From Pseudomarimonas salicorniae (lineage in GTDB: Bacteria; Pseudomonadota; Gammaproteobacteria; Xanthomonadales; Xanthomonadaceae): a DNA stretch of 64,000 bases. The notes beneath the pieces are model-generated. The model was given only the letters and a program-made list of their open reading frames with translations, did not search any database and had not been told where the DNA came from. Position numbers and translations under genes: made by a program. The DNA lies in contig NZ_JALNMH010000015.1 in the NCBI RefSeq assembly GCF_023156535.1, positions 1-64,000 of the forward strand, written 5' to 3'. The number at the start of each line of letters is the position of its first letter. Within the stretch, counting starts at the first letter, position 1. This document shows, piece by piece, positions 1 to 64,000 of this stretch.

Positions 1-158
1 GCTCACCGCTGCCTGGACCCTCGTCAAAAGCCCAGAAAAGTACGACGGGAGCAGGCTGTTCCCGAGCCAAGAAATCGCTTGACAGGGAACAGAGTGTCTA
101 CATTCGGGTTCTGCGGAAGGTCTGCTTCGCGCCCGAATCGAACCTTGCTCCGGTGCCT
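1..158. other. intergenic, decayed repeat remnant
   Basis: No convincing gene lies between the window edge and the end of the kynurenine monooxygenase gene. Positions about 100-140 closely match the flank that follows the 65-bp palindromic repeats at 5178-5212 and 62491-62531, so this is the tail of another repeat cluster. The bases before it look like a degenerate copy of the palindrome itself. Confidence 0.5.
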
Positions 159-1508
159 TTAGAGCGGTGCCAGTTCGGATTCCAAGCGTCGGTCAACGGC
201 CGCCATATCGACCTGTTCCACCGATTTCAGGCCGCGGGTGGCATCGATCAGCAGCTGCCGCTGTAGGCGGCCGCGCTCGAAGGCGGTGGCGTAGGGCAGG
301 CGGGTGAAGGTCACCATGCTGTAGCGCGGGACGAACCGGTCGGGGTGGCGGTCGGCCAGACGCTGCTCGAGCTGGCGCTGGATCAGGTAGTCGGCGTCGT
401 CCACGCGGTCGCGCATTTCAAGATAGTTCTCCAGCGCCATGGCCTGGATCGCCAGCGCATTGGGCCGGCGCACCGCTTCGAACTCGGCGAAGGCCGCTTC
501 GCGGTCTCGCGCTTGGTCGAGGCGTTCGGCCAGTTCGACGCAGTCCTCGAAGGCGCAGTTCATCCCCTGACCGTGGAACGGCACCATGGCGTGCGCGGCG
601 TCGCCGATCAGCACGGCACGCTGGTCCAGATGCCAGCGCTCCAGGCGCAGGGTGCCGAGGATGCCGATCGGATGCTCGTCGAAGTGGCGCTCCAGCTCGG
701 GCATCAGGGGCAGGGCATCGGCGAAGGTCTCGGCGAAGAAGCGCCGCGCCGACGCGCCGTCGGGTACGGTCTCGAAGCTTGGATGGGGGCCCTGATTCGG
801 CAGGAAAAGGGTGACCGTGAAGCTGCGCTCGCAGTTGGGCAGGGCGATGCACATGTAGCGGCCGCGCGGCCAGATGTGCAGGGCGTGGGCCTCGATCCGG
901 AAGCCGCCGTCCACGGCCGGCGGGATTTCCAGTTCCTTGTAGCCGTGGTCGAGCAGTTCGACCTTCTCGCCCAGCGGCAGCTCCCTCGACATGGCCTGGC
1001 GCAGCGCCGAGCCGGCGCCATCGGCGCCGATGACAAAGTCGAAATCATGGTGAACTCGCCGGCCGTCGGGGTGCGCGAAGTGCAGGCGCTGGTCGATCCA
1101 CTCGACGTCCTCCAGCACCGAGTTGAAGTGGATGCGTGCCCCGGCGGTCTCGGCGGCGTCCAGCATCGAGAGATTGAGGCGGCCGCGGTGGACCGACCAG
1201 ATGACCTCGCTGTCGTCGCGACCGTAGCGCTGCAGCTGCGGTTCGCTGCCCGGTACGTGCACCATGCGCCCGCGCATCATGATCGCCTGGCCCATCACGG
1301 TGGACTCCAGACCCGCCTGGCGCAGCGCGTGCAGGCCGCGCTCGGCCAGCGCGAGATTGATCGAGCGTCCGCCCTCGTACCCCACCCGGCGCGGGTCCGC
1401 GCGCCGCTCGAACAGGTCGACCCGCCAACCGCGCCGGGCGAGCAGGATGCCAAGCAGGCTACCAGCCATGCCGGCGCCGACGATGGCGCACGAGCGCGGT
1501 GCGCTCAT
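159..1508 (-). CDS. kmo: kynurenine 3-monooxygenase
   Basis: FAD- and NADPH-dependent hydroxylase that converts L-kynurenine to 3-hydroxykynurenine. Of 449 residues, the first 16 carry the Rossmann GxGxxG (GAGMAG, residues 11-16), and the second FAD motif of flavoprotein monooxygenases, GDAAHAMVPFHGQGMN, starts at about residue 302. Length and motifs fit bacterial Kmo well; the C-terminal membrane anchor of the eukaryotic enzyme is absent. Its ATG overlaps the kynU stop codon (ATGA), so translation is probably coupled. It is the last gene of a minus-strand run ACMSD-kynU-kmo. No 3-hydroxyanthranilate dioxygenase gene follows in the 158 bases left in the window. Confidence 0.95.
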   Translation of the reverse strand: MSAPRSCAIVGAGMAGSLLGILLARRGWRVDLFERRADPRRVGYEGGRSINLALAERGLHALRQAGLESTVMGQAIMMRGRMVHVPGSEPQLQRYGRDDSEVIWSVHRGRLNLSMLDAAETAGARIHFNSVLEDVEWIDQRLHFAHPDGRRVHHDFDFVIGADGAGSALRQAMSRELPLGEKVELLDHGYKELEIPPAVDGGFRIEAHALHIWPRGRYMCIALPNCERSFTVTLFLPNQGPHPSFETVPDGASARRFFAETFADALPLMPELERHFDEHPIGILGTLRLERWHLDQRAVLIGDAAHAMVPFHGQGMNCAFEDCVELAERLDQARDREAAFAEFEAVRRPNALAIQAMALENYLEMRDRVDDADYLIQRQLEQRLADRHPDRFVPRYSMVTFTRLPYATAFERGRLQRQLLIDATRGLKSVEQVDMAAVDRRLESELAPL

Positions 1509-2776
1509 CGGCGGTCACGCCAGGCGAGGGTCTCGCGGAGGAAGGCGACGACGTCGGCGTAGCGGTTGTACAGCGGCGCAGGCGAGATGCGGATCACGTC
1601 GGGCTCGCGCCAGTCACCCAGCACGCCGCGTGATTTCAGTGATTCGAACAGCGAGCGCCCATGCTCGCGTCCGCCGCGCACGCGCAGCGACAGCTGACAG
1701 CCCCGGCGAGCCGGGTCGCGCGGGGTGAGGATCTCGAGGGTGTCGGCGAGCAGGGCGTCGATGCCGCGCTCGAGGAAGCCGGTGATGCGCAGCGACTTGG
1801 CGCGCAGCCGGCCCATCTCGGCCTGGTGGAACAGGTCCAGCGAAGCGCGCAGCGGCGCCAGCGAGAGCACCGGGGGGTTGCTCAGCTGCCAGCCGTCGGC
1901 GCCCTGCGCCGGGACGAAATCCGGCTTCATCAGGAAGCGCGTCGCCGGGTCATGCCCCCACCAGCCGGCAAAGCGCGGCACATCGGCGCCGGCGTGCCGC
2001 TCATGGACGAAGCAGCCGGCGATCGCGCCCGGTCCGCTGTTGCAGTACTTGTAGTGGCACCAGACCGCGAAGTCGGCGCCGGAATCGTGCAGCGACAGCG
2101 GCAGATTGCCGACCGCATGGGCCAGGTCCCAGCCCACCGCACAGCCGTGCTTCCGGGCGAGGGCGGTCAGTCCGGGGATGTCGAGGAACTGGCCGGTGCG
2201 GTACTGCACCCCGGGGAAGAGTGCGAGGGCGATCCGCTGGCCGTGCTCGCCGAAGACCTCCTCGAATCGCGCGTGGCTGATCAGTCCATCGGCATCCGGC
2301 TCGACCTCGATCAGCTCGCTGGCCGGGTCAAGCCCGTGGAAGCGGATCTGCGACTCGACGGCGTGGCGGTCGGAGGGAAAGGCGCCGGCCTCGATCAGGA
2401 TCGCCGAACGACCGGGGCGGGGACGGTAGAAGCTCACCATCATCAGGTGCAGGTTGACGGTGAGCGTGTTCATCGCCACCACTTCCAGCGGCTTGGCGCC
2501 GACCAGCTCGGCCAGGGGCTCGCGGACCAGGCCGTGGTAGTGCATCCACGGGTTGTCGGCGGCGAAGTGGCCCTCGACGGCGTGCTGCGCCCAGTCGCGC
2601 ATCACCTCGTCGAGGATGCCGCGGGTCGCGCGCGGCATCAGGCCCAGCGAGTTGCCGACGAAATAGTGCATGTCGGATCCGTCGTGGGGCGGGATCAGGA
2701 AGGCATCGCGAAAGCGGGCCAGCGGGTCGGCGGCATCCAGCTGCCGGGCCTCGTCCTCGAAGGCAGACAAGCTCAT
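1505..2776 (-). CDS. kynU: kynureninase
   Basis: PLP enzyme that cleaves kynurenine or 3-hydroxykynurenine to anthranilate or 3-hydroxyanthranilate plus alanine. The chosen ATG at 2776 gives 423 residues starting MSLSAFEDEA. An upstream in-frame ATG would run 86 bases into the ACMSD gene and adds a sequence unlike the family. Key residues are visible: Asp217 in GWDLAHAVGN contacts the PLP ring nitrogen, and Lys243 in HYKYCNSGPG is the Schiff-base lysine. It lies 22 bp downstream of the ACMSD gene and overlaps kmo by 4 bp, so the three genes look like one transcript. Confidence 0.95.
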   Translation of the reverse strand: MSLSAFEDEARQLDAADPLARFRDAFLIPPHDGSDMHYFVGNSLGLMPRATRGILDEVMRDWAQHAVEGHFAADNPWMHYHGLVREPLAELVGAKPLEVVAMNTLTVNLHLMMVSFYRPRPGRSAILIEAGAFPSDRHAVESQIRFHGLDPASELIEVEPDADGLISHARFEEVFGEHGQRIALALFPGVQYRTGQFLDIPGLTALARKHGCAVGWDLAHAVGNLPLSLHDSGADFAVWCHYKYCNSGPGAIAGCFVHERHAGADVPRFAGWWGHDPATRFLMKPDFVPAQGADGWQLSNPPVLSLAPLRASLDLFHQAEMGRLRAKSLRITGFLERGIDALLADTLEILTPRDPARRGCQLSLRVRGGREHGRSLFESLKSRGVLGDWREPDVIRISPAPLYNRYADVVAFLRETLAWRDRR

Positions 2777-2798
2777 GGAGTGAAGGTATCCGTGCGGT

Positions 2799-3809
2799 TC
2801 AGTGGAAGCGATGTGGCTGCAGACCCAGCCACTCGAGTGCGCTGCCTGCGAGCATCCGCTCGCGCGCCGCGGCATCGACCTCAAGACCGTCGATGCCGCG
2901 CCCGGGCTGCTGTTCGCCCAGGGGGAAGGGATAGTCGGTACCCAGCATTAGCTGCCGTGCGCCGACCAGGTCGTACAGGTAGCGCAGGGCGAGCGGGTCG
3001 TGCACGCAGCTGTCGAAGTACAGGCGGCCAAGATACTCGCGCGGGCCGCGCGGATTGTCGGTGGCGACCAGATCCGGTCGCATGCGGAAGCCGTGCTCGA
3101 TGCGGCCGAGTGTGTAGGGAAAGCTCCCGCCGCCGTGGGCCAGCGCGACGCGCAGCCGCGGCAGGCGCTCGAGCACGCCGCCGAAGATCAGGCAGCAAGC
3201 GGCGCGCGCCTGTTCGGCGGGCATGCCGACCAGCCAGGGCAGCCAGTACTTCGGCATGCTCTCGCGGCCCATCATGTCCCAGGGATGCACCAGCACTGCA
3301 GCGCCGAGGTCCTGGGCCGCCTCGAAAAACGGAAACAGCTCTTCGGCGTCGAGGTTCCAGTCGCCGACGTGCGAACCGATCTGCACGCCCTGCAGGCCGA
3401 GCTGGTCCATGCAGCGCTCCAGCTCCTGGATCGCCAGCCGCGGCGACTGCAGCGGCACGGTGCCGATGCCGGCGTAGTGGCGCGGGTGCCGCGCGCAGGC
3501 CTCGGCCATATGGTCGTTCAGCACCTGGTGCAGCTCAAGCGCGTGATGCGGCCTGGCCCAGTAGCTGAACATCACCGGCACGGTCGAGAGAACCTGGACC
3601 TGGATGCCGAAGCGGGCGTAGTCGCGGATGCGCAGATCGAGATCCCAGCTCGACTCCTTGACCTCGCGGAAGAAGCGCCCGTCCTTGTAGATGCGGTGGG
3701 CGCCGTCATCGGTGTGGTGGATCACCGGAAAGCGCGGGTCGCCGTACTTGCCCGCAAGGTCCGGCCAATCGCGCGGCAGGACGTGGGTGTGGGTGTCGAT
3801 CCGGAGCAT
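2799..3809 (-). CDS. 2-amino-3-carboxymuconate-6-semialdehyde decarboxylase
   Basis: Amidohydrolase-fold, zinc-dependent decarboxylase (ACMSD, NbaD type) of 336 residues, the usual family length. It removes CO2 from 2-amino-3-carboxymuconate 6-semialdehyde, sending kynurenine carbon toward glutarate and away from quinolinate/NAD. The N-terminal HxH metal motif (His7, His9 in DTHTHVLP) is present, together with the LVHPWD and GTDYPF segments typical of ACMSD. It is first in the minus-strand run with kynU and kmo, which makes a catabolic rather than NAD-biosynthetic role the better reading. The ring-cleaving dioxygenase that makes its substrate is not in the window. Confidence 0.93.
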   Translation of the reverse strand: MLRIDTHTHVLPRDWPDLAGKYGDPRFPVIHHTDDGAHRIYKDGRFFREVKESSWDLDLRIRDYARFGIQVQVLSTVPVMFSYWARPHHALELHQVLNDHMAEACARHPRHYAGIGTVPLQSPRLAIQELERCMDQLGLQGVQIGSHVGDWNLDAEELFPFFEAAQDLGAAVLVHPWDMMGRESMPKYWLPWLVGMPAEQARAACCLIFGGVLERLPRLRVALAHGGGSFPYTLGRIEHGFRMRPDLVATDNPRGPREYLGRLYFDSCVHDPLALRYLYDLVGARQLMLGTDYPFPLGEQQPGRGIDGLEVDAAARERMLAGSALEWLGLQPHRFH

Positions 3810-3919
3810 GCCGCATTGTAGTCGGATGCGGGCGACGCGCGGCGCCGGACTTGATCCTGGTCATGCCGGGCCCGGTCGGACCGGACTAGGCTCGACTCAT
3901 CGCAACGCTGGAGAAGAGG

Positions 3920-4801
3920 GTGTCGGCGATTCGGCAGGTTGTGCTGGCTACCGATCTCGGTCCCGCGGCCGCGGCGCTCGCCCATCGTCTGGGCTCGATG
4001 GCAGGCCGCTGCGTGCCGCAGGGCGTGCAGCTGGTCCACGTCCTCGATTCCCGGGCGCTGCGCACGGCGGTGGATTGGGGGCTGGGCGAGCCTACCGCCC
4101 TCCGCGCCCGGATCGAAGACGAGGCGTCCGCCGGGCTAGACCGGCTGCGCGCCAAGCTTCGTCTGCCGGCAGGCGTCGCCTTCCAGTCCGCGGTGCTGGA
4201 GGGGTCTCCCGGCGCGCGGATCGTCGAGTACTGCCGCAAGCCCGGGATTGATCTGCTGATTGCCGGCAGCGGTAACCGGCTCTGGCGTCAGGCGCTGATC
4301 GGATCGACCGCCCGCCGGCTGGTCCGGGAAATCGACTGTGCCCTGTGGCTGGCCCGGGAGCACGAGGACGCCGCCCAGCAGATCGATCGCGCCGTGCTTG
4401 CCGTCGACTTCGGAGACAGCGGCGGCCGGGCCCTTGAGATGGCCCGGCGTTGCTGGCCGGACGTCGCGCTGGAAGCCGTCCACGTGATCGACCAGAACCT
4501 GCTGAGCAGCGCCGCGTCGCTTACGCAGGTCGAGGAGACCGCCGCCGCCGACGCCGCGCGCGAGGTGGCCAGCGAGCGCCTGAGCGACTGGCTGCGGAAG
4601 CAGGGCTCCGACGGCATCGAGGCGCGGATCCTCATCGGCCACCCCGTACGCAGCCTGCTCGAGGAGGTGGCTGCGGGGGGCGCTCAGGCGCTGGTGCTCG
4701 GTCGCGGCGACCGTGCCGACGGCGCCGCCCATCTCGGCGGCACTGCCGAGGCGCTCACCCTGCAGGCCGAATGCGACCTGCTGATCGCGGGCCGCAGGTA
4801 G
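3920..4801 (+). CDS. tandem universal stress protein (UspA x2)
   Basis: Cytoplasmic protein of 293 residues made of two Usp domains (about 1-140 and 150-293), each starting with the hydrophobic strand plus acidic residue expected of the family (VVLATDLG; AVLAVDFG). The Usp ATP-binding glycine pattern is weak but recognisable near the end of domain 2 (VLGRGDRADGAAHLGGTAE). The start is GTG at 3920, preceded by a purine-rich GGAG about 7 bases upstream. Tandem Usp proteins usually bind nucleotide and support survival in stasis or low oxygen; the specific role here is unknown. It stands alone, divergent from the ACMSD gene. Confidence 0.85.
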   Translation: MSAIRQVVLATDLGPAAAALAHRLGSMAGRCVPQGVQLVHVLDSRALRTAVDWGLGEPTALRARIEDEASAGLDRLRAKLRLPAGVAFQSAVLEGSPGARIVEYCRKPGIDLLIAGSGNRLWRQALIGSTARRLVREIDCALWLAREHEDAAQQIDRAVLAVDFGDSGGRALEMARRCWPDVALEAVHVIDQNLLSSAASLTQVEETAAADAAREVASERLSDWLRKQGSDGIEARILIGHPVRSLLEEVAAGGAQALVLGRGDRADGAAHLGGTAEALTLQAECDLLIAGRR

Positions 4802-4840
4802 GTCGGTTCCAGCGGCAACCCCAGGGAGTGCGGGGTTAGG

Positions 4841-4926
4841 GCGCGAAGCAGACATTCATAGGGTGCGGCTGGCCGCACCGGGCATACCGTCCGAACGCCC
4901 GTATCGGTGCGCCAAGGCACATCCTA
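4841..4926. repeat. repeat family A copy (palindromic ~26-bp core)
   Basis: The core reads attcatagggtgcggctggc and closes with gccgcacc, making the hairpin GTGCGGC/GCCGCAC. Near-identical copies occur at about 48507-48590 in the same orientation and 46595-46660 inverted, including the adjoining sequence. The segment opens five of six possible reading frames but has no protein-like content. Confidence 0.7.
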
Positions 4927-4959
4927 TGGGGCTTCGCCGGCGCCCAACGAAGCCCGAAT

Positions 4960-5055
4960 GTGGGAGTGCCCTTGGGCGCGACCGCGGAGATCCGCTCTGG
5001 CCGCGGTCTGTGGTGAATCCGTAGCGCTGCGGTCGCGCCCAAGGGCACTCCCACA
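4960..5055. repeat. repeat family B copy (~95 bp, palindromic ends)
   Basis: Begins gtgggagtgcccttgggcgc and ends with its inverse (gcgcccaagggcactcccac), with a centre that contains ccgctctggccgcgg. Three more copies lie at 46475-46569, 48611-48705 and 62306-62393. The outer arms can pair over more than 20 bases, so the whole unit is a large potential stem-loop. Confidence 0.8.
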
Positions 5056-5114
5056 ATTTGACCGCGGCAAGGCCTGCTTTGCGGCGTAAACCGGACCTTG
5101 CAGCGCCGTTGCAC

Positions 5115-5179
5115 GTAGGAGCCAGCTTGCTGGCGATCATCCCGTCCGTGGTGCCTATCGCCAGCAAGCTGGCTCCTAC
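5115..5179. repeat. repeat family C copy (~65 bp inverted repeat)
   Basis: Arms gtaggagccagcttgctggc and its reverse complement flank a spacer of about 20 variable bases. Each arm itself contains the palindrome GCCAGCTTGCTGGC, so it can also form two small hairpins. Further copies lie at 27510-27573, 62181-62246 and 62429-62494. The layout (two inverted palindromes with a spacer) resembles a REP doublet or BIME. Confidence 0.85.
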
Positions 5180-5241
5180 ATTCGGGTTTTGCGGAGGGTC
5201 TGCTTTGCGCCCCAACCGGTCGTTCCCGTGCACGGGCCCGC

Positions 5242-5973
5242 TCAGCGGCCGGCGTACTCGGCGAGGGTGAGGGTGGCGCCGGCATGGCGGCAGCGGGAGC
5301 TGGCGCCGCGGAGGATGGCTGCGGCCACTGCGTCCGGCGACGCCAGGGCGCCTTCGGCCTGCAGGCCGACGAATCGATCATGGTCGGGAAATCCCTTGGG
5401 GCCGGCCGCCCGGATCTCGGCCTGCATATCGGTATCGATCACACCGGGGCTGAGGTTGACCACGTCCACCGGATGCTCGGCGGTGGCCTGTTCGGCGGCC
5501 AGGCCGCGGCCGTAGTGCTCGAGACCGGCCTTGCTTGCCGAGTACAGGCTCCAGCCGGCGATGGTGCGGGTTGCGGCGCCGGAGGAGATGTTGATCACCT
5601 GCTTGGGTGCGGAGACATCGGAAAGGGCGTCGACGAAGGCGCGCGAGAGCAGGATCGCCGAGGCGAGATTGACCTGCAGCACGGCCTGGACCTCGTCCTC
5701 GCCATAGCGTTCGCCAATCGGTCCGAGCAGGCCGGCATTGTTGACCAGCACCCAGGCCGAGGGCGGCGCTTCGGCGCGGCGCGCCTGTTCCAGGCGCTCG
5801 GCCACCGCGGCGGCCAGGCCCGCGGGGCGGCTGAGATCCCAACGCAGGGTTTCACCGGCCGACGAGTCGCCCCGGGCGATGCCGATCGCGCGGTCGCCGG
5901 CAGCCACCGCGGCGCGCGCCAGCGCCGCGCCCAGCCCGCGCGAGGCGCCGCTGAGCAGCCATAGCCGATTCAC
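5242..5973 (-). CDS. short-chain dehydrogenase/reductase
   Basis: Classical SDR of 243 residues. The NADP(H) glycine motif GASRGLG is at residues 8-14, the NNAG motif follows (LVNNAGLLG), and the catalytic Ser and Tyr-x-x-x-Lys are seen in INISSGA and YSASKAGLE. Overall it is closest in appearance to the sepiapterin/benzil reductase (YueD-like) branch, but the substrate cannot be read from sequence. Its ATG overlaps the stop of the upstream M20 gene by 4 bp, so the two are probably co-translated. The C-terminus runs up to the repeat cluster at 4.8-5.2 kb. Confidence 0.87.
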   Translation of the reverse strand: MNRLWLLSGASRGLGAALARAAVAAGDRAIGIARGDSSAGETLRWDLSRPAGLAAAVAERLEQARRAEAPPSAWVLVNNAGLLGPIGERYGEDEVQAVLQVNLASAILLSRAFVDALSDVSAPKQVINISSGAATRTIAGWSLYSASKAGLEHYGRGLAAEQATAEHPVDVVNLSPGVIDTDMQAEIRAAGPKGFPDHDRFVGLQAEGALASPDAVAAAILRGASSRCRHAGATLTLAEYAGR

Positions 5974-7499
5974 CGGCCGGCGCCCTCGGACAGCGCGTAG
6001 AGCAGGTCGACGTAGGACTTCTCCAGCTCGGCAAGGCCTGCCGCCCTGGTGCCCTCGGCGGGCTCGATCAGCATGTACTCGTCCGGCGCGTGGGCCCCCG
6101 AGCCGTGGCCCAGGCCGCCAAAGACGAAGGGCAGGTCAAGGGTGCGGGTGAACTGGTAGAAGGGTGCGCTGCCGGCCAGCCAGGGTGAGACTTCGGGGGT
6201 CGCACCGTACTTGTTGAGCACACCGATCACCGCCTGGACCAACGGGTCCTCGACCGGCGTATGGGCCGCCGGATAGCCGGACATGGGACGCAGGCTCAGG
6301 TCGCCGAAGCCGTGCTTGTCGAGGTGGCGACGGATCATCGCGTAGGCGGCCTCGGGCTCCAGGCCCGGCGGCAGGCGTGAGTCGATCTTGGCCACGGCCT
6401 TGTGCGGCAAGACGGTCTTGGTGCCCTCGCCGGTGTAGCCGCTCCAGATGCCGTTGACGTTGAGGGTCGGGTGGAACAGGTGACGCTCGATCGCCTCGCG
6501 GCCGGTCAGCCCGTCGATCCAGCGCGAGGTGCCGAGCGCCTTTTGCAGGGCGGCGTCGTCGGCCGTCGCGGCCTGTCGTTCGATCAGCGCCCGTTCGCTG
6601 GTGCTCGGTTCGCGGATCGGGTCGTAGTAGCCCTCGATCATGATGGTGTTGCCATCCTTCGAGGTCATCGAGGCGATCGCCTGGATCAGTCGCAGGGCAG
6701 GGGAGTCGACCAGCACCTTGTAGGAGCCGTGGATGTCATTGCGCGAGGGCCCGCCCCAGTCACCGCCGCGGGCCTCAAGTTCGAAGTAGATGATTCCCTT
6801 GACGCCGAGGTTCAGCGTCGCCTCGCCCGACGGCCGCTGCAGGTTCATCGGAAAGAAGGCAGCGTCGGCCTTCCTGAGTCGTTCGATGTAGGGTGCCAGC
6901 ACCTCGCCGAAATTCGGGGAGCCCAGCTCCTCCTCGCCCTCGGCCACCACATAGAGATTCACCGGAAGTCCGCCGGTCTCCTTGCGGATGGCGTCGACCG
7001 CGTTGAGGAAGGCGCGCTGCGGGCCCTTCTGGTTGGTGGCGCCGCGGGCCATCAGCACGCGGCCGATCGGCAGCTCGACCAGCTCGCCCGAGAACGGGTC
7101 CTCGATGCGCCAGTCGGGGTCGACCGGCTGCACGTCGTACATCATGTAGACGACGACGGTGCGTTCGGCGCCGGCGTCGTAATAGCCGAACACCCCGGGA
7201 TGGCCGCGGGTCTCGACCAGGGATACCTCGGCAAAGCCGAGCTGGCGCAGGTCGGCGGCCAGCAGCTCGGCCATCTCGCGCACGCCGTCGTCCTGGGCGC
7301 TGATCGAGCGCTGCCGCACCCAGCGCTGGAGCTGGCCCAGGTGCTGCTCGATCTCGCTGTCGATGCGCGCGTAGACCGCTTCATGCTCGCCGGCATAGGC
7401 AGGAATCTCCGCCGGATCGAATCCGCCGCCCGCCGCCGGCTGGGCGGCGATCAAGGCGGCGGTGAGAGCGGCGATCGAGGGGCCAAGCAGTCGGCGCAT
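5970..7499 (-). CDS. exported M20-family peptidase homologue, metal ligands altered
   Basis: Protein of 509 residues with a signal peptide (start MRRLLGPSIAALTAALIAAQ, preceded by GGAG); a longer frame upstream would overlap the SGNH gene. The overall fold pattern is M20/carnosinase-like: YDVQPVD, RGATNQKG, AEGEEELGS and a final AHAPDE. However, by comparison with carboxypeptidase G2 and CNDP2, the first zinc His of HxD is Met (MMYD), the bridging Asp of RGxxDxKG is Asn, and the Asp of the ISD segment is Met (FPMN). The catalytic Glu pair and the last His remain. It may be a non-canonical or inactive hydrolase, or use metal differently. It sits between an exported SGNH hydrolase (14 bp upstream) and an SDR (4 bp overlap). 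Confidence 0.85.
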   Translation of the reverse strand: MRRLLGPSIAALTAALIAAQPAAGGGFDPAEIPAYAGEHEAVYARIDSEIEQHLGQLQRWVRQRSISAQDDGVREMAELLAADLRQLGFAEVSLVETRGHPGVFGYYDAGAERTVVVYMMYDVQPVDPDWRIEDPFSGELVELPIGRVLMARGATNQKGPQRAFLNAVDAIRKETGGLPVNLYVVAEGEEELGSPNFGEVLAPYIERLRKADAAFFPMNLQRPSGEATLNLGVKGIIYFELEARGGDWGGPSRNDIHGSYKVLVDSPALRLIQAIASMTSKDGNTIMIEGYYDPIREPSTSERALIERQAATADDAALQKALGTSRWIDGLTGREAIERHLFHPTLNVNGIWSGYTGEGTKTVLPHKAVAKIDSRLPPGLEPEAAYAMIRRHLDKHGFGDLSLRPMSGYPAAHTPVEDPLVQAVIGVLNKYGATPEVSPWLAGSAPFYQFTRTLDLPFVFGGLGHGSGAHAPDEYMLIEPAEGTRAAGLAELEKSYVDLLYALSEGAGR

Positions 7500-7513
7500 G
7501 CGGGAACTCCGTT

Positions 7514-8548
7514 TCAGTGAGGGGCTGCGGGGGGCGGCGCGTCCGGCAGCAGGTCGAGGATCTCGTTCTCGTCCAGGCGCGGGATCGGCGTCACGCCCTC
7601 CAGCCGGTTGAGCGTATCGATCAGGGCGTTGGCCCAGAGTGCGTTCCAGATCGTTCCGGCGTGGCCATCGCCCAGGCTGGCGTGTTGGGGGCTGTCGCCG
7701 TGGGTGTTGCCGACGCGCCATGGACCCAGCTCGACTTCACGGTAGGCTGGCTGGCCAGCCGCATCGCGGCTGCCCCAGAGCGATTCGAACCAGATCCGGT
7801 CGCTGAAGAAGACGACTTCCGGGTGCCGCGCCATGTCGCGGAGGCCGGCATCGAAGGCCTCGGCGACGGCATCGAGGCGGGCCAGCACCGCCGGGTCATG
7901 CCAGCGATCGAGGTTCGGTGCCCAGTGAGCGTTGTCGAACAGGCCGACGAGGATGAAGCGCAGCGAGGGCTGCGCTTGGCGGAGCTGGTCCATCGAGGAT
8001 GCGATCGCCCGGTGGCAGTCGGCAATGCGCTGCGAGGAGGCTTCGGTGTCACCGCGGGCTACGGGTCCCATCGCGTCGCGCGTGCCCAGATCGTTGATGC
8101 CCATCCGGATCAGCACGACGCCCCGCTTCCAGCGTTCCGGCTCGCTGGCTATCAGGGCCCGCAGCGCCGGGGCCTGGGCGGCATGGCCCTGGACCAGGTC
8201 CGCGCACAGCGCGCCGGAGATGGCGAAATTGTGTCGATGGTCGAGCTTGCGCGGCGCTCGCGCGGGCCCGCGGAGGAAGCGCCAGAGGCGCGCCTGCCAG
8301 GGCGCCATGCCGACGAGTTCGCGGGGACCGAGGTCGACCGAGTCGGGGCGCAGTCGGGCAAGGATCTCGGTCCACTGCAGGCTGTATTGGCGGAAGCGGC
8401 CGCCGCGCCGCTCGCTGCCCTCGGGAAAGCTGATGCGGTCCTGGTATCCGGCGCTGTCGGAATCGCCCAGCACGGCCAGCGGCACCGCGGAGTGCGCGCA
8501 GGGTGCAAGCAGGACCAGGGCGAGACAGCAGGTGGGCAGTAACTTCAT
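7514..8548 (-). CDS. exported SGNH/GDSL-family hydrolase
   Basis: 344 residues with a clear signal peptide ending near AHS-AV (residue 20). Block I of the SGNH superfamily is GDSDS with Ser30 as nucleophile; block III is GINDLGT (the GxND oxyanion Asn); a DGH near residue 310 is the likely Asp-x-His pair. These hydrolases cut esters of lipids or acylated sugars in the periplasm or outside the cell; the substrate is unknown. First gene of an apparent three-gene minus-strand operon with the M20 homologue and an SDR. The start codon is 83 bp from the divergent deacylase gene. Confidence 0.8.
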   Translation of the reverse strand: MKLLPTCCLALVLLAPCAHSAVPLAVLGDSDSAGYQDRISFPEGSERRGGRFRQYSLQWTEILARLRPDSVDLGPRELVGMAPWQARLWRFLRGPARAPRKLDHRHNFAISGALCADLVQGHAAQAPALRALIASEPERWKRGVVLIRMGINDLGTRDAMGPVARGDTEASSQRIADCHRAIASSMDQLRQAQPSLRFILVGLFDNAHWAPNLDRWHDPAVLARLDAVAEAFDAGLRDMARHPEVVFFSDRIWFESLWGSRDAAGQPAYREVELGPWRVGNTHGDSPQHASLGDGHAGTIWNALWANALIDTLNRLEGVTPIPRLDENEILDLLPDAPPPAAPH

Positions 8549-8630
8549 TCCGGAAGGCTCGGGCGAGGCGGGCGTCGATTATGGGCATCCCGCCGGTATC
8601 GGGCGACCCGCTGTCCCGTATGCTCTCCTG

Positions 8631-9701
8631 ATGGAATCCGGCCGACCGTCCCGCAGCACCGAGCGCACCGCCTTCGAGATTGGCGGCCGCACGGTCCGGC
8701 CCGGCGAGCGCGCGACCGTCGACCTGCCGATCAGCCTGCTCTCCAACCACCAGCCGATGACCCTGGCCGTTCACGTGGTCCATGGACGTCAGCCCGGTCC
8801 GGTGCTGTTTCTCAGCGCGGCGATCCACGGCGACGAGGTCATCGGGGTCGAGGTGATCCGACGTCTGCTCCGCGTGGCCACGCTCGGCAAGCTGCGCGGG
8901 ACCCTGCTGGCGGTGCCGGTGGTCAATGCCTTCGGCTTCATTGCCCACTCGCGCTATCTGCCGGACCGCCGCGATCTCAACCGGATGTTCCCGGGCAACG
9001 CCTGCGGTTCGCTGGCTTCACAGCTCGCCCACCTGTTCATGCAGGAGGTGGTGCGCCGCAGCGACTACGGTATCGATCTGCATTCCGCGGCGGCGCATCG
9101 GGTCAACCTGCCGCAGGTCCGCGCCGATCTGACCGAGCCCCGGCTTCGCGCGCTGGCCGAGGCCTTCGCCGCGCCGGTCATGCTGCAGTCTTCGTTGCGT
9201 GACGGGTCACTGCGCCAGGCGGCCCAGGAGGCTGGCGTACCGGTGCTGCTCTATGAGGCCGGCGAGGCGCTGCGCTTCGACGAGCTTTCGGTGCGCAGCG
9301 GGCTGCGCGGCGTGCTGCGCGTGATGCGCGCGCTCGGCATGATCGGCGGCCACCATCGCGTCTCCAGCCCGACCAGCCTGGTGTCGAGGCGCAGCCACTG
9401 GTTGCGCGCCCCGGTTGGCGGCGTGTTCCGACGCCTGGCGCCGCTGGGTTCGCGGGTCGAGGAGGGCGAAACCCTGGGCCTGGTGTCCGATCCCTTCGGT
9501 GGCGGCGAGTCGGCGGTGCTGGCGCGCAGCGCGGGCCTGGTCATCGGCCTCTCCAACCTGCCGGTAGTAAACCAGGGCGACGCCCTGTTCCATGTCGCCC
9601 AACTCGGCGAGTCCGGTTTCGAAGGCGACCTGATGGATCAGCTGGAGGCCGAGCTGGACGGCGTCGGCCTGGGCGACTTCGACGGTCCCGCGCCCGACTG
9701 A
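8631..9701 (+). CDS. succinylglutamate desuccinylase/aspartoacylase family protein
   Basis: Zinc carboxypeptidase-like (M14 clan, AstE/AspA) protein of 356 residues. The HGDE motif (AIHGDEVIG) gives the first two zinc ligands and DLHSAA the third His; the NRMFPG segment is typical of the family. The start chosen is the ATG at 8631 (MESGRPSRST); upstream codons in the frame lie across the SGNH gene's 5' end and are not protein-like. Members of this branch often sit beside RimK-type ligases or RcnB-like genes and their substrates are mostly unknown. N-acyl amino acid deacylation is a reasonable but untested reading. Confidence 0.82.
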   Translation: MESGRPSRSTERTAFEIGGRTVRPGERATVDLPISLLSNHQPMTLAVHVVHGRQPGPVLFLSAAIHGDEVIGVEVIRRLLRVATLGKLRGTLLAVPVVNAFGFIAHSRYLPDRRDLNRMFPGNACGSLASQLAHLFMQEVVRRSDYGIDLHSAAAHRVNLPQVRADLTEPRLRALAEAFAAPVMLQSSLRDGSLRQAAQEAGVPVLLYEAGEALRFDELSVRSGLRGVLRVMRALGMIGGHHRVSSPTSLVSRRSHWLRAPVGGVFRRLAPLGSRVEEGETLGLVSDPFGGGESAVLARSAGLVIGLSNLPVVNQGDALFHVAQLGESGFEGDLMDQLEAELDGVGLGDFDGPAPD

Positions 9702-9738
9702 GCCGGGCACGGGATGCGATCGCGGCTGGCGCCGGTGA

Positions 9739-10425
9739 TCAGTAGTAGAAGTCGTAGAGCACGTCGACGATGTAGCCGGTGGCCAGCTCGACCAGCAGCA
9801 GATCACCATCGACGCGTACCCAGCGGCAGCCGTAGGGCGGCGGGGCGATGCCGTAGGGACGGTAGTCGACTTGCCAGCTCGAGAGCAGGAAGGCCGAGGG
9901 CAGGGTGTAGCCGACGCGCCAGTGATAGGTGCTGTAGCCCTGCGGGTAGTAATAACGGATCGGCGCGCGATAGCGATGGCCGGACCAGCCGTGGTGCCAG
10001 GTCACCCGCCACTTCGGATCGCGCCAGTCGCTGCGGTGGTCGCGGTAGCGATCATCGCGGTAGTCGCGGTAGCGCGGATCGGAATGCGGCAGCCCACGGT
10101 CCACCTGCCAGCGGTCGTGGTCATGGCCGCGGCGGCCATGGTTGTTCCGGCGCGGGTCGTAGCCGCGGTCGTGCTTCTCGGGCTCCTGCACGTGGAACCG
10201 GGAATCCCGGCTGAGCCGCGTGTCACGCTCCCAGTGGGTCTCGCCGCGATTCTGCCCATACTCCTGGCCACGCTGCGGGTGCGCCCGCGCGCCGTCATGG
10301 CGCTGGCCGCTGACCCGGGCTTCGCCGCGATCGACGGAGCGTCCGCGCTGATAGTCCTGGGCGAGCACGCTGCCCGCGGCCAGCAGGCCGACGATCATCA
10401 GGGTCGAAGATGCGAATCGAAACAT
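9739..10425 (-). CDS. RcnB-family periplasmic protein
   Basis: 228 residues with a signal peptide (MFRFASSTLMIVGLLAAGSV, cleavage after LAQ). The middle is extremely rich in Arg, Asp, His and Tyr (many DYRDDRYRD-like runs), and the last 60 residues match the RcnB domain (PPPYGCRWVRVDGDLLLVEL, then ATGYIVDVLYDFYY). RcnB of E. coli works in Ni/Co homeostasis, but many family members are of unknown function. A strong GGAGG lies 7-8 bases before the ATG at 10425; longer upstream frames lack support. It stands alone between two convergent or tandem neighbours. Confidence 0.8.
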   Translation of the reverse strand: MFRFASSTLMIVGLLAAGSVLAQDYQRGRSVDRGEARVSGQRHDGARAHPQRGQEYGQNRGETHWERDTRLSRDSRFHVQEPEKHDRGYDPRRNNHGRRGHDHDRWQVDRGLPHSDPRYRDYRDDRYRDHRSDWRDPKWRVTWHHGWSGHRYRAPIRYYYPQGYSTYHWRVGYTLPSAFLLSSWQVDYRPYGIAPPPYGCRWVRVDGDLLLVELATGYIVDVLYDFYY

Positions 10426-10568
10426 GGCGGTCCTCCGCAGGGCGCCGACAGCTGGCGCAGCGGCGCCACGGAATGCGGCACCGGAAATCACTCTGCCACG
10501 GCGGCACTGAACCTGCCCGCGCTGCCAGCTGAACGCTCGACAGCGGTTCAGGTGGGCGATCCGAACGT

Positions 10569-13500
10569 TCATCTCGGCAGCGAGTCGCCGTCCGGCGTGG
10601 TGGGTGTATCGGTCAGGCGGCTGAACGCCCGCGCATCCCGCTGCCAGTCGAGCACGTCGACGGACAGGGCGGATTCGAATCGCGCCGAGTCGGCATCCTC
10701 GGCGGCAAAGCGCAGGGAACCCGCCGGCGTTAGCGTGGCTTCATTGGCGCCTGGGCAGCCCGGGCAGCGGGTCGGGCCGTCATAGCGGAACATCGGGAAC
10801 AGCGCCGGATCCGCCGCGTCGGCGGCGCCCGCCAACCAGCTGGGGTCGCCGCCGCGGTCATAGAGGAAGGCGATCGCATAGTCCACCCCGCCCTGGCGGG
10901 TCACCGACAGGCCCCAGCCGGGTTCGGTCGGATCGAACCAGGCCGCGGTGGGGAACTGGGTCCGGCTGCTCGGGCCCACGTCCAGTGGCTGCATCGGCTC
11001 ACTGCCGCTGCTGCCGGGCAGGGTCCAGCTGAACAGGGCGTTTCGCTCATCGGCAAAGTCCAGGCGCGCGTTGCCGACCACGCTCGATGTCGCCACCCCG
11101 TCCTGCCAGCGGAACTGCAGCAGCTCGGCCTCCCAGCGATCGCCGAGCAGGGGCCCGAGGGCGAGATACCAGATCGGCCGGCCATCGCTGCGGAAGGTGT
11201 ACCAGATCACCGCCAGCTGGCCGTCGGCATTCTGCAGGTCGAGACCGTGGCCAAGACGCGCCGGGTTGGCCCAGCCGCCGGCGACCGGGAGCAGGGCGCG
11301 CGCGGGGTCGTCGGGGAAGCGGTCGACCACCCGCGGCAGGGCGAGCAGGGCGCGCGGCGCCTGCAGCAGGCCACTCGGGCCGGTGTCGAAGCGACCGAGC
11401 GGTTGCCCGGTGGCGCTGAAGCGCAGCAGGGCGTTGTTGCCCCGGCTGCTGACCACTAGGCTGCCATCGGCGAGCCGGGCGAGGCCGGACGGGGACTGCA
11501 GGCCGCCAGCGCCGGCCGCGATCAGGACCTCGGTGTCCCCGGCGCGTTCCGGGTCGACGCGGACCACGTGCTGCTGGGCAGCATCGGCGACCAGCAGGCG
11601 TCGGTCGTCGGCATCGACCAGCAGGGCGACCGGGTCGCGCAATGCCGGCGCCCCCCCGACCAGGCTTGGCACCAGCTGCCGGCCGCGAAGGCCCGTGGCG
11701 ACGTCGACCGCGGTCAGGCTGCCGTTGCTCTCGAGCATCCAGAGCTGGCCGTCCGCGGTCACCGCGCTGGCGCGAGGTGCCGAGGCGAGCAGGCGCGCTC
11801 CGAACTCGCCGCCCGGCCTCGCCTGGCCGCTGATCGCATCATGGCGCTGCAGCACACCGCCGGTATCCGAAGCGAATACCGTGCCGTCGGCGGCGAGGCT
11901 CATCGCCGCCGGAAAGCCGGAGAGAAAGCCCGGCCGCTCACCGCCGCGGAAGCCGGCGATGAAGGTGTCGATGCGGCTGCCGTCCTCGCGCCGATAGCGT
12001 CGCAGTTCGCTGGCATTGGTCGAGTACAGCCGCTTCAGGCCGGCGTTCCAGGCCAGTGCCGCCTGGCGGCCGAAAACCTGCGGCACATGGCGCTCTGCGA
12101 ACTCGATGCCGGAGAAGAGCCCATCATCGCCATAGCGAAGCAGTCGGTCGTTGCCGCTGCTGATGGCCAGCAGGTCCTGCGCGCCCCCGGCGCCGGCGAC
12201 GTCGGTGAACCCGTCGCCATCGCGGTCCCGGTCGGCGTTGTCGCCGATCCCATCTCCGTCAAGGTCGCGCCACTCGCGGCGATCGGCCGGGAATGCATCG
12301 GCATTGTCGCCGACCCCGTCGCCGTCGGTGTCGCGGCTTTCCGAGGCGAGCAGCGGGAACGCGTCGACGGAATCGGGGACGCCGTCGTTGTCATCGTCGC
12401 TGTCGGCGTTGTTGCCGAGGCCGTCGCCGTCGGTGTCGGCCCATTCGGCGGCATTGTCGGGGAAGGCGTCGACCTCGTCGGCGACGCCGTCGCCGTCGCG
12501 ATCGCTGCGGTAGCGGGCATCGAAGGGAAAGGCGTCCGCGCTGTCAGGGGTCCCGTCGCCATCGCTGTCGGGATCGATCGCCGCCAGCGGCTCCGGCGTG
12601 GCTACGGCCGAGCTGGATGGACGATAGGCGGCCAGCGCGCCCATGTTGTCGCGGATCCGCCGGGCGTTGTCCGACACGCCGACCGCCCCGCAGGGCCGGC
12701 CACCGCAGAGCTGCTGCGGGTTGGAGAAGCGCGCCAGGCGCCGGCCACGATCCGGATTGCCGCTGCCGAAGGAGCCCATCACCGTATGGAACTGGCGCAG
12801 CACCACGTGTGCGGTGCCGAAACCGGCGCTCGGCGAATTGGCGCCGTTCTGGTGCTCGGCACCGAGGTTGTGGCCGACTTCGTGGGCGAGTACGTCGTCC
12901 GCGCACAGCGACCAGGAACTGAAGCCGTCGGAGACGACGTGTACGCCGGCATTCGCACCGGCCCCGAACAGGCGGGCGATGCCGCAGCTGCCGCGGGTCT
13001 CGATATCGGCCGGCCAGAACAGGCTGACCAGGTCCGCGCCGACCTGGTCGCGCCGGGCGCGCAGGTTGGCGAAGGCAGGGTGGGTATTGCTGGAGCCGGC
13101 CAGTGCATCGGCCATGCGTGACAGGGCGAACCCGCTGTCGCCACCGCCCTCGGTGTCGGGATAGGCGGTGGCGTCGAAGCCCACCGCGCGCAGCGCGAGA
13201 TCGATCCCGCTGTTGGCAAGGATCTGGTTGGCTAGGGTGGTGAGATGCTGGATGCGGGTCTCGACTGCCGTGCCGGGATAGCGCGCCGCATAGTCGGCGC
13301 TGTAGAGGTAGAGCACGTCGATGACCGTGCCTGCCTTGGCGCGCTGTGCATCCGCAGCGGGTGGGGGAAGCGGCTGACTCTTGTGGCCGTGTCGGCCCCT
13401 GCTGCCGGCAACCTCCTGAACACCGAGATCCGCCGCGGCCACCTCGATGCCGGGATGGTCGAGGCGCACCAGCCAGCCCTCGCCGCCCTGAGCCTCCATG

Positions 13501-13904
13501 CGGTAGCGGCCGTGCGCCGAGTCGAAAGTGCCGAAGCTCGCCTCGCGGCCCAGGGTGACCAGCCCGTAATGGCCTTGGCCCTCGCCGGAGAGCTGGCCGC
13601 TGAGGCTGACGTCGCCGTTTCCATGCTCGATGCGCTGGGCATCGAGCAGGCGCAGCACGCGGCCGTCGGCAAGCCGCAGCGACCAGTCGCCGGACTGCTT
13701 GCCGCCGGCGGCGAGCAGCCGCTGCAGGCTGCCATCGGGCAGGGCGGCGAGGTCCGGGCGCCGCGCTGCTAGTCCGGCCGCCTTGGCATCGTCGAGCAGT
13801 TCGGCCTGCCAGCTGTGTTCCGGCGCCGCAACCGCGGACTGCGCCACGGCCGCCAGCAACAGTACGATCAGTCCGGTGGTGGAGCCCCGACCTGCCGCGG
13901 TCAC
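10569..13904 (-). CDS. secreted reprolysin-like zinc protease with TSP3 repeats and beta-propeller
   Basis: 1111 residues from a GTG at 13904, with a signal peptide (residues 1-26). The catalytic part (about 190-435) has HEVGHNLGAEH, zinc ligands His341, His345 and His351, of the metzincin/M12B type. Next come four or five calcium-binding thrombospondin type-3-like units (about 440-570; repeated DxDxDGxxDxxDAFP). A repeat-rich region follows that reads as an NHL/SMP30-like propeller (about 570-870). Two related units end the protein (about 890-1111; xxWxxPxxxGxGL ... WYTF/FLYD). Likely an exported proteinase; the propeller and tail may bind substrate or surface. It begins 5 bp after the sugar dehydrogenase gene. 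Confidence 0.85.
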   Translation of the reverse strand: MTAAGRGSTTGLIVLLLAAVAQSAVAAPEHSWQAELLDDAKAAGLAARRPDLAALPDGSLQRLLAAGGKQSGDWSLRLADGRVLRLLDAQRIEHGNGDVSLSGQLSGEGQGHYGLVTLGREASFGTFDSAHGRYRMEAQGGEGWLVRLDHPGIEVAAADLGVQEVAGSRGRHGHKSQPLPPPAADAQRAKAGTVIDVLYLYSADYAARYPGTAVETRIQHLTTLANQILANSGIDLALRAVGFDATAYPDTEGGGDSGFALSRMADALAGSSNTHPAFANLRARRDQVGADLVSLFWPADIETRGSCGIARLFGAGANAGVHVVSDGFSSWSLCADDVLAHEVGHNLGAEHQNGANSPSAGFGTAHVVLRQFHTVMGSFGSGNPDRGRRLARFSNPQQLCGGRPCGAVGVSDNARRIRDNMGALAAYRPSSSAVATPEPLAAIDPDSDGDGTPDSADAFPFDARYRSDRDGDGVADEVDAFPDNAAEWADTDGDGLGNNADSDDDNDGVPDSVDAFPLLASESRDTDGDGVGDNADAFPADRREWRDLDGDGIGDNADRDRDGDGFTDVAGAGGAQDLLAISSGNDRLLRYGDDGLFSGIEFAERHVPQVFGRQAALAWNAGLKRLYSTNASELRRYRREDGSRIDTFIAGFRGGERPGFLSGFPAAMSLAADGTVFASDTGGVLQRHDAISGQARPGGEFGARLLASAPRASAVTADGQLWMLESNGSLTAVDVATGLRGRQLVPSLVGGAPALRDPVALLVDADDRRLLVADAAQQHVVRVDPERAGDTEVLIAAGAGGLQSPSGLARLADGSLVVSSRGNNALLRFSATGQPLGRFDTGPSGLLQAPRALLALPRVVDRFPDDPARALLPVAGGWANPARLGHGLDLQNADGQLAVIWYTFRSDGRPIWYLALGPLLGDRWEAELLQFRWQDGVATSSVVGNARLDFADERNALFSWTLPGSSGSEPMQPLDVGPSSRTQFPTAAWFDPTEPGWGLSVTRQGGVDYAIAFLYDRGGDPSWLAGAADAADPALFPMFRYDGPTRCPGCPGANEATLTPAGSLRFAAEDADSARFESALSVDVLDWQRDARAFSRLTDTPTTPDGDSLPR

Positions 13905-13909
13905 GCGGT

Positions 13910-15112
13910 TCAGCCCTTCAGCTCGAGGCGCAGCAGGCGACCGTCGGTCTCGTCGGTCAACGCCCAGACCGCGCCGTCGGGGCCGACCCGCACGTCGCGG
14001 ATGCGCCAGCCCTGGGCTTCGAGCAGTCGTTCCTCGCCGACCACGTTGCCCACTTCGTCCAGGCTCAGGCGGATCAGCGCGCGCTGGGCCAGCGATCCGA
14101 CGAACAGCGAGCGCTGCCAGGCGGGGAAGCGCTCGTGGGCGTAGAAGGCCATGCCGCTCACGCCCGGGGAGACCTCCCAGTAGTAGTGGGGCTGCTCGAG
14201 GCCTTCCTTGCTCTCGCCCTCGGCCTCGGGGATCGGAAAGCCTGAATAGTTGATGCCGTAGGTGATGATCGGCCAGCCGTAGTTCCTGCCGGCCTGCGGG
14301 ATGTTCACCTCGTCACCGCCCTTGGGCCCGTGCTCGTGGGTCCACAACACCTGGGTCCACGGATTGAGCGCCGCGCCCTGCTGGTTGCGGTGGCCGTAGG
14401 ACCACGTCTCCGGCTGCGCGCCCTCCTGGCCGACGAAGGGGTTGTCCTCGGGCACCCGGCCATCGGGGAAGATGCGTGCCACCGTGCCCATGTGGCTGCC
14501 GAGATCCTGCGCGGTGGGCCGGTCGCCGCGGTCGCCCATGGTGATGTAGAGGTGCTCGCCGTGGAACACCAGTCGAGAGCCGAAGTGATGGCGTGAATCG
14601 GTCTTCGGCACCTGGCGGAAGATCACCTCGACATCGACGAGGGTATCCCCCTCCAGCCTGCCGCGCGCCGCCGCCGTGCCGGCCAGCTTGCCTTCGCCGG
14701 GCTCGGCATAGGTCAGGTAGACCAGCCCGTCCGAGGCGAACCCGGGCGAAACGACAACATCGAGCAGGCCACCCTGGCCCTCGGCGACCACCGCCGGCAC
14801 GCCCTTGATCGGTTCCGACACGCTGCCGTCGGCCGCCACCCGGCGCAGCGCCCCGCTGCGCTCGGTGACCAGCATGTCGCCATCCGGCAGGAAGGCCAGC
14901 GCCCAGGGGTTGGGCATGCCGCGCGCCACCGTGGTCAGGGTCACCGCGCCGAGCTGCGTCGGAATGGAGATCGAAGCAGGCGCTGCGGCGGTCGTCCCGG
15001 AAGCCGAGGCGGCCGCCTCGTTGGCGGCCGGCGCGTTAGCGGCCGACTCTGCTGCGGGCTGACAGGCTGTAAGGGAGACCGCGATCAGCAGGGCGAGGCA
15101 GTTCTTGCGCAT
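13910..15112 (-). CDS. PQQ-dependent sugar dehydrogenase-type lipoprotein
   Basis: 400 residues with a lipoprotein signal (LTAC, Cys17) and a short Ala-rich linker to about residue 45. The rest matches the soluble glucose/sorbosone dehydrogenase (GSDH, YliI/Asd) six-bladed propeller: WALAFLPDG, LDVVVSPGF, SRLVFHGEHLY, RNQQGAALNPWT and NYGWPIITYG are characteristic. The E. coli homologue YliI is a PQQ-dependent aldose sugar dehydrogenase on the periplasmic side. No PQQ biosynthesis genes are in the window, so the cofactor source is unknown. Likely co-transcribed with the downstream protease, five bases away. Confidence 0.88.
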   Translation of the reverse strand: MRKNCLALLIAVSLTACQPAAESAANAPAANEAAASASGTTAAAPASISIPTQLGAVTLTTVARGMPNPWALAFLPDGDMLVTERSGALRRVAADGSVSEPIKGVPAVVAEGQGGLLDVVVSPGFASDGLVYLTYAEPGEGKLAGTAAARGRLEGDTLVDVEVIFRQVPKTDSRHHFGSRLVFHGEHLYITMGDRGDRPTAQDLGSHMGTVARIFPDGRVPEDNPFVGQEGAQPETWSYGHRNQQGAALNPWTQVLWTHEHGPKGGDEVNIPQAGRNYGWPIITYGINYSGFPIPEAEGESKEGLEQPHYYWEVSPGVSGMAFYAHERFPAWQRSLFVGSLAQRALIRLSLDEVGNVVGEERLLEAQGWRIRDVRVGPDGAVWALTDETDGRLLRLELKG

Positions 15113-15245
15113 GGATACACCTGGGGCATGGAGTACAAGCCTGCAACCTTACCTTGAAGCACGCGAAGATTTTGCTTCTCCAGTTCCCCGGCTGGCGTGG
15201 GCGCGTTCGATGACGCAGCAGTGTTCGCCTCGTTGCCGGGCCTCG

Positions 15246-15683
15246 CTACCGGTCGACGACCTCATCGCGCATCGGGGCGAAGATGCGCAGGATGCGGTTC
15301 TGGGTCGGCGTAGCAAGGCCGACGTCCTCCATGGCCAGGATGAGGTCCTCGACGAAGACCTCGAACTCGGCGTGATTGATGCCGAGGCCACTGTGACTTT
15401 CTTCCATGCTGCGGCCGGTATAGGTGCAGCCGCCGCCGAACTCGGCGCAGAACTGCTCCTCGATCAGGCGCTGGAGATCCGCGCGGTCGCTGTTGGCGAA
15501 CAGCCCGCTGATCCGCGGATTCTCGTGGACGCGGTCAAGCAGGCGCTCCACCAGGCGCTCCACGCCCGGGGCGCCGCCCACCTCACGGTAGAGCGAGTCG
15601 CTGGAGCGCGGCTCACGGGTCGCGCAGGCCGACGCGAGCACCGCGCCCAGGAGGATGGCAAGCGCAAGGCGCGTGGATCGCAT
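15246..15683 (-). CDS. group 1 truncated haemoglobin with lipoprotein signal
   Basis: 145 residues. The globin part (about 28-145) follows the trHb1 pattern: SLYREVGGAPGVERLVERLL at the start, FxxG(G)xxxYTGR, then the proximal haem ligand His97 in EESHSGLGI. In front is a hydrophobic signal with a lipobox-like LASAC (Cys20), which predicts an exported, lipid-anchored globin, unlike the usual cytoplasmic trHb. Its ATG shares a base with the stop of the DUF3034 gene (TGATG), so translation is coupled. The longer upstream reading frame lies inside DUF3034 and is not used. Possible roles are O2 or NO binding for the sensor kinase operon it ends. Confidence 0.85.
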   Translation of the reverse strand: MRSTRLALAILLGAVLASACATREPRSSDSLYREVGGAPGVERLVERLLDRVHENPRISGLFANSDRADLQRLIEEQFCAEFGGGCTYTGRSMEESHSGLGINHAEFEVFVEDLILAMEDVGLATPTQNRILRIFAPMRDEVVDR

Positions 15684-16594
15684 CAGAAACCTCCGGTGAG
15701 GGACAGGTACCAGCCGGTCTGGCTGTCGAGCGTGGCGACCGTGCCGAGATCGACGTAGGCAAGGACTATCGACAGATGCCGATTGGGGAACCAGCCGACG
15801 AAGACGTTTCGCCAATGGTCTTCCGGCAGGGCCGAGAGATGGCCGCGCTTCTGCCTGAACTCGGCCCCCACCGCCCAGTGACGCTCGAGCAGCACGGCCA
15901 GACTGGCTTCTGCCGTCAGCTGCCGGCCGTTGCCGCGATCACCGCCGAAGCCCAGCAGGCCGGTTTCGTTGGCCCGACTCCATCGCAAGGTCGCATTGCC
16001 GACCAGGTTGTATCCGCCGGCGCCCGCCAGCCAGACCTTGGTGGCGCTCGTGTAAAGGTCGTAGTCGCTGTCGTCGCGCGCGCCGACCACGCCGGGAATG
16101 GTGAAGGACCGCTGCCGCTTGTACTGCACGCCCAGCGCCCACTGCGGCCAGCGCGAGTACAGCACGTCGCCCCCTAGGCGCAGCTTGGCGCCGATGATGT
16201 CCTGGTCAAGGCTGGCGCCGGGGAGGCCGAGTGCGGGCCCCAGCGTGATCAGGTCGAGCGATTGGCGCGCCACCGACAGCTCCAGCCGGTTGAACAGCCC
16301 GACCGCTGCGCCGTGGACGTCGAGGCGATAGTCCCCGGTGTTGGCGCGCGTGGCGAAGGCGGTGACACCGATTTCCTCGCGCGCGCCGTAGCCGGCGATG
16401 ACCGCCCATGGCACGAGGCCGCCGCCCGCCGAGCCCTCGATCTGACTCGCGCCGCCGGTAGCCAGCTGGCGGCTGCCTTCGGCCCGCGCGTCGAGCGGCA
16501 TAGCCAGAGCCGCGGCAAGCAGCAGCGGCAGCGCCAGAATCTTGGATGCCGAGCGTGGCGGTATCGAGCGATGGGGCAGGGACGGGGAGGGCAT
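15683..16594 (-). CDS. DUF3034 family exported protein
   Basis: 303 residues with a signal peptide ending near DARAEG (about residue 39). The mature part matches DUF3034: LATGGASQIEGSAGGGLVPW at the start, a body of alternating polar and hydrophobic strands, and a C-terminal YLSLTGGF that looks like an outer-membrane barrel end. Members are usually found beside a cupredoxin-like 'methylamine utilization' protein and a group 1 truncated haemoglobin, exactly as here. Function unknown; an outer-membrane pore or barrel is my inference from strand pattern and the terminal Phe. Confidence 0.82.
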   Translation of the reverse strand: MPSPSLPHRSIPPRSASKILALPLLLAAALAMPLDARAEGSRQLATGGASQIEGSAGGGLVPWAVIAGYGAREEIGVTAFATRANTGDYRLDVHGAAVGLFNRLELSVARQSLDLITLGPALGLPGASLDQDIIGAKLRLGGDVLYSRWPQWALGVQYKRQRSFTIPGVVGARDDSDYDLYTSATKVWLAGAGGYNLVGNATLRWSRANETGLLGFGGDRGNGRQLTAEASLAVLLERHWAVGAEFRQKRGHLSALPEDHWRNVFVGWFPNRHLSIVLAYVDLGTVATLDSQTGWYLSLTGGF

Positions 16595-16627
16595 GGGTAT
16601 CTCGTCTTGGGTGGGGAGTGCCGGCCG

Positions 16628-18625
16628 TCAGGCCCGCAGACGCTCAAGGTCGTCGCGCAGGGCGTCGGTGTTGGGATAGCGGCGCGCGGGATCCTTTTCC
16701 AGGCAGCGCAGGATCAGGGCTTCCAGCGCCGGCGGGATCTCCGGCCAGTAGGCCGAAGGGCGAACCGGTTCGCGCTCGAGGTGGCCCATGCAGATGTCCA
16801 GCGTGTTGTCGCCATCGATCGGCAGGGCGCCGGTGAACAGCTCGGACAGCAGGATGCCGAACGAGTAGATGTCCGAGGCTTCCCGGGCTTCGCGTCCCTG
16901 CGCCTGCTCGGGAGACAGGTAATGCGGCGTCCCGGCGAACTGCCTTTCCGGGCCTTCGGGCGTGATCGGCGACCCGATGCCGCGGGACACCCCGAAGTCC
17001 ATCAGCTTTGCAGTGCCGCTGACCTCCAGCATCACATTGCTGGGTTTGATGTCGCGGTGCAGCACGCCGGCGCGATGGGCGGCGCCGAGTCCGGCGCACA
17101 GCTGGCGGGCGACGCGCATTGCGGCATACGGGCGGACGCGTCCGGTGCGCCGCAGTGCATCGCGGAGCGTCACGCCATGCACGAATTCCATCGACAGGAA
17201 GGGCAGGTCGCCCTCCTGACCGAAGTCGTAGGTGCGCACGACGTTCGGATGGGTGATCCGTCGCGCGGTGCGGATCTCGGTCTTGAGCTGTTCAAGGGTG
17301 GTCGGGTTCTCCAGCCACTCCGGCCTCAGCGTCTTGAGGGCCACCTCCTCGCCGAGCTCACGGTCGAGCGCGAGGTATACGCGGCCCATTCCACCTTCCG
17401 CCACCTTGCGCCGGATCTCGTAGCGGCGCGCGAACAGGGATCCGGGCAGCAGCTCTCCCGGATCCGGGCCGGCGGGCGCGGTGTTCTCGATCGCGCTTCG
17501 CTTCTGCCAGAGCTCGGCGACGTAGCTTTCCATGTCGCGCATCTCGCGCAGGTCGCTGATCACCCGGTTGAAGCTGCGCCCGAGCCGCTGCAGGTCACCG
17601 CTGCCGGACACGCGAATCGGCTGGGGCAGGTCACCACGACCGGCGCGCTCGGCGCCGTCGGCAAGCACCGACACCGGCCGCAGCACGCTGCGCGAGATCG
17701 CCAGAGGCATCAGCAGGATGACCAGCGCCGCGGCGATGGCGCCGCCCCCCATCATTCCGGTGAGCGCACTGAACAGATCGGTTCGCTGACGGGGTGGCAC
17801 CAGCGCCACTTGCCATACGCCCTCGGGGGCGCCGGCGAGCGGCGCCGCGCTGGCCCGCCACACGGCATCGTCCTCGATCTGCAGCGTAAACACCGCGGGC
17901 TGCGCGGCGGCGCCGGGCGAGTCCAGCACCTGCGATGCAAGGGGGCCGAGCAGGCTGCGCGCCTGGGCAAGGTCAGCGCTGGCGGCCAGGATGCGGTGCT
18001 CGGAGGCCTGCTGCTGGATGATCATGACCTCGGTGCCGCTGACCCGGCTGATGTCCCGCGCCAGCTCGTTGTCGATGGTCAGCCCAGCAAGTAGCAGTGC
18101 CTCCATGTTGGGCCCCATCAGCAGGGGCACGACCGCGACCTGGTAGGCACCCTCGCCGTCGATCCACACGCCGCGCGCCGGCGCGACCTCGCGGACCGCC
18201 TCGGCCACGGGCAGCAGACCCGACAAGTCCCGTGGCGCGCTGAGCGGCGAGCGCGAGTCGGCGACGATCCGCCCGGCGGGGCTGATCACCAGGGCGACAT
18301 CGAAGCCCAGCTGGTTGCGCCGCTGGGCGATCAGATCGAGGATCGACGCCACGTCGACCTCACCTCCGTTCGCCCCTAGCGCCAGCGCCTGGGCGATGTA
18401 GGCAACGAAGGGACGCTCGCTGGCGAGCAGCTGGGAGATCAGCTCCAGTTCGCGCGCCCTCCGCTCCTGGAAGTAGGTCTGCACGGCCTGGCCGCCGCGC
18501 AGCGAGTCATCGGCCAGACGGTCGGCAAGCTGCCCGCCTCGCCACTGCCCGATGCCCGCCACCGCGGCGGCGGCCAGCAGCACCAGCGCCAGGGTGATCA
18601 GCAGCAGGCGCATGCCCAGCGACAT
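16628..18625 (-). CDS. membrane sensor serine/threonine protein kinase
   Basis: 665 residues from the ATG at 18625, four bases after the upstream stop. Architecture: TM1 (about 5-25), a ~260-residue periplasmic sensor with double-Cache-like features (about 26-285), TM2 (about 290-312), HAMP linker with coiled coil (about 313-375), then a Hanks-type kinase (about 402-665). The kinase has the glycine loop GGMGRVY, the VALK lysine, HRDIKPSNV and MDFGVS, so it should be active. A HAMP-linked Cache sensor is normal for histidine kinases and chemoreceptors but uncommon for Ser/Thr kinases. It lies in an operon with a cupredoxin-like lipoprotein, DUF3034 and a truncated haemoglobin. Confidence 0.88.
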   Translation of the reverse strand: MSLGMRLLLITLALVLLAAAAVAGIGQWRGGQLADRLADDSLRGGQAVQTYFQERRARELELISQLLASERPFVAYIAQALALGANGGEVDVASILDLIAQRRNQLGFDVALVISPAGRIVADSRSPLSAPRDLSGLLPVAEAVREVAPARGVWIDGEGAYQVAVVPLLMGPNMEALLLAGLTIDNELARDISRVSGTEVMIIQQQASEHRILAASADLAQARSLLGPLASQVLDSPGAAAQPAVFTLQIEDDAVWRASAAPLAGAPEGVWQVALVPPRQRTDLFSALTGMMGGGAIAAALVILLMPLAISRSVLRPVSVLADGAERAGRGDLPQPIRVSGSGDLQRLGRSFNRVISDLREMRDMESYVAELWQKRSAIENTAPAGPDPGELLPGSLFARRYEIRRKVAEGGMGRVYLALDRELGEEVALKTLRPEWLENPTTLEQLKTEIRTARRITHPNVVRTYDFGQEGDLPFLSMEFVHGVTLRDALRRTGRVRPYAAMRVARQLCAGLGAAHRAGVLHRDIKPSNVMLEVSGTAKLMDFGVSRGIGSPITPEGPERQFAGTPHYLSPEQAQGREAREASDIYSFGILLSELFTGALPIDGDNTLDICMGHLEREPVRPSAYWPEIPPALEALILRCLEKDPARRYPNTDALRDDLERLRA

Positions 18626-18629
18626 GCGG

Positions 18630-19706
18630 CTAGCGCCCCAGAGCGGCGCGATAGGATTCGCCGTCCTTGTTGGTGTGCGGGGGTACCCGCGGCTTGGTCG
18701 CCACAAGGGCCAGGGAGAGCGGCCGTTTGAGCGGCAGCGTCAGCCTGCTCGTGGCCGGCTCGGCGCGCGGATGCCAGATGTGCAGGGTTCCGGCTCCGGC
18801 AGGCACCTTGCGGAGGCTGAACGTGCCATCCGCCGAGAGCTGTGCGTAGAAAGGTGTATCCACCACGATCACGTCGGTCTGCATCGAATGGTGCACGTTG
18901 CAGTGCACGCGGACGACGCCCGGGCGATCGAGCTGGATCTCTCGGCTTTCGCTCGGTCCGTACAGTCCGAGATCGAATTCCGCGCCGGCAGACAGCGAAA
19001 ACACGTTGTGCAGGACCACGTCCTGGTTGGGGAACACCACCACGCTGCCCACCGGAACGACCAGCGTGCTGGGCTCGAAGCGTTTGTTGCGCGTGATCAC
19101 CTCGCGCCGCAAGGCAGGCGCTTTGGCGCTCCGTGCCTCCGGAACGAAATACACGACCGCCTCGCCTACCTCGCCAGGGCTGACCTCGGCACCGCGTGAA
19201 GCCTCGAGGCTTACCCTTCCCTCGATGCTGACCGTGGCTGGTAGCGGCCCGGATGACGGCTTTGGCGGAGGGGGGGGCGGGGCGCTGCGAGTCGGCGCGG
19301 GTGCTGCAGCCGTCGGTGCCGTTGCCGCCGCTGACGTCGAAGGTGAGGAAATCGGCGGGACAGGGGAGGGCGCCGCCGCGGGGGTAGTGGGGGCCTTCGC
19401 GATGGCAACTGGCGCCTCAGCCGAACTTGGCAGCGCGGTGGCAGCGGGTGAGGCGACCGGAGCGGACCCGGCTGCGGCAGCCTGCTTCCCAGTCGGGTCC
19501 CGCGTCACCGGTGCTGGCGATTGCACCGGGCTCGTCACGGGGGCCCTGGTGGCGGGTTGCGCCGGCCTTGCCACCGACGAATCACCGCGAGGCGGCGCAG
19601 ACGCACAGGCGGCAAGTACGAGGACGCAGAGGGCGCCAAGCGAATAACGGAACGAAGTGTTCAATGGGGCGGCCCGCTGCTGGGAAAGGAGAACGCGCGT
19701 CGACAC
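18630..19706 (-). CDS. cupredoxin-like lipoprotein ('methylamine utilization' family)
   Basis: 358 residues from a GTG at 19706, supported by AAGGA 8 bases upstream; longer frames lack protein character. A lipobox (VLAAC, Cys34) is followed by a long Pro/Ala/Thr/Ser-rich linker (about 40-155). The C-terminal domain resembles cupredoxins: PNQDVVLHNVFSLS supplies one His and VHCNVHHSM a Cys-x3-His-x2-Met set, the ligand pattern of a type 1 copper site. It is first in a run with a sensor Ser/Thr kinase (4 bp away), DUF3034 and truncated haemoglobin. The family name is historical; no methylamine dehydrogenase genes are here. Confidence 0.8.
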   Translation of the reverse strand: MSTRVLLSQQRAAPLNTSFRYSLGALCVLVLAACASAPPRGDSSVARPAQPATRAPVTSPVQSPAPVTRDPTGKQAAAAGSAPVASPAATALPSSAEAPVAIAKAPTTPAAAPSPVPPISSPSTSAAATAPTAAAPAPTRSAPPPPPPKPSSGPLPATVSIEGRVSLEASRGAEVSPGEVGEAVVYFVPEARSAKAPALRREVITRNKRFEPSTLVVPVGSVVVFPNQDVVLHNVFSLSAGAEFDLGLYGPSESREIQLDRPGVVRVHCNVHHSMQTDVIVVDTPFYAQLSADGTFSLRKVPAGAGTLHIWHPRAEPATSRLTLPLKRPLSLALVATKPRVPPHTNKDGESYRAALGR

Positions 19707-19723
19707 GGCGGTTTCCTTGCATG

Positions 19724-19749
19724 GTTGACTTCGTGTCCGTCTAGTCAAC
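19724..19749. promoter_or_regulatory. inverted repeat upstream of cupredoxin-like lipoprotein operon
   Basis: Two 7-base arms, GTTGACT and AGTCAAC, are separated by 12 bases and end 17 bases before the GTG start on the minus strand. It could be an operator half-site pair or a 5'-UTR hairpin; the arm also offers a TTGACT -35 candidate. No good -10 box is evident. Confidence 0.35.
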
Positions 19750-20031
19750 GTGAACCCGCACTCGATCCGTGACGCGGCCCACGGATGACGGCGGTCGGTG
19801 GCTCCAGGCCCACTGACCAATAGCAGCCCTGAGCCGAGCACGAGTTCCTCGACCTCTTCCAAGCTGCGACGTTTCCGAGATCTGCAAGCTCCGCTTTCGC
19901 GGGGCACAGCGCTCGCGCTCTCAGCGCCGACCCGGCCGTTCCCCCGCCGGGTGGGCAGCCCGCATGCCGAGCTGCTGGAGGTTTTCGCCCCGAATTGCGC
20001 TCTAGGAAGCAGGTGTCATCGGAGCATCCTT
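19750..20031. other. divergent intergenic region without a gene
   Basis: About 280 bases between the divergently read lipoprotein operon and the FG-GAP gene. In-frame extensions of both genes cross it but have no family-like residues. It must hold the promoters of both; I see no clear -35/-10 pair. Confidence 0.5.
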
Positions 20032-21528
20032 ATGATCCACGCGCACTCGCAGATTCACCCCGCCCCGACTAATGGCCGGACGGCGCAGAGGGTTCATCGC
20101 TGTCGAGCGGCGCGCAGGGTCGCGCGCGCTGCTGCCGGTTGCCTTGCCGGTTTGCTGGCGGCCTCATGCCCGGCCATGGCCGGCCCACCCCTGCTGGGTC
20201 CCGAAGCCATCGTCGAGCCGGATGATCCGGTCAGCAGCAACGGCTCGAGCACCCGCTTCGGCCACTCCGTGGCGCTCGACGGCAACGTGCTCGCGGTCGG
20301 CTCGATGGATGATGTCTCCGCCATTGGGCACGAGCGAGGGGCGGTCTACGTGTTCGAGCGGATCGGTGGGCTGTGGATCCAGCAGCAAAAACTGCTGGCG
20401 CCCGATGGCGCGGACGGGGACGAGTTCGGCTTCGCGCTCGACCTGGCCCTGGACCCGGACGGCATGATGGACTGGCTCATCGTCGGCGCCCCGAAGGCAG
20501 GCCGGATCAGCGCGGGCCCCGATGGCAGGGTGTACCTGTTCCGGCGTGCCAATGGCGGCGCCTGGACCTTCGACTCGCAGCTGTTCCCCGACCCCCTCAC
20601 CGAAGAGCACAGCTCAGAGTTCGGCCACGGCGTCGGTATCGACATCAGCGAGCCGGTGAACAGCCAGACCGGAGACCTCGTGGTCACCGCGGTGGTCGGC
20701 TCGCCTCGCTATGAACATCCAAGTGCCGGTGGCAGCAACCACGGCGCCATCCACATCTACCAGCGCGTCGGCTCGCCGCAGAGCTTCCAGCTCAGCCACG
20801 AGCTGTACGGCCGTAACCCGAATCCGGGCCATACTTTCGACCACAGCATGCAGCTCGGCTGGTCGGTGGCGATCGACCGTGGCCTCATCATTGCCGGCGC
20901 TCCGATCTACTACGCCTCGCAGCACCAAAGCGGCGCGGGGGTTCTTTACGGGCGCCAGAACCAGCTGCCGGGCGGTGCATTCCACTGGGCCGAGGCCAGT
21001 TTCCTCGAGGCCGGCAGCGCCTTCCAGCAGGACCATCTGGGCCGCAGCACGGCCTTGTCCTTCGACAGCATGGTCGGACTCGTCGGCACCGAGCTCTACG
21101 ACGGCCAAGGCTTCGCGTCCAGCTCCGGAGCGGTCTACGCCTTCGACCTGTCGACCTTCGGGCTGGTGCGCACCGAAGTCCAGCAGCTGCTTCCCAGCGA
21201 CGACGCTGCAGGCAACCAGTTCGGGGCGTCGGTCGACGTTGATGGCCGCTTCGCGGTGATTGGCGCCCCCGGCGCACGCGTGGGCAGCGGGAGGGGAGCC
21301 GTCTACCTGTTCGAGCAGACGAGCGGCCAGCCCGACAGCTGGGTGGAAATCGGCAAGATAAGCCCGACCGGCCTCGACACCGGCTGGTCCGACGTGGGTG
21401 GCTCGGTCGCAATCTCCAAGTTCACCACGGCCTACGGCGTCACCCAAAGGCCCGGCATCGCTCCCGGCAACGAGGGCGCGGCCTACCTCAATGAGGTGGC
21501 CGGCATCTTCGGCGACGGGTTCGAATAG
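20032..21528 (+). CDS. secreted FG-GAP repeat protein
   Basis: 498 residues from the ATG at 20032 (GGAG about 10 bases upstream). A basic N-terminus precedes a hydrophobic stretch ending CPAMAGPP (about residue 50), a somewhat long signal peptide. The body consists of about six or seven FG-GAP units, recognisable by repeated RFGHSVALDGNVLAVGS-like, NQFGASVDVDGRFAVIGAP and GAVYVFER segments, which fold as an integrin-alpha-like beta-propeller. No enzyme motif is seen. The last residues are IFGDGFE, a terminal motif I associate with exported proteins of this bacterial group (see findings). Role unknown; adhesion or extracellular binding is possible. Confidence 0.75.
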   Translation: MIHAHSQIHPAPTNGRTAQRVHRCRAARRVARAAAGCLAGLLAASCPAMAGPPLLGPEAIVEPDDPVSSNGSSTRFGHSVALDGNVLAVGSMDDVSAIGHERGAVYVFERIGGLWIQQQKLLAPDGADGDEFGFALDLALDPDGMMDWLIVGAPKAGRISAGPDGRVYLFRRANGGAWTFDSQLFPDPLTEEHSSEFGHGVGIDISEPVNSQTGDLVVTAVVGSPRYEHPSAGGSNHGAIHIYQRVGSPQSFQLSHELYGRNPNPGHTFDHSMQLGWSVAIDRGLIIAGAPIYYASQHQSGAGVLYGRQNQLPGGAFHWAEASFLEAGSAFQQDHLGRSTALSFDSMVGLVGTELYDGQGFASSSGAVYAFDLSTFGLVRTEVQQLLPSDDAAGNQFGASVDVDGRFAVIGAPGARVGSGRGAVYLFEQTSGQPDSWVEIGKISPTGLDTGWSDVGGSVAISKFTTAYGVTQRPGIAPGNEGAAYLNEVAGIFGDGFE

Positions 21529-21821
21529 GGCGCTCTGCAGGACCTCCCCCAGGCTTCGTGTGCGTCGCTCAGGCTCTTTTAGAGAGTCGAGGATCTACGT
21601 GGCAGCCGGCTTCCGCGAAGGTCCTTTGCGGGTGCCAGCGAAAGCCAACCCATGGTTGAGTTGAGAAGTCGTGGCTCTTTCTTTGGCGGTGAACCAATGC
21701 CCGGCGAGCGCGTGCAAAGTTTGCGGATCTCCCGGCTGCGAGTTTTCCGATCCGCCAGTGGATCGGACGCAAGCGCCTCGGAACCTGCAGTTTCTGCGCG
21801 GGGTTACCGCCGATAGTGCGC
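21529..21821. other. intergenic region without a gene
   Basis: Roughly 290 bases between the convergent FG-GAP and tsf genes. Small frames on both strands have no protein character. Base composition is slightly less GC-rich than the coding neighbours. It ends in the tsf terminator. Confidence 0.5.
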
Positions 21822-21823
21822 AC

Positions 21824-21850
21824 AAAAAAAACCCCGGCACTGGGCCGGGG
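21824..21850 (-). terminator. rho-independent terminator of tsf
   Basis: On the minus strand a GCCCCGG/CCGGGG-type hairpin (arms 21844-21850 and 21832-21838, 5-base loop) is followed directly by eight T residues. It lies about 28 bases after the tsf stop codon, in the expected place. Confidence 0.92.
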
Positions 21851-21878
21851 CTTTCAGGACTCAGGTTGCGGGTCGGGA

Positions 21879-22751
21879 TCAGACCTGCATCGCCTTGGCC
21901 ACTTCAGCGGCGTAGTCTTCCTTGACCTTCTCGATACCCTCGCCGACAGCGATGCGGGTGTAGGAGACGATCTCGGCGCCTTCCTTCTTGGCAGCGGCCT
22001 CGACGGTCATGTTGGTGTCGATGACGTAGGCCTGGCCGGTGAGGCACATCTCGGACAGGATCTTGTTGATCTTGCCGGCGATCATCTTTTCCTGGATCTC
22101 GGCCGGCTTGGCCTTGTCCTTGTCACTCATCTGCGCCAGCGAGATTTCCTTCTCCTTGGCGACGATCTCGGCCGGGACCTGGGCCGGCGAGAGGTACTGC
22201 GGGTTCATCGCGGCGACGTGCATCGCGATGCCGCGGGCCAGCTCTTCCGAACCGCCCTTGAGCTCGACCAGCACGCCGATGCGGCCGCCATGCACGTAGG
22301 CGGCGACATTGTTGCTGCCGGCCACGCGGGCCAGGCGACGAACCTGCACGTTCTCGCCGACCTTGGCGATCAGCGCGGCGCGGGTCTCCTCGACGGTCTG
22401 GTCACCCAGCTTGGCGCTCTTCAGCGCTTCCGCGTCGGCGGCGCCGCTGGACAGGGCGACTTCGGCGACCTGGTTGGTGAAGGCAACGAAGTTCTCATCC
22501 TTGGCGACGAAGTCGGTTTCAGAGTTGACTTCGACCAGCACGGCATTGCCGCCGTCCTGGGCCATGGCGATGCGACCCTCGGCGGCCACGCGGTCAGCCT
22601 TCTTGTCGGCCTTGGCCAGGCCGGTCTTGCGCAGGAATTCCATGGCCGCTTCGATGTCGCCGCCGTTCTCGGTCAGCGCCTTCTTGCATTCCATCATTCC
22701 GGCGCCGGAGCGCTCGCGAAGTTCCTTGACCAGGCTTGCAGTGATTTCCAT
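21879..22751 (-). CDS. tsf: elongation factor Ts
   Basis: Guanine nucleotide exchange factor that recharges EF-Tu with GTP during translation. 290 residues from the ATG at 22751 (GAGGA 7 bases upstream). The N-terminal UBA-like domain ([20 protein letters not shown]), the ECKKAL segment and the [10 protein letters not shown] motif of the core are clear. Order rpsB-tsf is the universal bacterial arrangement, and a strong hairpin lies in the 193-bp gap between them. A typical terminator follows. Confidence 0.98.
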
Positions 22752-22904
22752 GGTGTCCTCGATGCGGTGGGCAACGCCGCAGCGCTGCCGGGATTGAATC
22801 GGTGGTCGCGTGACGCGCGCAGCTTCGGCGCGGGCGGGCACGCTACGGTGCCAGGCGGGAGTCGACGCTGGGCCGCTCCCGCGCGACCGCTATGACGCAG
22901 TTCA

Positions 22905-22932
22905 ATGACGCCCGCATGACCGCGGGCGTCAT
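22905..22932 (-). terminator. perfect 11-bp hairpin between rpsB and tsf
   Basis: Arms atgacgcccgc and gcgggcgtcat flank a 6-base loop, starting 13 bases after the rpsB stop codon. There is no T-run after it on the minus strand, so it probably attenuates or protects the rpsB message instead of fully ending transcription into tsf. Confidence 0.65.
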
Positions 22933-22944
22933 CGCGGCGACGGC

Positions 22945-23802
22945 TTACTCGCCGTCGCGGCCGCGGCGCTGGCCGCCGCCGGGGCGCTTGTTGCCGCCCG
23001 GGCGATCAGTGCGCTCGCGACGGCCGGCCGGCTTGCGGCGCTCGCCGTCCTCGCCCGCCACCGGGTTGCCCTCGGCGTCCAGTTCGACGAACTCGTCGTT
23101 GCTGCCGCCGGTGATCGGGGCAGCGGCCTTGCCTTCCAGCACGGCGTCGGCGACGGCGCGGGTGTACAGCTGGACGGCGCGGATGGCGTCGTCATTGCCG
23201 GGGATCGCGTAGTCGACCAGGGCCGGGTCGTAATTGGTGTCGACCACGGCGATGACCGGGATGCCGAGCTTCTTGGCTTCCTGGACGGCGATGTTCTCGT
23301 GGCCGATGTCGACCACGAACAGGGCGTCCGGCAGGCGATCCATGGCCTTGATGCCGCCCAGCGAGGCTTCCAGCTTCTCGCGCTCGCGCTGCAGGCCCAG
23401 CACCTCATGCTTGACCAGCTTGCCGTAGTTGCCGTCCGACTCCATCGCGTCCAGCTCCTTCAGGCGGGAGACGGACTGCTTGACGGTGCGGAAGTTGGTC
23501 AGCATGCCGCCCAGCCAGCGCATCGACACGAACGGCATGCCGCAGCGGTTCGCCTCTTCCTTGATCGCCTCGCGCGCCGAGCGCTTGGTGCCGACGAACA
23601 GGATGGTGCCGCGCTTCTGAGCCAGGCCCGACACGTAGTTCATCGCGTCGTTGAACAGCGGCAGGGTCTTCTCGAGGTTGATGATGTGGATCTTGCCGCG
23701 GGCGCCGAAAATGTACGGGGCCATCTTCGGATTCCAGTAGCGGGTCTGGTGACCGAAGTGCACGCCGGCTTCCAGCATCTGGCGCATGGTGACTTGAGGC
23801 AT
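22945..23802 (-). CDS. rpsB: 30S ribosomal protein S2
   Basis: Component of the small ribosomal subunit. 285 residues from the ATG at 23802 ([20 protein letters not shown]), preceded by GAAGGAA. The signature segments are intact, for example [14 protein letters not shown] and the [10 protein letters not shown] region. The protein is longer than E. coli S2 (241 residues) because of a C-terminal extension of about 35 residues, very rich in Arg, Gly and Lys. The upstream leader is about 210 bases with a good sigma70 promoter, consistent with S2 autoregulation, which is known for other gammaproteobacteria. Confidence 0.98.
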
Positions 23803-23991
23803 GGGTATTCCTTCTCGCAATGACGTGGAACGCCGGCCGTAGGGTAGGGTGTCGGCAGGACATTCCGGGGTTGGACCTCCCCGCGGCTACCGTGACGAAC
23901 CGGACTCCATCGAAGGATCCGGCACCCCGGCACGGCTGGTCGACGCGGGTGTGTATTCACCGGTGGCGCCCGGCGTGGGCGTGCTCTGACA

Positions 23992-24007
23992 TGGGCGCAG
24001 GCGCCCA
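23992..24007 (-). promoter_or_regulatory. hairpin near the 5' end of the rpsB leader
   Basis: Self-complementary tgggcgcaggcgccca, close to the predicted transcription start of rpsB. It would fold at the 5' end of the ~210-base leader. Whether S2 binds it is not shown by the sequence. Confidence 0.4.
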
Positions 24008-24019
24008 CAGAGCCGCGGA

Positions 24020-24048
24020 ATGATAGTCGCTGGCCCGGCCCCGGGCAA
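24020..24048 (-). promoter_or_regulatory. predicted sigma70 promoter of rpsB-tsf
   Basis: On the minus strand TTGCCC (24048-24043) and TATCAT (24025-24020) are exactly 17 bases apart. Transcription should start near 24013, giving a leader of about 210 bases before the rpsB ATG. The site overlaps the 5' region of the divergent map gene. Confidence 0.6.
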
Positions 24049-24067
24049 GTATGGGACACTTCTTGCC

Positions 24068-24844
24068 ATGCCCGTGACCATCAAGACCCCCGCTGAAATC
24101 GAGGCCATGCGCCACGCCGGCGCCCTGGCGGCCGAGGTGCTGGAGATCATCGCCCCCCACGTCAAGGCGGGGGTGAGCACCGAAGAACTGGACGACATCT
24201 GCCACGACCATATCGTCAACAAGCAGAAGGCGGTGCCGGCCAATGTCGGTTACCGCGGGTTCCCCAAGACGATCTGCGCCTCGGTCAACAACGTGATCTG
24301 CCATGGCATCCCCAGCCCGGCCAAGGTGCTCAAGGACGGCGATATCATCAATATCGACGTCACCGTCATCAAGGACGGCTGGCACGGTGACACCAGCCGC
24401 ATGTTCATCGTCGGCGAGGGGTCGGTGCTTGCACGGCGTCTGGTCGAGGTGACCCGCGAGGCGATGTACCGCGGCATCCGCGCGGTGAAGCCCGGCGCCA
24501 CCCTCGGCGACATCGGCCATGCCATCCAGACCTATGCCGAAAGCGAGCGATTCTCGGTGGTCCGCGAGTACTGCGGCCACGGCATCGGCACGATCTACCA
24601 CGAGGATCCCCAGGTCCTGCACTACGGCCAGCCGGGGACCGGTCTTCGGCTGGAGAAGGGCATGACCTTCACCATCGAGCCGATGATCAATGCCGGCGCC
24701 CGGCATACCCGGTTGCTGCCGGACGGCTGGACCGTGGTGACCCGCGACCGCTCGCTGTCGGCGCAGTGGGAGCACACGGTGGCGGTCACCGAGGACGGCG
24801 TCGAGGTGCTCACCCCGCGCGCCGACGACGCAGGATGGCTCTGA
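24068..24844 (+). CDS. map: methionine aminopeptidase, type I
   Basis: Removes the initiator methionine from nascent proteins. 258 residues starting MPVTIKTPAEIEAMRHAGAL at the ATG at 24068; the upstream in-frame ATG at 24020 falls in the rpsB promoter and is rejected. The metal-binding set of type I MetAPs is seen: INIDVTVIKDGWHGDTS (two Asp), GHGIGTIYHEDP (His), FTIEPMI (Glu) and the closing EHTVAVTEDG (Glu). Divergent from rpsB and overlapping glnD by 10 bp, the usual order in gammaproteobacteria. Confidence 0.97.
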   Translation: MPVTIKTPAEIEAMRHAGALAAEVLEIIAPHVKAGVSTEELDDICHDHIVNKQKAVPANVGYRGFPKTICASVNNVICHGIPSPAKVLKDGDIINIDVTVIKDGWHGDTSRMFIVGEGSVLARRLVEVTREAMYRGIRAVKPGATLGDIGHAIQTYAESERFSVVREYCGHGIGTIYHEDPQVLHYGQPGTGLRLEKGMTFTIEPMINAGARHTRLLPDGWTVVTRDRSLSAQWEHTVAVTEDGVEVLTPRADDAGWL

Positions 24845-27459
24845 GCGCTACCGGCGCGATCGACCTCGAAGCCGCCGCCGCGGCGGGCTGGCGCGATTCG
24901 GCGCGCGAGCTGCTGGCCAACGAGGACCGCGAGCTGGCCGTCTCCTTCGACGCCGGTGCCGGCGCCGAGGACCTGCTGCTGCGCCGCTGCCGCGCCGTCG
25001 ACCAGGTGGTCAAGAGCGCCTGGCGCCAGGTCGCTGGGGAGCCGGCCGGCCTGTCCCTGCTGGCCACCGGAGGCTACGGCCGGCGCGAGCTGTATCCGCA
25101 TTCCGATATCGACCTGCTGGTGGTCGGCGAGCCGGCCGATCAGGATGCCGGGCAGTCGGCGATCCAGGGTTTCCTCGCCGCGCTCTGGGACATCGGCCTG
25201 CAGCCGGGGCACGCCTCGCGCAGCGTCCGCCAGTGCGCCGAGGAAGCCGCCGGCGACCTGACCATCGCCACCGCCCTGCTCGATGCCCGCATGCTGGTCG
25301 GCGAGATGCGCGTGCTGGAGGCGCTGCGGGTCGCCCTTTCGGCACCGGACATCTGGCCGGCTGCGGCGTTCTTCGAAGGCAAGCGCGAAGAGCTGCGCCA
25401 GCGCCACGCGCGCTACAACGACACCGCCTACAACCTCGAGCCCAACCTGAAGGAGGGCCCCGGCGGCCTGCGTGACCTGCACACCCTGGCCTGGATGGCC
25501 AAGCGCCTGTATGGCGTGCATGCGGTCTGCGACCTGCAGCCGATCGGCCTGCTCGGCGCCGATGAGGCGCACACCGTCAGCCGCGAGTACTGGTCGCTGT
25601 GCCGTCTGCGTATCGGCCTGCACCTCACCGCCGGACGGCGTGAGGAGCGTCTGCTCTTCGAGCATCAGACCGCCCTGGCCAAACGCCTCGGCCTGCGCGA
25701 CGAGCACCGCGAGAATCTCGCCGTCGAGCAGCTGATGCAGAGCTACTTCCGCTCGGCCGCACTGGTCATGCGGCTCTCCGAGCGTCTGCTGCAGCGCTTC
25801 GAGGAGAGCCTCTCCGGCGAGGTCGACACCACTCCGATCGACGAGCACTTCGAGCTGGCCGGCGGCTATCTGCGGCTGCGCGATCCGATCGGATTCGAGC
25901 GCGAGCCGCTGCTGATGCTCGAGCTGTTCGCGGTGTGGCATGCCCAGCCCGCAGCACGCGGCCTGCACTCGGCTACCGCCCAGGCGCTCGGCGAGGCCCT
26001 GGATCATATCGACGACGCGTTCCGCCAGCGGCCCGAGGCGCGCGCGAAGTTCATGCAGCTGGTGCGCCTGCCCGACGCCGCCGACACCCTGGCGCGGATG
26101 TCCCACCTGGGCGTGCTCGGCCGCTACCTGCCTGCCTTCGGTCGGGTGGCGGGGCGCATGCAATACGACCTGTTCCACGTCTACACGGTCGATCAGCACA
26201 CGCTGACCGTGCTGCGCAACATCGCCAGTTTCCGCGACGAGGGCTCCAAGCAGCGATTCTCGCTGGCGTATGAGATATGGCCGCGGCTGCGCAAGCCCGA
26301 GCTGCTGCTGCTCGGCGGGCTGTTCCACGACATCGCCAAGGGCCGCGGCGGCGACCACTCCGAGCTGGGCGCCGAGGACGCGCGGCGCTTCTGCACCGAG
26401 CACGGCCTATCCCAGGGCGACACCGATCTGGTCGCCTGGCTGGTCGAGAAGCATCTCGCCATGAGCATCACCGCGCAGCGCGAGGACATCGCCGACCCCG
26501 AGGTGATCAGCCGCTTCGCCCGCCTGGTCGGCGAGCGCGAGCGTCTCGACTACCTGTATCTGCTGACCGTGGCCGACATCGCCGGGACCAGCCCCAAACT
26601 GTGGAATGCCTGGAAGGACCGGCTGCTGGCCGACCTCTACGGCGCCACCCGCTTTGCCCTGCGCCGCGGCCTGCGCAACGTCATGCATGCCGAGGAGCGG
26701 ATTGCCGAGGCGCGCGAGGAAGCGCGTGCCGTGCTGCTCTCGCACGGCATGGATGAATCGGTGATCGACAAGGTCTGGTCCGAATTCCCGAGCGAGAGCT
26801 TCCTGCGCTACCGGCCGGCCCAGCTGGTCTGGCAGACCCTCGGCATCGCTGCCGCACCGGGCGGCCGGCCGCTGGCCCTGGTCCGCCCTCACCAGCGACC
26901 GGGCGCGCTCGAGGTCTTCGTCTATTGCCCGGATACCGACGGCCTGTTCGCCGCGGTCACCGCCACCCTCGACCGTCTCGGCCTCAACGTGGTGGAAGCG
27001 CGAGTGGTGACCTCGACCCGCGGCATGAGCCTTGACACCTTCCAGGTGCTGGACGCGGGCAGCGAGTTCATCTCGCCGGAACGCCGCGCCGCGACGGTGG
27101 CCGAATCGCTCTGCGAGACGCTGGCGAAGAGCCCGCTGCAGGTGAATGCGGTGCGCCGGGCCATCCCGCGCCAGCTCAAGCACTTCCGCGTGCCGCTGCG
27201 GGTCGAGTTCAATGACAACGATGCCGGTCGCACCGAGATGAGCCTGGTCTGCGCCGATCGTCCCGGCCTGCTGGCCCAGGTCTCGGCCGTCTTCCGTGAA
27301 GAAGGCCTGCGCGTGCACGATGCCCGCATCGCCACCTTCGGCGAGCGCGTCGAGGATTTCTTCCAGCTCTCGGACGAGCACGACAATCCGCTCTCGGAAG
27401 CCGCCCGCGACTCGCTCTGCGCCGCGCTGGCCGAGGTGGTGGACGAGGGGCGGAAGTAG
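24835..27459 (+). CDS. glnD: bifunctional PII uridylyltransferase/uridylyl-removing enzyme
   Basis: Glutamine sensor that adds UMP to or removes it from PII proteins. 874 residues from the ATG at 24835, ten bases inside the end of map; a longer frame would lie within map. Domains in order: nucleotidyltransferase with GGYGRRELYPHSDIDLLVV (catalytic Asp pair at 91/93), GlnD middle region, HD hydrolase domain (GLFHDIAKGRGGDHSELG near 500), and two ACT domains at the C-terminus (about 700-874), which bind glutamine. Neighbours map and dapD are the classical ones. Confidence 0.97.
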   Translation: MALSATGAIDLEAAAAAGWRDSARELLANEDRELAVSFDAGAGAEDLLLRRCRAVDQVVKSAWRQVAGEPAGLSLLATGGYGRRELYPHSDIDLLVVGEPADQDAGQSAIQGFLAALWDIGLQPGHASRSVRQCAEEAAGDLTIATALLDARMLVGEMRVLEALRVALSAPDIWPAAAFFEGKREELRQRHARYNDTAYNLEPNLKEGPGGLRDLHTLAWMAKRLYGVHAVCDLQPIGLLGADEAHTVSREYWSLCRLRIGLHLTAGRREERLLFEHQTALAKRLGLRDEHRENLAVEQLMQSYFRSAALVMRLSERLLQRFEESLSGEVDTTPIDEHFELAGGYLRLRDPIGFEREPLLMLELFAVWHAQPAARGLHSATAQALGEALDHIDDAFRQRPEARAKFMQLVRLPDAADTLARMSHLGVLGRYLPAFGRVAGRMQYDLFHVYTVDQHTLTVLRNIASFRDEGSKQRFSLAYEIWPRLRKPELLLLGGLFHDIAKGRGGDHSELGAEDARRFCTEHGLSQGDTDLVAWLVEKHLAMSITAQREDIADPEVISRFARLVGERERLDYLYLLTVADIAGTSPKLWNAWKDRLLADLYGATRFALRRGLRNVMHAEERIAEAREEARAVLLSHGMDESVIDKVWSEFPSESFLRYRPAQLVWQTLGIAAAPGGRPLALVRPHQRPGALEVFVYCPDTDGLFAAVTATLDRLGLNVVEARVVTSTRGMSLDTFQVLDAGSEFISPERRAATVAESLCETLAKSPLQVNAVRRAIPRQLKHFRVPLRVEFNDNDAGRTEMSLVCADRPGLLAQVSAVFREEGLRVHDARIATFGERVEDFFQLSDEHDNPLSEAARDSLCAALAEVVDEGRK

Positions 27460-27509
27460 TCGGCCGGGACCCGGGATTCAGGATTCGTGAGAGCCTCGCA
27501 TCCCGCGCA

Positions 27510-27573
27510 GTAGGAGCCAGCTTGCTGGCGATCAGCCCATCCCGACACCGCTCGCCAGCAAGCTGGCTCCTAC
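27510..27573. repeat. repeat family C copy between glnD and dapD
   Basis: Arms taggagccagcttgctggcg and the inverse flank a 20-base spacer, matching the copies at 5.1, 62.2 and 62.4 kb. It lies about 50 bases after the glnD stop and ends 65 bases before dapD. It could act as a transcript barrier or 3' stabiliser for glnD. Confidence 0.85.
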
Positions 27574-27637
27574 AATGTCCTTCTCCATCTTGGCGCGCAT
27601 CCCGATTCCCCATCACCCAACAACCGGAGACCTACCC

Positions 27638-28468
27638 GTGACCCAGGCCGCCGAACTGCGACCGCTGATCGAGAGCGCCTTCGAGCGCCGTGCCGAACTG
27701 ACCGCCGCCGAGATCGAGGGCTCGACGCGGCCGGCCGTGGAAACCGTGCTCTCGGCCCTGGAGGCCGGCGAGCTGCGCGTGGCCGAGCCGGCGGCCAAGG
27801 GTGGCTGGCAGGTCAATGAGTGGCTGAAGAAGGCGGTGCTGCTTTACTTCCGGGTCAATCCGATGGAGGTCATGGAGGCCAGCCCGGCCACCTTCTGGGA
27901 CAAGGTGCCGCTGCGCTTTGCCGGCGGCGACGAGGCCGAGTTCCGCCGGGTCGGTGCGCGCGTGGTGCCCGGCGCCGTGGTCCGGCGCGGCGCCCATCTG
28001 GGCCGCGATGCGGTGCTGATGCCGAGCTTCGTCAATATCGGTGCGCACGTCGGCGCCGGCACCATGGTCGATACCTGGGCCACCGTCGGCTCCTGCGCCC
28101 AGGTCGGCGCGCACTGCCACATCTCCGGCGGAGCCGGTATCGGTGGCGTGCTGGAGCCGCTGCAGGCGAGCCCGACCATCATCGAGGACAACTGCTTCAT
28201 CGGCGCCCGCTCCGAGGTTGTCGAGGGCGTGATCGTCGAGCGCGGCAGCGTGATCGGCATGGGCGTCTTCCTCGGTCAGAGCACGCGCATCTACGATCGC
28301 GCCACCGGCAGCATCAGCTATGGGCGCGTGCCTGCGGGCAGCGTGGTCGTGGCCGGCTCGCTGCCCTCCGAGGACGGGCGCTACAGCCTGTACTGCGCGG
28401 TGATCGTCAAGCGCGTCGACGAGCGCACCCGCAGCAAGACCTCGATCAACGAGCTGCTGCGTTCCTAG
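27638..28468 (+). CDS. dapD: tetrahydrodipicolinate N-succinyltransferase
   Basis: Lysine/diaminopimelate pathway enzyme that succinylates tetrahydrodipicolinate using succinyl-CoA. 276 residues starting at GTG 27638 ([15 protein letters not shown]), with CCGGAGA 8 bases upstream; the upstream in-frame ATG at 27575 is inside the repeat flank. The N-terminal helical domain is followed by a left-handed parallel beta-helix of hexapeptide repeats (about 100-225; e.g. [13 protein letters not shown], then [17 protein letters not shown]). Converges with the MgtC-like gene with overlapping stop codons. Confidence 0.96.
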
Positions 28469-28986
28469 CTCCGTCCCTCCTCGCCGCCAGGCGGCGGGGC
28501 ATCGCGCCTGGGCATGCGCTTCTCGACCTGCTTCAGGACCAGCAGGACGACCAGGGTCATCAGGGTGATCGAGGAGGCCAGTGCCGGGTAGCCCAGCCCG
28601 GTGCACAGACCGATGCTGGCGACCATCAGCAGTGAGGCCGCTGTGGTCACGCCGTGCACGGTGTCGCGCTCGCGGCTTGCGAAGATGCAGCCGGCGCCAA
28701 TGAAGGACACGCCGGCCACCACCGCCTCGACCAGGCGCAGGGGGTCGAGGCTCATGATCTCGCGCGAACCCTGCGGCACGTCCACCGCCGACTCGGCGGC
28801 ATTCGACACCATCAGCTGCACGCTGGAGACGAGGAACGCCGCAGCGCCGGCCACCAGCATATGAGTGCGAAAGCCGGCCGGGCGCGACTTCACTTCACGT
28901 TCCAACCCGATCACTCCGCCGAGCAGCATGGCGTAGCCGACCGTTGCTACAGCGCGGATCTCGCCATTGGTGAGCAGGAATTCCAT
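28465..28986 (-). CDS. MgtC/SapB family membrane protein
   Basis: 173-residue inner-membrane protein with about four or five hydrophobic helices. The family core is visible: [39 protein letters not shown], and FIGAGCIF. MgtC proteins support growth in low Mg2+ and in phagocytes by inhibiting the F-type ATPase, while plain SapB relatives are often of unknown role; this protein lacks the soluble C-terminal domain of Salmonella MgtC. The stop overlaps the dapD stop on the other strand. Confidence 0.88.
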
Positions 28987-29181
28987 CTCGACCTCCGCCG
29001 TCCGCGGCGAGTTCGCCCGGACCTTTCCTAACCAGCCGTTACCTTGCCATCCCGGAAGCCCGGGAGGGCGTGGTCGGAGCCCCGGGTTCAGTCGCGGCTC
29101 ACCTCGATCCGCTCACCTTCGCGGCCCAGCGGCCGACCCCGACCGGTCGGCGCAGGCACCTTCGGAAAGGAGCGCGGGCCG

Positions 29182-29703
29182 ATGCAGGCAGCAAGCGGCG
29201 GCAAGGCTGATGATTTGAATGATGCGCGGCGTGCGCTCGAGCACCTGTGCGTGACGTTGGCCCCGCGCGAGCTGGTGCTGGTCCAGGGCGTCGACCAGAG
29301 CCTTGAGGTCCAGGCCTTCGAGGATTGGCCGGATGCGGCCCGGGTCATGTCGGGTTCCAAGCCAGCGCGCCGCCCGGCGCCGGGTCTGCTGGTCCGGCTG
29401 GGCGGTGGCCAGAGCGCCGCGCTATGGGTCGGTACGAACGGCGTGGCGCAACGCTCGGCGTTGGACCCTGTCCTGCCTGCCCTGCTGCGGCGCGCTCTGG
29501 GCAGCGGGTCGTCCGAAGGAGTGCGCGATGCAATCCACGCCCTGCGGAATGCCCTCAATGGGGTGTCGATGAGCGCCGCGGCGCTGGCGACACGCGGGCT
29601 CGCCAGCGTCGAGGCCGAGCTGCTCGCGGATCTGCGGCGGTCGGTCGGCGATGGGCTGCGGGCCTTGTCCTGCCTAGCGGAACGGCTGCCTTCGACGCCT
29701 TGA
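29182..29703 (+). CDS. small H-box-containing protein, unknown function
   Basis: 173 residues from ATG 29182 (AAGGAG about 9 bases upstream). I recognise no full domain. Near residue 120 the segment IHALRNALNGVSMSAAAL closely resembles the phospho-accepting helix (H-box, H-x-L-R-N-x-L) of histidine kinases, followed by a second amphipathic helix, but there is no ATPase domain. It may be a histidine phosphotransfer-type or kinase-dimerisation remnant, or a decoy partner of a response regulator. It heads a plus-strand stress block; a CBS-pair gene follows 133 bp later. Confidence 0.6.
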   Translation: MQAASGGKADDLNDARRALEHLCVTLAPRELVLVQGVDQSLEVQAFEDWPDAARVMSGSKPARRPAPGLLVRLGGGQSAALWVGTNGVAQRSALDPVLPALLRRALGSGSSEGVRDAIHALRNALNGVSMSAAALATRGLASVEAELLADLRRSVGDGLRALSCLAERLPSTP

Positions 29704-29836
29704 GCCGTGTTCTGGCCGCGTCCCGCGGAACGGCGCCCGTAGTTCAGGCCGCGCGTTTGGCATGGAACGTGGATTTCCTCCCGCGATGTCGCTGTCGACA
29801 GACCCCAGAGAAACGCATCGAAGAAGGACTCCGAAC

Positions 29837-30250
29837 ATGATGATCCGTGAAGTGATGACCCGGGGCGTGCATACGCTCGAATACTCGGCGAGCCTGCGCG
29901 AGGCCGCCCGGCTGATGGCCGAGGAGGACATCGGCAGCGTGCCCGTTGTGCGCGACGAACAGCTGGTCGGCATGGTCACCGACCGCGACCTGGTGATCCG
30001 CGGCCTGGCCCGCAGCGTGGCCGAAGACGCTCCGCTGAGCACGGTGATGACGCCGGGCATCCGCTTCTGCTTCGACGATCAAAGCGTCGAGGAGGTCGCG
30101 TCGATCATGGCCGAGCTGGGCGTTCGCCGGCTGCCCGTGGTCGACCGGGAGAAGCGCCTGGTCGGTTTCATCTCGCTGGCCAACATCAATGGGGCCGAGA
30201 GCCTGCGCGCGCTCGACACGCTGCTCGACGGCGTTGCCACGCCGCATTGA
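29837..30250 (+). CDS. CBS-domain pair protein
   Basis: 137 residues made of two CBS motifs that together form one Bateman module (about 7-62 and 72-130): IGSVPVVRDEQLVGMVTDRD and VRRLPVVDREKRLVGFISLA are typical. Such stand-alone modules sense adenosine nucleotides and regulate partners. The start at 29837 is supported by AAGGA 8-9 bases before it. Lies in a stress-type block upstream of a glycine-zipper protein gene (13 bp). Confidence 0.88.
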   Translation: MMIREVMTRGVHTLEYSASLREAARLMAEEDIGSVPVVRDEQLVGMVTDRDLVIRGLARSVAEDAPLSTVMTPGIRFCFDDQSVEEVASIMAELGVRRLPVVDREKRLVGFISLANINGAESLRALDTLLDGVATPH

Positions 30251-30263
30251 CCGGGAGGCCTGT

Positions 30264-30764
30264 ATGCACGTACGTCACGTCTATTCCGCTTCCGATCTCG
30301 CCATGGCTGGCGCCTGCGTGGCCGCAGTCCGGCAGATGGGCATCACGGATGATCGCATCTCGGTCTTCGCCCGAGAGGGCGTCGAACTGGCCGAGATCCC
30401 AGCCGAGTGGAAGGCCGATGCGCCGACCGACTTCTGCCCCGGCATGCTGCGCGGCGCCGCCGGCGGGGGCGGTGCCGGCCTGCTCGCCGGCACCATCGCC
30501 ATGGCCATTCCGGCCCTCGGTGTGACAGTGGGCGGGGCAGCCTTGCTCGGCCTTGCCGGGAGCATGATCGGCGCCTGGGCAGGCGCCCTGGTGGGTTCGG
30601 CGCTGCCCAGCGAGGTCGAGCGGCGTTACCGCGAGCGCATCGAGGCCGGCGAACTGCTGGTCGTGGTCGACGCCGAGGAGGAGCGCCTGCCTGAGCTCGA
30701 CTCTCGGATGCTGCGCGCCGGTGCCATCCGCCTCGAGTTCGAGCAGGCGACCGTTCTGAGCTGA
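30264..30764 (+). CDS. glycine-zipper membrane-associated stress protein
   Basis: 166 residues with start ATG 30264 and a clear GGGAGG ribosome-binding site. The N-terminal third is soluble (MHVRHVYSASDLAMAGACVA) and resembles Usp- or ClcB-like binding halves; the middle (about 65-120) is a long stretch of Gly/Ala/Leu with GxxxG-type spacing that may form two packed transmembrane helices, as in DUF1269-like proteins. The C-terminus is acidic and soluble. No enzymatic motif. Likely in one transcript with the CBS gene 13 bp upstream. Confidence 0.65.
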   Translation: MHVRHVYSASDLAMAGACVAAVRQMGITDDRISVFAREGVELAEIPAEWKADAPTDFCPGMLRGAAGGGGAGLLAGTIAMAIPALGVTVGGAALLGLAGSMIGAWAGALVGSALPSEVERRYRERIEAGELLVVVDAEEERLPELDSRMLRAGAIRLEFEQATVLS

Positions 30765-30787
30765 GCGTTCCCTCGGGAGATATTCGG

Positions 30788-31798
30788 ATGAGGACCAAGA
30801 ACTCCAGACCAAGCGGCGATTCCGGGCCGCAGCTCGCCGAGCAGGCCGCCGCGCGCCACCGTGCCCTGCAGGAAGAGGCCATGTCCCGAAACGGCACGGG
30901 CGGAAACGGTGCGGACAACGACGACAAGCCCGTCCAGGCCGGCTCGCGCACGCAGCCGGAGAATCCTCTGCCGGGCCAGCACCTGGACAAGCCCGGGTCC
31001 GAGGCCGAGCTGAAGCTCGCGCCGCGCTTCAAGGCTCCCGACTACCAAGGTAGCGGCAAGCTGGAGGGGCGCGTGGCCTTGATTACCGGTGGCGATTCGG
31101 GCATCGGTCGAGCGGTGGCCGTTCTGTACGCGCGCGAAGGCGCCGACGTGGCCGTGGTGTACCTCAATGAGCACGAGGATGCGCAGGAGACCGCCCGTCA
31201 CGTGGCGAAGGAAGGCCGGCGCTGCCTGCTGATTCCGGGGGATGTCTCCTCGCGCGAGTTCTGTGATGAGGCCGTCGCCCGAGCCGTGGCCGAGTTCGGA
31301 CGCATCGATGTGCTGGTCAACAACGCCGCCTTCCAGCAACACGTAGAGCGCATCGAGGACCTGTCGGACGCGCAGATCGAAGAGACCTTCCGTACCAACA
31401 TCTTCGCCTACCTGTATTTCGCCCGGGCCTGCGTGCCGCACATGGGGGCGGGCAGCGCGATCGTGAACTGCGGTTCGGTCACCGGCCTCGACGGCAGCGG
31501 CGGACTGCTCGACTACTCCGCGACCAAGGGCGCGATCCACGCCCTGACCCGCTCGCTGGCCAAGCAGCTCCTGCCGCGGAGCATACGCGTCAACGCCGTC
31601 GCCCCCGGGCCGGTCTGGACGCCGCTCAATCCGGCCGACCGCGAGGCCGATGACGTTGCCGAATTCGGCGCCGACAGCGGCATGGGTCGCCCCGCCCAGC
31701 CGGAGGAGCTGTCCCCGGCCTTTGTCTTTCTCGCCGCACCCTGCTGTTCGAGCTATATCACCGGCATCGTGCTGCCGGTCACCGGCGAGCCGGACTGA
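30788..31798 (+). CDS. SDR family oxidoreductase with disordered N-terminus
   Basis: 336 residues: a hydrophilic, Gly/Asn/Gln-rich, probably disordered 90-residue leader followed by a classical SDR. TGGDSGIG (about residue 99) is the cofactor motif, LVNNAAFQQHV follows, and YSATKGAIH holds the catalytic Tyr and Lys; GRPAQPEELSPAFVFLA and ITGIVLPVTGE close the fold. This matches the YghA/GsiB-linked stress-induced SDR group found in general-stress regulons (glucose/ribitol dehydrogenase-like). The leader keeps KLAPRFKAPDYQGSGKLEGR, the standard lead-in of that group. Start ATG has a GGGAG upstream. Confidence 0.88.
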   Translation: MRTKNSRPSGDSGPQLAEQAAARHRALQEEAMSRNGTGGNGADNDDKPVQAGSRTQPENPLPGQHLDKPGSEAELKLAPRFKAPDYQGSGKLEGRVALITGGDSGIGRAVAVLYAREGADVAVVYLNEHEDAQETARHVAKEGRRCLLIPGDVSSREFCDEAVARAVAEFGRIDVLVNNAAFQQHVERIEDLSDAQIEETFRTNIFAYLYFARACVPHMGAGSAIVNCGSVTGLDGSGGLLDYSATKGAIHALTRSLAKQLLPRSIRVNAVAPGPVWTPLNPADREADDVAEFGADSGMGRPAQPEELSPAFVFLAAPCCSSYITGIVLPVTGEPD

Positions 31799-31972
31799 GC
31801 GCCGCGCTGCTGACGCCGCCTCTGATTCCCCGGCGCGCCGGGTGCCGGCTCAGCTTTTACCTGCGACGATGACCGGGCGCTTCTGCCCATCCAGGGAGGC
31901 GTTCCGCCTCCCGCTTCGTCCTACGGTGGCCACGCTCCGCAGCAGGACGGAGCGCAGGCAGGCGGACCGGCT

Positions 31973-32305
31973 TCAGTGAACCCGGCTCGAGCCGAACCAC
32001 AGCGGGTCGTGTCCGCTGTCGGGGTCGAGGTCCAGTGTGCCGCCCATGGCCATCTGCTCCGATACGCGGCGCACCTCGCGCGCGCTGTGCGCGTCGGGCA
32101 CATCGATCTCGAGCATGCACTCGAGCAGGCCGACGGGCAGGGCCGGCGGAGCCGGCTGGCTTAGGTCGGCAACCGGCCGCGCGCCGTCTTCGTCGGCAAT
32201 CAGGGACTGGGCGACGAGCGAGACACCGTCGATCCGGGCCAGTCGCTCGACAAGGCGCTGGGTGGTGCCGGGGTCGCTGACGAGGTGGAGCTGCAGGATG
32301 GGCAT
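31973..32305 (-). CDS. small hypothetical protein, ferredoxin-like pattern
   Basis: 110 residues from ATG 32305 with TGGAG 8 bases upstream. The beta-alpha-beta pattern (ILQLHLVSDPG, TTQRLVERLA, VSLVAQSLIA, then ECMLEIDVPDAHSAREVRR) suggests an ACT- or ferredoxin-like fold, but there is no family I can name. It is the only minus-strand gene within the stress block and a longer upstream extension to 32857 has no protein character. Confidence 0.5.
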   Translation of the reverse strand: MPILQLHLVSDPGTTQRLVERLARIDGVSLVAQSLIADEDGARPVADLSQPAPPALPVGLLECMLEIDVPDAHSAREVRRVSEQMAMGGTLDLDPDSGHDPLWFGSSRVH

Positions 32306-32902
32306 GGACGGACTCCAGTAGGCTATCCAGGGCCGCCGGGGCGCCTGGGCACTGTCAGGGCGGGCAGCTACAGCGCAGCATCTTCCGTGCCAGCACCCGG
32401 CCCTCCGGTCACCTGCCCGATCGACCACGGTGCCTTGCGCGACGCATGTCGGAAAGTCCTGCAACGGCGGGAAGATTTTTCCCGCGATCGCATCGCCCGC
32501 GATCAGCGTCCTCCGCCCGCGCCTCAGGTCGCCCGCGGGGCGATCGGGCGGAATGCCCGGGCCTGACTGCCACGTCGCACGACCCTCGTTCAGCCAGGCG
32601 CCGGTGTCTTGCGGGTCCTGTGGCGGCGAGCTTCGGGGCTGGCTACGCAGCATCCCGGCGCGTACGGACCGCATGCAGTACGGGCTTCTGGAATTCGCGG
32701 CGGACTCGCGGCCGCGATGACGCCCGGTCCGGATCGGGGGCGACCCGGCACCCTGCACGGGAACGTCCCGGCGCAGCTGGTACGGCGAAAGTACAGGTTC
32801 ATGAATCCATCCGCACTTAACAAAGCGTTGGAGCATGTGTTGGTATGGAAGCTGCAATCCGCTCCCTGCCCGGATGACCGGGTGCGCCTATCGGAGCAAG
32901 AC
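32306..32902. other. ~600-bp intergenic region without a gene
   Basis: No frame has convincing protein character. It contains a perfect 7-bp hairpin at 32467-32485 (GCGGGAA-gattt-TTCCCGC) of unknown role. Around 32785-32850 the sequence becomes less GC-rich (cttaacaaagcgttggagca), probably the promoter area for the small protein that starts at 32903. Confidence 0.5.
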
Positions 32903-33079
32903 ATGACCAGCAAGAAGCAAGGCGGCCCTTCCCAGGCCGAGCGGAAACAGAGCCCGCAGCGTCACGAGGGTTCCAGCAGCCAGCTGCAGCAGCGTCAGCG
33001 CGAGGCCGGCCAGCCGCAGGACAAGGCGCGCGATGAAGAACGCGTCCAGCAGCGCGGTCGTTCGACCGAGCAGCGCTGA
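32903..33079 (+). CDS. small disordered hydrophilic protein
   Basis: 58 residues from ATG 32903, supported by TCGGAG 7-8 bases upstream; a longer frame is rejected. Composition is almost entirely Gln, Arg, Glu, Lys, Ser and Gly without hydrophobic residues, as in KGG/YciG- and LEA-like stress proteins. A 10-bp hairpin follows the stop codon. Position between stress-type genes suggests induction by desiccation or osmotic stress; not proven. Confidence 0.55.
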   Translation: MTSKKQGGPSQAERKQSPQRHEGSSSQLQQRQREAGQPQDKARDEERVQQRGRSTEQR

Positions 33080-33089
33080 GTCCTTGCCC

Positions 33090-33115
33090 GGCGGGCGGCG
33101 CAGCCGCCGCCCGCC
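33090..33115 (+). terminator. hairpin terminator candidate after small stress protein
   Basis: Arms ggcgggcggc and gccgcccgcc with a 6-base loop start 10 bases after the stop. A T-rich stretch follows only 10 bases later (attttg), so efficiency is uncertain. Confidence 0.55.
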
Positions 33116-33186
33116 AATCGAGCTCTATTTTGCATCGTTTGCAGCGCGGCGCCTTTCAAGGCTGCGCACTGATCGGAGTTGCCAAC

Positions 33187-34194
33187 ATGAGTCATCGAAA
33201 CGACACCCTGCAGTACCGCTACCCGCCGGTTCGCCAGGAGGGCCAGGGTTCGGGCCCTGTGACCTGCGGCGAATACCAGGACTACGCTCACGACTATCAC
33301 GAAGCCGCCGGACAGGACTGGTCGAACGGCCGCGACCAGGGGCCGTACCGGACCGTGCCGATCCAGGGCCGCTATCGGGTCGAGGAGACCTCCCCTGGCG
33401 GATACGGACGGGCCGCCAATGCACAGCAGGAGTTCGGTCCCGAGGCGTATCGCCGGGAAGGTGGGCGTGGCGGCTGGCAGTCGGCCTACCCGTATGGCGG
33501 TGGGTCGCGTCGAGGAGCGCAGCCGGGCCGCGGGCCGTCCCGGGACGATCCCACCCAATCCTGGCGCGGGCCGGACCCCTATGGCTATCCGGGCACCCAG
33601 GTGCTGGGCGATGCCGCCAACGAGCAGGGTATCGATGAGGGTGAGCCGTATCGCTACGCAGCGCACCGCCTGCGTGAGCACCGACCGGATGCCATGCCGG
33701 CGGGCTACGCCGGTGCCCGACAGGGCGAGTTCTCGGGCGGCGGCAATCGCTACGGCGACCCCGTGGCCTCCCAATTGCCCTACGCGTGGAACCAGGGGCC
33801 GCGGCGAGCGGCCATCCCGGCCTACCAGTCCGATCATTTCGGTTTCACCGGCCGGGCACCGAAAGGCTATGAGCGCTCGGACGAGCGAATCCGTGAGGAT
33901 CTCTGCGAGCGCCTCACCGAGGCCGCAGACATCGATCCCAGCGAGGTCAGCATCGAGGTGAGCGGGGGGCGGGTGACCCTGTCCGGTGAGGTCGAGGCGC
34001 GCTGGATGCGGCACCAGATCGAGAATCTGGCCGATGCCTGCCCGGGCGTGCGCGATATCGACAACCGGCTGACCGTGGCCTCGGTCCGCTCCCGCCAGCA
34101 GGGCCAGGGCGGCGCGTCCAACGGAAACGGCTCACTGGGCAATGCTCAGCGCCAGGGCGCCCAGGCCGGCGAGACGCAGCGCAAGAAGCAGTAG
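33187..34194 (+). CDS. BON domain protein with long disordered region
   Basis: 335 residues from ATG 33187 (GGAG 10 bases upstream). Residues 1-215 are low-complexity and rich in Gly, Tyr, Arg, Gln and Pro. Then comes the conserved segment PKGYERSDERIREDLCERL, which precedes the BON domain (about 225-300; VSIEVSGGRVTLSGEV, CPGVRDIDNRLTV), a phospholipid-interacting module of osmotically induced proteins such as OsmY. A basic Gly/Gln tail ends it. No signal peptide, so it is probably cytoplasmic or peripherally bound. Last gene of the plus-strand stress block. Confidence 0.85.
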   Translation: MSHRNDTLQYRYPPVRQEGQGSGPVTCGEYQDYAHDYHEAAGQDWSNGRDQGPYRTVPIQGRYRVEETSPGGYGRAANAQQEFGPEAYRREGGRGGWQSAYPYGGGSRRGAQPGRGPSRDDPTQSWRGPDPYGYPGTQVLGDAANEQGIDEGEPYRYAAHRLREHRPDAMPAGYAGARQGEFSGGGNRYGDPVASQLPYAWNQGPRRAAIPAYQSDHFGFTGRAPKGYERSDERIREDLCERLTEAADIDPSEVSIEVSGGRVTLSGEVEARWMRHQIENLADACPGVRDIDNRLTVASVRSRQQGQGGASNGNGSLGNAQRQGAQAGETQRKKQ

Positions 34195-34216
34195 TCTCGG
34201 CAAAGCCCGCGCCGAC

Positions 34217-34244
34217 CCGCCCGCCCCGGTGACGGGGCGGGCGG
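34217..34244. terminator. bidirectional hairpin between BON gene and NtrC-type regulator
   Basis: Perfect 12-bp stem (ccgcccgccccg/cggggcgggcgg) with a GTGA loop, placed 22 bases after the BON stop and 14 bases before the regulator's stop on the other strand. Without long T-runs on either side, but its position between convergent genes fits a shared terminator. Confidence 0.65.
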
Positions 34245-34258
34245 CCTTGCGTCCGGAC

Positions 34259-35581
34259 TCATGCCGGGTCGACGCCGCGGTGCAGGCGGTTGTAGATGGT
34301 TTTGACGCTGACACCCAGGGCCCGCGCGGTGCGCGTCTTGTCATGGTTGTAGAAGGCCAGCGTCTTGCTCAGCAGCCGGCGCTCGACTTCCTCGAAGCTC
34401 ATGCCCACGGTCACCGTGAAGCTGCCGGCGGTCTCCGGCATCGCCTGGCCCCAGCGCACGTCCCGCAGGGGCTCCCGGATGCTGTCGCCGCGGGCGCTGA
34501 TATAGGCCCGGCCGACCACGTTGCGGAGCTCGCGCACATTGCCGGGCCACGGATAGCGCTGCAGCTGCTGCAGGGCGGTCGGCGTGAACTGCTTGCGGGT
34601 GCCGTGCCGCTCGTTGAGCCGGGCCAGGAACAGCCAGGCCAGCGGCGCGATGTCCTCGGGCCGCTCGCGCAGCGGCGGGATCGGCAGCGGAAACTCGCCG
34701 AGCCGGTAGTAGACGTCGTTGCGGAAGCTGCCGTCGGCCACCGCCTCGCGGGTGGGACGGTTGGTGGCGGCGACGATGCGCGTGTCTACGGCGATCTCGC
34801 TGTCGCCGCCCAGCCGACGCACCGCACGCTCCTCGAGCACGCGCAGCAGGTGGGCCTGCAGGTGGGTCGGCATCTCGGTGATCTCGTCGAGGAACAGAGT
34901 CCCGCCAGCTGCCTGCTCGAAGTAGCCGACGTGGCGGCCGGTGGCGCCGGTGAAACTGCCGCGCTCGTGGCCGAACAACTGGCTGCCGAGCAGCTCGGCC
35001 GAGACCGCGCCGCAGTTCACCGCGACGAACGGCCCGGGGCGGCCGCTGGCCTGGTGGATGGCGCGGGCGACCAGCTCCTTGCCGACCCCGCTCTCGCCCT
35101 GGATCAGCACGCTGGCATCGGTCGGGCCGACCAGGCGGATCTGCCGAAGCAGCTCGGCCAGCGCCGATGACTTGCCGACCAGGCCGAAGCGTTCCCGCTC
35201 GGCGTCCTCGTCGCGACCGCGCGCCTGCGCCACCGAGCGGAGCAGGGCGGTGTACTGCGCGGGCTCGATCGGCTTCACCAGATAGTCGGCGCAGGGCGAG
35301 CGCACCGCCTGCACCGCCGTCTCGATCGAGGGTGAGCCGGTCACCACCACCACACGGGTATCAGCCTCCTCCAACCGGCGCAGAAGGTCCATGCCGCTGC
35401 CGTCGGGCAGTCCAAGATCGACCAGGGCGAGATCAAAGGTCTGCTCGTCGAGCCGGCGGCGGGCCTGCTCCAGGTCCGCTGCAAGGATCGCCTCGAAGCC
35501 CTCGGCGCGGGCAATGCAGGCGGCGGATCGGGCGAAGCCGGCGTCGTCGTCGACGATCAGCAGTGTGGGGGCAACAGGCAT
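34259..35581 (-). CDS. NtrC-family sigma54-dependent response regulator
   Basis: 440 residues from the ATG at 35581 (MPVAPTLLIVDDD); an ATG four codons earlier is equally possible. Receiver domain about 1-120 with the DDD cluster and phospho-acceptor in LALVDLGLPDG; sigma54 AAA+ domain about 150-380 with Walker A GESGVGKE and the loop GSFTGA (Ser instead of Ala in the canonical GAFTGA, a common variant); Fis-type HTH at the end (TARALGVSVKTIYNRLHR). No histidine kinase gene adjoins, so its partner is elsewhere. Target genes unknown; a sigma54 -24/-12 site was not found nearby. Confidence 0.9.
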   Translation of the reverse strand: MPVAPTLLIVDDDAGFARSAACIARAEGFEAILAADLEQARRRLDEQTFDLALVDLGLPDGSGMDLLRRLEEADTRVVVVTGSPSIETAVQAVRSPCADYLVKPIEPAQYTALLRSVAQARGRDEDAERERFGLVGKSSALAELLRQIRLVGPTDASVLIQGESGVGKELVARAIHQASGRPGPFVAVNCGAVSAELLGSQLFGHERGSFTGATGRHVGYFEQAAGGTLFLDEITEMPTHLQAHLLRVLEERAVRRLGGDSEIAVDTRIVAATNRPTREAVADGSFRNDVYYRLGEFPLPIPPLRERPEDIAPLAWLFLARLNERHGTRKQFTPTALQQLQRYPWPGNVRELRNVVGRAYISARGDSIREPLRDVRWGQAMPETAGSFTVTVGMSFEEVERRLLSKTLAFYNHDKTRTARALGVSVKTIYNRLHRGVDPA

Positions 35582-35707
35582 GGCGCGAGGCATCCGTGAA
35601 ACGATGCGCCGATCCTGCATCAGCCCGAAGTGCGGGTCGTGAATCTCTCCTGTCCGCGGCTCAGGAAGGAAAAAATTTCCCACTGAGCATGCAGTTTGCC
35701 CGCCCGC

Positions 35708-36373
35708 TCAGCTGCCCAGGCGGGCGTCCATCCACAGCGCCAGGTCACGGATCTCTTCGGCACACACCGCATGCTGCATCGGATACTCGTGCCATTCCAC
35801 CTGGACGCCCAGCTGCCGCAGCCGCTGCGCGGACAGCGTCCCGGCCTGGTGCGGGACTACCGGATCGAGGCTGCCATGGGCCATGAACACCGGCGTCGCG
35901 CGACCGGCATCGGTGCTCTCGGCGGCGGTGGATTCGGCGAGCGGAAGATAGGTCGACAGGGCGATCATGCCCAGCAGGGGCTCCTGGCGGCGTAGCCCGG
36001 TGGCCAGGGTGATCGCGCCACCCTGTGAGAAGCCAGCCAGCAGGATGCGCTCGGGCGGCGTGCCGCGTTCGACCTCGCGTGCGATCAGGGTCTCGACGGC
36101 CCCGATCGATGCGCGCACCCCGGGCTCGTCCTCGCGGCGCTGGGTGAAGTCCATGCCGAGGATGTCGTACCAGGCGCGCATGTGCATGCCGCCGTTGAGG
36201 GTGACCGGCATCACCGGCGCATGCGGAAAGACGAATCGGATCCCCGGCCAGTGCGGGCGCACCAGCTCGGGCACGATCGGGGCGAAGTCGTGGCCATCGG
36301 CGCCGAGTCCATGCAGCCAGATGATGCTGTAGCGGGTCTCGGGGCGGGTGCAGGTTTCGATGGTCTCGAGCAT
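35708..36373 (-). CDS. carboxylesterase/phospholipase (YpfH/EST family)
   Basis: Cytoplasmic alpha/beta hydrolase of 221 residues starting MLETIETCTRPETRYSIIWL (ATG 36373). The catalytic triad is Ser116 (GFSQGG), Asp170 (HGSLDPVVP) and His201 (MQHAV); HGLGADGHDF holds the oxyanion segment. This is the Pseudomonas carboxylesterase II / lysophospholipase family, which hydrolyses short acyl esters. Read away from the 2OG dioxygenase gene, 78 bp apart. Confidence 0.9.
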   Translation of the reverse strand: MLETIETCTRPETRYSIIWLHGLGADGHDFAPIVPELVRPHWPGIRFVFPHAPVMPVTLNGGMHMRAWYDILGMDFTQRREDEPGVRASIGAVETLIAREVERGTPPERILLAGFSQGGAITLATGLRRQEPLLGMIALSTYLPLAESTAAESTDAGRATPVFMAHGSLDPVVPHQAGTLSAQRLRQLGVQVEWHEYPMQHAVCAEEIRDLALWMDARLGS

Positions 36374-36451
36374 GGGCGGGCTTCCGGCGAAACGCCGTAG
36401 TGTGCGGCGACACGGCTTCACGCGCCAGCGCGTACGGCGCACAATGCCCGG

Positions 36452-37192
36452 ATGACCCTGGCCCGTTTTCCTGCCTGGCGTCTCGACGACGAGGCGCCGG
36501 CATCGCTGATCCGCCAGCAGGGATTCGCCCTGCTCGGCCCCGACGCCACCCGCCGACTGTGCGGCGAGCCGCTGCCCGCGCTGGATACCCTGCCGGCCTT
36601 CTGGGGCGACCTGCCGCTGGACGAGCACCTGCGCGATGGTGGCCGCTACCGGCATCGTCGCCACGCCTCGCTGGTGATCCGCCCGCCGGCGATCGAGATC
36701 GCTCCGCGCCGGCCGCACTGGCAGCCGCTTGACTACAACGCCCTGCACGGCGGCTTCGAGCGCTGGTTCGCGCCCTGCACCGATCCCTTCCTGGCCGCGC
36801 CGGCGCTGCGCTCGCTTCTGCGCGGTCTCGCCGCCACTTTCGCCGAGGTCGCCGGGCATCCGGTTCCCTTTGTCGAGATGCACCAGTTCCGCATCACCAC
36901 CGCCGACGGCATCGGCCGTCCCACCCCCGAGGGCGCCCACCGCGACGGCGTCGATTTCGTCGCCGTGCTGCTGGTCGACCGGCAGGCGGTGCGCGGCGGT
37001 GAGACCCGCGTCTTCCAGGCTGAGGGCATGGCAGGCATTCGTTTCACCATGGAGCAGCCGTGGACCGCCTTGCTACTCGACGACGCACGGGTCATCCACG
37101 AGACCACGCCTCTGCAGCCCGATGATGCTGCAGGCTGGCGCGACACCCTGGTCCTGACCTTCCGCCGAGACGGATTTCTCGATCCGAGCTAA
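36452..37192 (+). CDS. 2-oxoglutarate/Fe-dependent dioxygenase
   Basis: 246 residues matching the PF10014-type 2OG-Fe dioxygenases (BsmA, isoleucine hydroxylase relatives). The iron-binding HxD is in EGAHRDGVDFV (about residue 165), and the second His with a following Arg for 2OG is in the C-terminal third (VIHETTPL, DTLVLTFRRD). Characterised relatives hydroxylate free amino acids; here substrate is unknown. The start at 36452 is the only ATG consistent with a fold beginning. Single-gene transcript. Confidence 0.8.
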   Translation: MTLARFPAWRLDDEAPASLIRQQGFALLGPDATRRLCGEPLPALDTLPAFWGDLPLDEHLRDGGRYRHRRHASLVIRPPAIEIAPRRPHWQPLDYNALHGGFERWFAPCTDPFLAAPALRSLLRGLAATFAEVAGHPVPFVEMHQFRITTADGIGRPTPEGAHRDGVDFVAVLLVDRQAVRGGETRVFQAEGMAGIRFTMEQPWTALLLDDARVIHETTPLQPDDAAGWRDTLVLTFRRDGFLDPS

Positions 37193-37255
37193 AGGCGGAA
37201 CGATCGGCGTCCTGCCTGGATCGAAGGGGGGCGCCGTCCTCGGCGTTCCGTTCGG

Positions 37256-38044
37256 TCAGTCGGGCGCAGAACGGGGTGGGTCCGCGCAATGCTCAGGATC
37301 ACGCGGAGCCCGCAGGCTGTGCGCACTCAGGTGCATGGTCCTGGCCTGGCGCAGCACCGGATCCAGATTGGAGGCCAGCAGGACCTGCTCCAGCCGCTCC
37401 CGGCGTTCGGCATCGACGCGCGGCGACAGGTAGAGCCAGACGGCGACGGTCTGCAGGCTGCGTAGCGTGCTCAGGACCTCCGGCCCTGCGCCCAGCCGGT
37501 AGAGATGGAAGAGCAGGGTCTCCTTGATGCCGGCGACGGCATCCAGCTCTCCGTCCAGATAGGCCCGGATCAGGGATTGGTAGTCGTCGAACTCGACAAT
37601 CTTCGCCTCGAGTCCGGCCAGCGCGCTGCGTCGGGAGTTGTGGGTGATGACATGACCGATCCGCTGCGTTGGCGCCGCGTCGTCCGCCGCCCCCTGGATG
37701 CGTCCGATCACCACTTCCTCGAGCGCCAGGACCGGGGCGATGCGGACCAGGTGTTTCTCATACCAGGGGTTGATCTCGTTGATGTCGCCCTCGAGCCGGC
37801 CGTCCAGCAGGGCCGGCCGCTCCGATTCGTAGTCGACGTAGACGAACTCGACCCGGACGCCGCTCTCCCGCGACAGTGCGCGCAGCACATCGATGCCGAT
37901 GCCGGCCGGCTGGCAGTCCTGATCGAAGTAGGTCCAGGGCGCGGCCGTACCAAGCAGCAGGCGCAGCGGCGCCGGAGAAGCGGGACAGGCCTGCAGCGGC
38001 ACAGCGACCAGGAGCATGGCCCCCAGCCAGCGCGGAAACCTCAC
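37256..38044 (-). CDS. exported solute-binding protein family 3 homologue
   Basis: 262 residues starting at a GTG (38044) whose bases overlap the purU stop (GTGA). A signal peptide with hydrophobic core LGAMLLVAVPLQA precedes a type II periplasmic-binding fold: LRLLLGTAAPWTYFDQDCQP, GIGIDVLRALSRESGVRVEF, GDINEINPWYE. The amino-acid-binding Arg of transporters is not clear. No ABC permease or ATPase genes are near, so it may act as a sensor-like or orphan binding protein. The C-terminal 30 residues are unusual for the family. Confidence 0.75.
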   Translation of the reverse strand: MRFPRWLGAMLLVAVPLQACPASPAPLRLLLGTAAPWTYFDQDCQPAGIGIDVLRALSRESGVRVEFVYVDYESERPALLDGRLEGDINEINPWYEKHLVRIAPVLALEEVVIGRIQGAADDAAPTQRIGHVITHNSRRSALAGLEAKIVEFDDYQSLIRAYLDGELDAVAGIKETLLFHLYRLGAGPEVLSTLRSLQTVAVWLYLSPRVDAERRERLEQVLLASNLDPVLRQARTMHLSAHSLRAPRDPEHCADPPRSAPD

Positions 38045-38895
38045 CGGAAAACCACCGTGCGTTGCCCGTTGAGCAGGATGCGATGCTCCACGTGGCGGCG
38101 CACCGCGCGCGAAAGCACCAGCGACTCGACGTCGCTGCCGACGCGGATCAGCTCCTTCGGGCTCATGGCATGGTCGACCCGGGCCACGTCCTGCTCGATG
38201 ATCGGCCCCTCGTCGAGATCCGGAGTCACGTAGTGGGCGGTGGCGCCGATGATCTTGACCCCGCGCTCGTGGGCCTGGTGGTACGGGCGCGCGCCCTTGA
38301 AGCTCGGCAGGAAGCTGTGGTGGATGTTGATTGCCCGGCCGGCCAGCGCGGCGCACAGTCCCGGTGAGAGGATCTGCATGTAGCGGGCCAGCACGACGAG
38401 ATCGATGCCTTCACGCTCGACCAGGTCGAGCAGGGCGGCCTCCTGCCGCTCCCGGCTGGCAGCGTCGACAGGAAGGAAGTGGAAGGGCACGCCGTAGCTG
38501 GATGCCAGCTGTTCGAAGTCGCGGTGGTTGCCGGCCACTGCCACCACGTCCGCCGCCAGCTGACCGCTGCCGACGCGGAAGAGCAGGTCATTCAGGCAGT
38601 GCCCCTGCCGGCTGACAAGCACGAGGATCCGCGCCCTCCTGCCGCAGTCATGGAGCTGCCAGTCCATCCCGAAGTCGCTGCCCACCGCGGCCATGGCCGA
38701 GCGCAGGTCCTCGACCGCAGCGTCTTCGGGCAGGTCGAAGTGGACGCGCAGGAAGAACCGGCCGGCCTCCGCGTCGCCGTACTGCTGCGCATCAAGAATA
38801 TTGCAGCCACGCTCGTATAGCAGGCCGCTGATCCTGTAGACGATTCCGGGCCGGTCGGGGCAGGAAAGGATGAGGACGTGATCTGGGCGCGGCAT
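38041..38895 (-). CDS. purU: formyltetrahydrofolate deformylase
   Basis: Hydrolyses 10-formyl-THF to THF and formate, balancing one-carbon pools. 284 residues from ATG 38895 (MPRPDHVLILSCPDRPGIVY). An N-terminal ACT domain (about 1-75) senses glycine/methionine in E. coli; the formyltransferase domain follows with NIHHSFLPSFKGA (catalytic Asn and His) and the Asp in YVTPDLDEGPII. It runs on into a solute-binding protein gene with a 4-bp overlap. A longer upstream frame is discarded. Confidence 0.94.
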   Translation of the reverse strand: MPRPDHVLILSCPDRPGIVYRISGLLYERGCNILDAQQYGDAEAGRFFLRVHFDLPEDAAVEDLRSAMAAVGSDFGMDWQLHDCGRRARILVLVSRQGHCLNDLLFRVGSGQLAADVVAVAGNHRDFEQLASSYGVPFHFLPVDAASRERQEAALLDLVEREGIDLVVLARYMQILSPGLCAALAGRAINIHHSFLPSFKGARPYHQAHERGVKIIGATAHYVTPDLDEGPIIEQDVARVDHAMSPKELIRVGSDVESLVLSRAVRRHVEHRILLNGQRTVVFR

Positions 38896-39293
38896 GGAGG
38901 CTGGCGGCGGTGGGCAGTGCCAGTGTAGGCCAAACGCGGTGCTCAGCGGAGACCTTGGATGGGCCGCCTTCGCTCGCGTCGCGACCTGTGTTGGGCGGGC
39001 CCGCCATGGGCACCGGCCTCTGTCGGCGAGCGGCCGGGCGGAGGTGTTCATCGGTGCGGCGGGGCGGAGATCGGAACCACGGGAATCCGCCGGGTAACCG
39101 GTTCGCATCTTCCCGGCCCAGGTCTGCTGCTTCGGGAGCCGGGCCGGGCGCCGCGGTGGCCGATCACGCGGGCTTCGGCAGCGCCGGTTACCGGATCCGT
39201 GATGGGTTCGACGCTCGCCCCACGCAACCTGCACGCAGCCGGCAGCGCCGCGTGATACAACAGAGGCAACGCATTGCGTGGCGTGGGCAGGAG
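38896..39293. other. divergent intergenic region without a gene
   Basis: About 400 bases between purU and the GGDEF-EAL gene. Frames that cross it have no protein character, and I see no clear promoter, repeat or hairpin of note. Confidence 0.45.
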
Positions 39294-42203
39294 ATGATGG
39301 CCAGTCCCAAGGGCAGTGTCCGATCCAGCGGCCCGGCCCCTGCCGAGGGGGCGGGGCAGAGCGCTGGCGGCCTCGAACTGGTCCGGGCGGAGACCCCGGA
39401 GCGGCTCGCTGCTGCCCTGGTCGAGGGACTCAAGGCTGAAGGGATCGCCCGTGAGGCCCTTGTCCTGTGGTCGCTGACCTGGCCTGGCGAGCGCCAGAGC
39501 TGGCCGCAGCAGGCCATTCCCGCCGAACGCCTCAAGCTGGCGCAGCGGGCCTTCCTCGCCGACGACGGCCGGGCAGGGCAGGACAGCGGCGCCTGGTCTG
39601 CGCGCGTCCTGTCGCGCTGTGCGCAGGGCACCGCGGCCGTTCTGCTGATGCGCCCGGTCGACGAGGCCGCAGACGCGGCGGACGACTCGCCGCTGCTCCA
39701 GGTCGCCCGCATCCGCTGGGCCGAGATGCTCGAGCGCGCCCGCCTTACCGACAGCGTGCAGCGCCTCGAACAGGCCGACCGGGTGCAGCGCGCCCTGTTC
39801 GCCATCGCCGACATGGCCGCCTCCGATCTCGACATGGGCGAGATGCTGGGCAAGCTGCATCGCACCGTCGCCGGCCTCATGTACGCGGAGAATTTCTTCA
39901 TCGCGCTGTACGACAAGCAGCGTGACGCGATCCGCTTCATCTACTACGCCGACGTCGCCGACCCCGATCAGGTCGACCCAAGCCGCTGGGTGCCGCTGTC
40001 GGACTTCGAGCGCGCCCTGACCTGGTACCTGATCCGCGACGGCCGACCTCTGATGGGCCCCTCGCACGTGCTGCGGCGGCAGGTGTCCGGGCCGCTGCGG
40101 CTGGTGGGCAGCGACAGCGCCGACTGGCTGGGCGTGCCGATGCTGGACGGCAACGACGTGCGCGGTGTGCTGGTGGTCCAGAACTATGAACAGGAAGGCT
40201 GTTTTACCCTGGCCGACCAGGCCTTGCTGAGCTTCGTCGGCAGCCACATCCTCACCGCCTTGGAGCGCAAGCAGGGCCAGGAGGAAATGGAGCGTCGGGT
40301 TGCCGAGCGCACCTCCGAGCTTGCCCGGGAGGTCGAGGAAAGGCAGCGTGGCGAGCGGCTGCAGCAGGCGCTTTTCCGGATCGCGGCGCTGGCCCGCAGC
40401 GAGGCCTCTCCCGAGGATGTCTACCGCAGCCTGCACGAGATCGTCGATGGCCTGATCAGCGCCCGCAACTTCTACATCGCCCTGCTGACCGATGACGGAC
40501 AGCGGATCACGTTCCCGTACTTCGCCGACGAGGCCGAGTCCAAGCCGCCCGAGCGGCAGCTGGGCAACGGCCTGACCGAGTATCTGCTTCGCTACGGCGA
40601 GCCGATGCTGCTCGATGGCACGCAGCAGACCTCGCTGGAGCACGACGGCGCATTCCGCGGTGCGGGCGTGCCCTCCCACTCCTGGTTGGGCGTGCCGCTG
40701 CGGGATGGCGAGCGCGTGTTCGGTGCAGTGGTCGTGCAAAGCTATCGGAGCGACGTGCTCTACGGCGAGCGTGAGCGCGACCTGCTGGTCTTCGTCGCCG
40801 ACCAGATCGCGCTCACGATCACCCGGCAGAGGGCCTCCGAGGCGCTGCGCCAGGCCCATGCCGAGCTGGAACACCGGGTCGAGGAGCGCACGCGCGAGCT
40901 GCGCCAGCAGATCGCCGAACGCGAGAAGATCGAGCTCCGGCTCAAGCACGAGGTCATGCACGACGCCCTGACCGGCTTGCCCAACCGCGGCTACATGCGC
41001 GACCGGCTGGAGCGGGTGATCTCGCGCTGCCGCCGCGATCCCCGCCGGCAGTACGCCGTGCTTTACGCCGACGTCGACCGCTTCAAGATCATCAACGACA
41101 GCCTTGGTCACCTGGCCGGTGACGAGGTGCTCAAGCAGGTCGCCAACCGGTTGCTGGGCTGTGTCCGCGAGCCTGACGTGGTGGCGCGTCTGAGCGGTGA
41201 CGAATTTGCCATCCTGCTTGAGGACATCCCGGGCCCGGAAACCGCCGTGCGCGTGGCCACACGCATCATCGAGTCGATGTCGCGATCCCTGCAGGTGCTC
41301 GACAAGGAGATCAACACCTCGACCAGCGTCGGCGTGGCGATCGGCGACGCCCGCTACCGGCGCGCGGATGAGGTCCTGCGCGACGCCGACGACGCCATGT
41401 ACCGGGCCAAGCGTGGCGGGCGTCATCGCTTCGAGATCTTCGACCCGGCGACCAACCAGCGCGCGCTCGATGTGCTCCAGCTGGAGGTCGATCTGCGCCG
41501 GGGCCTCGAGGCGCGAGCTTTCCATCCGCACTTCCAGCCGATCATGCGCCTGGTGGACCGGCGTGTAGTGGGGTACGAGGCGCTGATCCGCTGGCAGCAT
41601 CCCGAGCGTGGGGTGCTTGCTCCGGCGGCGTTCCTGCCGGTGGCCGAGGAAAGCGGGCACATCGAGGCGATCGATTGGCAGATGTTCGAGCACACGTGCC
41701 GTAAGGCCCGTGACCTGCCCAGGGAGCAATACGTCTGTCTCAATGTCGCGCCGCGCTTCCTGCGCCAGCGCGATTTTTCAGAACGCCTCCTGGCCCTGGT
41801 GGCCGAGCACGGCCTCGAACCTTCGCAGGTCCGCATCGAGATCACCGAAGGCGCGATGCTGGAGGATCCGGACAAGGTGCGCGAGGCGCTCGAGGTGCTG
41901 CGTGACGCGGGGCTGCATGCCGCGGTGGACGACTTCGGCTCCGGCTATTCCTCGCTCAGCCGCATCCACTACTTCCCGCTGCGCATGATCAAGATCGACC
42001 GCAGTTTCGTCGCCGATCTCGGCAGTGCCCACGAGGCCGGCAGCCGCGCGGTGATCCGCGCGATCCTCACCCTGGCCCACTCGCTGGGTATGGAAGTCGT
42101 TGCCGAGGGCATCGAGACCGAGCAGCAGTGCGAGGCGCTGATCGCCATGGGCTGCGGCCTCGGACAGGGCTACCTGCTCGGACGCCCCGCCGCGCCGCCC
42201 TGA
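39294..42203 (+). CDS. GAF-GAF-GGDEF-EAL cyclic-di-GMP protein
   Basis: 969 residues (ATG 39294 or the next codon; GGAG directly upstream). After an unassigned ~160-residue N-terminus come GAF 1 (about 162-320), a short coiled coil, GAF 2 (about 357-508), another coiled coil, a diguanylate cyclase domain (about 545-715) and an EAL domain (about 725-969). The cyclase signature is SGDEF (near 632) with intact DVDRFKIINDSLGH; the EAL domain keeps YEALIRW, the catalytic Glu/Asn sites, DDFGSGYSS and EGIETEQQ. Both activities are plausible. Cytoplasmic; GAF domains sense a small ligand. No TM segment is seen. Confidence 0.93.
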   Translation: MMASPKGSVRSSGPAPAEGAGQSAGGLELVRAETPERLAAALVEGLKAEGIAREALVLWSLTWPGERQSWPQQAIPAERLKLAQRAFLADDGRAGQDSGAWSARVLSRCAQGTAAVLLMRPVDEAADAADDSPLLQVARIRWAEMLERARLTDSVQRLEQADRVQRALFAIADMAASDLDMGEMLGKLHRTVAGLMYAENFFIALYDKQRDAIRFIYYADVADPDQVDPSRWVPLSDFERALTWYLIRDGRPLMGPSHVLRRQVSGPLRLVGSDSADWLGVPMLDGNDVRGVLVVQNYEQEGCFTLADQALLSFVGSHILTALERKQGQEEMERRVAERTSELAREVEERQRGERLQQALFRIAALARSEASPEDVYRSLHEIVDGLISARNFYIALLTDDGQRITFPYFADEAESKPPERQLGNGLTEYLLRYGEPMLLDGTQQTSLEHDGAFRGAGVPSHSWLGVPLRDGERVFGAVVVQSYRSDVLYGERERDLLVFVADQIALTITRQRASEALRQAHAELEHRVEERTRELRQQIAEREKIELRLKHEVMHDALTGLPNRGYMRDRLERVISRCRRDPRRQYAVLYADVDRFKIINDSLGHLAGDEVLKQVANRLLGCVREPDVVARLSGDEFAILLEDIPGPETAVRVATRIIESMSRSLQVLDKEINTSTSVGVAIGDARYRRADEVLRDADDAMYRAKRGGRHRFEIFDPATNQRALDVLQLEVDLRRGLEARAFHPHFQPIMRLVDRRVVGYEALIRWQHPERGVLAPAAFLPVAEESGHIEAIDWQMFEHTCRKARDLPREQYVCLNVAPRFLRQRDFSERLLALVAEHGLEPSQVRIEITEGAMLEDPDKVREALEVLRDAGLHAAVDDFGSGYSSLSRIHYFPLRMIKIDRSFVADLGSAHEAGSRAVIRAILTLAHSLGMEVVAEGIETEQQCEALIAMGCGLGQGYLLGRPAAPP

Positions 42204-42260
42204 GCCCGGCGCCAAGCTTTTCGCCGACGCGCCCTCGACTGTGACCAGCGTCACGAAACG

Positions 42261-42289
42261 TTGAGCTTTCGTTCAGGCAGGAGTAGGGT
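42261..42289 (+). promoter_or_regulatory. possible sigma70 promoter of trypsin-like protease gene
   Basis: TTGAGC and TAGGGT are 17 bases apart and lie 125 bases before the ATG. Just upstream are two short inverted repeats, gtgac/gtcac (42241-42254) and cgaaa/tttcg (42255-42272), which could be regulator sites. This is pattern-based only. Confidence 0.35.
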
Positions 42290-42413
42290 CGATGTCACCG
42301 GCCCGTGACGGGTGCGGGCCAGGAGGGCCCGGCGCGCGTGACCTGGGGCCATCCTGTCCAGAGCGGCGGTCGTTGCCGGATGCGCTACCGCCGTCACCGG
42401 GGAGAGCCGCCAC

Positions 42414-44186
42414 ATGCAACGAATCCATCCGCTACTTGCCGGCCTGTTGGCCATGGGCATCGCCAGCGCCTCCAGCGCGGCGCCGCAGGGAGAGCAGTGC
42501 GCTCTCCCGCAGGTGGGCAAGGCCATGCAGGGCTATGCGCTGCCCGCGGCCAAGACCCTGCCCGAACACCTCGAAACGATGCAGGCCCTGCACGGCTGGC
42601 TGTCGGGCGAGGCGCCCCTGATCCAGGCGGAGAAGGTGATCGAGGCGCCGCTGGATCGCCACGATCGGGCGCGCCTGGGGCTGGAGGACTGCGTGGACTG
42701 CGGGCCTCTGGAGGCCGCCGAGCGTCGGCTGCTGGTCGGCATCGGCAAGCCGGTCGGCTTTGCGCTTGATCGCGCCGCACTGCAGTCCAAGCGCGGTCCG
42801 ACGTCCGGCAGCCTGCGGCGGCACGCCGACGGCGGCTTCACCTGGACGCTTTCACTGCGCTCACCCGGTGCCGCCGGCCTGCGCGTCGGCCTTGGCGGAC
42901 TCGACCTGCCGGCCAACGCGGCGCTGTACGTGTACAACGACCGCGGCGAGGCATTCGGTCCCTACATCGGCCGTGGGGTCGAGGCCAGCGGGGAACTGGT
43001 CACCAACATGGTCAGCGGCGACCTGGTCCATCTGCAGCTGCAGGTGAGCGGTCCCTTGCAGAAGGGCGAGACGCTCGGCTTCAGGGTGGAGGAGCTCGGA
43101 CACATCAGCGCCCGCTTCGATCTTGCACGACGGCTTGATGCCTCGTTCTCCCAGGACAAGCTGCACTGCACCTCGGGCCGCGTCAATGCCGACTGCGTCG
43201 AGAACGCCGAATGCGCGAACTCCGGTGATTTCGCGCCGCTGGAAGACGTGCAGAAGGCGATCGGGGCCATGCTCTACCGCTCCGGCGGCGGCTACTACAT
43301 CTGTACCGGCGGACTGATCGCCAATGCTGCCGGGGACCCCCTGTTCCTCACTGCCAACCATTGCCTGAGCAAGGGCAACGAGGCGAAAAGCCTCGAGGTC
43401 TACTGGAATCACACCGTGCCCTGCGGCACCCGCGACTGCGCGGCCGCCTGGGAAGTACAGGGGCGGGCAAGCGAAGTGGGCTCGAGCCTGCTGGCGAGCA
43501 ACCGCAGCAGCGACTACACCCTGCTCCGGCTCAGTTCGACCCTGCCTTCCGGCGCCTATGCCCTGGGCTGGAACAGCACCCCGATCGCCAACGCCGGCGG
43601 TCTTCCCCTTTATCGCGTCAGCCATCCGAGCGGCGCGCCGCAGGCCTACAGCACGCAGGTGGTCTACACCGGCGGCGGCACCTGCAACTCCCTGTCGCGC
43701 GGCAACTTCATCTACAGCACCGATACCTTCGGTTCCACCGAAGGGGGCAGTTCGGGCTCGCCGGTGCTGAATGCCGCCGGGGAAATCGTCGGTCAGCTTT
43801 ACGGCGCCTGCGGTAGCAACCTCAACGACGTCTGCGACGCGCAGAACAACCGCACCGTGGACGGCGCGTTTGCCGCCTACTTCCCGGCCGTGGAGTCGTT
43901 CCTCACGTCCGGCGGAGGCGGCGGTGGTGGAGGCGGTGGCGGCGGGGAGTTCACGCTCAGCGCCAGCGGCTTCAAGATCAAGGGCCAGTGGGCCGCGGAT
44001 CTCAGCTGGTCGGGCAGCAGTGCTGCGGACATCGACATCTATCGCAATGACTCGCGCATCGCTACGGTGCCGAACAGCGGTGGCTACCGGGACGAGACCT
44101 CGTTCCGCGGCGGTGGTTCGCTGACCTACAAGGTGTGCGAAGCGGGCACATCGACCTGCACAGCCCCGGTTACGGTCAGCTTCTGA
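42414..44186 (+). CDS. secreted trypsin-like serine protease
   Basis: 590 residues with a signal peptide (MQRIHPLLAGLLAMGIASAS, then SAAPQG) and a prepro region. The catalytic triad is typical: His in LTANHCLSK (about 316), Asp in SSDYTLLRL (about 366) and Ser in EGGSSGSPV (about 446). Paired cysteines (CTGGLI, NHC, CGTRDC) and the region between fit the lysyl endopeptidase group. A run of 12 Gly separates a C-terminal domain of about 75 residues (FTLSASGFKIKGQWAADLSW), a Shewanella/Pseudoalteromonas-type protease appendage. ATG preceded by GGGGAGA. Followed by a strong terminator. Confidence 0.88.
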   Translation: MQRIHPLLAGLLAMGIASASSAAPQGEQCALPQVGKAMQGYALPAAKTLPEHLETMQALHGWLSGEAPLIQAEKVIEAPLDRHDRARLGLEDCVDCGPLEAAERRLLVGIGKPVGFALDRAALQSKRGPTSGSLRRHADGGFTWTLSLRSPGAAGLRVGLGGLDLPANAALYVYNDRGEAFGPYIGRGVEASGELVTNMVSGDLVHLQLQVSGPLQKGETLGFRVEELGHISARFDLARRLDASFSQDKLHCTSGRVNADCVENAECANSGDFAPLEDVQKAIGAMLYRSGGGYYICTGGLIANAAGDPLFLTANHCLSKGNEAKSLEVYWNHTVPCGTRDCAAAWEVQGRASEVGSSLLASNRSSDYTLLRLSSTLPSGAYALGWNSTPIANAGGLPLYRVSHPSGAPQAYSTQVVYTGGGTCNSLSRGNFIYSTDTFGSTEGGSSGSPVLNAAGEIVGQLYGACGSNLNDVCDAQNNRTVDGAFAAYFPAVESFLTSGGGGGGGGGGGGEFTLSASGFKIKGQWAADLSWSGSSAADIDIYRNDSRIATVPNSGGYRDETSFRGGGSLTYKVCEAGTSTCTAPVTVSF

Positions 44187-44214
44187 CGCGCTTCACCGAC
44201 CAGGGGTCGTGTGC

Positions 44215-44242
44215 AAGAAGGCCGCCTCGGGGCGGCCTTCTT
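44215..44242. terminator. bidirectional rho-independent terminator
   Basis: Perfect 12-bp stem aagaaggccgcc/ggcggccttctt with a TCGG loop. It lies 28 bases after the protease stop and before the end of the convergent HtrA gene. The A/T-rich arm ends supply a short T-run on either strand. Confidence 0.85.
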
Positions 44243-44286
44243 GTATCCGCAGGAAGGCGCTTCGGCGCGAGAGAGCCGGCGCGGCG

Positions 44287-45417
44287 CTAGCGGTTGGAAA
44301 GCGCTGTGCTGCCCGCCTGCAGCTCCACCGGCAGCTCGATCTCGTTGCCTTGGCGCCAGATGCGCAGGGTCACGGTGCTGCCGATCTCGTGCTCGTCCAA
44401 GGAAGCAAACAGTTCATCAAGGGAGTCGACCTCGCGACCGTTGACGGCAAGGATGGCGTCGCCGATGTCCAACCCACCGTCGCGGCGCATCAGCGCTCCA
44501 CGCAGGCCGGCGCGGGCGGCGGCGGAGTCGGGCTGAACGCCGAGCACGAACACGCCCCTGACCCCGGTCTCGCGGCTGAGCCGGTCGTTCAGTCCGGCGT
44601 GCACCTCGATGCCGAGCACCGGGCGCAGATAGCGGCCGCTGCTGATCAGCTGCGGCACCACGCGGTTCACGGTGTCGACCGGCACCGCGAAGCCGATGCC
44701 GGCGGAGGCCCCCGAGGGGCTGAAGATCGCGGTGTTGATGCCGATCAGGCGGCCGGCGGAGTCGAGCAGCGGGCCGCCCGAGTTGCCGGGGTTGATGGCG
44801 GCGTCGGTCTGGATCAGGTGCTCGATGCTGCGGCCGTTCTCGGCCGGCAATGAACGGTCGAGGGCGGAGACGATGCCGGTAGTCAGGGTCCAGTCCAGCC
44901 CGAACGGATTGCCGATGGCGAACACTTTCTGCCCGACGCGCAGGTCGGCGCTGCTGCCGACCGGCACCGGTGGCGGCGGCTCGAAGCCCACTCCGATGCG
45001 CAGCACCGCGATATCGTGATCGGGGCTGGCGCCGACCAGGGCGGCGCGGTAGTCGCGGCCATTCGAGAGCCGCACGGTGGCCTCGCTGGCGCCGTCGATG
45101 ACGTGCCAGTTGGTGACCACATGGCCACGCTCGTCCCAGACGAAGCCCGAGCCATTGCCGCGGGGCACCGACATCACGTTGCGCGTCCAGTAGTCGCGCA
45201 CGTTCTGACGGGTGCTGATGAAGACCACCGAGTCCTTGGCCGCCTCGAACAGGGCAATCGTCGACTGCTCGTCGGCGGCCAGATCGCCGCGTGGGCTGAC
45301 CGTGCGCGGCGTGGCCTCGGGGCGCGGTGCGACGGCCGGCCAGAGCAGGGTCAGCAGCCAGGCTCCGACCAGGGCCCAGAACACCCAGATGATTGCGCGC
45401 GGCACGCTGTTGCCCAT
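44287..45417 (-). CDS. HtrA/Deg-family serine protease (DegS/DegQ-like)
   Basis: Inner-membrane-anchored periplasmic protease of 376 residues from ATG 45417 (AAGGAG 7-8 bases upstream). An N-terminal TM segment (about 8-30) precedes a trypsin-like domain with His105 (NWHVIDG), Asp135 (DHDIAVL) and Ser213 (GNSGGPLL), followed by one PDZ domain (about 275-365). One PDZ and a membrane anchor resemble DegS, the sigmaE stress sensor. No rseA/rpoE genes lie nearby. Convergent with the trypsin-like protease. Confidence 0.9.
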   Translation of the reverse strand: MGNSVPRAIIWVFWALVGAWLLTLLWPAVAPRPEATPRTVSPRGDLAADEQSTIALFEAAKDSVVFISTRQNVRDYWTRNVMSVPRGNGSGFVWDERGHVVTNWHVIDGASEATVRLSNGRDYRAALVGASPDHDIAVLRIGVGFEPPPPVPVGSSADLRVGQKVFAIGNPFGLDWTLTTGIVSALDRSLPAENGRSIEHLIQTDAAINPGNSGGPLLDSAGRLIGINTAIFSPSGASAGIGFAVPVDTVNRVVPQLISSGRYLRPVLGIEVHAGLNDRLSRETGVRGVFVLGVQPDSAAARAGLRGALMRRDGGLDIGDAILAVNGREVDSLDELFASLDEHEIGSTVTLRIWRQGNEIELPVELQAGSTALSNR

Positions 45418-45521
45418 GGCTGTCTCCTTGCGATTCAACTCCCGAAATGGCCGTTATGCGGCACACTTCAAGCTTCGGACAGCCTGACACGAAGGCTGTG
45501 TTCAGTTGGCGAGGAGTTGCC

Positions 45522-46397
45522 ATGACCGGCGTCGCATTCAAGCAGGTTGATGTGTTTACCCGGGTGCCCATGCGCGGCAACCCGGTGGCCGTGGTGCTGG
45601 ACGCCCGCGGTCTCGATGGCGAGGCGATGCAGCGCATCGCGGCCTGGACCAATCTTTCCGAGACCACCTTCGTGCTGCCTCCCGAGTCGGCCGAGGCCAG
45701 CTACCGCGTGCGCATCTTCACCCCGATGCAGGAACTGCCCTTCGCCGGCCATCCCAGCGTGGGCACGGCCCACGCGCTGCTCGAGGCCGGACTGCTGCAT
45801 CCCGATTCGCAGGGCGGTCTGGTGCAGGAGTGCGCGGCCGGTCTGCTGCCGGTGCAGGTCCGGGGTGAGGGCGCAGACCGCCTGGTCCGGGTGCGTGCGC
45901 CCGCTGCGCGGGCTATCGAATCGCAGCCCAACTGGCAGCCCTTGATCGACCACGCCCTCGGCGACCTGCCGCGCGGGGCGCTGCAGCCTGCGCTCTACGA
46001 CAACGGCCCCCGCTGGTGGCTGGTGGAGCTGTGTGATGAGGAGGCGCTGCGCGGCCGGAAGCCGGATCTGGCCGGTGTCGCCGCACTCTGCCGGAGCAGC
46101 TCGGCGGTGGGTCTCGCGGTGTTCGCAGCCGCCCGCAGCGATGACTTCCAGCGTGTCGTGCGTGCCTTCTGTCCGGCCGACGGCATTCCCGAGGACCCGG
46201 TTACCGGCAGCGCCAATGCCGCCATCGCCGCCTACCTCGTCGACAGCGGCCAGCTCCGCGCCGGCGATCGCTACATCTCCAGCCAGGGACGCGAACTGGA
46301 CCGCGACGGCCTCGTCCATGTCGCCATCGAGCCGGATGGCGTCTGGATCGGCGGGCACTCGGTTACCGTCATCGACGGGCGCTTCTCCGCCGGCTGA
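45522..46397 (+). CDS. PhzF family isomerase/epimerase homologue
   Basis: 291 residues with start ATG 45522 and GAGGAG 8 bases upstream. Fold markers of PhzF/DapF-like proteins: FKQVDVFTRVPMRGNPVAVV at the start, LSETTFVLPP, TPMQELPFAGHPSVGTAHAL (Glu and His region), and EDPVTGSANAAIAAYL near the C-terminus. PhzF itself isomerises DHHA in phenazine synthesis, but most homologues have unknown substrates and no other phenazine gene is here. Divergent from the HtrA gene. Confidence 0.88.
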   Translation: MTGVAFKQVDVFTRVPMRGNPVAVVLDARGLDGEAMQRIAAWTNLSETTFVLPPESAEASYRVRIFTPMQELPFAGHPSVGTAHALLEAGLLHPDSQGGLVQECAAGLLPVQVRGEGADRLVRVRAPAARAIESQPNWQPLIDHALGDLPRGALQPALYDNGPRWWLVELCDEEALRGRKPDLAGVAALCRSSSAVGLAVFAAARSDDFQRVVRAFCPADGIPEDPVTGSANAAIAAYLVDSGQLRAGDRYISSQGRELDRDGLVHVAIEPDGVWIGGHSVTVIDGRFSAG

Positions 46398-46474
46398 GCG
46401 CCGCGGTCGGGGGAGGGGACGCTCCGGGCGCGAAGTGCGCATTCGCCCCGGTGCATCAAATGGGCTGATGTTCT

Positions 46475-46569
46475 GTGGGAGTGCCCTTGGGCGCGACCGG
46501 GGCGATCCGCTCTGGCCGCGGTCTGAGGTGAATCCGTAGCGCCGCGGTCGCGCCCAAGGGCGTTCCCAC
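46475..46569. repeat. repeat family B copy
   Basis: Starts gtgggagtgcccttgggcgc, ends with its inverse. Followed by an inverted copy of family A at about 46595-46645 (ggtgcggccagccgcaccct). Together they fill the 300-base region between the PhzF and DUF4199 genes, which has no gene. Confidence 0.8.
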
Positions 46570-46594
46570 AGTCGGGCTTCGTTGGGCGTCAGCG

Positions 46595-46645
46595 AGCCCC
46601 ATAGGGTATGACCGGTGCGGCCAGCCGCACCCTATGAATGTCTGC
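46595..46645. repeat. repeat family A copy, inverted
   Basis: Reads gcggccagccgcaccctatg and gaatgtctgcttcgcgccca, the reverse complement of the units at 4841-4926 and 48507-48590. Confidence 0.7.
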
Positions 46646-46697
46646 TTCGCGCCCAACGCACGCCTTAGCGTTCCGCCTCCCGTGAAACCGCTCGCGA

Positions 46698-47231
46698 CTA
46701 CGCCTGCTGCCGTACGCCTTCGCCGCCGCTGCGCCGTGCGAAGAAGGCGGCGACCAGGCTGACCGCGACGCCGATGACGAAGACGGTGGCAAACATCACG
46801 GCGGCCTGAAGCGGGCGGTTGAAGAACAGGGACTTCATCGATTCGATCTCGGCGACCCGACGGGCCGATTCGGCGGCATCGAGACCGGGGTCGCGGGCCT
46901 GGGCGAGGTAGAACTCGATCAGGGCTTCGGGCAGGGCGTCACCGGCCAGTGCGTAGAAACCCCAGGTGGCAAGACCGAAAATCAGCCCGGCGACGGCCGA
47001 GACGCCCACGCCGACCCCGAGCAACCGGCCGTAGCCCAGGGGGCCTCGACGTTGCTGTTCGTGGCGCATGGCGAACCAGGTGGCGGTCATGCACAGCACC
47101 ATGCTGGTGTAGCCGATGACCTCGCCGACCCTCATCCATTCCGGACGCAGGCCGAAGATCAGGTAGGGACCGAACATCGGCAGGCAGAGCAGGCCGCCTG
47201 CGATCAGCCCGTAGCGGATGGTGGGATGCAT
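46698..47231 (-). CDS. DUF4199 family membrane protein
   Basis: 177 residues from ATG 47231 (GGAG upstream). Four hydrophobic helices (about 6-28, 36-58, 70-95, 135-165), with a soluble loop rich in charged residues before the last one. DUF4199 is an uncharacterised family of small membrane proteins. It lies 106 bp downstream of a membrane-bound LuxR-type regulator on the same strand, a pairing I associate with this family. Confidence 0.8.
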   Translation of the reverse strand: MHPTIRYGLIAGGLLCLPMFGPYLIFGLRPEWMRVGEVIGYTSMVLCMTATWFAMRHEQQRRGPLGYGRLLGVGVGVSAVAGLIFGLATWGFYALAGDALPEALIEFYLAQARDPGLDAAESARRVAEIESMKSLFFNRPLQAAVMFATVFVIGVAVSLVAAFFARRSGGEGVRQQA

Positions 47232-47337
47232 GGGTATCTCCGGAAAGTCTGGGGGCCCTGAATCTAGTCTCCGGCGCCGCCCGAGCCCATCGCCCGAACG
47301 GGTGAGAAACGGATGAGGTCCTCTGCAAGCCTTTGAA

Positions 47338-47808
47338 TCAACCGGGCAGATCGGGCGGCTCGGCGGGCAGACCCCGCTGGCGCGCAACGGCCAGTGCCTC
47401 GGTGCGGCGACCCACCCCCAGCTTGGCGTAGAGATTGCCCAGGTGGGTCTTGACGGTGTTCTCCGAAAGATTCAGCTCGCGTGCGATCTGCTTGTTGCTC
47501 AGTCCGCGGCAGAGCTTGCCCAGCACCTCCTGCTCGCGCGGGCTGAGCTCGGGAAGCCTGTCGGGTTCAGCTGCGGCCGCACCGGTGACTCCAGAGGTAC
47601 CTGTCGCGGCAGCATTCGGGGGGCGGGGTCGGGCATGCCGGCTGATCGCCACGCCGACCAGCACTGCAACCACGGCGATCGCCGCACCGATCAGCTCACG
47701 ACCCCAGTCGAGGGCAATGGGCGCAAGGCTGATCAGCTGGAGGCAAAGCAGCACCGCGCCGGCAAGCGCGCCATAGCCAAGGGTATGCAGGAACGTCGAT
47801 CTCGACAT
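47338..47808 (-). CDS. membrane-anchored LuxR-type transcriptional regulator
   Basis: 156 residues. Two predicted TM helices occupy about 9-55 ([40 protein letters not shown]), a Pro/Ala linker follows, and a LuxR/GerE helix-turn-helix ends the protein (about 88-150; [40 protein letters not shown]). No receiver or sensor domain is present, so signal input must come from the membrane segment or a partner, perhaps the DUF4199 protein encoded next. Confidence 0.87.
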
Positions 47809-47863
47809 GGGACGAGCTTACCGCGGCTGTCGGTATTGCCGGCCGAGCGCAGGCTCCGCGCGG

Positions 47864-48397
47864 CTACTGCTCGCTCTCGCTCGGCCGCGGTCTGGAAGCG
47901 GAGGAGGCCGCCGGCTGGGGGGCGGCCTGCGATGAATATGGCGAGGTACCGGTGGAACGGGCGACGCTCATCTTGTCCAACTCGCCCTGCAGGCGATCAA
48001 GTCGCTGCTCGGCGAGCCGGCCGCCAAGCATATGGGCAAGCTTGCGGGCGTCGCCGCGGTCGCTGAAGGCGACCTTGAGCCTCAGCCTGCCGCCTTCGGT
48101 GCTCGGAATGTCGGCCACCGCGGTGAGGTCGGAGACACGGATCTCGATGCGCGGCGACAGCCAGAGGAAGCCCGCCCGGTACTGCGCCGCCACCAGGGTA
48201 TCGAGCGGTACCAGCGTCGTCTTCATGCCGGTACGCAGCACGCCGAGCACGGCGTCGCGGGTCTGGTACTGCAGCAGCAGACCGTCGGCATCCAGACGAA
48301 GGATGCCCTGGATCTCGCCGAATCCGCCGAATGCGTCACAGGAGAAGGGCACCGAATCCATGCCGGGAGGTTGCGGTGGGGGAGGGGGCACAAGCAT
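47864..48397 (-). CDS. hypothetical protein
   Basis: 177 residues from ATG 48397, or 165 from the ATG at 48361; no clear ribosome-binding site for either. The central part has a PH-like strand pattern (GILRLDADGLLLQYQTRD; KTTLVPLDTLVAAQYR; GFLWLSPRIEIRVSDL) followed by a helix, resembling small membrane-associated PH-like domains in stress operons. The C-terminus is Ser/Pro/Arg-rich and disordered. I do not recognise a named family. Confidence 0.5.
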   Translation of the reverse strand: MLVPPPPPQPPGMDSVPFSCDAFGGFGEIQGILRLDADGLLLQYQTRDAVLGVLRTGMKTTLVPLDTLVAAQYRAGFLWLSPRIEIRVSDLTAVADIPSTEGGRLRLKVAFSDRGDARKLAHMLGGRLAEQRLDRLQGELDKMSVARSTGTSPYSSQAAPQPAASSASRPRPSESEQ

Positions 48398-48506
48398 AGC
48401 AGCGGCGTTTCCGGGGCAAGAACCGTGAGCCTTCGACGCGTCCGCCGCGGGAGCGTGACGCGTGGAGATTTCCGGTCGACGCGCAAGAAGGGCGGGAAGA
48501 AGACAT

Positions 48507-48770
48507 TCATAGGGTGCGGCTGGCCGCACCGGGCGTACCGTCCGAACGCCCATGTCGGTGCGCCAAGACGCGCGCTATAGGCCTGCGCCGACCCCCAACG
48601 GTGCCGGACTGTGGGAGCGCCCTTGGGCGCGACCGCGGCGTATCGGATTCACCACACACCGCGGCCAGAGCGGAACTCCGCGGTCGCGCCCAAGGGCACT
48701 CCCACAGAACATCGGCCCAATTGATGCACCGGGGCGAATGCGCCCTTCGCGCCCGATTGTTCCGTTGCAC
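48507..48770. repeat. repeat cluster: family A and family B copies
   Basis: A family A copy spans about 48507-48590 in direct orientation relative to 4841-4926, and a family B copy spans 48611-48705 (gtgggagcgcccttgggcgc ... cccac). Between 48398 and 48828 there is no gene, only these repeats and their flanks. The flank gatgcaccggggcgaatgcg after family B recurs inverted near 46441-46470. Confidence 0.8.
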
Positions 48771-48828
48771 ATAGACCCCGGCCGGAGCCGGCGCATCCGG
48801 CCAACCATACGACTCCCGCCCGCGACGC

Positions 48829-49623
48829 TCAGCCGGCCGGTTCGATCCGCGTGCCGAGGATCACCTCGCGCTGGCGCAGCGCCTGAAGGAGGCGGCTACC
48901 GTTTTCGATGAATCCAGGCAGGCTCGCGGCGTCGACGCCGGCCGCCACGCCGAGCGCCTGCAGCAGCTGTCGGCCACTGGCGCCCTGCTCGTTGCTGCCC
49001 ACCGCCTGCAGCAGGTGGTAGCCCAACGGGTCAAGCGACTTGAAGCGGATCTCGCCCTCGCCATCGCGCACGACCAGCAGGAAGGTCGGCTGCGGCGGCG
49101 GCTCGGCGGGTTGGAAGTCCTCGCGGATCTGCTGCACCGGGAAGCGATAGGCCAGTGGCCAGGCCAGCGGCGAGAGCAGGGGCACGCCGCCCAGCAGGTC
49201 GGCCTCGCGATCGGCCTGCAGATCCTGCTCATCAACCTCTTCGAGCGAGAGCGCGAGCTCCACCCATTCGTAGTGGGCCAGTTCGAGCAGGAAGGGCGGA
49301 TCGCCGCGGCCTTCCTCCTGCCGGCGCTCGAGGTAGCGCAGGAACTCGCGGCCGATCTCGGTGAACAGCGGCGTGTGGCAGGCGTGCTCGCGATAGAAGT
49401 CGCGGACCAGGGCGTGCCAGCTGTCATCGCCCCGCAGGCGGCGGATCACCGGGAAGTTGCCGGCGAGCAGGCCCTCCAGGCTGTTGTAGAACAGGTCGCG
49501 GTAGATCGCCATGCGGCGATCCTCGATGCCCTCGGGCGGCGGCGCGCTGGCCGGGTCGCGGAGGTGGGCGGCGAAGGCGACCTGCTGCTCGCGCAGGCGT
49601 GGCGGTGCCTCAAGCGGCCGCAT
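48829..49623 (-). CDS. hvfC: HvfC-family RiPP maturation partner (DUF2063)
   Basis: 264 residues matching the DUF2063/HvfC family, which works with MNIO maturases as the peptide-recruiting or redox partner. Recognisable: [20 protein letters not shown] and [15 protein letters not shown] in the N-terminal domain (about 10-105), and a second helical/winged domain at about 130-264. Its start overlaps the end of the MNIO gene by 14 bp, so the two are made together. No DoxX-family gene follows; the operon ends before repeat cluster 48.5-48.8 kb. Confidence 0.85.
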
Positions 49624-50464
49624 GCCGGGCGTCTTCTTTGGCGTGGCGCTGCTGGATCCCGCGGATCGTCGCGATCTCGGATTCCAGTACCGGCAGCGCG
49701 GGGATATTGAAGTCGCGTTCGAGCAGGGTCGGCTTCAGCCCGGTGTGGGCATAGGCGGCATCGAGCATGGACCAGACCGGGTCGACCACGGCGGCGCCGT
49801 GGGTGTCGACGATCAGGTCGTCGGCCTCGCGGTAGTGGCCGGCGACGTGGATGTAGCGCACCCGCCGTGCCGGCAGCGCATGAAGGAATTCCAGTGCGTC
49901 GTAGCGGTGGTTCACGCTGTTGACGTAGATGTTGTTGACGTCGAGCAGCAGCTCGCAGTCGGCGCCGTCGAGCACGGCGTTGATGAAGTCGATCTCGCGC
50001 ATCGACTGGTGCGGTGCGGCGTAATAGCTGACGTTCTCGAGTGCGATGCGCCGGCCGAGGATGTCCTGGACACGCCGGACCCGTCCGACCACGTAGTCCA
50101 CCGCCTCGGCGGTGAACGGGATCGGCATCAGGTCGTAGAGATGGCCGCCGTCGGTGCAGTAGCTGAGGTGTTCGCTGTAGATTGGCACCCGATACTGGTC
50201 GAGGAAGCGGCGAAGGCGCTGCAGGAAGGGCTCGTCGAGCGCATCCGGCCCGCCGATCGACAGCGATAGTCCGTGGCAGACCAGCGGGTAGCGCTCGCAG
50301 GCCGCGGCGAAGCGCCGGCCGAGACTGCCGCCAACGCCGATCCAGTTTTCCGGGGCGACCTCGACGAAGTCGAAGCCGGGGCTGTCGCAGTCGAGCAGCG
50401 GGCCCAGCAGGGCCCGCCGCAGACCGAGACCCGCACTCGCCGGAGCAAGCTTCTGGGGGCTCAT
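49610..50464 (-). CDS. hvfB: MNIO-family RiPP maturase (DUF692, HvfB type)
   Basis: Multinuclear non-haem iron oxygenase of 284 residues. By family knowledge HvfB with HvfC converts Cys of EGKCG motifs in HvfA to oxazolone-thioamide units that bind Cu(I). The TIM-barrel metal ligands are visible: His64 (CHGLSL), Glu98-His99 (SEHLSY), Glu143-Asn144 (LENVSYY), Asp175/Asn177-178 ([10 protein letters not shown]), His206 and His210 (YIHVAGHY), Asp220/His222 (DTHGAAVVD) and Glu249 (LLERDF). It starts 18 bp after the HvfA gene. This Asn-rich pattern fits an intact tri-iron-type enzyme. Cytoplasmic. Confidence 0.93.
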
Positions 50465-50482
50465 GGGCTCAGCATCCGGCGA

Positions 50483-50851
50483 TCAGCCGCCGCACTTGCC
50501 CTCGCCACACTTGCCTTCACCTTCCTTCTTGCCCTCGCCGCACTTGCCTTCACCGCACTTGCCCTCGGCCTTCTTGCCTTCGCCACACTTGCCTTCACCG
50601 CACTTGCCCTCGGCCTTCTTGCCTTCGCCGCACTTGCCTTCACCGCACTTGCCCTCGGCCTTCTTGCCCTCGCCGCACTTGCCCTCACCACACTTGCCTT
50701 CCTTGGCCTTCTCATGGTCGCCCACCAGCTGATAGCCGGCGTCGAGGTCGGTCACGTTGAAGCTGGAAGCGGTGGCATTGGCGGACAGGGCCAGCGAACC
50801 GACGAAGGCGGCACCAACGGCCAGCGACAGGGTCTGCATACGCTTGTTCAT
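50483..50851 (-). CDS. hvfA: HvfA-type RiPP precursor with ten EGKCG motifs
   Basis: 122 residues from ATG 50851 with AAGGGAGA upstream; a longer frame reading into the sigma-factor spacer is discarded. A signal peptide (cut near ATA-S, residue 28) precedes a short core, then residues 51-121 hold ten EGKCG motifs in five pairs, separated by EGKKA (three times) and EGKKEG (once). Cysteines lie at 54, 59, 69, 74, 84, 89, 99, 104, 115 and 120, all in that motif, and there is none elsewhere. EGKCG Cys are the modification sites of HvfA in Haemophilus. Likely an exported copper-binding peptide. Confidence 0.94.
   Translation of the reverse strand: MNKRMQTLSLAVGAAFVGSLALSANATASSFNVTDLDAGYQLVGDHEKAKEGKCGEGKCGEGKKAEGKCGEGKCGEGKKAEGKCGEGKCGEGKKAEGKCGEGKCGEGKKEGEGKCGEGKCGG
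50489..50701 (-). repeat. in-frame 45-bp tandem repeats encoding EGKCG pairs
   Basis: The DNA encoding residues 51-121 of the precursor is a tandem array with a 45-base period (EGKCG-EGKCG-EGKKA). Third positions vary only slightly between units (ggc/ggt, tgc, aag), so slipped-strand changes of the copy number are likely. Confidence 0.85.
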
Positions 50852-50957
50852 GTGTATCTCCCTTGATGGATCGAAGAGCGGGTCTACCCCGCGGATTGCC
50901 CGCTCACGCGGGGATGGCGTCAAGCCGGACTCAGCATGCGTACGGAGGATGTCCGGC

Positions 50958-51476
50958 TCATGGATTCAGGTACTCGCGCAGGAGCACGCGCGCTCGATGC
51001 AGCCGCGCCTTGGCAGCCTCGCGACTGAGGTCGAGGACCTCGCAGATCTCGTCGATGGTCAGCTCCTGCGCATCACGCAGCAGGACGACGTCACGATAGT
51101 GCTGGGGCAGGGATTCGATGGCCCGGACCAGGTCGTGGCGCAGCGCGTCGACCGGCTGCACCACCGGCTGTTCCAGCTCGCGCTCGGGTGCGTAGTCGAA
51201 GACGTGGGTTCGCCAGAATCGCTTCATGCGGTCGCACTCCCGCTTGACGATCCGGAACAGCCAGCCATTTAGCGCGACGGCCGCACGCAGGCGGCGAATG
51301 CTTCGGCTGGCGATCAGCAGGGTTTCCTGCACGGCGTCTTCGACGTCGTGGACGACGCAGTGCCGCTCGGCATAGCGGATGACCTGCCGGCGTCTTGCGC
51401 CAAGCAGACGGGCCAGGGCCTGGGCGTCACCCAGGCGTGCCGCTTCGATGTCATCGCTGGTGAGCTCGGCCTGCAC
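50958..51476 (-). CDS. ECF-type sigma factor
   Basis: RNA polymerase sigma factor of 172 residues from a GTG at 51476 with a strong GGAGGG six bases upstream. An ATG 14 codons earlier lacks such a site. Region 2 (about 25-80; DVEDAVQETLLIASRSIRRL, then NGWLFRIVKRECDR) and region 4 (about 115-170; LPQHYRDVVLLRDAQELTID, EICEVLDLSREAAKARLHRA) are complete. The region 1/3 linker is short. It is 106 bp upstream of the HvfA gene on the same strand and probably controls the operon. No anti-sigma gene is adjacent. Confidence 0.9.
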   Translation of the reverse strand: MQAELTSDDIEAARLGDAQALARLLGARRRQVIRYAERHCVVHDVEDAVQETLLIASRSIRRLRAAVALNGWLFRIVKRECDRMKRFWRTHVFDYAPERELEQPVVQPVDALRHDLVRAIESLPQHYRDVVLLRDAQELTIDEICEVLDLSREAAKARLHRARVLLREYLNP

Positions 51477-51644
51477 CGGGCGCCCTCCGCAGATCGTGGG
51501 CCAAGGATAGCGCGTCAAAGCGTGGCGGCCATCACAATCGAGGCCGGACGCGGCGACGCGCGCGTTTCACAGGACAAGTGGCGGGCAGGGCGGAAATCGA
51601 TGCGCGCAGCGGACGGGCGCATTCATGGTTCGTTCATGAAAAAA

Positions 51645-51667
51645 CGGCGCCCGGAGTCCGGGCGCCG
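51645..51667 (-). terminator. rho-independent terminator of the porin gene
   Basis: Arms cggcgcccgga/tccgggcgccg with a 1-base centre, followed on the minus strand by six T residues (51639-51644). It lies 54 bases after the porin stop and separates the porin from the sigma-factor operon. Confidence 0.92.
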
Positions 51668-51721
51668 CTGAGTCTTCTGCGATGAACGAGAGCGTCTTCG
51701 AAGGCGATCCCCGGCGCTGGC

Positions 51722-52798
51722 TCAGAAGCCCACGGCCACGCGGAAGGTCCACAGCTCGGCGTCGGCGCCATCGCTGTCGCGCTCATTCATATGCCGGTCC
51801 AGCATGAAGCGCAGGTGCTTGCCGTATTGCACGTTGGTGCCGACCGAGAAACCGTCGTGACCATTCTCGCCACCGGCCACCCGCGGCAGACGCGCATCGC
51901 TGTAACGCAGTGCCAGTTCGATCTGGCCCAGCCCCTCGGTGGCCTTCGGGCCGACGAACAGGCCGGAGGACGAATCATAGGCGCGCGGCGCGCCGTGTAC
52001 GGTCCACGAGGCCTGCAGCGTGGTGCCCTGCACACTGCGCGAGCTCTCACCATCGAAGTCACCGTGCGACCAGTCGCCGAAGACCGCGACGTTCCCACGC
52101 TGCCAACCGAACTCGAGGCCAGTGCGGCGGAAATCGTCGACGTTGCGGAAGCTGCCCCCGTCCACCCAGTTCGGCCCAAAGCTGCCGATCTCCGGGCGCA
52201 GGCGGAAACGCAGCGAGTTGTTCTGCGGTGACTCCTGAGTGCCGGCGAGGCCGAAATGGAAGATTCCGCTCTCCGCGTTGCCACGCCATCCCCAGGCCCG
52301 GGCTGCTACGCCGAGGTCGGGGCCGGAGTTCTGCAGGTTCTGGCCGAACACCGCCGCCTGCATGCCCCAGGAGTCACCGCCGCGGGCGTACTGCACACCG
52401 AGACGGCGACTGGGAGCCAGCAGTGAGCCCGCGCTGCTTTCGGTGAACAGAAGCTGCGAGCTGGATGCCAGCACCTCAGGCCCGAACGGGATCTTGAACT
52501 GACCAACGGTCAGCTTTGCACCGCCTGCGGGGAAGCGCAGGTAGACGTCGGTCCAGGCGTCCGAATTGAAGTCGTACTCGACCTTCATCTCGTACTTCTC
52601 CGCCAGGGTCGTGGAGAAGCCAAACTCGCGGCGACGCCAGCTGTCTACGTCGTCGATCGGGGCCGGGGCGGAGTCGACGAAGACCGTGTCGAACTGGAAG
52701 TTGCCCTTGATCTTGACCGGGCCGAGTTCGAGAGCTTCGGCGCCCGACGGGAGTCCGAGGGCCAGCAGGGTGGCCGCGCTGAGGGCACGAAGTTTCAT
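51722..52798 (-). CDS. porin of the OprO/OprP (phosphate-selective) type
   Basis: 358 residues with a signal peptide (MKLRALSAATLLALGLPSGA). The mature part has the alternating-strand pattern of a 16-strand barrel with family segments: GNFQFDTVFVDSAP, EYDFNSDAWTDVYLRF, FKIPFGPEVL and a terminal FRVAVGF ending in Phe. Whether it prefers phosphate, polyphosphate or other anions cannot be told, since the Arg ladder is not traceable here. The upstream region to 52910 has no gene. Single transcript with its own terminator. Confidence 0.85.
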   Translation of the reverse strand: MKLRALSAATLLALGLPSGAEALELGPVKIKGNFQFDTVFVDSAPAPIDDVDSWRRREFGFSTTLAEKYEMKVEYDFNSDAWTDVYLRFPAGGAKLTVGQFKIPFGPEVLASSSQLLFTESSAGSLLAPSRRLGVQYARGGDSWGMQAAVFGQNLQNSGPDLGVAARAWGWRGNAESGIFHFGLAGTQESPQNNSLRFRLRPEIGSFGPNWVDGGSFRNVDDFRRTGLEFGWQRGNVAVFGDWSHGDFDGESSRSVQGTTLQASWTVHGAPRAYDSSSGLFVGPKATEGLGQIELALRYSDARLPRVAGGENGHDGFSVGTNVQYGKHLRFMLDRHMNERDSDGADAELWTFRVAVGF

Positions 52799-52910
52799 GC
52801 AGAAGTCCGTTGGATGAAAGTCAGGTGTCCAAGATATTGCGCAATTGTTACAGCGAAATTACGACGTGCCCTCGGGAGAAACCCGCGTGTCGGATAGTCC
52901 GCGGTTTCAG

Positions 52911-53573
52911 TCACTTGGGCTCGTCGCGCCCTGGCTCAGCTGTCACCGTCTTGCCACGGAAGCGGCACAGGTCGCGCACCACGCACTGCGGGCAGTCCGG
53001 CTTGCGTGCCTTGCAGACGTAGCGTCCGTGCAGGATCAGCCAGTGATGGGCGTCGAGCAGGAACTCGGCGGGCACGCGCTTGAGCAGGGCCTTCTCCACG
53101 GCCAGCGGCGTCTTGCCGGGGGCAAGGCCGGTGCGGTTGCCGACCCGGAAGATATGGGTGTCCACCGCCATGGTCGGCTGGCCGAATGCGGTGTTCAGCA
53201 CCACATTGGCGGTCTTGCGGCCGACCCCGGGCAGGGCTTCCAGGGACTCGCGGTCCCGAGGCACCTCGCCGCCGTGTTTCTCGAGCAGGATCCGGCAGGT
53301 GGCGATGACGTTCTTCGCCTTGCTGTTGAACAGGCCGATGCTGCTGATCAGTTCGCGCAGGCGATCCTCGCCGAGGTCGAGGATCGCCTGCGGCGTGTTG
53401 GCCAGCGGAAACAGCCGGCGGGTGACCTTGTTCACCGAAACATCGGTGGCCTGGGCGGACAGCGCGACCGCGACCAGCAGCTCGAAGGGGGTGGAGAACT
53501 CAAGTTCGGTGGTCGGATGCGGATTCAGCTCGCGCAGCCGCGAGAAGAATTCATGGCGCTGCTGGGCGTTCAA
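52911..53573 (-). CDS. nth: endonuclease III
   Basis: DNA glycosylase/AP lyase for oxidised pyrimidines. I propose a TTG start at 53573 (LNAQQRHEFF), which has GAGGA about 9 bases upstream and gives 220 residues, near E. coli Nth (211). A longer ATG start at 53627 would add an unusual leader inside rnfE. Core motifs: LSAQATDVSVNKVT, the HhH LPGVGRKTANVV with catalytic Lys, VDTHIFRV with Asp, and the [4Fe-4S] set C-x6-C-x2-C-x5-C (CKARKPDC ... RDLC). It follows rnfE with a 23-bp overlap, as in E. coli (rsxE-nth). Confidence 0.93.
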   Translation of the reverse strand: MNAQQRHEFFSRLRELNPHPTTELEFSTPFELLVAVALSAQATDVSVNKVTRRLFPLANTPQAILDLGEDRLRELISSIGLFNSKAKNVIATCRILLEKHGGEVPRDRESLEALPGVGRKTANVVLNTAFGQPTMAVDTHIFRVGNRTGLAPGKTPLAVEKALLKRVPAEFLLDAHHWLILHGRYVCKARKPDCPQCVVRDLCRFRGKTVTAEPGRDEPK

Positions 53574-54243
53574 GTCGGGGGTCCTCGGTGGATGGGCTGG
53601 CTTGTCGCGGCGCGGCGCGCAGGTCACGCCACTGCTTCAGGGCGACCAGCAGTGCGAGCGACAGGAAGGCGCCGGTCGGCAGCGAGGCCAGCAGCAGGCC
53701 GCCTCCGGAGCCGATGCGGAGCTCGATGAAGGGAAGGTGCAGCAGGCGGCCGGCCCCGGCGAACAGGCTGCCCTGCCCGAGCAGCTCTCGCAGCATCCCA
53801 AGGGCGAGCAGCACGGCGAGAAAACCCAGGCCCATGAACAGCCCGTCGAGGGCAGCGCTGGCCACCGGCTGCCGCGAGGAGAAGGCCTCGGCCCGACCAA
53901 GCAGGGCGCAGTTGGTGACGATCAGCGGCAGGAACAGGCCGAGCACCTCGTGCAGGGCGGGCAGGAAGGCGTGGATCAGCAGCTCGATGGCGGTGACGAT
54001 CGAGGCGATCAGCAGCAGGAAGCCGGGCAGCCGGATCGGCCGCGACAGCAGGTGGCGCAGGGCCGATACGCCGAGCGCCGTGGCGGTCAGCGCGATCAGC
54101 GTGGCCAGGCCAAGGGCCAGCGCGTTGACTGCGTTGTGGCTGACCGCCAGCAGCGGACACAGGCCGAGCAGCTGGACCAGCCCGACGTTGTTGCGCCACA
54201 GGCCCTGCTCAGCGATCTGCGCGGGGGAGGGGCTCGGGTCCAT
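53551..54243 (-). CDS. rnfE: Rnf complex subunit RnfE
   Basis: 230-residue inner-membrane protein with about six TM helices, start ATG 54243 (MDPSPSPAQIAEQGLWRNNV). Family segments GLVQLLGLCPLLAVSH and LIVTNCALLGRAEAF (the conserved Cys that carries iron-sulphur/iron with RnfA) are present, with an extended disordered C-terminus. With RnfA it forms the core of the Na+/H+-linked ferredoxin:NAD oxidoreductase (or Rsx, which reduces SoxR). The 5' end overlaps rnfG by 35 bp. Confidence 0.9.
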   Translation of the reverse strand: MDPSPSPAQIAEQGLWRNNVGLVQLLGLCPLLAVSHNAVNALALGLATLIALTATALGVSALRHLLSRPIRLPGFLLLIASIVTAIELLIHAFLPALHEVLGLFLPLIVTNCALLGRAEAFSSRQPVASAALDGLFMGLGFLAVLLALGMLRELLGQGSLFAGAGRLLHLPFIELRIGSGGGLLLASLPTGAFLSLALLVALKQWRDLRAAPRQASPSTEDPRLERPAAP

Positions 54244-54886
54244 CGGTGAACTCCAGTGTGGTACCGGCGGCAGCGGCGCGCAGCGCGGGTCCGTGGGCCT
54301 TGGCGAACTGCAGGACGACGCGTACGGCATCGACGACGGCGCGTGGGCTGACGGTAGCACCGGCGAGGTAGGGAAACCGACCCCCGTCGGCCTCGACGCG
54401 CCACTGAGCGGGCGGCGGATTACGGAGGCTGCGCCCGCGCAGCGACTCCGGCCAGTCACTGCGCCGGGCATCGACGTAGTCGCCCAGACCCGGGGTCTCG
54501 CGGTGCTCGAGCAGGCGAACGCCCTGGACGCGGCCGGCGCCATCGATCCCGACCAGCATCCGGATCGGACCGCCGTAGCCGGCTGCGGCAACCGCCTCGA
54601 TCACGAATCCCGAGGGCCTTCCCTGCAGCTCCGCGCGGTGCACGGTCAGCGGCTGTTCGCTTCCCAGCCAGCGCGGCGCGCGGACGGCAATGCGGTCCGA
54701 CTCGATCGCGTTGTCGAACTGGTCAGCGGGCAGGGCGAGGCTCAGTGCCTGGCGCTCGCGCTCCCGCTGCGCCGCCTCGATCGCCGGCGCGGTCAGCCGG
54801 TGCAGGCCCTCCAGCAGGGCAACCGCGGCCAGACCTACGAGGGCAAGACGCAGGGCCAGCATGATCGCCTCGCGGCGCGGCTTCAC
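54209..54886 (-). CDS. rnfG: Rnf complex subunit RnfG (FMN-binding)
   Basis: 225 residues from a GTG (54886) overlapping the rnfD stop (GTGA). One N-terminal TM helix (about 10-30) and a periplasmic domain with covalently bound FMN: the flavinylation site is the Thr of GATVSPRAVVDAV (the D/S-G-A-T-x-S motif), in the C-terminal third. ETPGLGDYVD is the other typical segment. It needs ApbE for flavin attachment, which is not in the window. Overlaps rnfE by 35 bp. Confidence 0.9.
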   Translation of the reverse strand: MKPRREAIMLALRLALVGLAAVALLEGLHRLTAPAIEAAQRERERQALSLALPADQFDNAIESDRIAVRAPRWLGSEQPLTVHRAELQGRPSGFVIEAVAAAGYGGPIRMLVGIDGAGRVQGVRLLEHRETPGLGDYVDARRSDWPESLRGRSLRNPPPAQWRVEADGGRFPYLAGATVSPRAVVDAVRVVLQFAKAHGPALRAAAAGTTLEFTDGPEPLPRADR

Positions 54887-55893
54887 TTCGATTCTCCGTG
54901 AATCCTCGGCCGACTGTGCAGCTCGATCCAGGGCGCCGCCGCGTTCATCAGCAGCACGGCGAAGACGATGCCGTCCGGGTACTGGCCGAACTCGCGGATC
55001 AGCAGGGTGAGCAGGGCGACGCCGATCCCGAACAGCCACTGGCCACGCGGTGTGCTGCAGCCCGACACCGGGTCGGTGATGATGAAGAACGCCGCCATGA
55101 CCGCTGCGCCCTGAACGAGATGTTCCATCGGGGAGAGGTGCAGGTCCGGATCCAACAGCCAGGCCGGGGCGGCCAGCGCCAGCAGGCCGAGCAGCAGCGC
55201 GGCCGGCTGGCGCCAGTGGATCAGGCGCTGCCAGAGCAGCAGGGCGCCGCCGGCGGCGAAGGCCAGCGCCAGGGGCAGGGCAGGGTGGGCCGCCCCGCCG
55301 CGGAAGGCTTCGCCGGCGCGCAGCTCGCTGATCGACAGGCCTTCGCCCAGCGCGTTGCGTGCCTGGTCGAGTGGGGTGGGGCGGGCGATCGCGTCAAGCG
55401 GGGCGGACAGACCGAATACCTGCTGCACGGTGGCTCCAAGATCCAGCGTGCCCGGCACCGGCCAGCGGGCCATCTCGGCGGGAAAGCAGACCAGGGCCGC
55501 GGCGTAGCCGACCATGGCCGGGTTGAAGGTATTGCCGCCGAGGCCGCCATAGGCGTGCTTGGCGATGCCGATGGCGAACAGCATGCCGAAGGCCGCGATC
55601 CACCAGGGCGCGTCGGGCGGCAGGCAGAAGGCGAACAGGACGCCGGTCAGCGGCGCGCTGAGGTCGGTCAGAAAAGGCTGCACGGGGAGCCCGCGCAGGC
55701 GCAGCGCGGTGGCCTCGATCAGCAGGGCGAAGCCCGCGGCAAGGCCAATCTGCAGCCAGATCCCCCAGCCGAACCAGAGATGATGGATGAGCGCGGCCGG
55801 AAGCAGGGCCAGCAGGACCCAGCCCATCACCTGGCGCACGCCGCGCGGCGGCGCCATCGACGGCGTCGGATCGGGCGGAAAGCGGCGGGTCAC
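54883..55893 (-). CDS. rnfD: Rnf complex subunit RnfD
   Basis: 336-residue inner-membrane protein with about eight TM helices, paralogous to NqrB, from a GTG (55893) that overlaps the rnfC stop. Conserved: KHAYGGLGGNTFNPAMVGYA, FFIITDPVSGCSTPRGQW and GQYPDGIVFAVLLMN. The flavinylation Thr region (T in SATTxxx of others) is NTFNP/TDPVS-like and not certain here. Overlapping GTGA junctions on both sides show tight translational coupling across the operon. Confidence 0.9.
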   Translation of the reverse strand: MTRRFPPDPTPSMAPPRGVRQVMGWVLLALLPAALIHHLWFGWGIWLQIGLAAGFALLIEATALRLRGLPVQPFLTDLSAPLTGVLFAFCLPPDAPWWIAAFGMLFAIGIAKHAYGGLGGNTFNPAMVGYAAALVCFPAEMARWPVPGTLDLGATVQQVFGLSAPLDAIARPTPLDQARNALGEGLSISELRAGEAFRGGAAHPALPLALAFAAGGALLLWQRLIHWRQPAALLLGLLALAAPAWLLDPDLHLSPMEHLVQGAAVMAAFFIITDPVSGCSTPRGQWLFGIGVALLTLLIREFGQYPDGIVFAVLLMNAAAPWIELHSRPRIHGESK

Positions 55894-57347
55894 GGTGGCC
55901 CCTTGCCGCGGGCCCGGGCGCGCTCCAGCGCCGCGCGCACGGCGTCCCTGGCCAGCAGGCGGCGCTGCTGCTCGGCCTCCTGCTCGGCGCGCTCGGCGGC
56001 CTCGCGCTCAAGCCGGGCCTGGCGCTGCTCGAAGCGCTCGCGCGCGGCATCGGCCGCGGCGCGCTCCAGCGCCTCGCCGCGCAGGCGCAGTTTGTGCTCG
56101 CGAAAGCCGGCGGTCAGGGCGATATGGCTGGGGCAGACGAGATCGCAGGCCGCGCACTCGATGCAGTCGAACAGGCCGTGGTCGCTGAGCCGCGAGTCCT
56201 GTCCGGCCAGGCCGAACTGCCAGAGCAGCTGTGGCTGCAGCCGCGCCGGGCAGACCGTGGCGCAGGCGCCGCAGCGGATGCAGGGCATCGACGTGCGGGT
56301 CTCCGGGATCTCGGCGGTCGACAGCACCACGATGGCGTTGTCGCCCTTGCGCAGGCCGTGATCGTCGTCGGCCAGGGCGCGGCCGGTCAGCGGTCCGCCG
56401 AGGATCAGCCGCGCCGCATCCTCGCGATAGCCGCCGGCCGCGCCGATCAGCTCGGCGACCGGTGTACCGATCAGGGCCTCCACCACCACCGGTTCCACCA
56501 CCCCTCCGCCGGCAACGCTGACCAGGCGGCGGGTCAGCGGGCGGCCCTCGGCCACCGCCCGCCATACCGCCTCGGCGGTGCCTACGTTGAATACGCCGAT
56601 CCCGATGTCGCGGGGCAGGCCGCCACGCGGGACCTCGATACCGAGCACCGCCTCGATCAGCTGGCGCTCGCCGCCCTGCGGGTAGCGCGCGGGCAGCACG
56701 TCCAGTTCGAAGGCCGGGGCGTCGGCCTTGGCCGCGAGCAGGGCCTCGCGGGCGGCGGGCATGTCTTCCTCGATGGCGATGCGCAGGCTGCCGGCGCCGC
56801 AGGCACGGCGCAGCAGCTCACCGCCGCGGATCACCGCCTCCGCACGCTCCTGCAGCAGGCGGTTGTCGCAGGCGATCAGCGGCTCGCACTCGGCGCCGTT
56901 GAGGATCACGGCCTCGCGGGCGATGGCCAGCTTGTCGGCGGTCGGGAAGGCGGCGCCGCCGAGCCCGACGACGCCGGCGGCGGCGATCCTCGCCCGAATC
57001 GCGTCGGCGGCGGCCGTGTCAGGGTCGAGCAGCGGCAGCCGGATCGCGTCCCCGTCTTCGGCCGTCGGCCGCAGGCAGAGCAGGCCATCGCCGGATTCGT
57101 CGATGCTGAGCACCTCGGCGTGGCAGGGGGCGTGCAGGTCTGCGCCAAACGGCCCCACGGCCCGGGCCAGCAGCTGGCCTTCCCGGACGCTCTGGCCCGC
57201 CGCGACCAAGGGCAGGGCGGCTTCGCCCGGGTGCTGGCGAAGCGCAACGCGCAAGACGGCGGGTGGGGGGCAGCGACGGATCGGCCGAGCAGCGGCCTCC
57301 TTGCGTCCCGGCAGCTTCAGTCCGCCGTGAAAGCCGCCCGCGCTCAT
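55890..57347 (-). CDS. rnfC: Rnf complex subunit RnfC
   Basis: Peripheral subunit of 485 residues that binds FMN/NADH and two [4Fe-4S] clusters. The start is ATG 57347 (MSAGGFHGGLKLPGRKEAAA); a longer frame reaches into the enoyl-CoA hydratase gene and is dropped. N-terminal part of NuoF-like type (GLGGAAFPTADKL; NGAECEPLIACDN), and cluster motifs CIRCGACATVCP and CIECAACDLVCP near 380 and 415, each C-x2-C-x2-C-x3-C-P. The C-terminal tail is an Ala/Glu/Arg-rich helix, as in enterobacterial RnfC, although shorter. Confidence 0.92.
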   Translation of the reverse strand: MSAGGFHGGLKLPGRKEAAARPIRRCPPPAVLRVALRQHPGEAALPLVAAGQSVREGQLLARAVGPFGADLHAPCHAEVLSIDESGDGLLCLRPTAEDGDAIRLPLLDPDTAAADAIRARIAAAGVVGLGGAAFPTADKLAIAREAVILNGAECEPLIACDNRLLQERAEAVIRGGELLRRACGAGSLRIAIEEDMPAAREALLAAKADAPAFELDVLPARYPQGGERQLIEAVLGIEVPRGGLPRDIGIGVFNVGTAEAVWRAVAEGRPLTRRLVSVAGGGVVEPVVVEALIGTPVAELIGAAGGYREDAARLILGGPLTGRALADDDHGLRKGDNAIVVLSTAEIPETRTSMPCIRCGACATVCPARLQPQLLWQFGLAGQDSRLSDHGLFDCIECAACDLVCPSHIALTAGFREHKLRLRGEALERAAADAARERFEQRQARLEREAAERAEQEAEQQRRLLARDAVRAALERARARGKGPP

Positions 57348-57372
57348 CCGCGTCCGCTCGCGGGCGCCTGCC

Positions 57373-58155
57373 TCAACGGCCCTGGAACTGCGGCTTGCGG
57401 CGCTCGAGGAAGGCGCTGGTGCCCTCGCGCATGTCCTCGGTCGAGAAAGCCACGGCGAAGGCTTGGGTCTCGAACTCGAGGCCGAGCGGCAGGGCGGCTT
57501 CGCCACCGGCGATCACCGAATCGAGCACGCCACGCAGGGCCTGGGGGGCGAGTCCGGCGAGATGCTCGGCGAGCTTCATGCACTCGGCTTCCAGCTCCTC
57601 GGCGGCGACCAGCCGGCTGACGATGCCAAGCTGATAGGCCCGCTCGGCGCTGATCTGCTCGCCGGTCAGGCACAGTTCGAGGGTGGCGCTGCGCCCGGCC
57701 AGGCGGAGCAGGCGCTGGGTGCCGCCGAAGCCGGGAATCAGGCCGAGGTTCACTTCGGGCTGGCCGAAGCGGGCCTTCTCGCTGGCGATGCGCAGGTGGC
57801 AGCCCATCGCCAGCTCCATCCCGCCGCCAAGGCAGTAGCCGCCGATCTCGGCGATCACCGGCTTGCCCAGCGCCTCGATGCGGCTCATCAGTTGCTGGCC
57901 GAAGCGCGAGGTGTCGCGCGCCTCGACCGGCGTCTGGCTGGCCAGTTCGGAGATGTCGGCCCCGGCCACGAAGGCCTTGTTGCCGGCGCCGGCCAGCACC
58001 ACAACGCGCACGGACGGCTCGCCGGCCGCCTCGGCAAAGGCATGGTGCAGCTGGGCGATGGTCTCCCGGTTCAGGGCGTTGAGCTTGTCCGGACGGTTGA
58101 CGGTGATGCGCCGGACCGCACCGCGGTCTTCGATCAGCAGATTGGCAAGGCTCAT
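57373..58155 (-). CDS. enoyl-CoA hydratase/isomerase family protein
   Basis: Crotonase-fold enzyme of 260 residues. NRPDKLNALNRETI and AFVAGADISELASQ form the oxyanion pocket, and the two acidic catalytic residues appear in GGGMELAMGCHLRIAS (Glu) and VNLGLIPGFGGTQRL (Glu/Asp region). This is the pattern of an active hydratase (FadB-like small EchA). Probable role in fatty acid or amino acid breakdown. It sits just upstream of rnfC (25 bp), so the Rnf genes may be transcribed from its promoter. Confidence 0.92.
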   Translation of the reverse strand: MSLANLLIEDRGAVRRITVNRPDKLNALNRETIAQLHHAFAEAAGEPSVRVVVLAGAGNKAFVAGADISELASQTPVEARDTSRFGQQLMSRIEALGKPVIAEIGGYCLGGGMELAMGCHLRIASEKARFGQPEVNLGLIPGFGGTQRLLRLAGRSATLELCLTGEQISAERAYQLGIVSRLVAAEELEAECMKLAEHLAGLAPQALRGVLDSVIAGGEAALPLGLEFETQAFAVAFSTEDMREGTSAFLERRKPQFQGR

Positions 58156-58328
58156 CGAGGGCTCCTGAATGAAAGCGGCGATTGTAGCGGCTGCCCCGGG
58201 AACTCCGGAGAAGGTCCGGTGTCACATGGCCCACGCCGGAAGTGGTGCGGGGGGCGGCCAGCGGGTATGCTGTCGCGCCCTTTTCGCCGCTTCCGGCGAG
58301 GCGTGGGTACCATCCTCAGGAGAATCCA

Positions 58329-59009
58329 ATGATGTTGCGCTGGACGGTTGCGGTGCTCGCAGCCATGAGCATGAGCGTGGCTATCGCTCAGGACACTACG
58401 TCCGACAAGGGCAAGCTGAGCTACGCGATCGGTTACGAGATCGGCCGCGATTTCAACGACAAGCAGATGGACGTGGATATCGCCACGGTGATCCGGGCCA
58501 TCCAGGACGGTCACGCCAAGCGGAACCCGGCGGTGTCCGAGGCCGACATGCGCGGCGCGCTGGAGGCCATGCAGGCCAAGATGCTCGAGCAGGCCAAGAG
58601 CGAGTTCGAGCGCGTGTCGAACGAGAACAAGTCGAAGAGCGACGCCTTCCTGGCCCAGAACCGTGCCAAGTCCGGCGTGGTCGCCCTGCCGTCCGGCATC
58701 CAGTACCGGGTGATCGAGGAAGGCACCGGCGCGCGTCCGGCGCCGACCAGCGACGTGCAGATCCACTTCCGTGGCTCGCTGCACACCGGCCAGGAGTTCG
58801 CCAGCACCTACACCGGCAATCAGGCAGTGTCGATGAAGGTTTCGGAGAACCCGATCCCGGGCCTTCGCGAGGTGCTGCCGCTGATGAAGCAGGGTTCGCG
58901 CTGGGAGATCTTCCTGCCGGCCGACCAGGCCTACGGCAACAGCCCGCGTTCGCCGGTCGGCCCCAACCAGGCCGTGGTGTTCGACGTCAAGCTGATCGAA
59001 GTCAAGTAA
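58329..59009 (+). CDS. FKBP-type peptidyl-prolyl isomerase (FkpA/Mip type)
   Basis: Periplasmic foldase of 226 residues. ATG 58329 (followed by a second ATG) has AGGAG 6 bases upstream. Signal peptide (residues 1-21, to VAIAQ), helical dimerisation domain (about 25-115; KLSYAIGYEIGRDFNDKQMD), then an FKBP domain (about 118-226) with FRGSLHTGQEF, PGLREVLPLMKQGSRWEIFL and AYGNSPRSPVGPNQ. Typical of the FkpA/Mip family. A hairpin follows the stop. Confidence 0.92.
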   Translation: MMLRWTVAVLAAMSMSVAIAQDTTSDKGKLSYAIGYEIGRDFNDKQMDVDIATVIRAIQDGHAKRNPAVSEADMRGALEAMQAKMLEQAKSEFERVSNENKSKSDAFLAQNRAKSGVVALPSGIQYRVIEEGTGARPAPTSDVQIHFRGSLHTGQEFASTYTGNQAVSMKVSENPIPGLREVLPLMKQGSRWEIFLPADQAYGNSPRSPVGPNQAVVFDVKLIEVK

Positions 59010-59015
59010 GGTCGC

Positions 59016-59040
59016 TGCGGGGCGGCCTGGCCGCCCCGCA
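59016..59040 (+). terminator. hairpin after FKBP gene
   Basis: Arms tgcggggcgg and ccgccccgca with a 5-base loop begin 7 bases after the stop. There is no T-run and the next gene starts 12 bases later, so it may only weaken read-through into DUF1289. Confidence 0.5.
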
Positions 59041-59051
59041 CCGTCTGCACC

Positions 59052-59252
59052 GTGTTCAACTGGTCCGGTCCCGCCGCCAAGCCGCTGATGACGCCCTGCA
59101 TCGGCATCTGCCAGCTGGGCGATGACGGACTGTGCGAAGGCTGCTTCCGCAGCGGCGACGAGATTGCCGCCTGGGCCTCGCTGAGCGACGCAGAGCGCAC
59201 CCGCCTGATGGATGAGATCCTGCCCGGGCGCGAAGCATCCCGCGCCGGCTGA
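59052..59252 (+). CDS. DUF1289 small cysteine protein
   Basis: 66 residues from a GTG at 59052. The DUF1289 motif is C-x3-C-x8-C-x2-C: MTPCIGICQLGDDGLCEGCF, probably a zinc knuckle, followed by a helix containing EIAAWASLSDAER. Family is of unknown function and is often next to a Nudix or other small metabolic gene, as here; the Nudix start codon shares a base with its stop. Confidence 0.85.
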   Translation: MFNWSGPAAKPLMTPCIGICQLGDDGLCEGCFRSGDEIAAWASLSDAERTRLMDEILPGREASRAG

Positions 59253-59854
59253 TGGCCTCTCCGCGTCTGCGCAGCGGCCACCTGCACCCGCTCGACCGGC
59301 CGCCGCAGGAAGCGCCCTGGAACAGCGACGAACTGCTCGACCTGCTGCCGGAGCATCTTGCCGAGGCCGCCGTCCTGGTCGGGCTGATCGAACGTCCGGC
59401 CGGCCAGAGCGTGCTGCTCACCCGACGCACCGATTCCATGCGCCAGCATGCCGGGCAGATCGCCTTCCCCGGCGGCCGCCGCGATCCCGGCGACCGCGAC
59501 CTCGTCGCTGCCGCCCTGCGTGAGACCGAGGAAGAGGTCGGCATCGGCGCGCCGCTGATCGAGCCACTCGGCTTTCTCGACCCCTACGCCACCATCACCG
59601 GCTTTCGAGTCACCCCTGTGCTGGCGCGCATCGATCCCGGCTACCAGCTGCGCCTCGAGGCCGCGGAAGTGGCCGAGGCCTTCGAGGTTCCGCTCACCTA
59701 TCTGCTTGATCCTGCAAACAGTGAACAGGTCGGCGCTGAATTCCGCGGTCGCATGCGGCACTATTGGCAGATTCACTTCGGTCGATACCGCATCTGGGGC
59801 GCGACCGCTGCCATGATCCTGAACCTACGTCGGTTCTTCGAATCCGAGCACTGA
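59252..59854 (+). CDS. Nudix hydrolase, CoA pyrophosphatase (NudL) type
   Basis: 200 residues. The stretched Nudix box GGRRDPGDRDLVAAALRETE then EEVGI has the REx2EE metal core and the longer N-terminal part found in NudL/YeaB enzymes, and QIAFPGG precedes it. It likely hydrolyses CoA or its derivatives. RLRSGHLHPLDRPP near the start is the family lead-in. The ATG overlaps the DUF1289 stop (TGATG). Confidence 0.88.
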   Translation: MASPRLRSGHLHPLDRPPQEAPWNSDELLDLLPEHLAEAAVLVGLIERPAGQSVLLTRRTDSMRQHAGQIAFPGGRRDPGDRDLVAAALRETEEEVGIGAPLIEPLGFLDPYATITGFRVTPVLARIDPGYQLRLEAAEVAEAFEVPLTYLLDPANSEQVGAEFRGRMRHYWQIHFGRYRIWGATAAMILNLRRFFESEH

Positions 59855-59857
59855 AGC

Positions 59858-60748
59858 ATGCACGCCAAGACTTTGGTTACCCGCGACGAACTCGCCTCTG
59901 CGCTGGGCAGCCAGCCCCTGGTGATCGTCGATTGCCGCCACGACCTGCGCGACCCGCAGGCCGGCGAGCGGGCCTATCTCGCGGGCCATCTGCCCGGTGC
60001 CGTGTTCGCCCATGTCGATCGCGACCTTTCCGATCTCGGCAAGACCGGCCGCGGTCGCCACCCGCTGCCCGATGCCGATGTCCTCTGCGGCCGGCTGGGC
60101 CGCTGGGGCATTTCGCGCACCTCCCAGGTGGTGGTCTACGACGCCGCCGACGGCGCCTTCGCCGCACGGCTGTGGTGGCTTCTTCGCCTGCTCGGCCACG
60201 AGAAGGTGGCCGTGCTCGATGGCGGCTATGCGGCCTGGGCGGGGCAGGGGTTGCCGATCGAGAAGACCATTCCGCGGCCGCGACCTGCCGGCTACACCGC
60301 GCGTTACGACGTCAAGCAGATCGCCACCATCGCGGTGATTGCCGCGCGCGGCGCGGTGGTCGGCGGCGCGCCGCTGATCGACGCCCGCGCTCCCGAGCGC
60401 TACCGCGGAGAGGTCGAGCCGATCGACGCCGTGGCCGGGCACATCCCCGGCGCGGTGAACCGGCACTACGCGCAGAATCTCGACGTCAATGGCCGCTTCA
60501 AGCCGGCCGGCCTGCTGGCCACCGAGTTCCGCATGCTGATCGGTCCGGGCTCGCCGGCCGATGTCGTCCACATGTGTGGCTCGGGCGTCACCGCCTGCCA
60601 CAACCTGCTGGCCATGGAGCACGCCGGGCTGAAGGGCTCGCGGGTCTACGCAGGCTCCTGGAGCGAATGGTCGAGCGACCCCTCGCGGCCGGTTGCCCGC
60701 GGCGAGGAGCCGAAGTCCGCCTCGCGCGACAGCAAACAGCCGGCCTGA
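59858..60748 (+). CDS. tandem rhodanese sulfurtransferase (SseA type)
   Basis: 296 residues with two rhodanese domains (about 1-145 and 155-290). The second carries the catalytic loop MCGSGVTAC (Cys near 240), the CGSGVTA form of SseA-type 3-mercaptopyruvate or thiosulfate sulfurtransferases. LVIVDCRHDLRDPQAGERAY and FAHVDRDLSDLGKTGRGRHP are typical of the first, inactive domain. Starts 3 bp after the Nudix gene stop, so they likely share a transcript. Confidence 0.92.
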   Translation: MHAKTLVTRDELASALGSQPLVIVDCRHDLRDPQAGERAYLAGHLPGAVFAHVDRDLSDLGKTGRGRHPLPDADVLCGRLGRWGISRTSQVVVYDAADGAFAARLWWLLRLLGHEKVAVLDGGYAAWAGQGLPIEKTIPRPRPAGYTARYDVKQIATIAVIAARGAVVGGAPLIDARAPERYRGEVEPIDAVAGHIPGAVNRHYAQNLDVNGRFKPAGLLATEFRMLIGPGSPADVVHMCGSGVTACHNLLAMEHAGLKGSRVYAGSWSEWSSDPSRPVARGEEPKSASRDSKQPA

Positions 60749-60761
60749 GGGCCGGCCTCGG

Positions 60762-61520
60762 CTACTTCTTCGACTTCAGGCGCGCGACCAGCGCGCCCAG
60801 CACCTGCTGCGTCTCGTCCTCGAACCAGGCCTCCATGAAGGGCGAGAGGTCAACGCTGCCCGGCTTGCCGATCGCCTCGCGCAGGTCGGCCCGGGCCATT
60901 TCACGGGTGCGCAGCATCGCCGAGCGCGGCAGGGACAGATGGCTGGCCAGGAACCTGGCGGCGGTCTGAACGACCTGTTCAGGAGTGGCCAGCTCGTCGA
61001 CCAGGCCCACGCGCAGCGCCTCGACCGACTCCAGCATGGCGCCTGCCACCAGCAGACGCTCGGCCCGATAGTCGCCGACCAGCCGGCGCAGCGCCGCCTG
61101 GATCGGGTCGGGCACCACCAGTCCGACCTGGACCTCGTTGAGACCGATCCGGAAGCTGCCCTCGGCCATCACCCGGTAGTCGCAGAACAGACTCATCACC
61201 GCGCCGCCGGCCGGGCTGTGGCCGGTGATCGCAGCCGCCACCGGCACCGGCGAGAAAGCCAGCTTGGAGCAGACGGTGAAGAAGGCCTGCCAGGCGGACT
61301 CCAGCGCCGGCCGCTCGAGGGTCAGCAGGTAGGGCACATCGAGTCCGGCCGAGAACATGCCCGGCGCGCCCGAGAACACGATGCCCTGGGCGCCGTCGGC
61401 CACGGCCTTGTCGAGGCCTTCGGCGATCGCAGCGAGCAGATCGGGATTGAGGGCATTGACCGGCGGCCGCGCCATGCGCAGTTCGACGATGCCGGCGTCG
61501 AGGGACTGGGTTTCGAGCAT
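60762..61520 (-). CDS. enoyl-CoA hydratase/isomerase family protein
   Basis: 252 residues from ATG 61520 (MLETQSLDAGIVELRMARPP); no strong ribosome-binding site. The crotonase fold is recognisable: PPVNALNPDLLAAIAEGL and FSAGLDVPYLLTL. At the catalytic positions GGAVMSLFCDYRV and NEVQVGLVVPDPIQ deviate from the standard Glu pair: the first Glu (E144 equivalent in rat hydratase) is Met/Ser-like while a Glu is kept in NEVQVGL. It therefore resembles delta3,delta2-enoyl-CoA isomerases (DCI). Convergent with the sulfurtransferase gene. Confidence 0.82.
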   Translation of the reverse strand: MLETQSLDAGIVELRMARPPVNALNPDLLAAIAEGLDKAVADGAQGIVFSGAPGMFSAGLDVPYLLTLERPALESAWQAFFTVCSKLAFSPVPVAAAITGHSPAGGAVMSLFCDYRVMAEGSFRIGLNEVQVGLVVPDPIQAALRRLVGDYRAERLLVAGAMLESVEALRVGLVDELATPEQVVQTAARFLASHLSLPRSAMLRTREMARADLREAIGKPGSVDLSPFMEAWFEDETQQVLGALVARLKSKK

Positions 61521-61646
61521 CTGCGGGATCCGGTCGGAATGGACGTCCAAGGGTAGCCGATGCGCGGTTCCTGCGTGCTTCATGCGGCATAACACCGGCT
61601 GCGGTGACAATCGCCACCCTGTCGTCAACGCCAAGGAGTCCCCTCG

Positions 61647-62111
61647 ATGCTGCGTTCGCTTGCCTGCGGCCTGCTGCTTGCCCTTTTCGCTGCCCCTGCG
61701 CTGGCGGAGCAAATCGTCGTGGAGTCGCCCTGGATCCGCGCTGCGCCGCCCTCGGCACGCATGCTGGCCGGCTATGCCGTGCTGCACAACCGCGGCGAGG
61801 CCGAGCGCGCCCTGGTCGGCGCGTCCAGCACGCGCTTCGGCCTGGTCGAAATCCACGAAACGGTCGAGGTCGACGGCATCGCCCGGATGCGCGAGGTGCC
61901 GCGCCTTTCGATTCCCGCCGGAGAGTCGACCAGCCTTGAGCCCGGCGGCCGCCACCTCATGCTGATGCGCCCGACCTCGGTGCCGGCCGAAGGCGAGCAG
62001 GTCGAGATCGTCCTGCGCTTCGACGACGGCAGCGAGCAGCCTGTCGCCTTCGAGGTGCGCCGCGAGGCTGTGGGCTCGGACGAGGGGCACGATCACCACC
62101 ACGATCATTGA
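61647..62111 (+). CDS. PCu(A)C copper chaperone
   Basis: Periplasmic Cu(I) chaperone of 154 residues that helps assemble the CuA/CuB sites of cytochrome oxidase. Signal peptide about 1-20. The family motif H-x10-M-x21-H-x-M is exactly kept: His in VEIHETV, then Met in IARMREV, then HLM in GRHLMLM. A His/Asp-rich C-terminal tail (GHDHHHDH) may add metal binding. Divergent from the enoyl-CoA isomerase-like gene; no senC/sco neighbour is in the window. Confidence 0.93.
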   Translation: MLRSLACGLLLALFAAPALAEQIVVESPWIRAAPPSARMLAGYAVLHNRGEAERALVGASSTRFGLVEIHETVEVDGIARMREVPRLSIPAGESTSLEPGGRHLMLMRPTSVPAEGEQVEIVLRFDDGSEQPVAFEVRREAVGSDEGHDHHHDH

Positions 62112-62615
62112 GCGGCAGCGGCTCGCGCCCCCCCGAAAGGCAGGGTTGGGCGCGAAGTTCGCATTCGCCCCGGTCCCGTTGTAGGAGCCAGCTTGCTGGC
62201 GATAGGCGCCCCGGACGGAACGATCGCCAGCAAGCTGGCTCCTACACGCAACGTCGCTGCCAGGTCCGGTTTGCGCTGCAAAGCAGGCCTTGCCGCAGTC
62301 AAATTGTGGGAGTGCCCTCGGGCGCGACCGCAGCGCTACGGATTCACCACAGACCGCGGCCAGAGCGGAACTCCGCGGTCGCGCCCAAGGGCTTTGGGCG
62401 CGAAGTTCGCATTCGCCCCGGTCCCGCTGTAGGAGCCAGCTTGCTGGCGATAGGCGCCACGGATGGGACGATCGCCAGCAAGCTGGCTCCTACATTCGGG
62501 TGTTGTGGAAGGTCTTCTTCGCGCCCAAGGTTCGCGTTGGCGCCGCGACAATGTTTGTCAGATACCCCATCGAAGCGCGTCGCGACGGCAGGGTCGGTTG
62601 GCGCGCGCCCTGCGG
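62112..62615. repeat. repeat cluster: two family C copies and one family B copy
   Basis: Family C copies lie at 62181-62246 and 62429-62494; a family B copy lies between them (62306-62393), cut short at its right arm. The sequence around each C copy (cgaagttcgcattcgccccg upstream) is itself repeated, showing duplication of a longer unit. No gene is present in this 500-base region. Confidence 0.88.
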
Positions 62616-62885
62616 CTACTCTTCCGGCACGAATCCCGCGGGCTTTTCGGCGCCGTCGCCGAACAGGAACTTCTCCATCTCCGCGGCGAGGAAGGTGCGG
62701 GTCTTGGGGTCCATCGGCGACAGGCGGTTCTCGTTGATCAGCATGGTCTGGTGGGCCAGCCAGCGCTGCCAGGCGGGCTTGCCGATCTCTTTGAAGACGC
62801 GCTGGCCGAGGGGGCCGGGCCAGGGGGCGAAGTCGAGGCCCTCGACCTCCTTGTCGTCGAGGCGGCAGTGCACGGTGCGCGGCAT
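62616..62885 (-). CDS. yggX: probable Fe(2+)-trafficking protein YggX
   Basis: 89 residues, matching YggX closely: [20 protein letters not shown] with the conserved Cys near the N-terminus, [20 protein letters not shown] and [14 protein letters not shown]. The protein protects Fe-S enzymes from oxidation and may carry iron. Its ATG shares a base with the mutY stop (TGATG), the common mutY-yggX pairing; MutY is itself an Fe-S enzyme. Confidence 0.95.
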
Positions 62886-63937
62886 CAGCGGAACTCCTTG
62901 ATATGGGAAACCAGGCGGCGGACCGGCGCCGGCAGGCCGAGCTCGAGCAGCTCGCTGCGGGTGATCCAGCGCGTGGCGGGATTATCGCCGATGCGCGGGG
63001 CGCTCCGACCGGGCAGGTCGAAGCGCAGCGGATGGATGCGCAGGCGGTAGTGGGTGAAGGCGTGTTCGACGGGTTCGAGCGGGCGACCATCGTCCCGGGC
63101 GCCGAGGCTCACGGCGAAGTCGCGGGCGGCCTCGGCGGCCTCGAACTGGGGCAGGGACCATAGCCCCTGCCAGACGCCGCTGCCCTCGCGGCGCTGCAGC
63201 AGCAGCCGGCCGTCCGGGTCGCAGAGCACCAGCATGCTGCACTCGCGCTGCGGGACCTCGCGCCGCGGTCGGGGCGTCGGCAGGCTGTCCACGCGGCTGC
63301 TGAGCCGCGCCTCGCAGTCATCTGAGAACGGGCAGATCGCGCAGGCCGGGCGGGCCCGGCTGCACAGGGTGGCGCCGAAGTCCATGATCGCCTGGGTGTA
63401 GTCGGCGCAGCGCTCGTCGGGCATCAATGAGGCGGCGAGGGTCCACAGCTGCTGCTCGATGCGCCGCTCGCCTGGCCAGCCCTCGATGCCGAACAGGCGA
63501 CAGAGCACGCGTTTGACGTTTCCGTCGAGGATGGCGTCCGGGCGGCCGAAGGCCTGTGCACGGATCGCCGCCGCCGTGCTGCGGCCGATGCCCGGCAGCG
63601 CCTGCAGCGCTTCGAGATCGTCCGGTAGTGAACCCTCATGTTCAGTCGCGCAGCGCTTGGCCGCGGCGCGCAGGTTGCGGGCGCGGCTGTAGTAGCCGAG
63701 CCCCGACCACAGCGCCAGCACAGTGTCCTCGTTGGCCGCGGCCAGCAAGGGCAGGGTGGGCAGGGCGTCCACGAAGCGCTGGAAGTAGGGAATGACGGTG
63801 GCGACCTGGGTCTGCTGCAGCATGATCTCGGCCACCCAGACCCGGTAGGGGCTGCGCGGGTGCTGCCAGGGCAGGTCATGGCGGCCGTGGCGCTCGAACC
63901 AGTCGAGCAGGCGCGGGGCGAACTCAGCGTGCTCCAT
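62885..63937 (-). CDS. mutY: adenine DNA glycosylase
   Basis: Removes A opposite 8-oxoG. 350 residues. N-terminal glycosylase with [20 protein letters not shown] and [11 protein letters not shown] (catalytic Glu in the first), Hh[13 protein letters not shown], Asp in the following helix, and the Fe-S set C-x6-C-x2-C-x5-C in [17 protein letters not shown]. The C-terminal Nudix-like domain (about 225-345) includes [20 protein letters not shown] and the HxFTHYRL segment that recognises 8-oxoG. ATG 63937 lies within the 3' end of an upstream gene. Confidence 0.96.
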
Positions 63938-64000
63938 CGACTCCGTGCCGCAGCTGCAGGCCTTCGATGCGCACGCCTTCGACCTCGATCTGGTCGATGG
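63924..64000 (-). CDS. 3' end of an upstream gene (partial)
   Basis: The last 24 codons of a minus-strand frame (ending [14 protein letters not shown]) run in from the window edge and overlap the mutY start by 14 bp. In many gammaproteobacteria an asmA-family gene precedes mutY, and RIEGLQLRHG would suit an AsmA C-terminus, but the visible part is too short for an identification. Confidence 0.45.
   Translation of the reverse strand, partial: IDQIEVEGVRIEGLQLRHGVDGAR

Follow-up and report, generated by a model that had tools for sequence, protein, structure and literature searches.

The 64,000-nucleotide window (the whole stretch of Pseudomarimonas salicorniae DNA that was analysed) carries what is, by its family matches and precursor sequence, a captophorin or Buf_EGKCG operon, a class already known from oxazolin and fontiphorin. 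We consider it quite probable that this operon specifies a Sec-exported, thiooxazole-modified periplasmic copper sequestrant, and that the ECF sigma factor gene at its head, probably forming one unit with hvfABC, is raised by a regulator and works without an adjacent anti-sigma factor. The genes and precursor features are as follows:

51476-50958, minus strand: ECF sigma factor gene, GTG start, 172 aa, without a C-terminal extension
50851-50483, minus strand: hvfA, captophorin/Buf_EGKCG precursor, ATG start preceded by GGGAG, 122 aa
50768..50851, minus strand: candidate Sec-type signal peptide of hvfA, recognized by eye from a basic N-terminus, a hydrophobic core and an Ala-x-Ala at about residue 28
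50488..50698, minus strand: tandem array with a 45-bp repeat (4.6 copies, 90% matches), which encodes EGKCGEGKCGEGKKA-type units
50464-49610, minus strand: hvfB, MNIO (DUF692, PF05114) maturase, 284 aa
49623-48829, minus strand: hvfC, PME1 partner (DUF2063 + NGO1945_C), 264 aa

Gene order and the HvfA precursor

An earlier note, made from the sequence alone, had placed these four genes and read them as an HvfABC-type RiPP operon; the gene positions were recovered, all on the minus strand, and the family matches together with the EGKCG precursor bear the reading out. The hvfB and hvfC genes overlap by 14 bp, and the sigma gene has a possible alternative TTG start at 51518. A sigma-70 promoter scan of positions 48300-53000 found no promoter.

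HvfA contains exactly ten EGKCG motifs, at residues 51, 56, 66, 71, 81, 86, 96, 101, 112 and 117, and all of its cysteines (10/10) lie inside them, so that every Cys sits in a substrate motif, as had been claimed. The array consists of EGKCGEGKCG pairs and four spacers (three EGKKA, one EGKKEG). Searched without its Met, HvfA gave no match to Pfam; its signal peptide, a candidate judged by eye, looks typical of the Sec type. A motif pattern search found 2-12 motifs in 36 of 40 related loci examined, with more than ten in two and exactly ten in three. The description of the array as unusually long does not survive this range, nor that of the family at large, whose members run from 31 to 506 residues and carry as many as 58 Cys (PMC12452194). 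The earlier note had counted a lack of conservation of the HvfA repeats against its reading; the precursor is kept in three congeners, with 6, 10 and 12 motifs.

The sigma factor and its putative control

In profile searches the sigma factor, given as the longer 186-aa form, matched Sigma70_r2 (33 bits) and r4_2 (53 bits). It belongs to a single clade of the sigma tree (support 100/97) in which 16 of the 17 sampled rows directly precede hvfA, and this genome context supports a tie between the factor and the operon. Among 60 relatives there were nine strong matches (>230 bits), eight at hvf and one elsewhere, and a further hvf-side copy is frame-broken. In one congener (G001, locus L034), whose hvfABC operon has twelve motifs, no match to the sigma was found at 1e-20; the sigma factor is therefore dispensable for the operon.

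No credible ORF of at least 60 aa that could specify an anti-sigma factor was found beside the sigma gene on its strand. The genome likewise gave no match to NrsF (PF06532; the Caulobacter control was positive), to a YgaP-like TM model, or to the zf-HC2 profile, a model which may miss HrsE-like peptides. An unlinked anti-sigma factor, of unspecified family, may be encoded elsewhere in the genome.

The absence of these three matches would also suit a sigma factor that is itself the sensor, with C40 and C81 (and H39) binding Cu(I) or becoming oxidised and an anti-sigma factor unneeded, for which CorE (PMC8999054) and OrbS are precedents. We regard this as unlikely. Of the three cysteines of the protein, C40 and C81 lie in the sigma-2 part and the third in the sigma-4 part (EICEV); H39, C40 and C81 are identical in 16/16 hvf-linked sigmas compared. 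The pair C40 + C81 is, however, also present in 32 of 73 other ECF sigmas and characterises a broader ECF group whose sampled members mostly lack a link to hvf, which rules it out as a marker of hvf linkage. C81 without C40 is common elsewhere (27/73, eight of these gapped at position 40), and C40 without C81 occurs in one. The CorE-like features, a C-terminal Cys-rich domain and a CXC in the linker, are absent from the 172-aa protein, and the structure model is poor (mean pLDDT 66) and gives no usable C40-C81 distance.

A role of the peptide mainly against oxidants or non-copper metals seems about as improbable. The Haemophilus cluster is HOCl-induced through RpoE2 (PMC7907618) and some sister sigmas adjoin thiol-type proteins (YgaP-like in 8/10 proteins scanned, DsbD-like in 1/10), but the characterised EGKCG products bind copper (PMC12668002).

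Three further features lie upstream of the sigma gene:

51621..51637, minus strand: candidate operator aTGAAC-N5-aTGAAT, a direct repeat of period 11 lying 161 bp upstream of the sigma start
51643..51669, minus strand: terminator-like hairpin in the interval between the porin and sigma genes; its count is not significant (1 site in 48300-53000 versus 2.0 in shuffles)
51722..52798, minus strand: PF07396 porin (phosphate-selective O/P family), a neighbour of the sigma gene

Regulators of the OmpR/PhoB type bind 11-bp direct repeats. Of 13 non-redundant regions upstream of sigma, 12 have such a repeat, CTRAAC-N5-CTGAAC, scoring at least 9 between -165 and -110, whereas shuffles average 0.40 regions (maximum 4 in 1000); the repeat was first spotted by eye and then tested, its consensus and position window were picked after sequence inspection, and the relatives are not independent, so these counts are post hoc. 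Period 11 beats every other period from 6 to 24 upstream of sigma, and a blind dyad search of the same DNA gave nothing above shuffles. The candidate operator of P. salicorniae is weak (score 9/12, equalled in 2% of shuffles at the same place and in 10% anywhere in 300 bp). Nine whole genomes contain four copies of the exact form, three of these at the sigma gene, and as many of a reversed control pattern; the P. salicorniae genome has no exact copy at all. No direct repeat was found upstream of sigma in the congener locus L032. A second element, CG(A/C)AYC-N-YTCTT, likewise chosen post hoc, is present in 7/16 sigma upstream regions versus 2/205 other regions, and was not found in the window. 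A separate sigma-dependent promoter before hvfA was rejected for the sigma-bearing loci, where neither the repeat (at least 10; 0/16) nor the second element (0/16) precedes that gene.

We infer that a regulator acting at the upstream repeat would raise transcription of the sigma gene. With no anti-sigma factor beside it, the sigma factor would then act on its own promoter and on the operon; hvfABC and the sigma gene are probably transcribed as one unit. A more elaborate proposal is decidedly a long shot: that these sigmas form a new ECF clade (so far in Lysobacteraceae-type genomes), dedicated to captophorin and without an anti-sigma factor, which joins C40/C81 sensing of copper or thiol oxidation to response-regulator induction at the 11-bp repeat, a two-input switch long kept near phosphate-uptake genes.

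That neighbourhood is widespread. In 36/40 related loci hvfABC is near nth, the phosphate porin or phoU; phoU lies no more than 2.8 kb upstream in 16/24 same-family loci, the porin no more than 2.5 kb from hvf in 8/40, and one or other is nearby in 24/40. The operon might then belong to the PhoB regulon and be switched on at low phosphate, perhaps since starved cells lose copper-buffering phosphate, a reading we hold to be distinctly improbable. Box scoring used CTGTCAT, the E. coli Pho-box word. At period 11 it is prominent at the porin (10.83 versus 8.88 for other periods) and at pstS (9.88 versus 8.45), but not upstream of sigma (8.25 versus 7.96; best other period 8.19) nor of hvfA, scored at sigma-less loci (8.18 versus 8.12). 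The variant CTGTCAC does show a small period-11 excess upstream of sigma (9.00 versus 8.49; best other 8.62). Also counting against the reading, in P. salicorniae the terminator-like hairpin separates the porin from sigma. Direct membership of the Pho regulon, an idea that the nearby phoU and the repeats of 11 bp had prompted, was rejected on the placing of the CTGTCAT boxes. In other genomes phoU may read through into hvf.

HvfB, HvfC and the expected modification

HvfB matched PF05114 with 343 bits (E 1.2e-102), and its nearest solved structure is 3bww (2e-70), a di-iron HvfB relative (PMC13419390). HvfC combines DUF2063 (PF09836, 99 bits) with an RRE-type C-terminal domain (PF22106, 83 bits) and has a structure match to 3dee (8e-8). 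An alignment of HvfB with 14 relatives (15 sequences) revealed invariant R16, R17, H64, H99, E143, D175, N178, H206, H210, D220, H222, E249, D251 and F252. The candidate metal ligands among these were assigned by motif mapping, as were the FonB Lys-Cys specificity residues R15, R16, D249 and F250, which would correspond to the invariant R16, R17, D251 and F252.

The oxazolone-thioamide product named in the earlier note is outdated. Gadgil et al. (PMC12668002) have revised the modification to a 5-thiooxazole, the term that the HvfB group now uses as well (PMC13419390). Oxazolone-thioamide groups like those of methanobactin, which PMC12452194 cites as the structure originally assigned to Haemophilus oxazolin, are hardly credible here, since HMBC after alkylation was incongruent with them for the hvf product, a result extended to the Neisseria product (PMC12668002), and since P. 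salicorniae HvfB has the FonB-like R-R and D-F residues. The loss of 4 H per site is the same for both assignments, so the mass test suggested in the earlier note cannot separate them.

By analogy with the characterised homologues, HvfC would hold HvfA before export through its RiPP-recognition domain while HvfB, as a di-iron MNIO, would oxidise each EGKCG Cys to a 5-thiooxazole, with a loss of 4 H per site and up to 40 H in all. The modified HvfA, exported via Sec, would sequester periplasmic copper. More than one thiooxazole is expected per copper ion, and hence fewer than ten Cu per peptide; fontiphorin, with seven sites, binds up to four (PMC12668002). The proposed "up to ten chelating sites" is overstated if copper ions are meant.

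Comparison with known systems

The closest known systems compare as follows. The fonABC genes of Fontimonas thermophila (PMC12668002) share the EGKCG-type precursor, MNIO, PME1 and expected 5-thiooxazoles; they have seven sites rather than ten, and the accessible text mentions no ECF sigma head gene. Haemophilus influenzae hvfABC(D) (PMC13419390, PMC7907618) has the three core genes, six sites and known ECF control by RpoE2/HrsE (PMC7907618), but there the sigma gene is in another region and paired with a 67-aa anti-sigma factor, whereas in P. salicorniae it heads the operon with none found adjacent. No small zinc-binding anti-sigma of this type (ECF group 13) was found in P. salicorniae, a distinction drawn from gene content. 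While hvfD lies inside the Haemophilus cluster, that of P. salicorniae is on a separate contig, which rules out its loss; it is 60% identical to the hvfD of a relative, which there comes after hvfC.

Neisseria NGO1944-1948 (gonophorin; PMC2954202, PMC12668002), likened here by description, includes an ECF sigma, DUF2063, DUF692, a periplasmic peptide and DoxX neighbours, perhaps cotranscribed (PMC2954202); its SigE has an anti-sigma factor (PMC7907618). Bufferin-1 operons (PMC12452194; SigF, PMC3511200) also place a sigma gene in an anti-copper MNIO operon, but with a DUF2282 precursor and the anti-sigma NrsF. Streptomyces coelicolor SigE/CseBC (PMC8999054), an ECF sigma without an anti-sigma and under two-component transcriptional control, offers an analogy only.

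The chemistry of captophorins is known, and their switching beyond Haemophilus, Neisseria and Caulobacter seems little studied in the literature at hand. For such an operon, a dedicated sigma factor without its usual inhibitor beside it, and a long-standing vicinity to phosphate-uptake genes, seem to be undescribed. A sigma clade found almost only at hvf, in which the repeat upstream is conserved and no anti-sigma factor is visible, makes a small testable system that is portable to E. coli. Whether site number sets copper capacity could be asked of the congeners, which offer a natural series of 6, 10, 10 and 12 sites, and the conserved vicinity of nth, phosphate porin and pst-phoU prompts one to ask whether phosphate handling and copper handling are linked.

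The operon and its expected product

Four genes, all on the minus strand and transcribed in the order sigma, hvfA, hvfB and hvfC, make up the operon in the window, and a double palindrome occurs four times in the same stretch.

Features of the window
51476-50958, minus strand: ECF sigma factor gene, first in transcription order; Sigma70 regions 2 and 4 (Pfam)
50851-50483, minus strand: hvfA, EGKCG precursor of 122 amino acids; no Pfam model
50464-49610, minus strand: hvfB, MNIO maturase; PF05114, 343 bits
49623-48829, minus strand: hvfC, partner protein; DUF2063 (99 bits) and NGO1945_C (83 bits)
48610-48706, 46470-46573, 4959-5055 and 62305-62392: four copies, 91-93% alike, of a double palindrome of ca. 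90-105 bp with GGTCGCGCCCAAGGGC arms

The double palindromes, one copy of which lies directly 3' of hvfC, we take to be REPIN-like. The end of the sigma gene is separated from hvfA by 106 bp. HvfA has an N-terminus with the appearance of a Sec signal peptide, and its ten cysteines all lie inside its ten EGKCG motifs; the coordinates and the motif and cysteine counts of the earlier note were correct. At the DNA level the array consists of a 45-bp unit present 4.6 times with 90% matches, laid out as motif pairs with four spacers (three EGKKA, one EGKKEG). This pairing may be set beside the in vitro behaviour of FonBC, which modified a two-repeat substrate but not a single-repeat one (PMC12668002). 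In an alignment of 15 HvfB proteins R16, R17, H64, H99, E143, D175, N178, H206, H210, D220, H222, E249, D251 and F252 are invariant. Mapping by motif suggests that these are metal ligands and that residues of the window protein correspond, where applicable, to N175/D242/H244 of HvfB and R15/R16/D249/F250 of FonB. The closest solved structures are 3bww for HvfB (2e-70) and 3dee for HvfC (8e-8). The operon is a good example of an already known type, and its product should be a ten-site captophorin. In this genome the orthologue of hvfD (DoxX) lies on a different contig (G000:C29:78830-79087), while in two congeners (L032 and L033) an hvfD-like gene is part of the hvf region.

The oxazolone-thioamide product proposed in the earlier note has been superseded. 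Gadgil et al. made the products of the fon, hvf and ngo operons, which are of the same design, and assigned the cysteine of each repeat as 5-thiooxazole, revising the earlier assignment (PMC12668002); the original describers of HvfB now also write 5-thiooxazole, six per oxazolin (PMC13419390). Since both structures correspond to a loss of 4 H per site, the mass test put forward in the earlier note cannot separate them. Nor should ten sites be equated with ten coppers, since fontiphorin, with seven sites, is described as binding up to four copper ions (PMC12668002).

An HvfB match was present in 49 of 60 relatives, and 40 loci (39 genomes) were taken from the 46 strong matches (>320 bits), the window's own excluded. 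By our motif pattern 36 of these 40 carry an EGKCG-type array of 2-12 motifs, more than ten occurring in two loci and exactly ten in three; counts in the three congeners are 6, 10 and 12. PMC12452194 gives a family maximum of 58 Cys, so that the array, previously called unusually long, is high for the order and not unusual for the family. Spacers vary little inside a species: three of the four here are EGKKA, and all five in the congener L034 are EAKKA. This suggests that whole units have been gained and lost. Among the four loci outside the pattern no clear precursor was seen at L057, and the repeats of L043, L045 and L054 are mostly of the EGSCG, EGECG or EGNCG type; these adjoin close HvfB relatives and are natural variants at the Lys position. 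By eye, EF-hand-like stretches (DxDxDG) lie between blocks of Cys repeats in precursors L037, L048-L053, L056, L058, L061 and L066-L070. They resemble the EF-hand type of PMC12452194 but differ in that most have motifs on both sides.

A sigma clade linked to hvf

ECF control of such clusters is in itself not new: the Haemophilus cluster requires RpoE2, which is restrained by its anti-sigma HrsE (PMC7907618), and the Neisseria cluster has an ECF gene beside it (PMC2954202). PMC12452194 describes Buf1 operons with sigma and NrsF genes and Buf2 operons without, and names the core genes and few extras for EGKCG operons.

A profile built from nine hvf-linked sigmas was searched in the 60 relatives at 1e-20. 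It gave nine strong matches (>230 bits), eight of them at hvf; around the ninth, in the fragmented genome G010, no hvf gene was found in the stretch fetched, 8.0 of 9.4 kb. Every other listed match fell below 88 bits, apart from a frame-broken one in a draft genome, the hvf-linked sigma gene of L057 (G026), where the frame change is either real decay or an assembly error. In named genomes, among the best 80 of 330 confirmed relatives, seven of the eight top scorers by profile (Pseudoxanthomonas, Arenimonas, Lysobacter, an uncultured Xanthomonadaceae) are at hvf, the eighth (L082) having no hvf within 6 kb; from these relatives we infer that the window belongs to the same family. A tree of 48 sigmas places the 16 linked ones (directly before hvfA) and L082 in one clade (support 100/97). 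L101, L106, L107 and L115 form a separate clade of the same ECF group; a more distant MNIO lies no further than 6 kb from them, at the locus edge in L101, accompanied by DoxX in L107 and by a sulfatase in L115. In the congener L034 (G001) hvfABC, with twelve motifs, directly follows a porin gene, and the genome has no sigma match at 1e-20.

No credible anti-sigma ORF adjoins the window sigma, and profile searches of its genome for NrsF, zf-HC2 and PF11127 gave no match. The last family was included because eight of ten chosen proteins beside sister sigmas in other taxa belong to it and carry a CPxCA-type motif. These sister sigmas (L085, L088, L090, L100, L102, L103, L104, L105) share the C40/C81 pair of the window sigma and directly follow the YgaP-like membrane protein, a possible thiol-sensing partner. 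The window sigma, whose predicted model was poor, has C40, C81 and a third Cys in the sigma-4 part. C40 and C81 occur together in 16/16 linked sigmas vs 32/73 others; the pair thus marks the ECF group rather than linkage to hvf.

Upstream repeat and phosphate-gene neighbourhood

In 24 loci from the host's own family phoU lies at most 2.8 kb upstream in 16, with a porin gene in three, nth in four and sigma in nine; outside that family (16 loci) nth lies at most 4 kb upstream in 14 and a porin gene within 2.5 kb in five. At least one of nth, porin and phoU is near hvf in 36/40 loci, and one of the remaining four (L039) is cut by a contig end. Several same-family genomes have the order porin-pstS-pstC-pstA-pstB-phoU-(sigma)-hvfABC; that of the window is rnf-nth-porin-sigma-hvfABC. 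This neighbourhood with phosphate genes and nth is old and stable. In the MNIO literature phoU was absent among the matches listed, and the main texts of certain MNIO papers are without phosphate genes.

A Pho-box scan was directed at a functional link between the phosphate genes and hvf. The classical box, CTGTCAT with a period of 11, is prominent at porin and pstS and not at sigma or sigma-less hvfA; direct PhoB control of hvf is not supported. The variant CTGTCAC showed a small excess at sigma (9.00 vs 8.49; best other period 8.62).

CTRAAC direct repeats with a period of 11 were seen upstream of the sigma gene. Scored as a CTGAAC pair (maximum 12), they averaged 9.77 in 13 non-redundant sigma regions, against at most 8.69 for the best competing period (6-24) and 8.46 in 500 shuffles. 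A score of at least 9 between -165 and -110 was reached in 12/13 (1000 shuffles: mean 0.40, maximum 4). With automatically picked starts the mean was 9.56, and 9/16 sigma regions reached 10. Elsewhere a score of 10 was found before hvfA in 0/16 sigma-bearing and 3/28 sigma-less loci, and at porin (0/12), pstS (0/32), nth (0/22), phoU (0/22), pstB (1/25) and hvfB (1/48). Nine whole genomes together contain four copies of the exact repeat. Three copies lie at the sigma gene, and the genome of the window has none; since a reversed control pattern likewise has four copies in all, the repeat is not raised in number and its place alone is telling. The window's own repeat scores 9 of 12 and is weak, with P 0.02 for its position and 0.10 for any position in 300 bp; the congener L032 has none upstream of sigma. 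A second element, CG(A/C)AYC followed by YTCTT, was found in 7/16 sigma regions vs 2/205 others and not in that of the window. The words of both elements were picked after viewing the sequences, and the species compared are related.

Direct repeats of 11-bp geometry are typical of OmpR/PhoB-type regulators, and the repeat is a candidate site for such a regulator. No description of this regulatory arrangement was found in the literature searched; by their genome context, the dedicated ECF clade, the lack of a visible anti-sigma and the upstream repeat conserved in relatives point to a variant arrangement.
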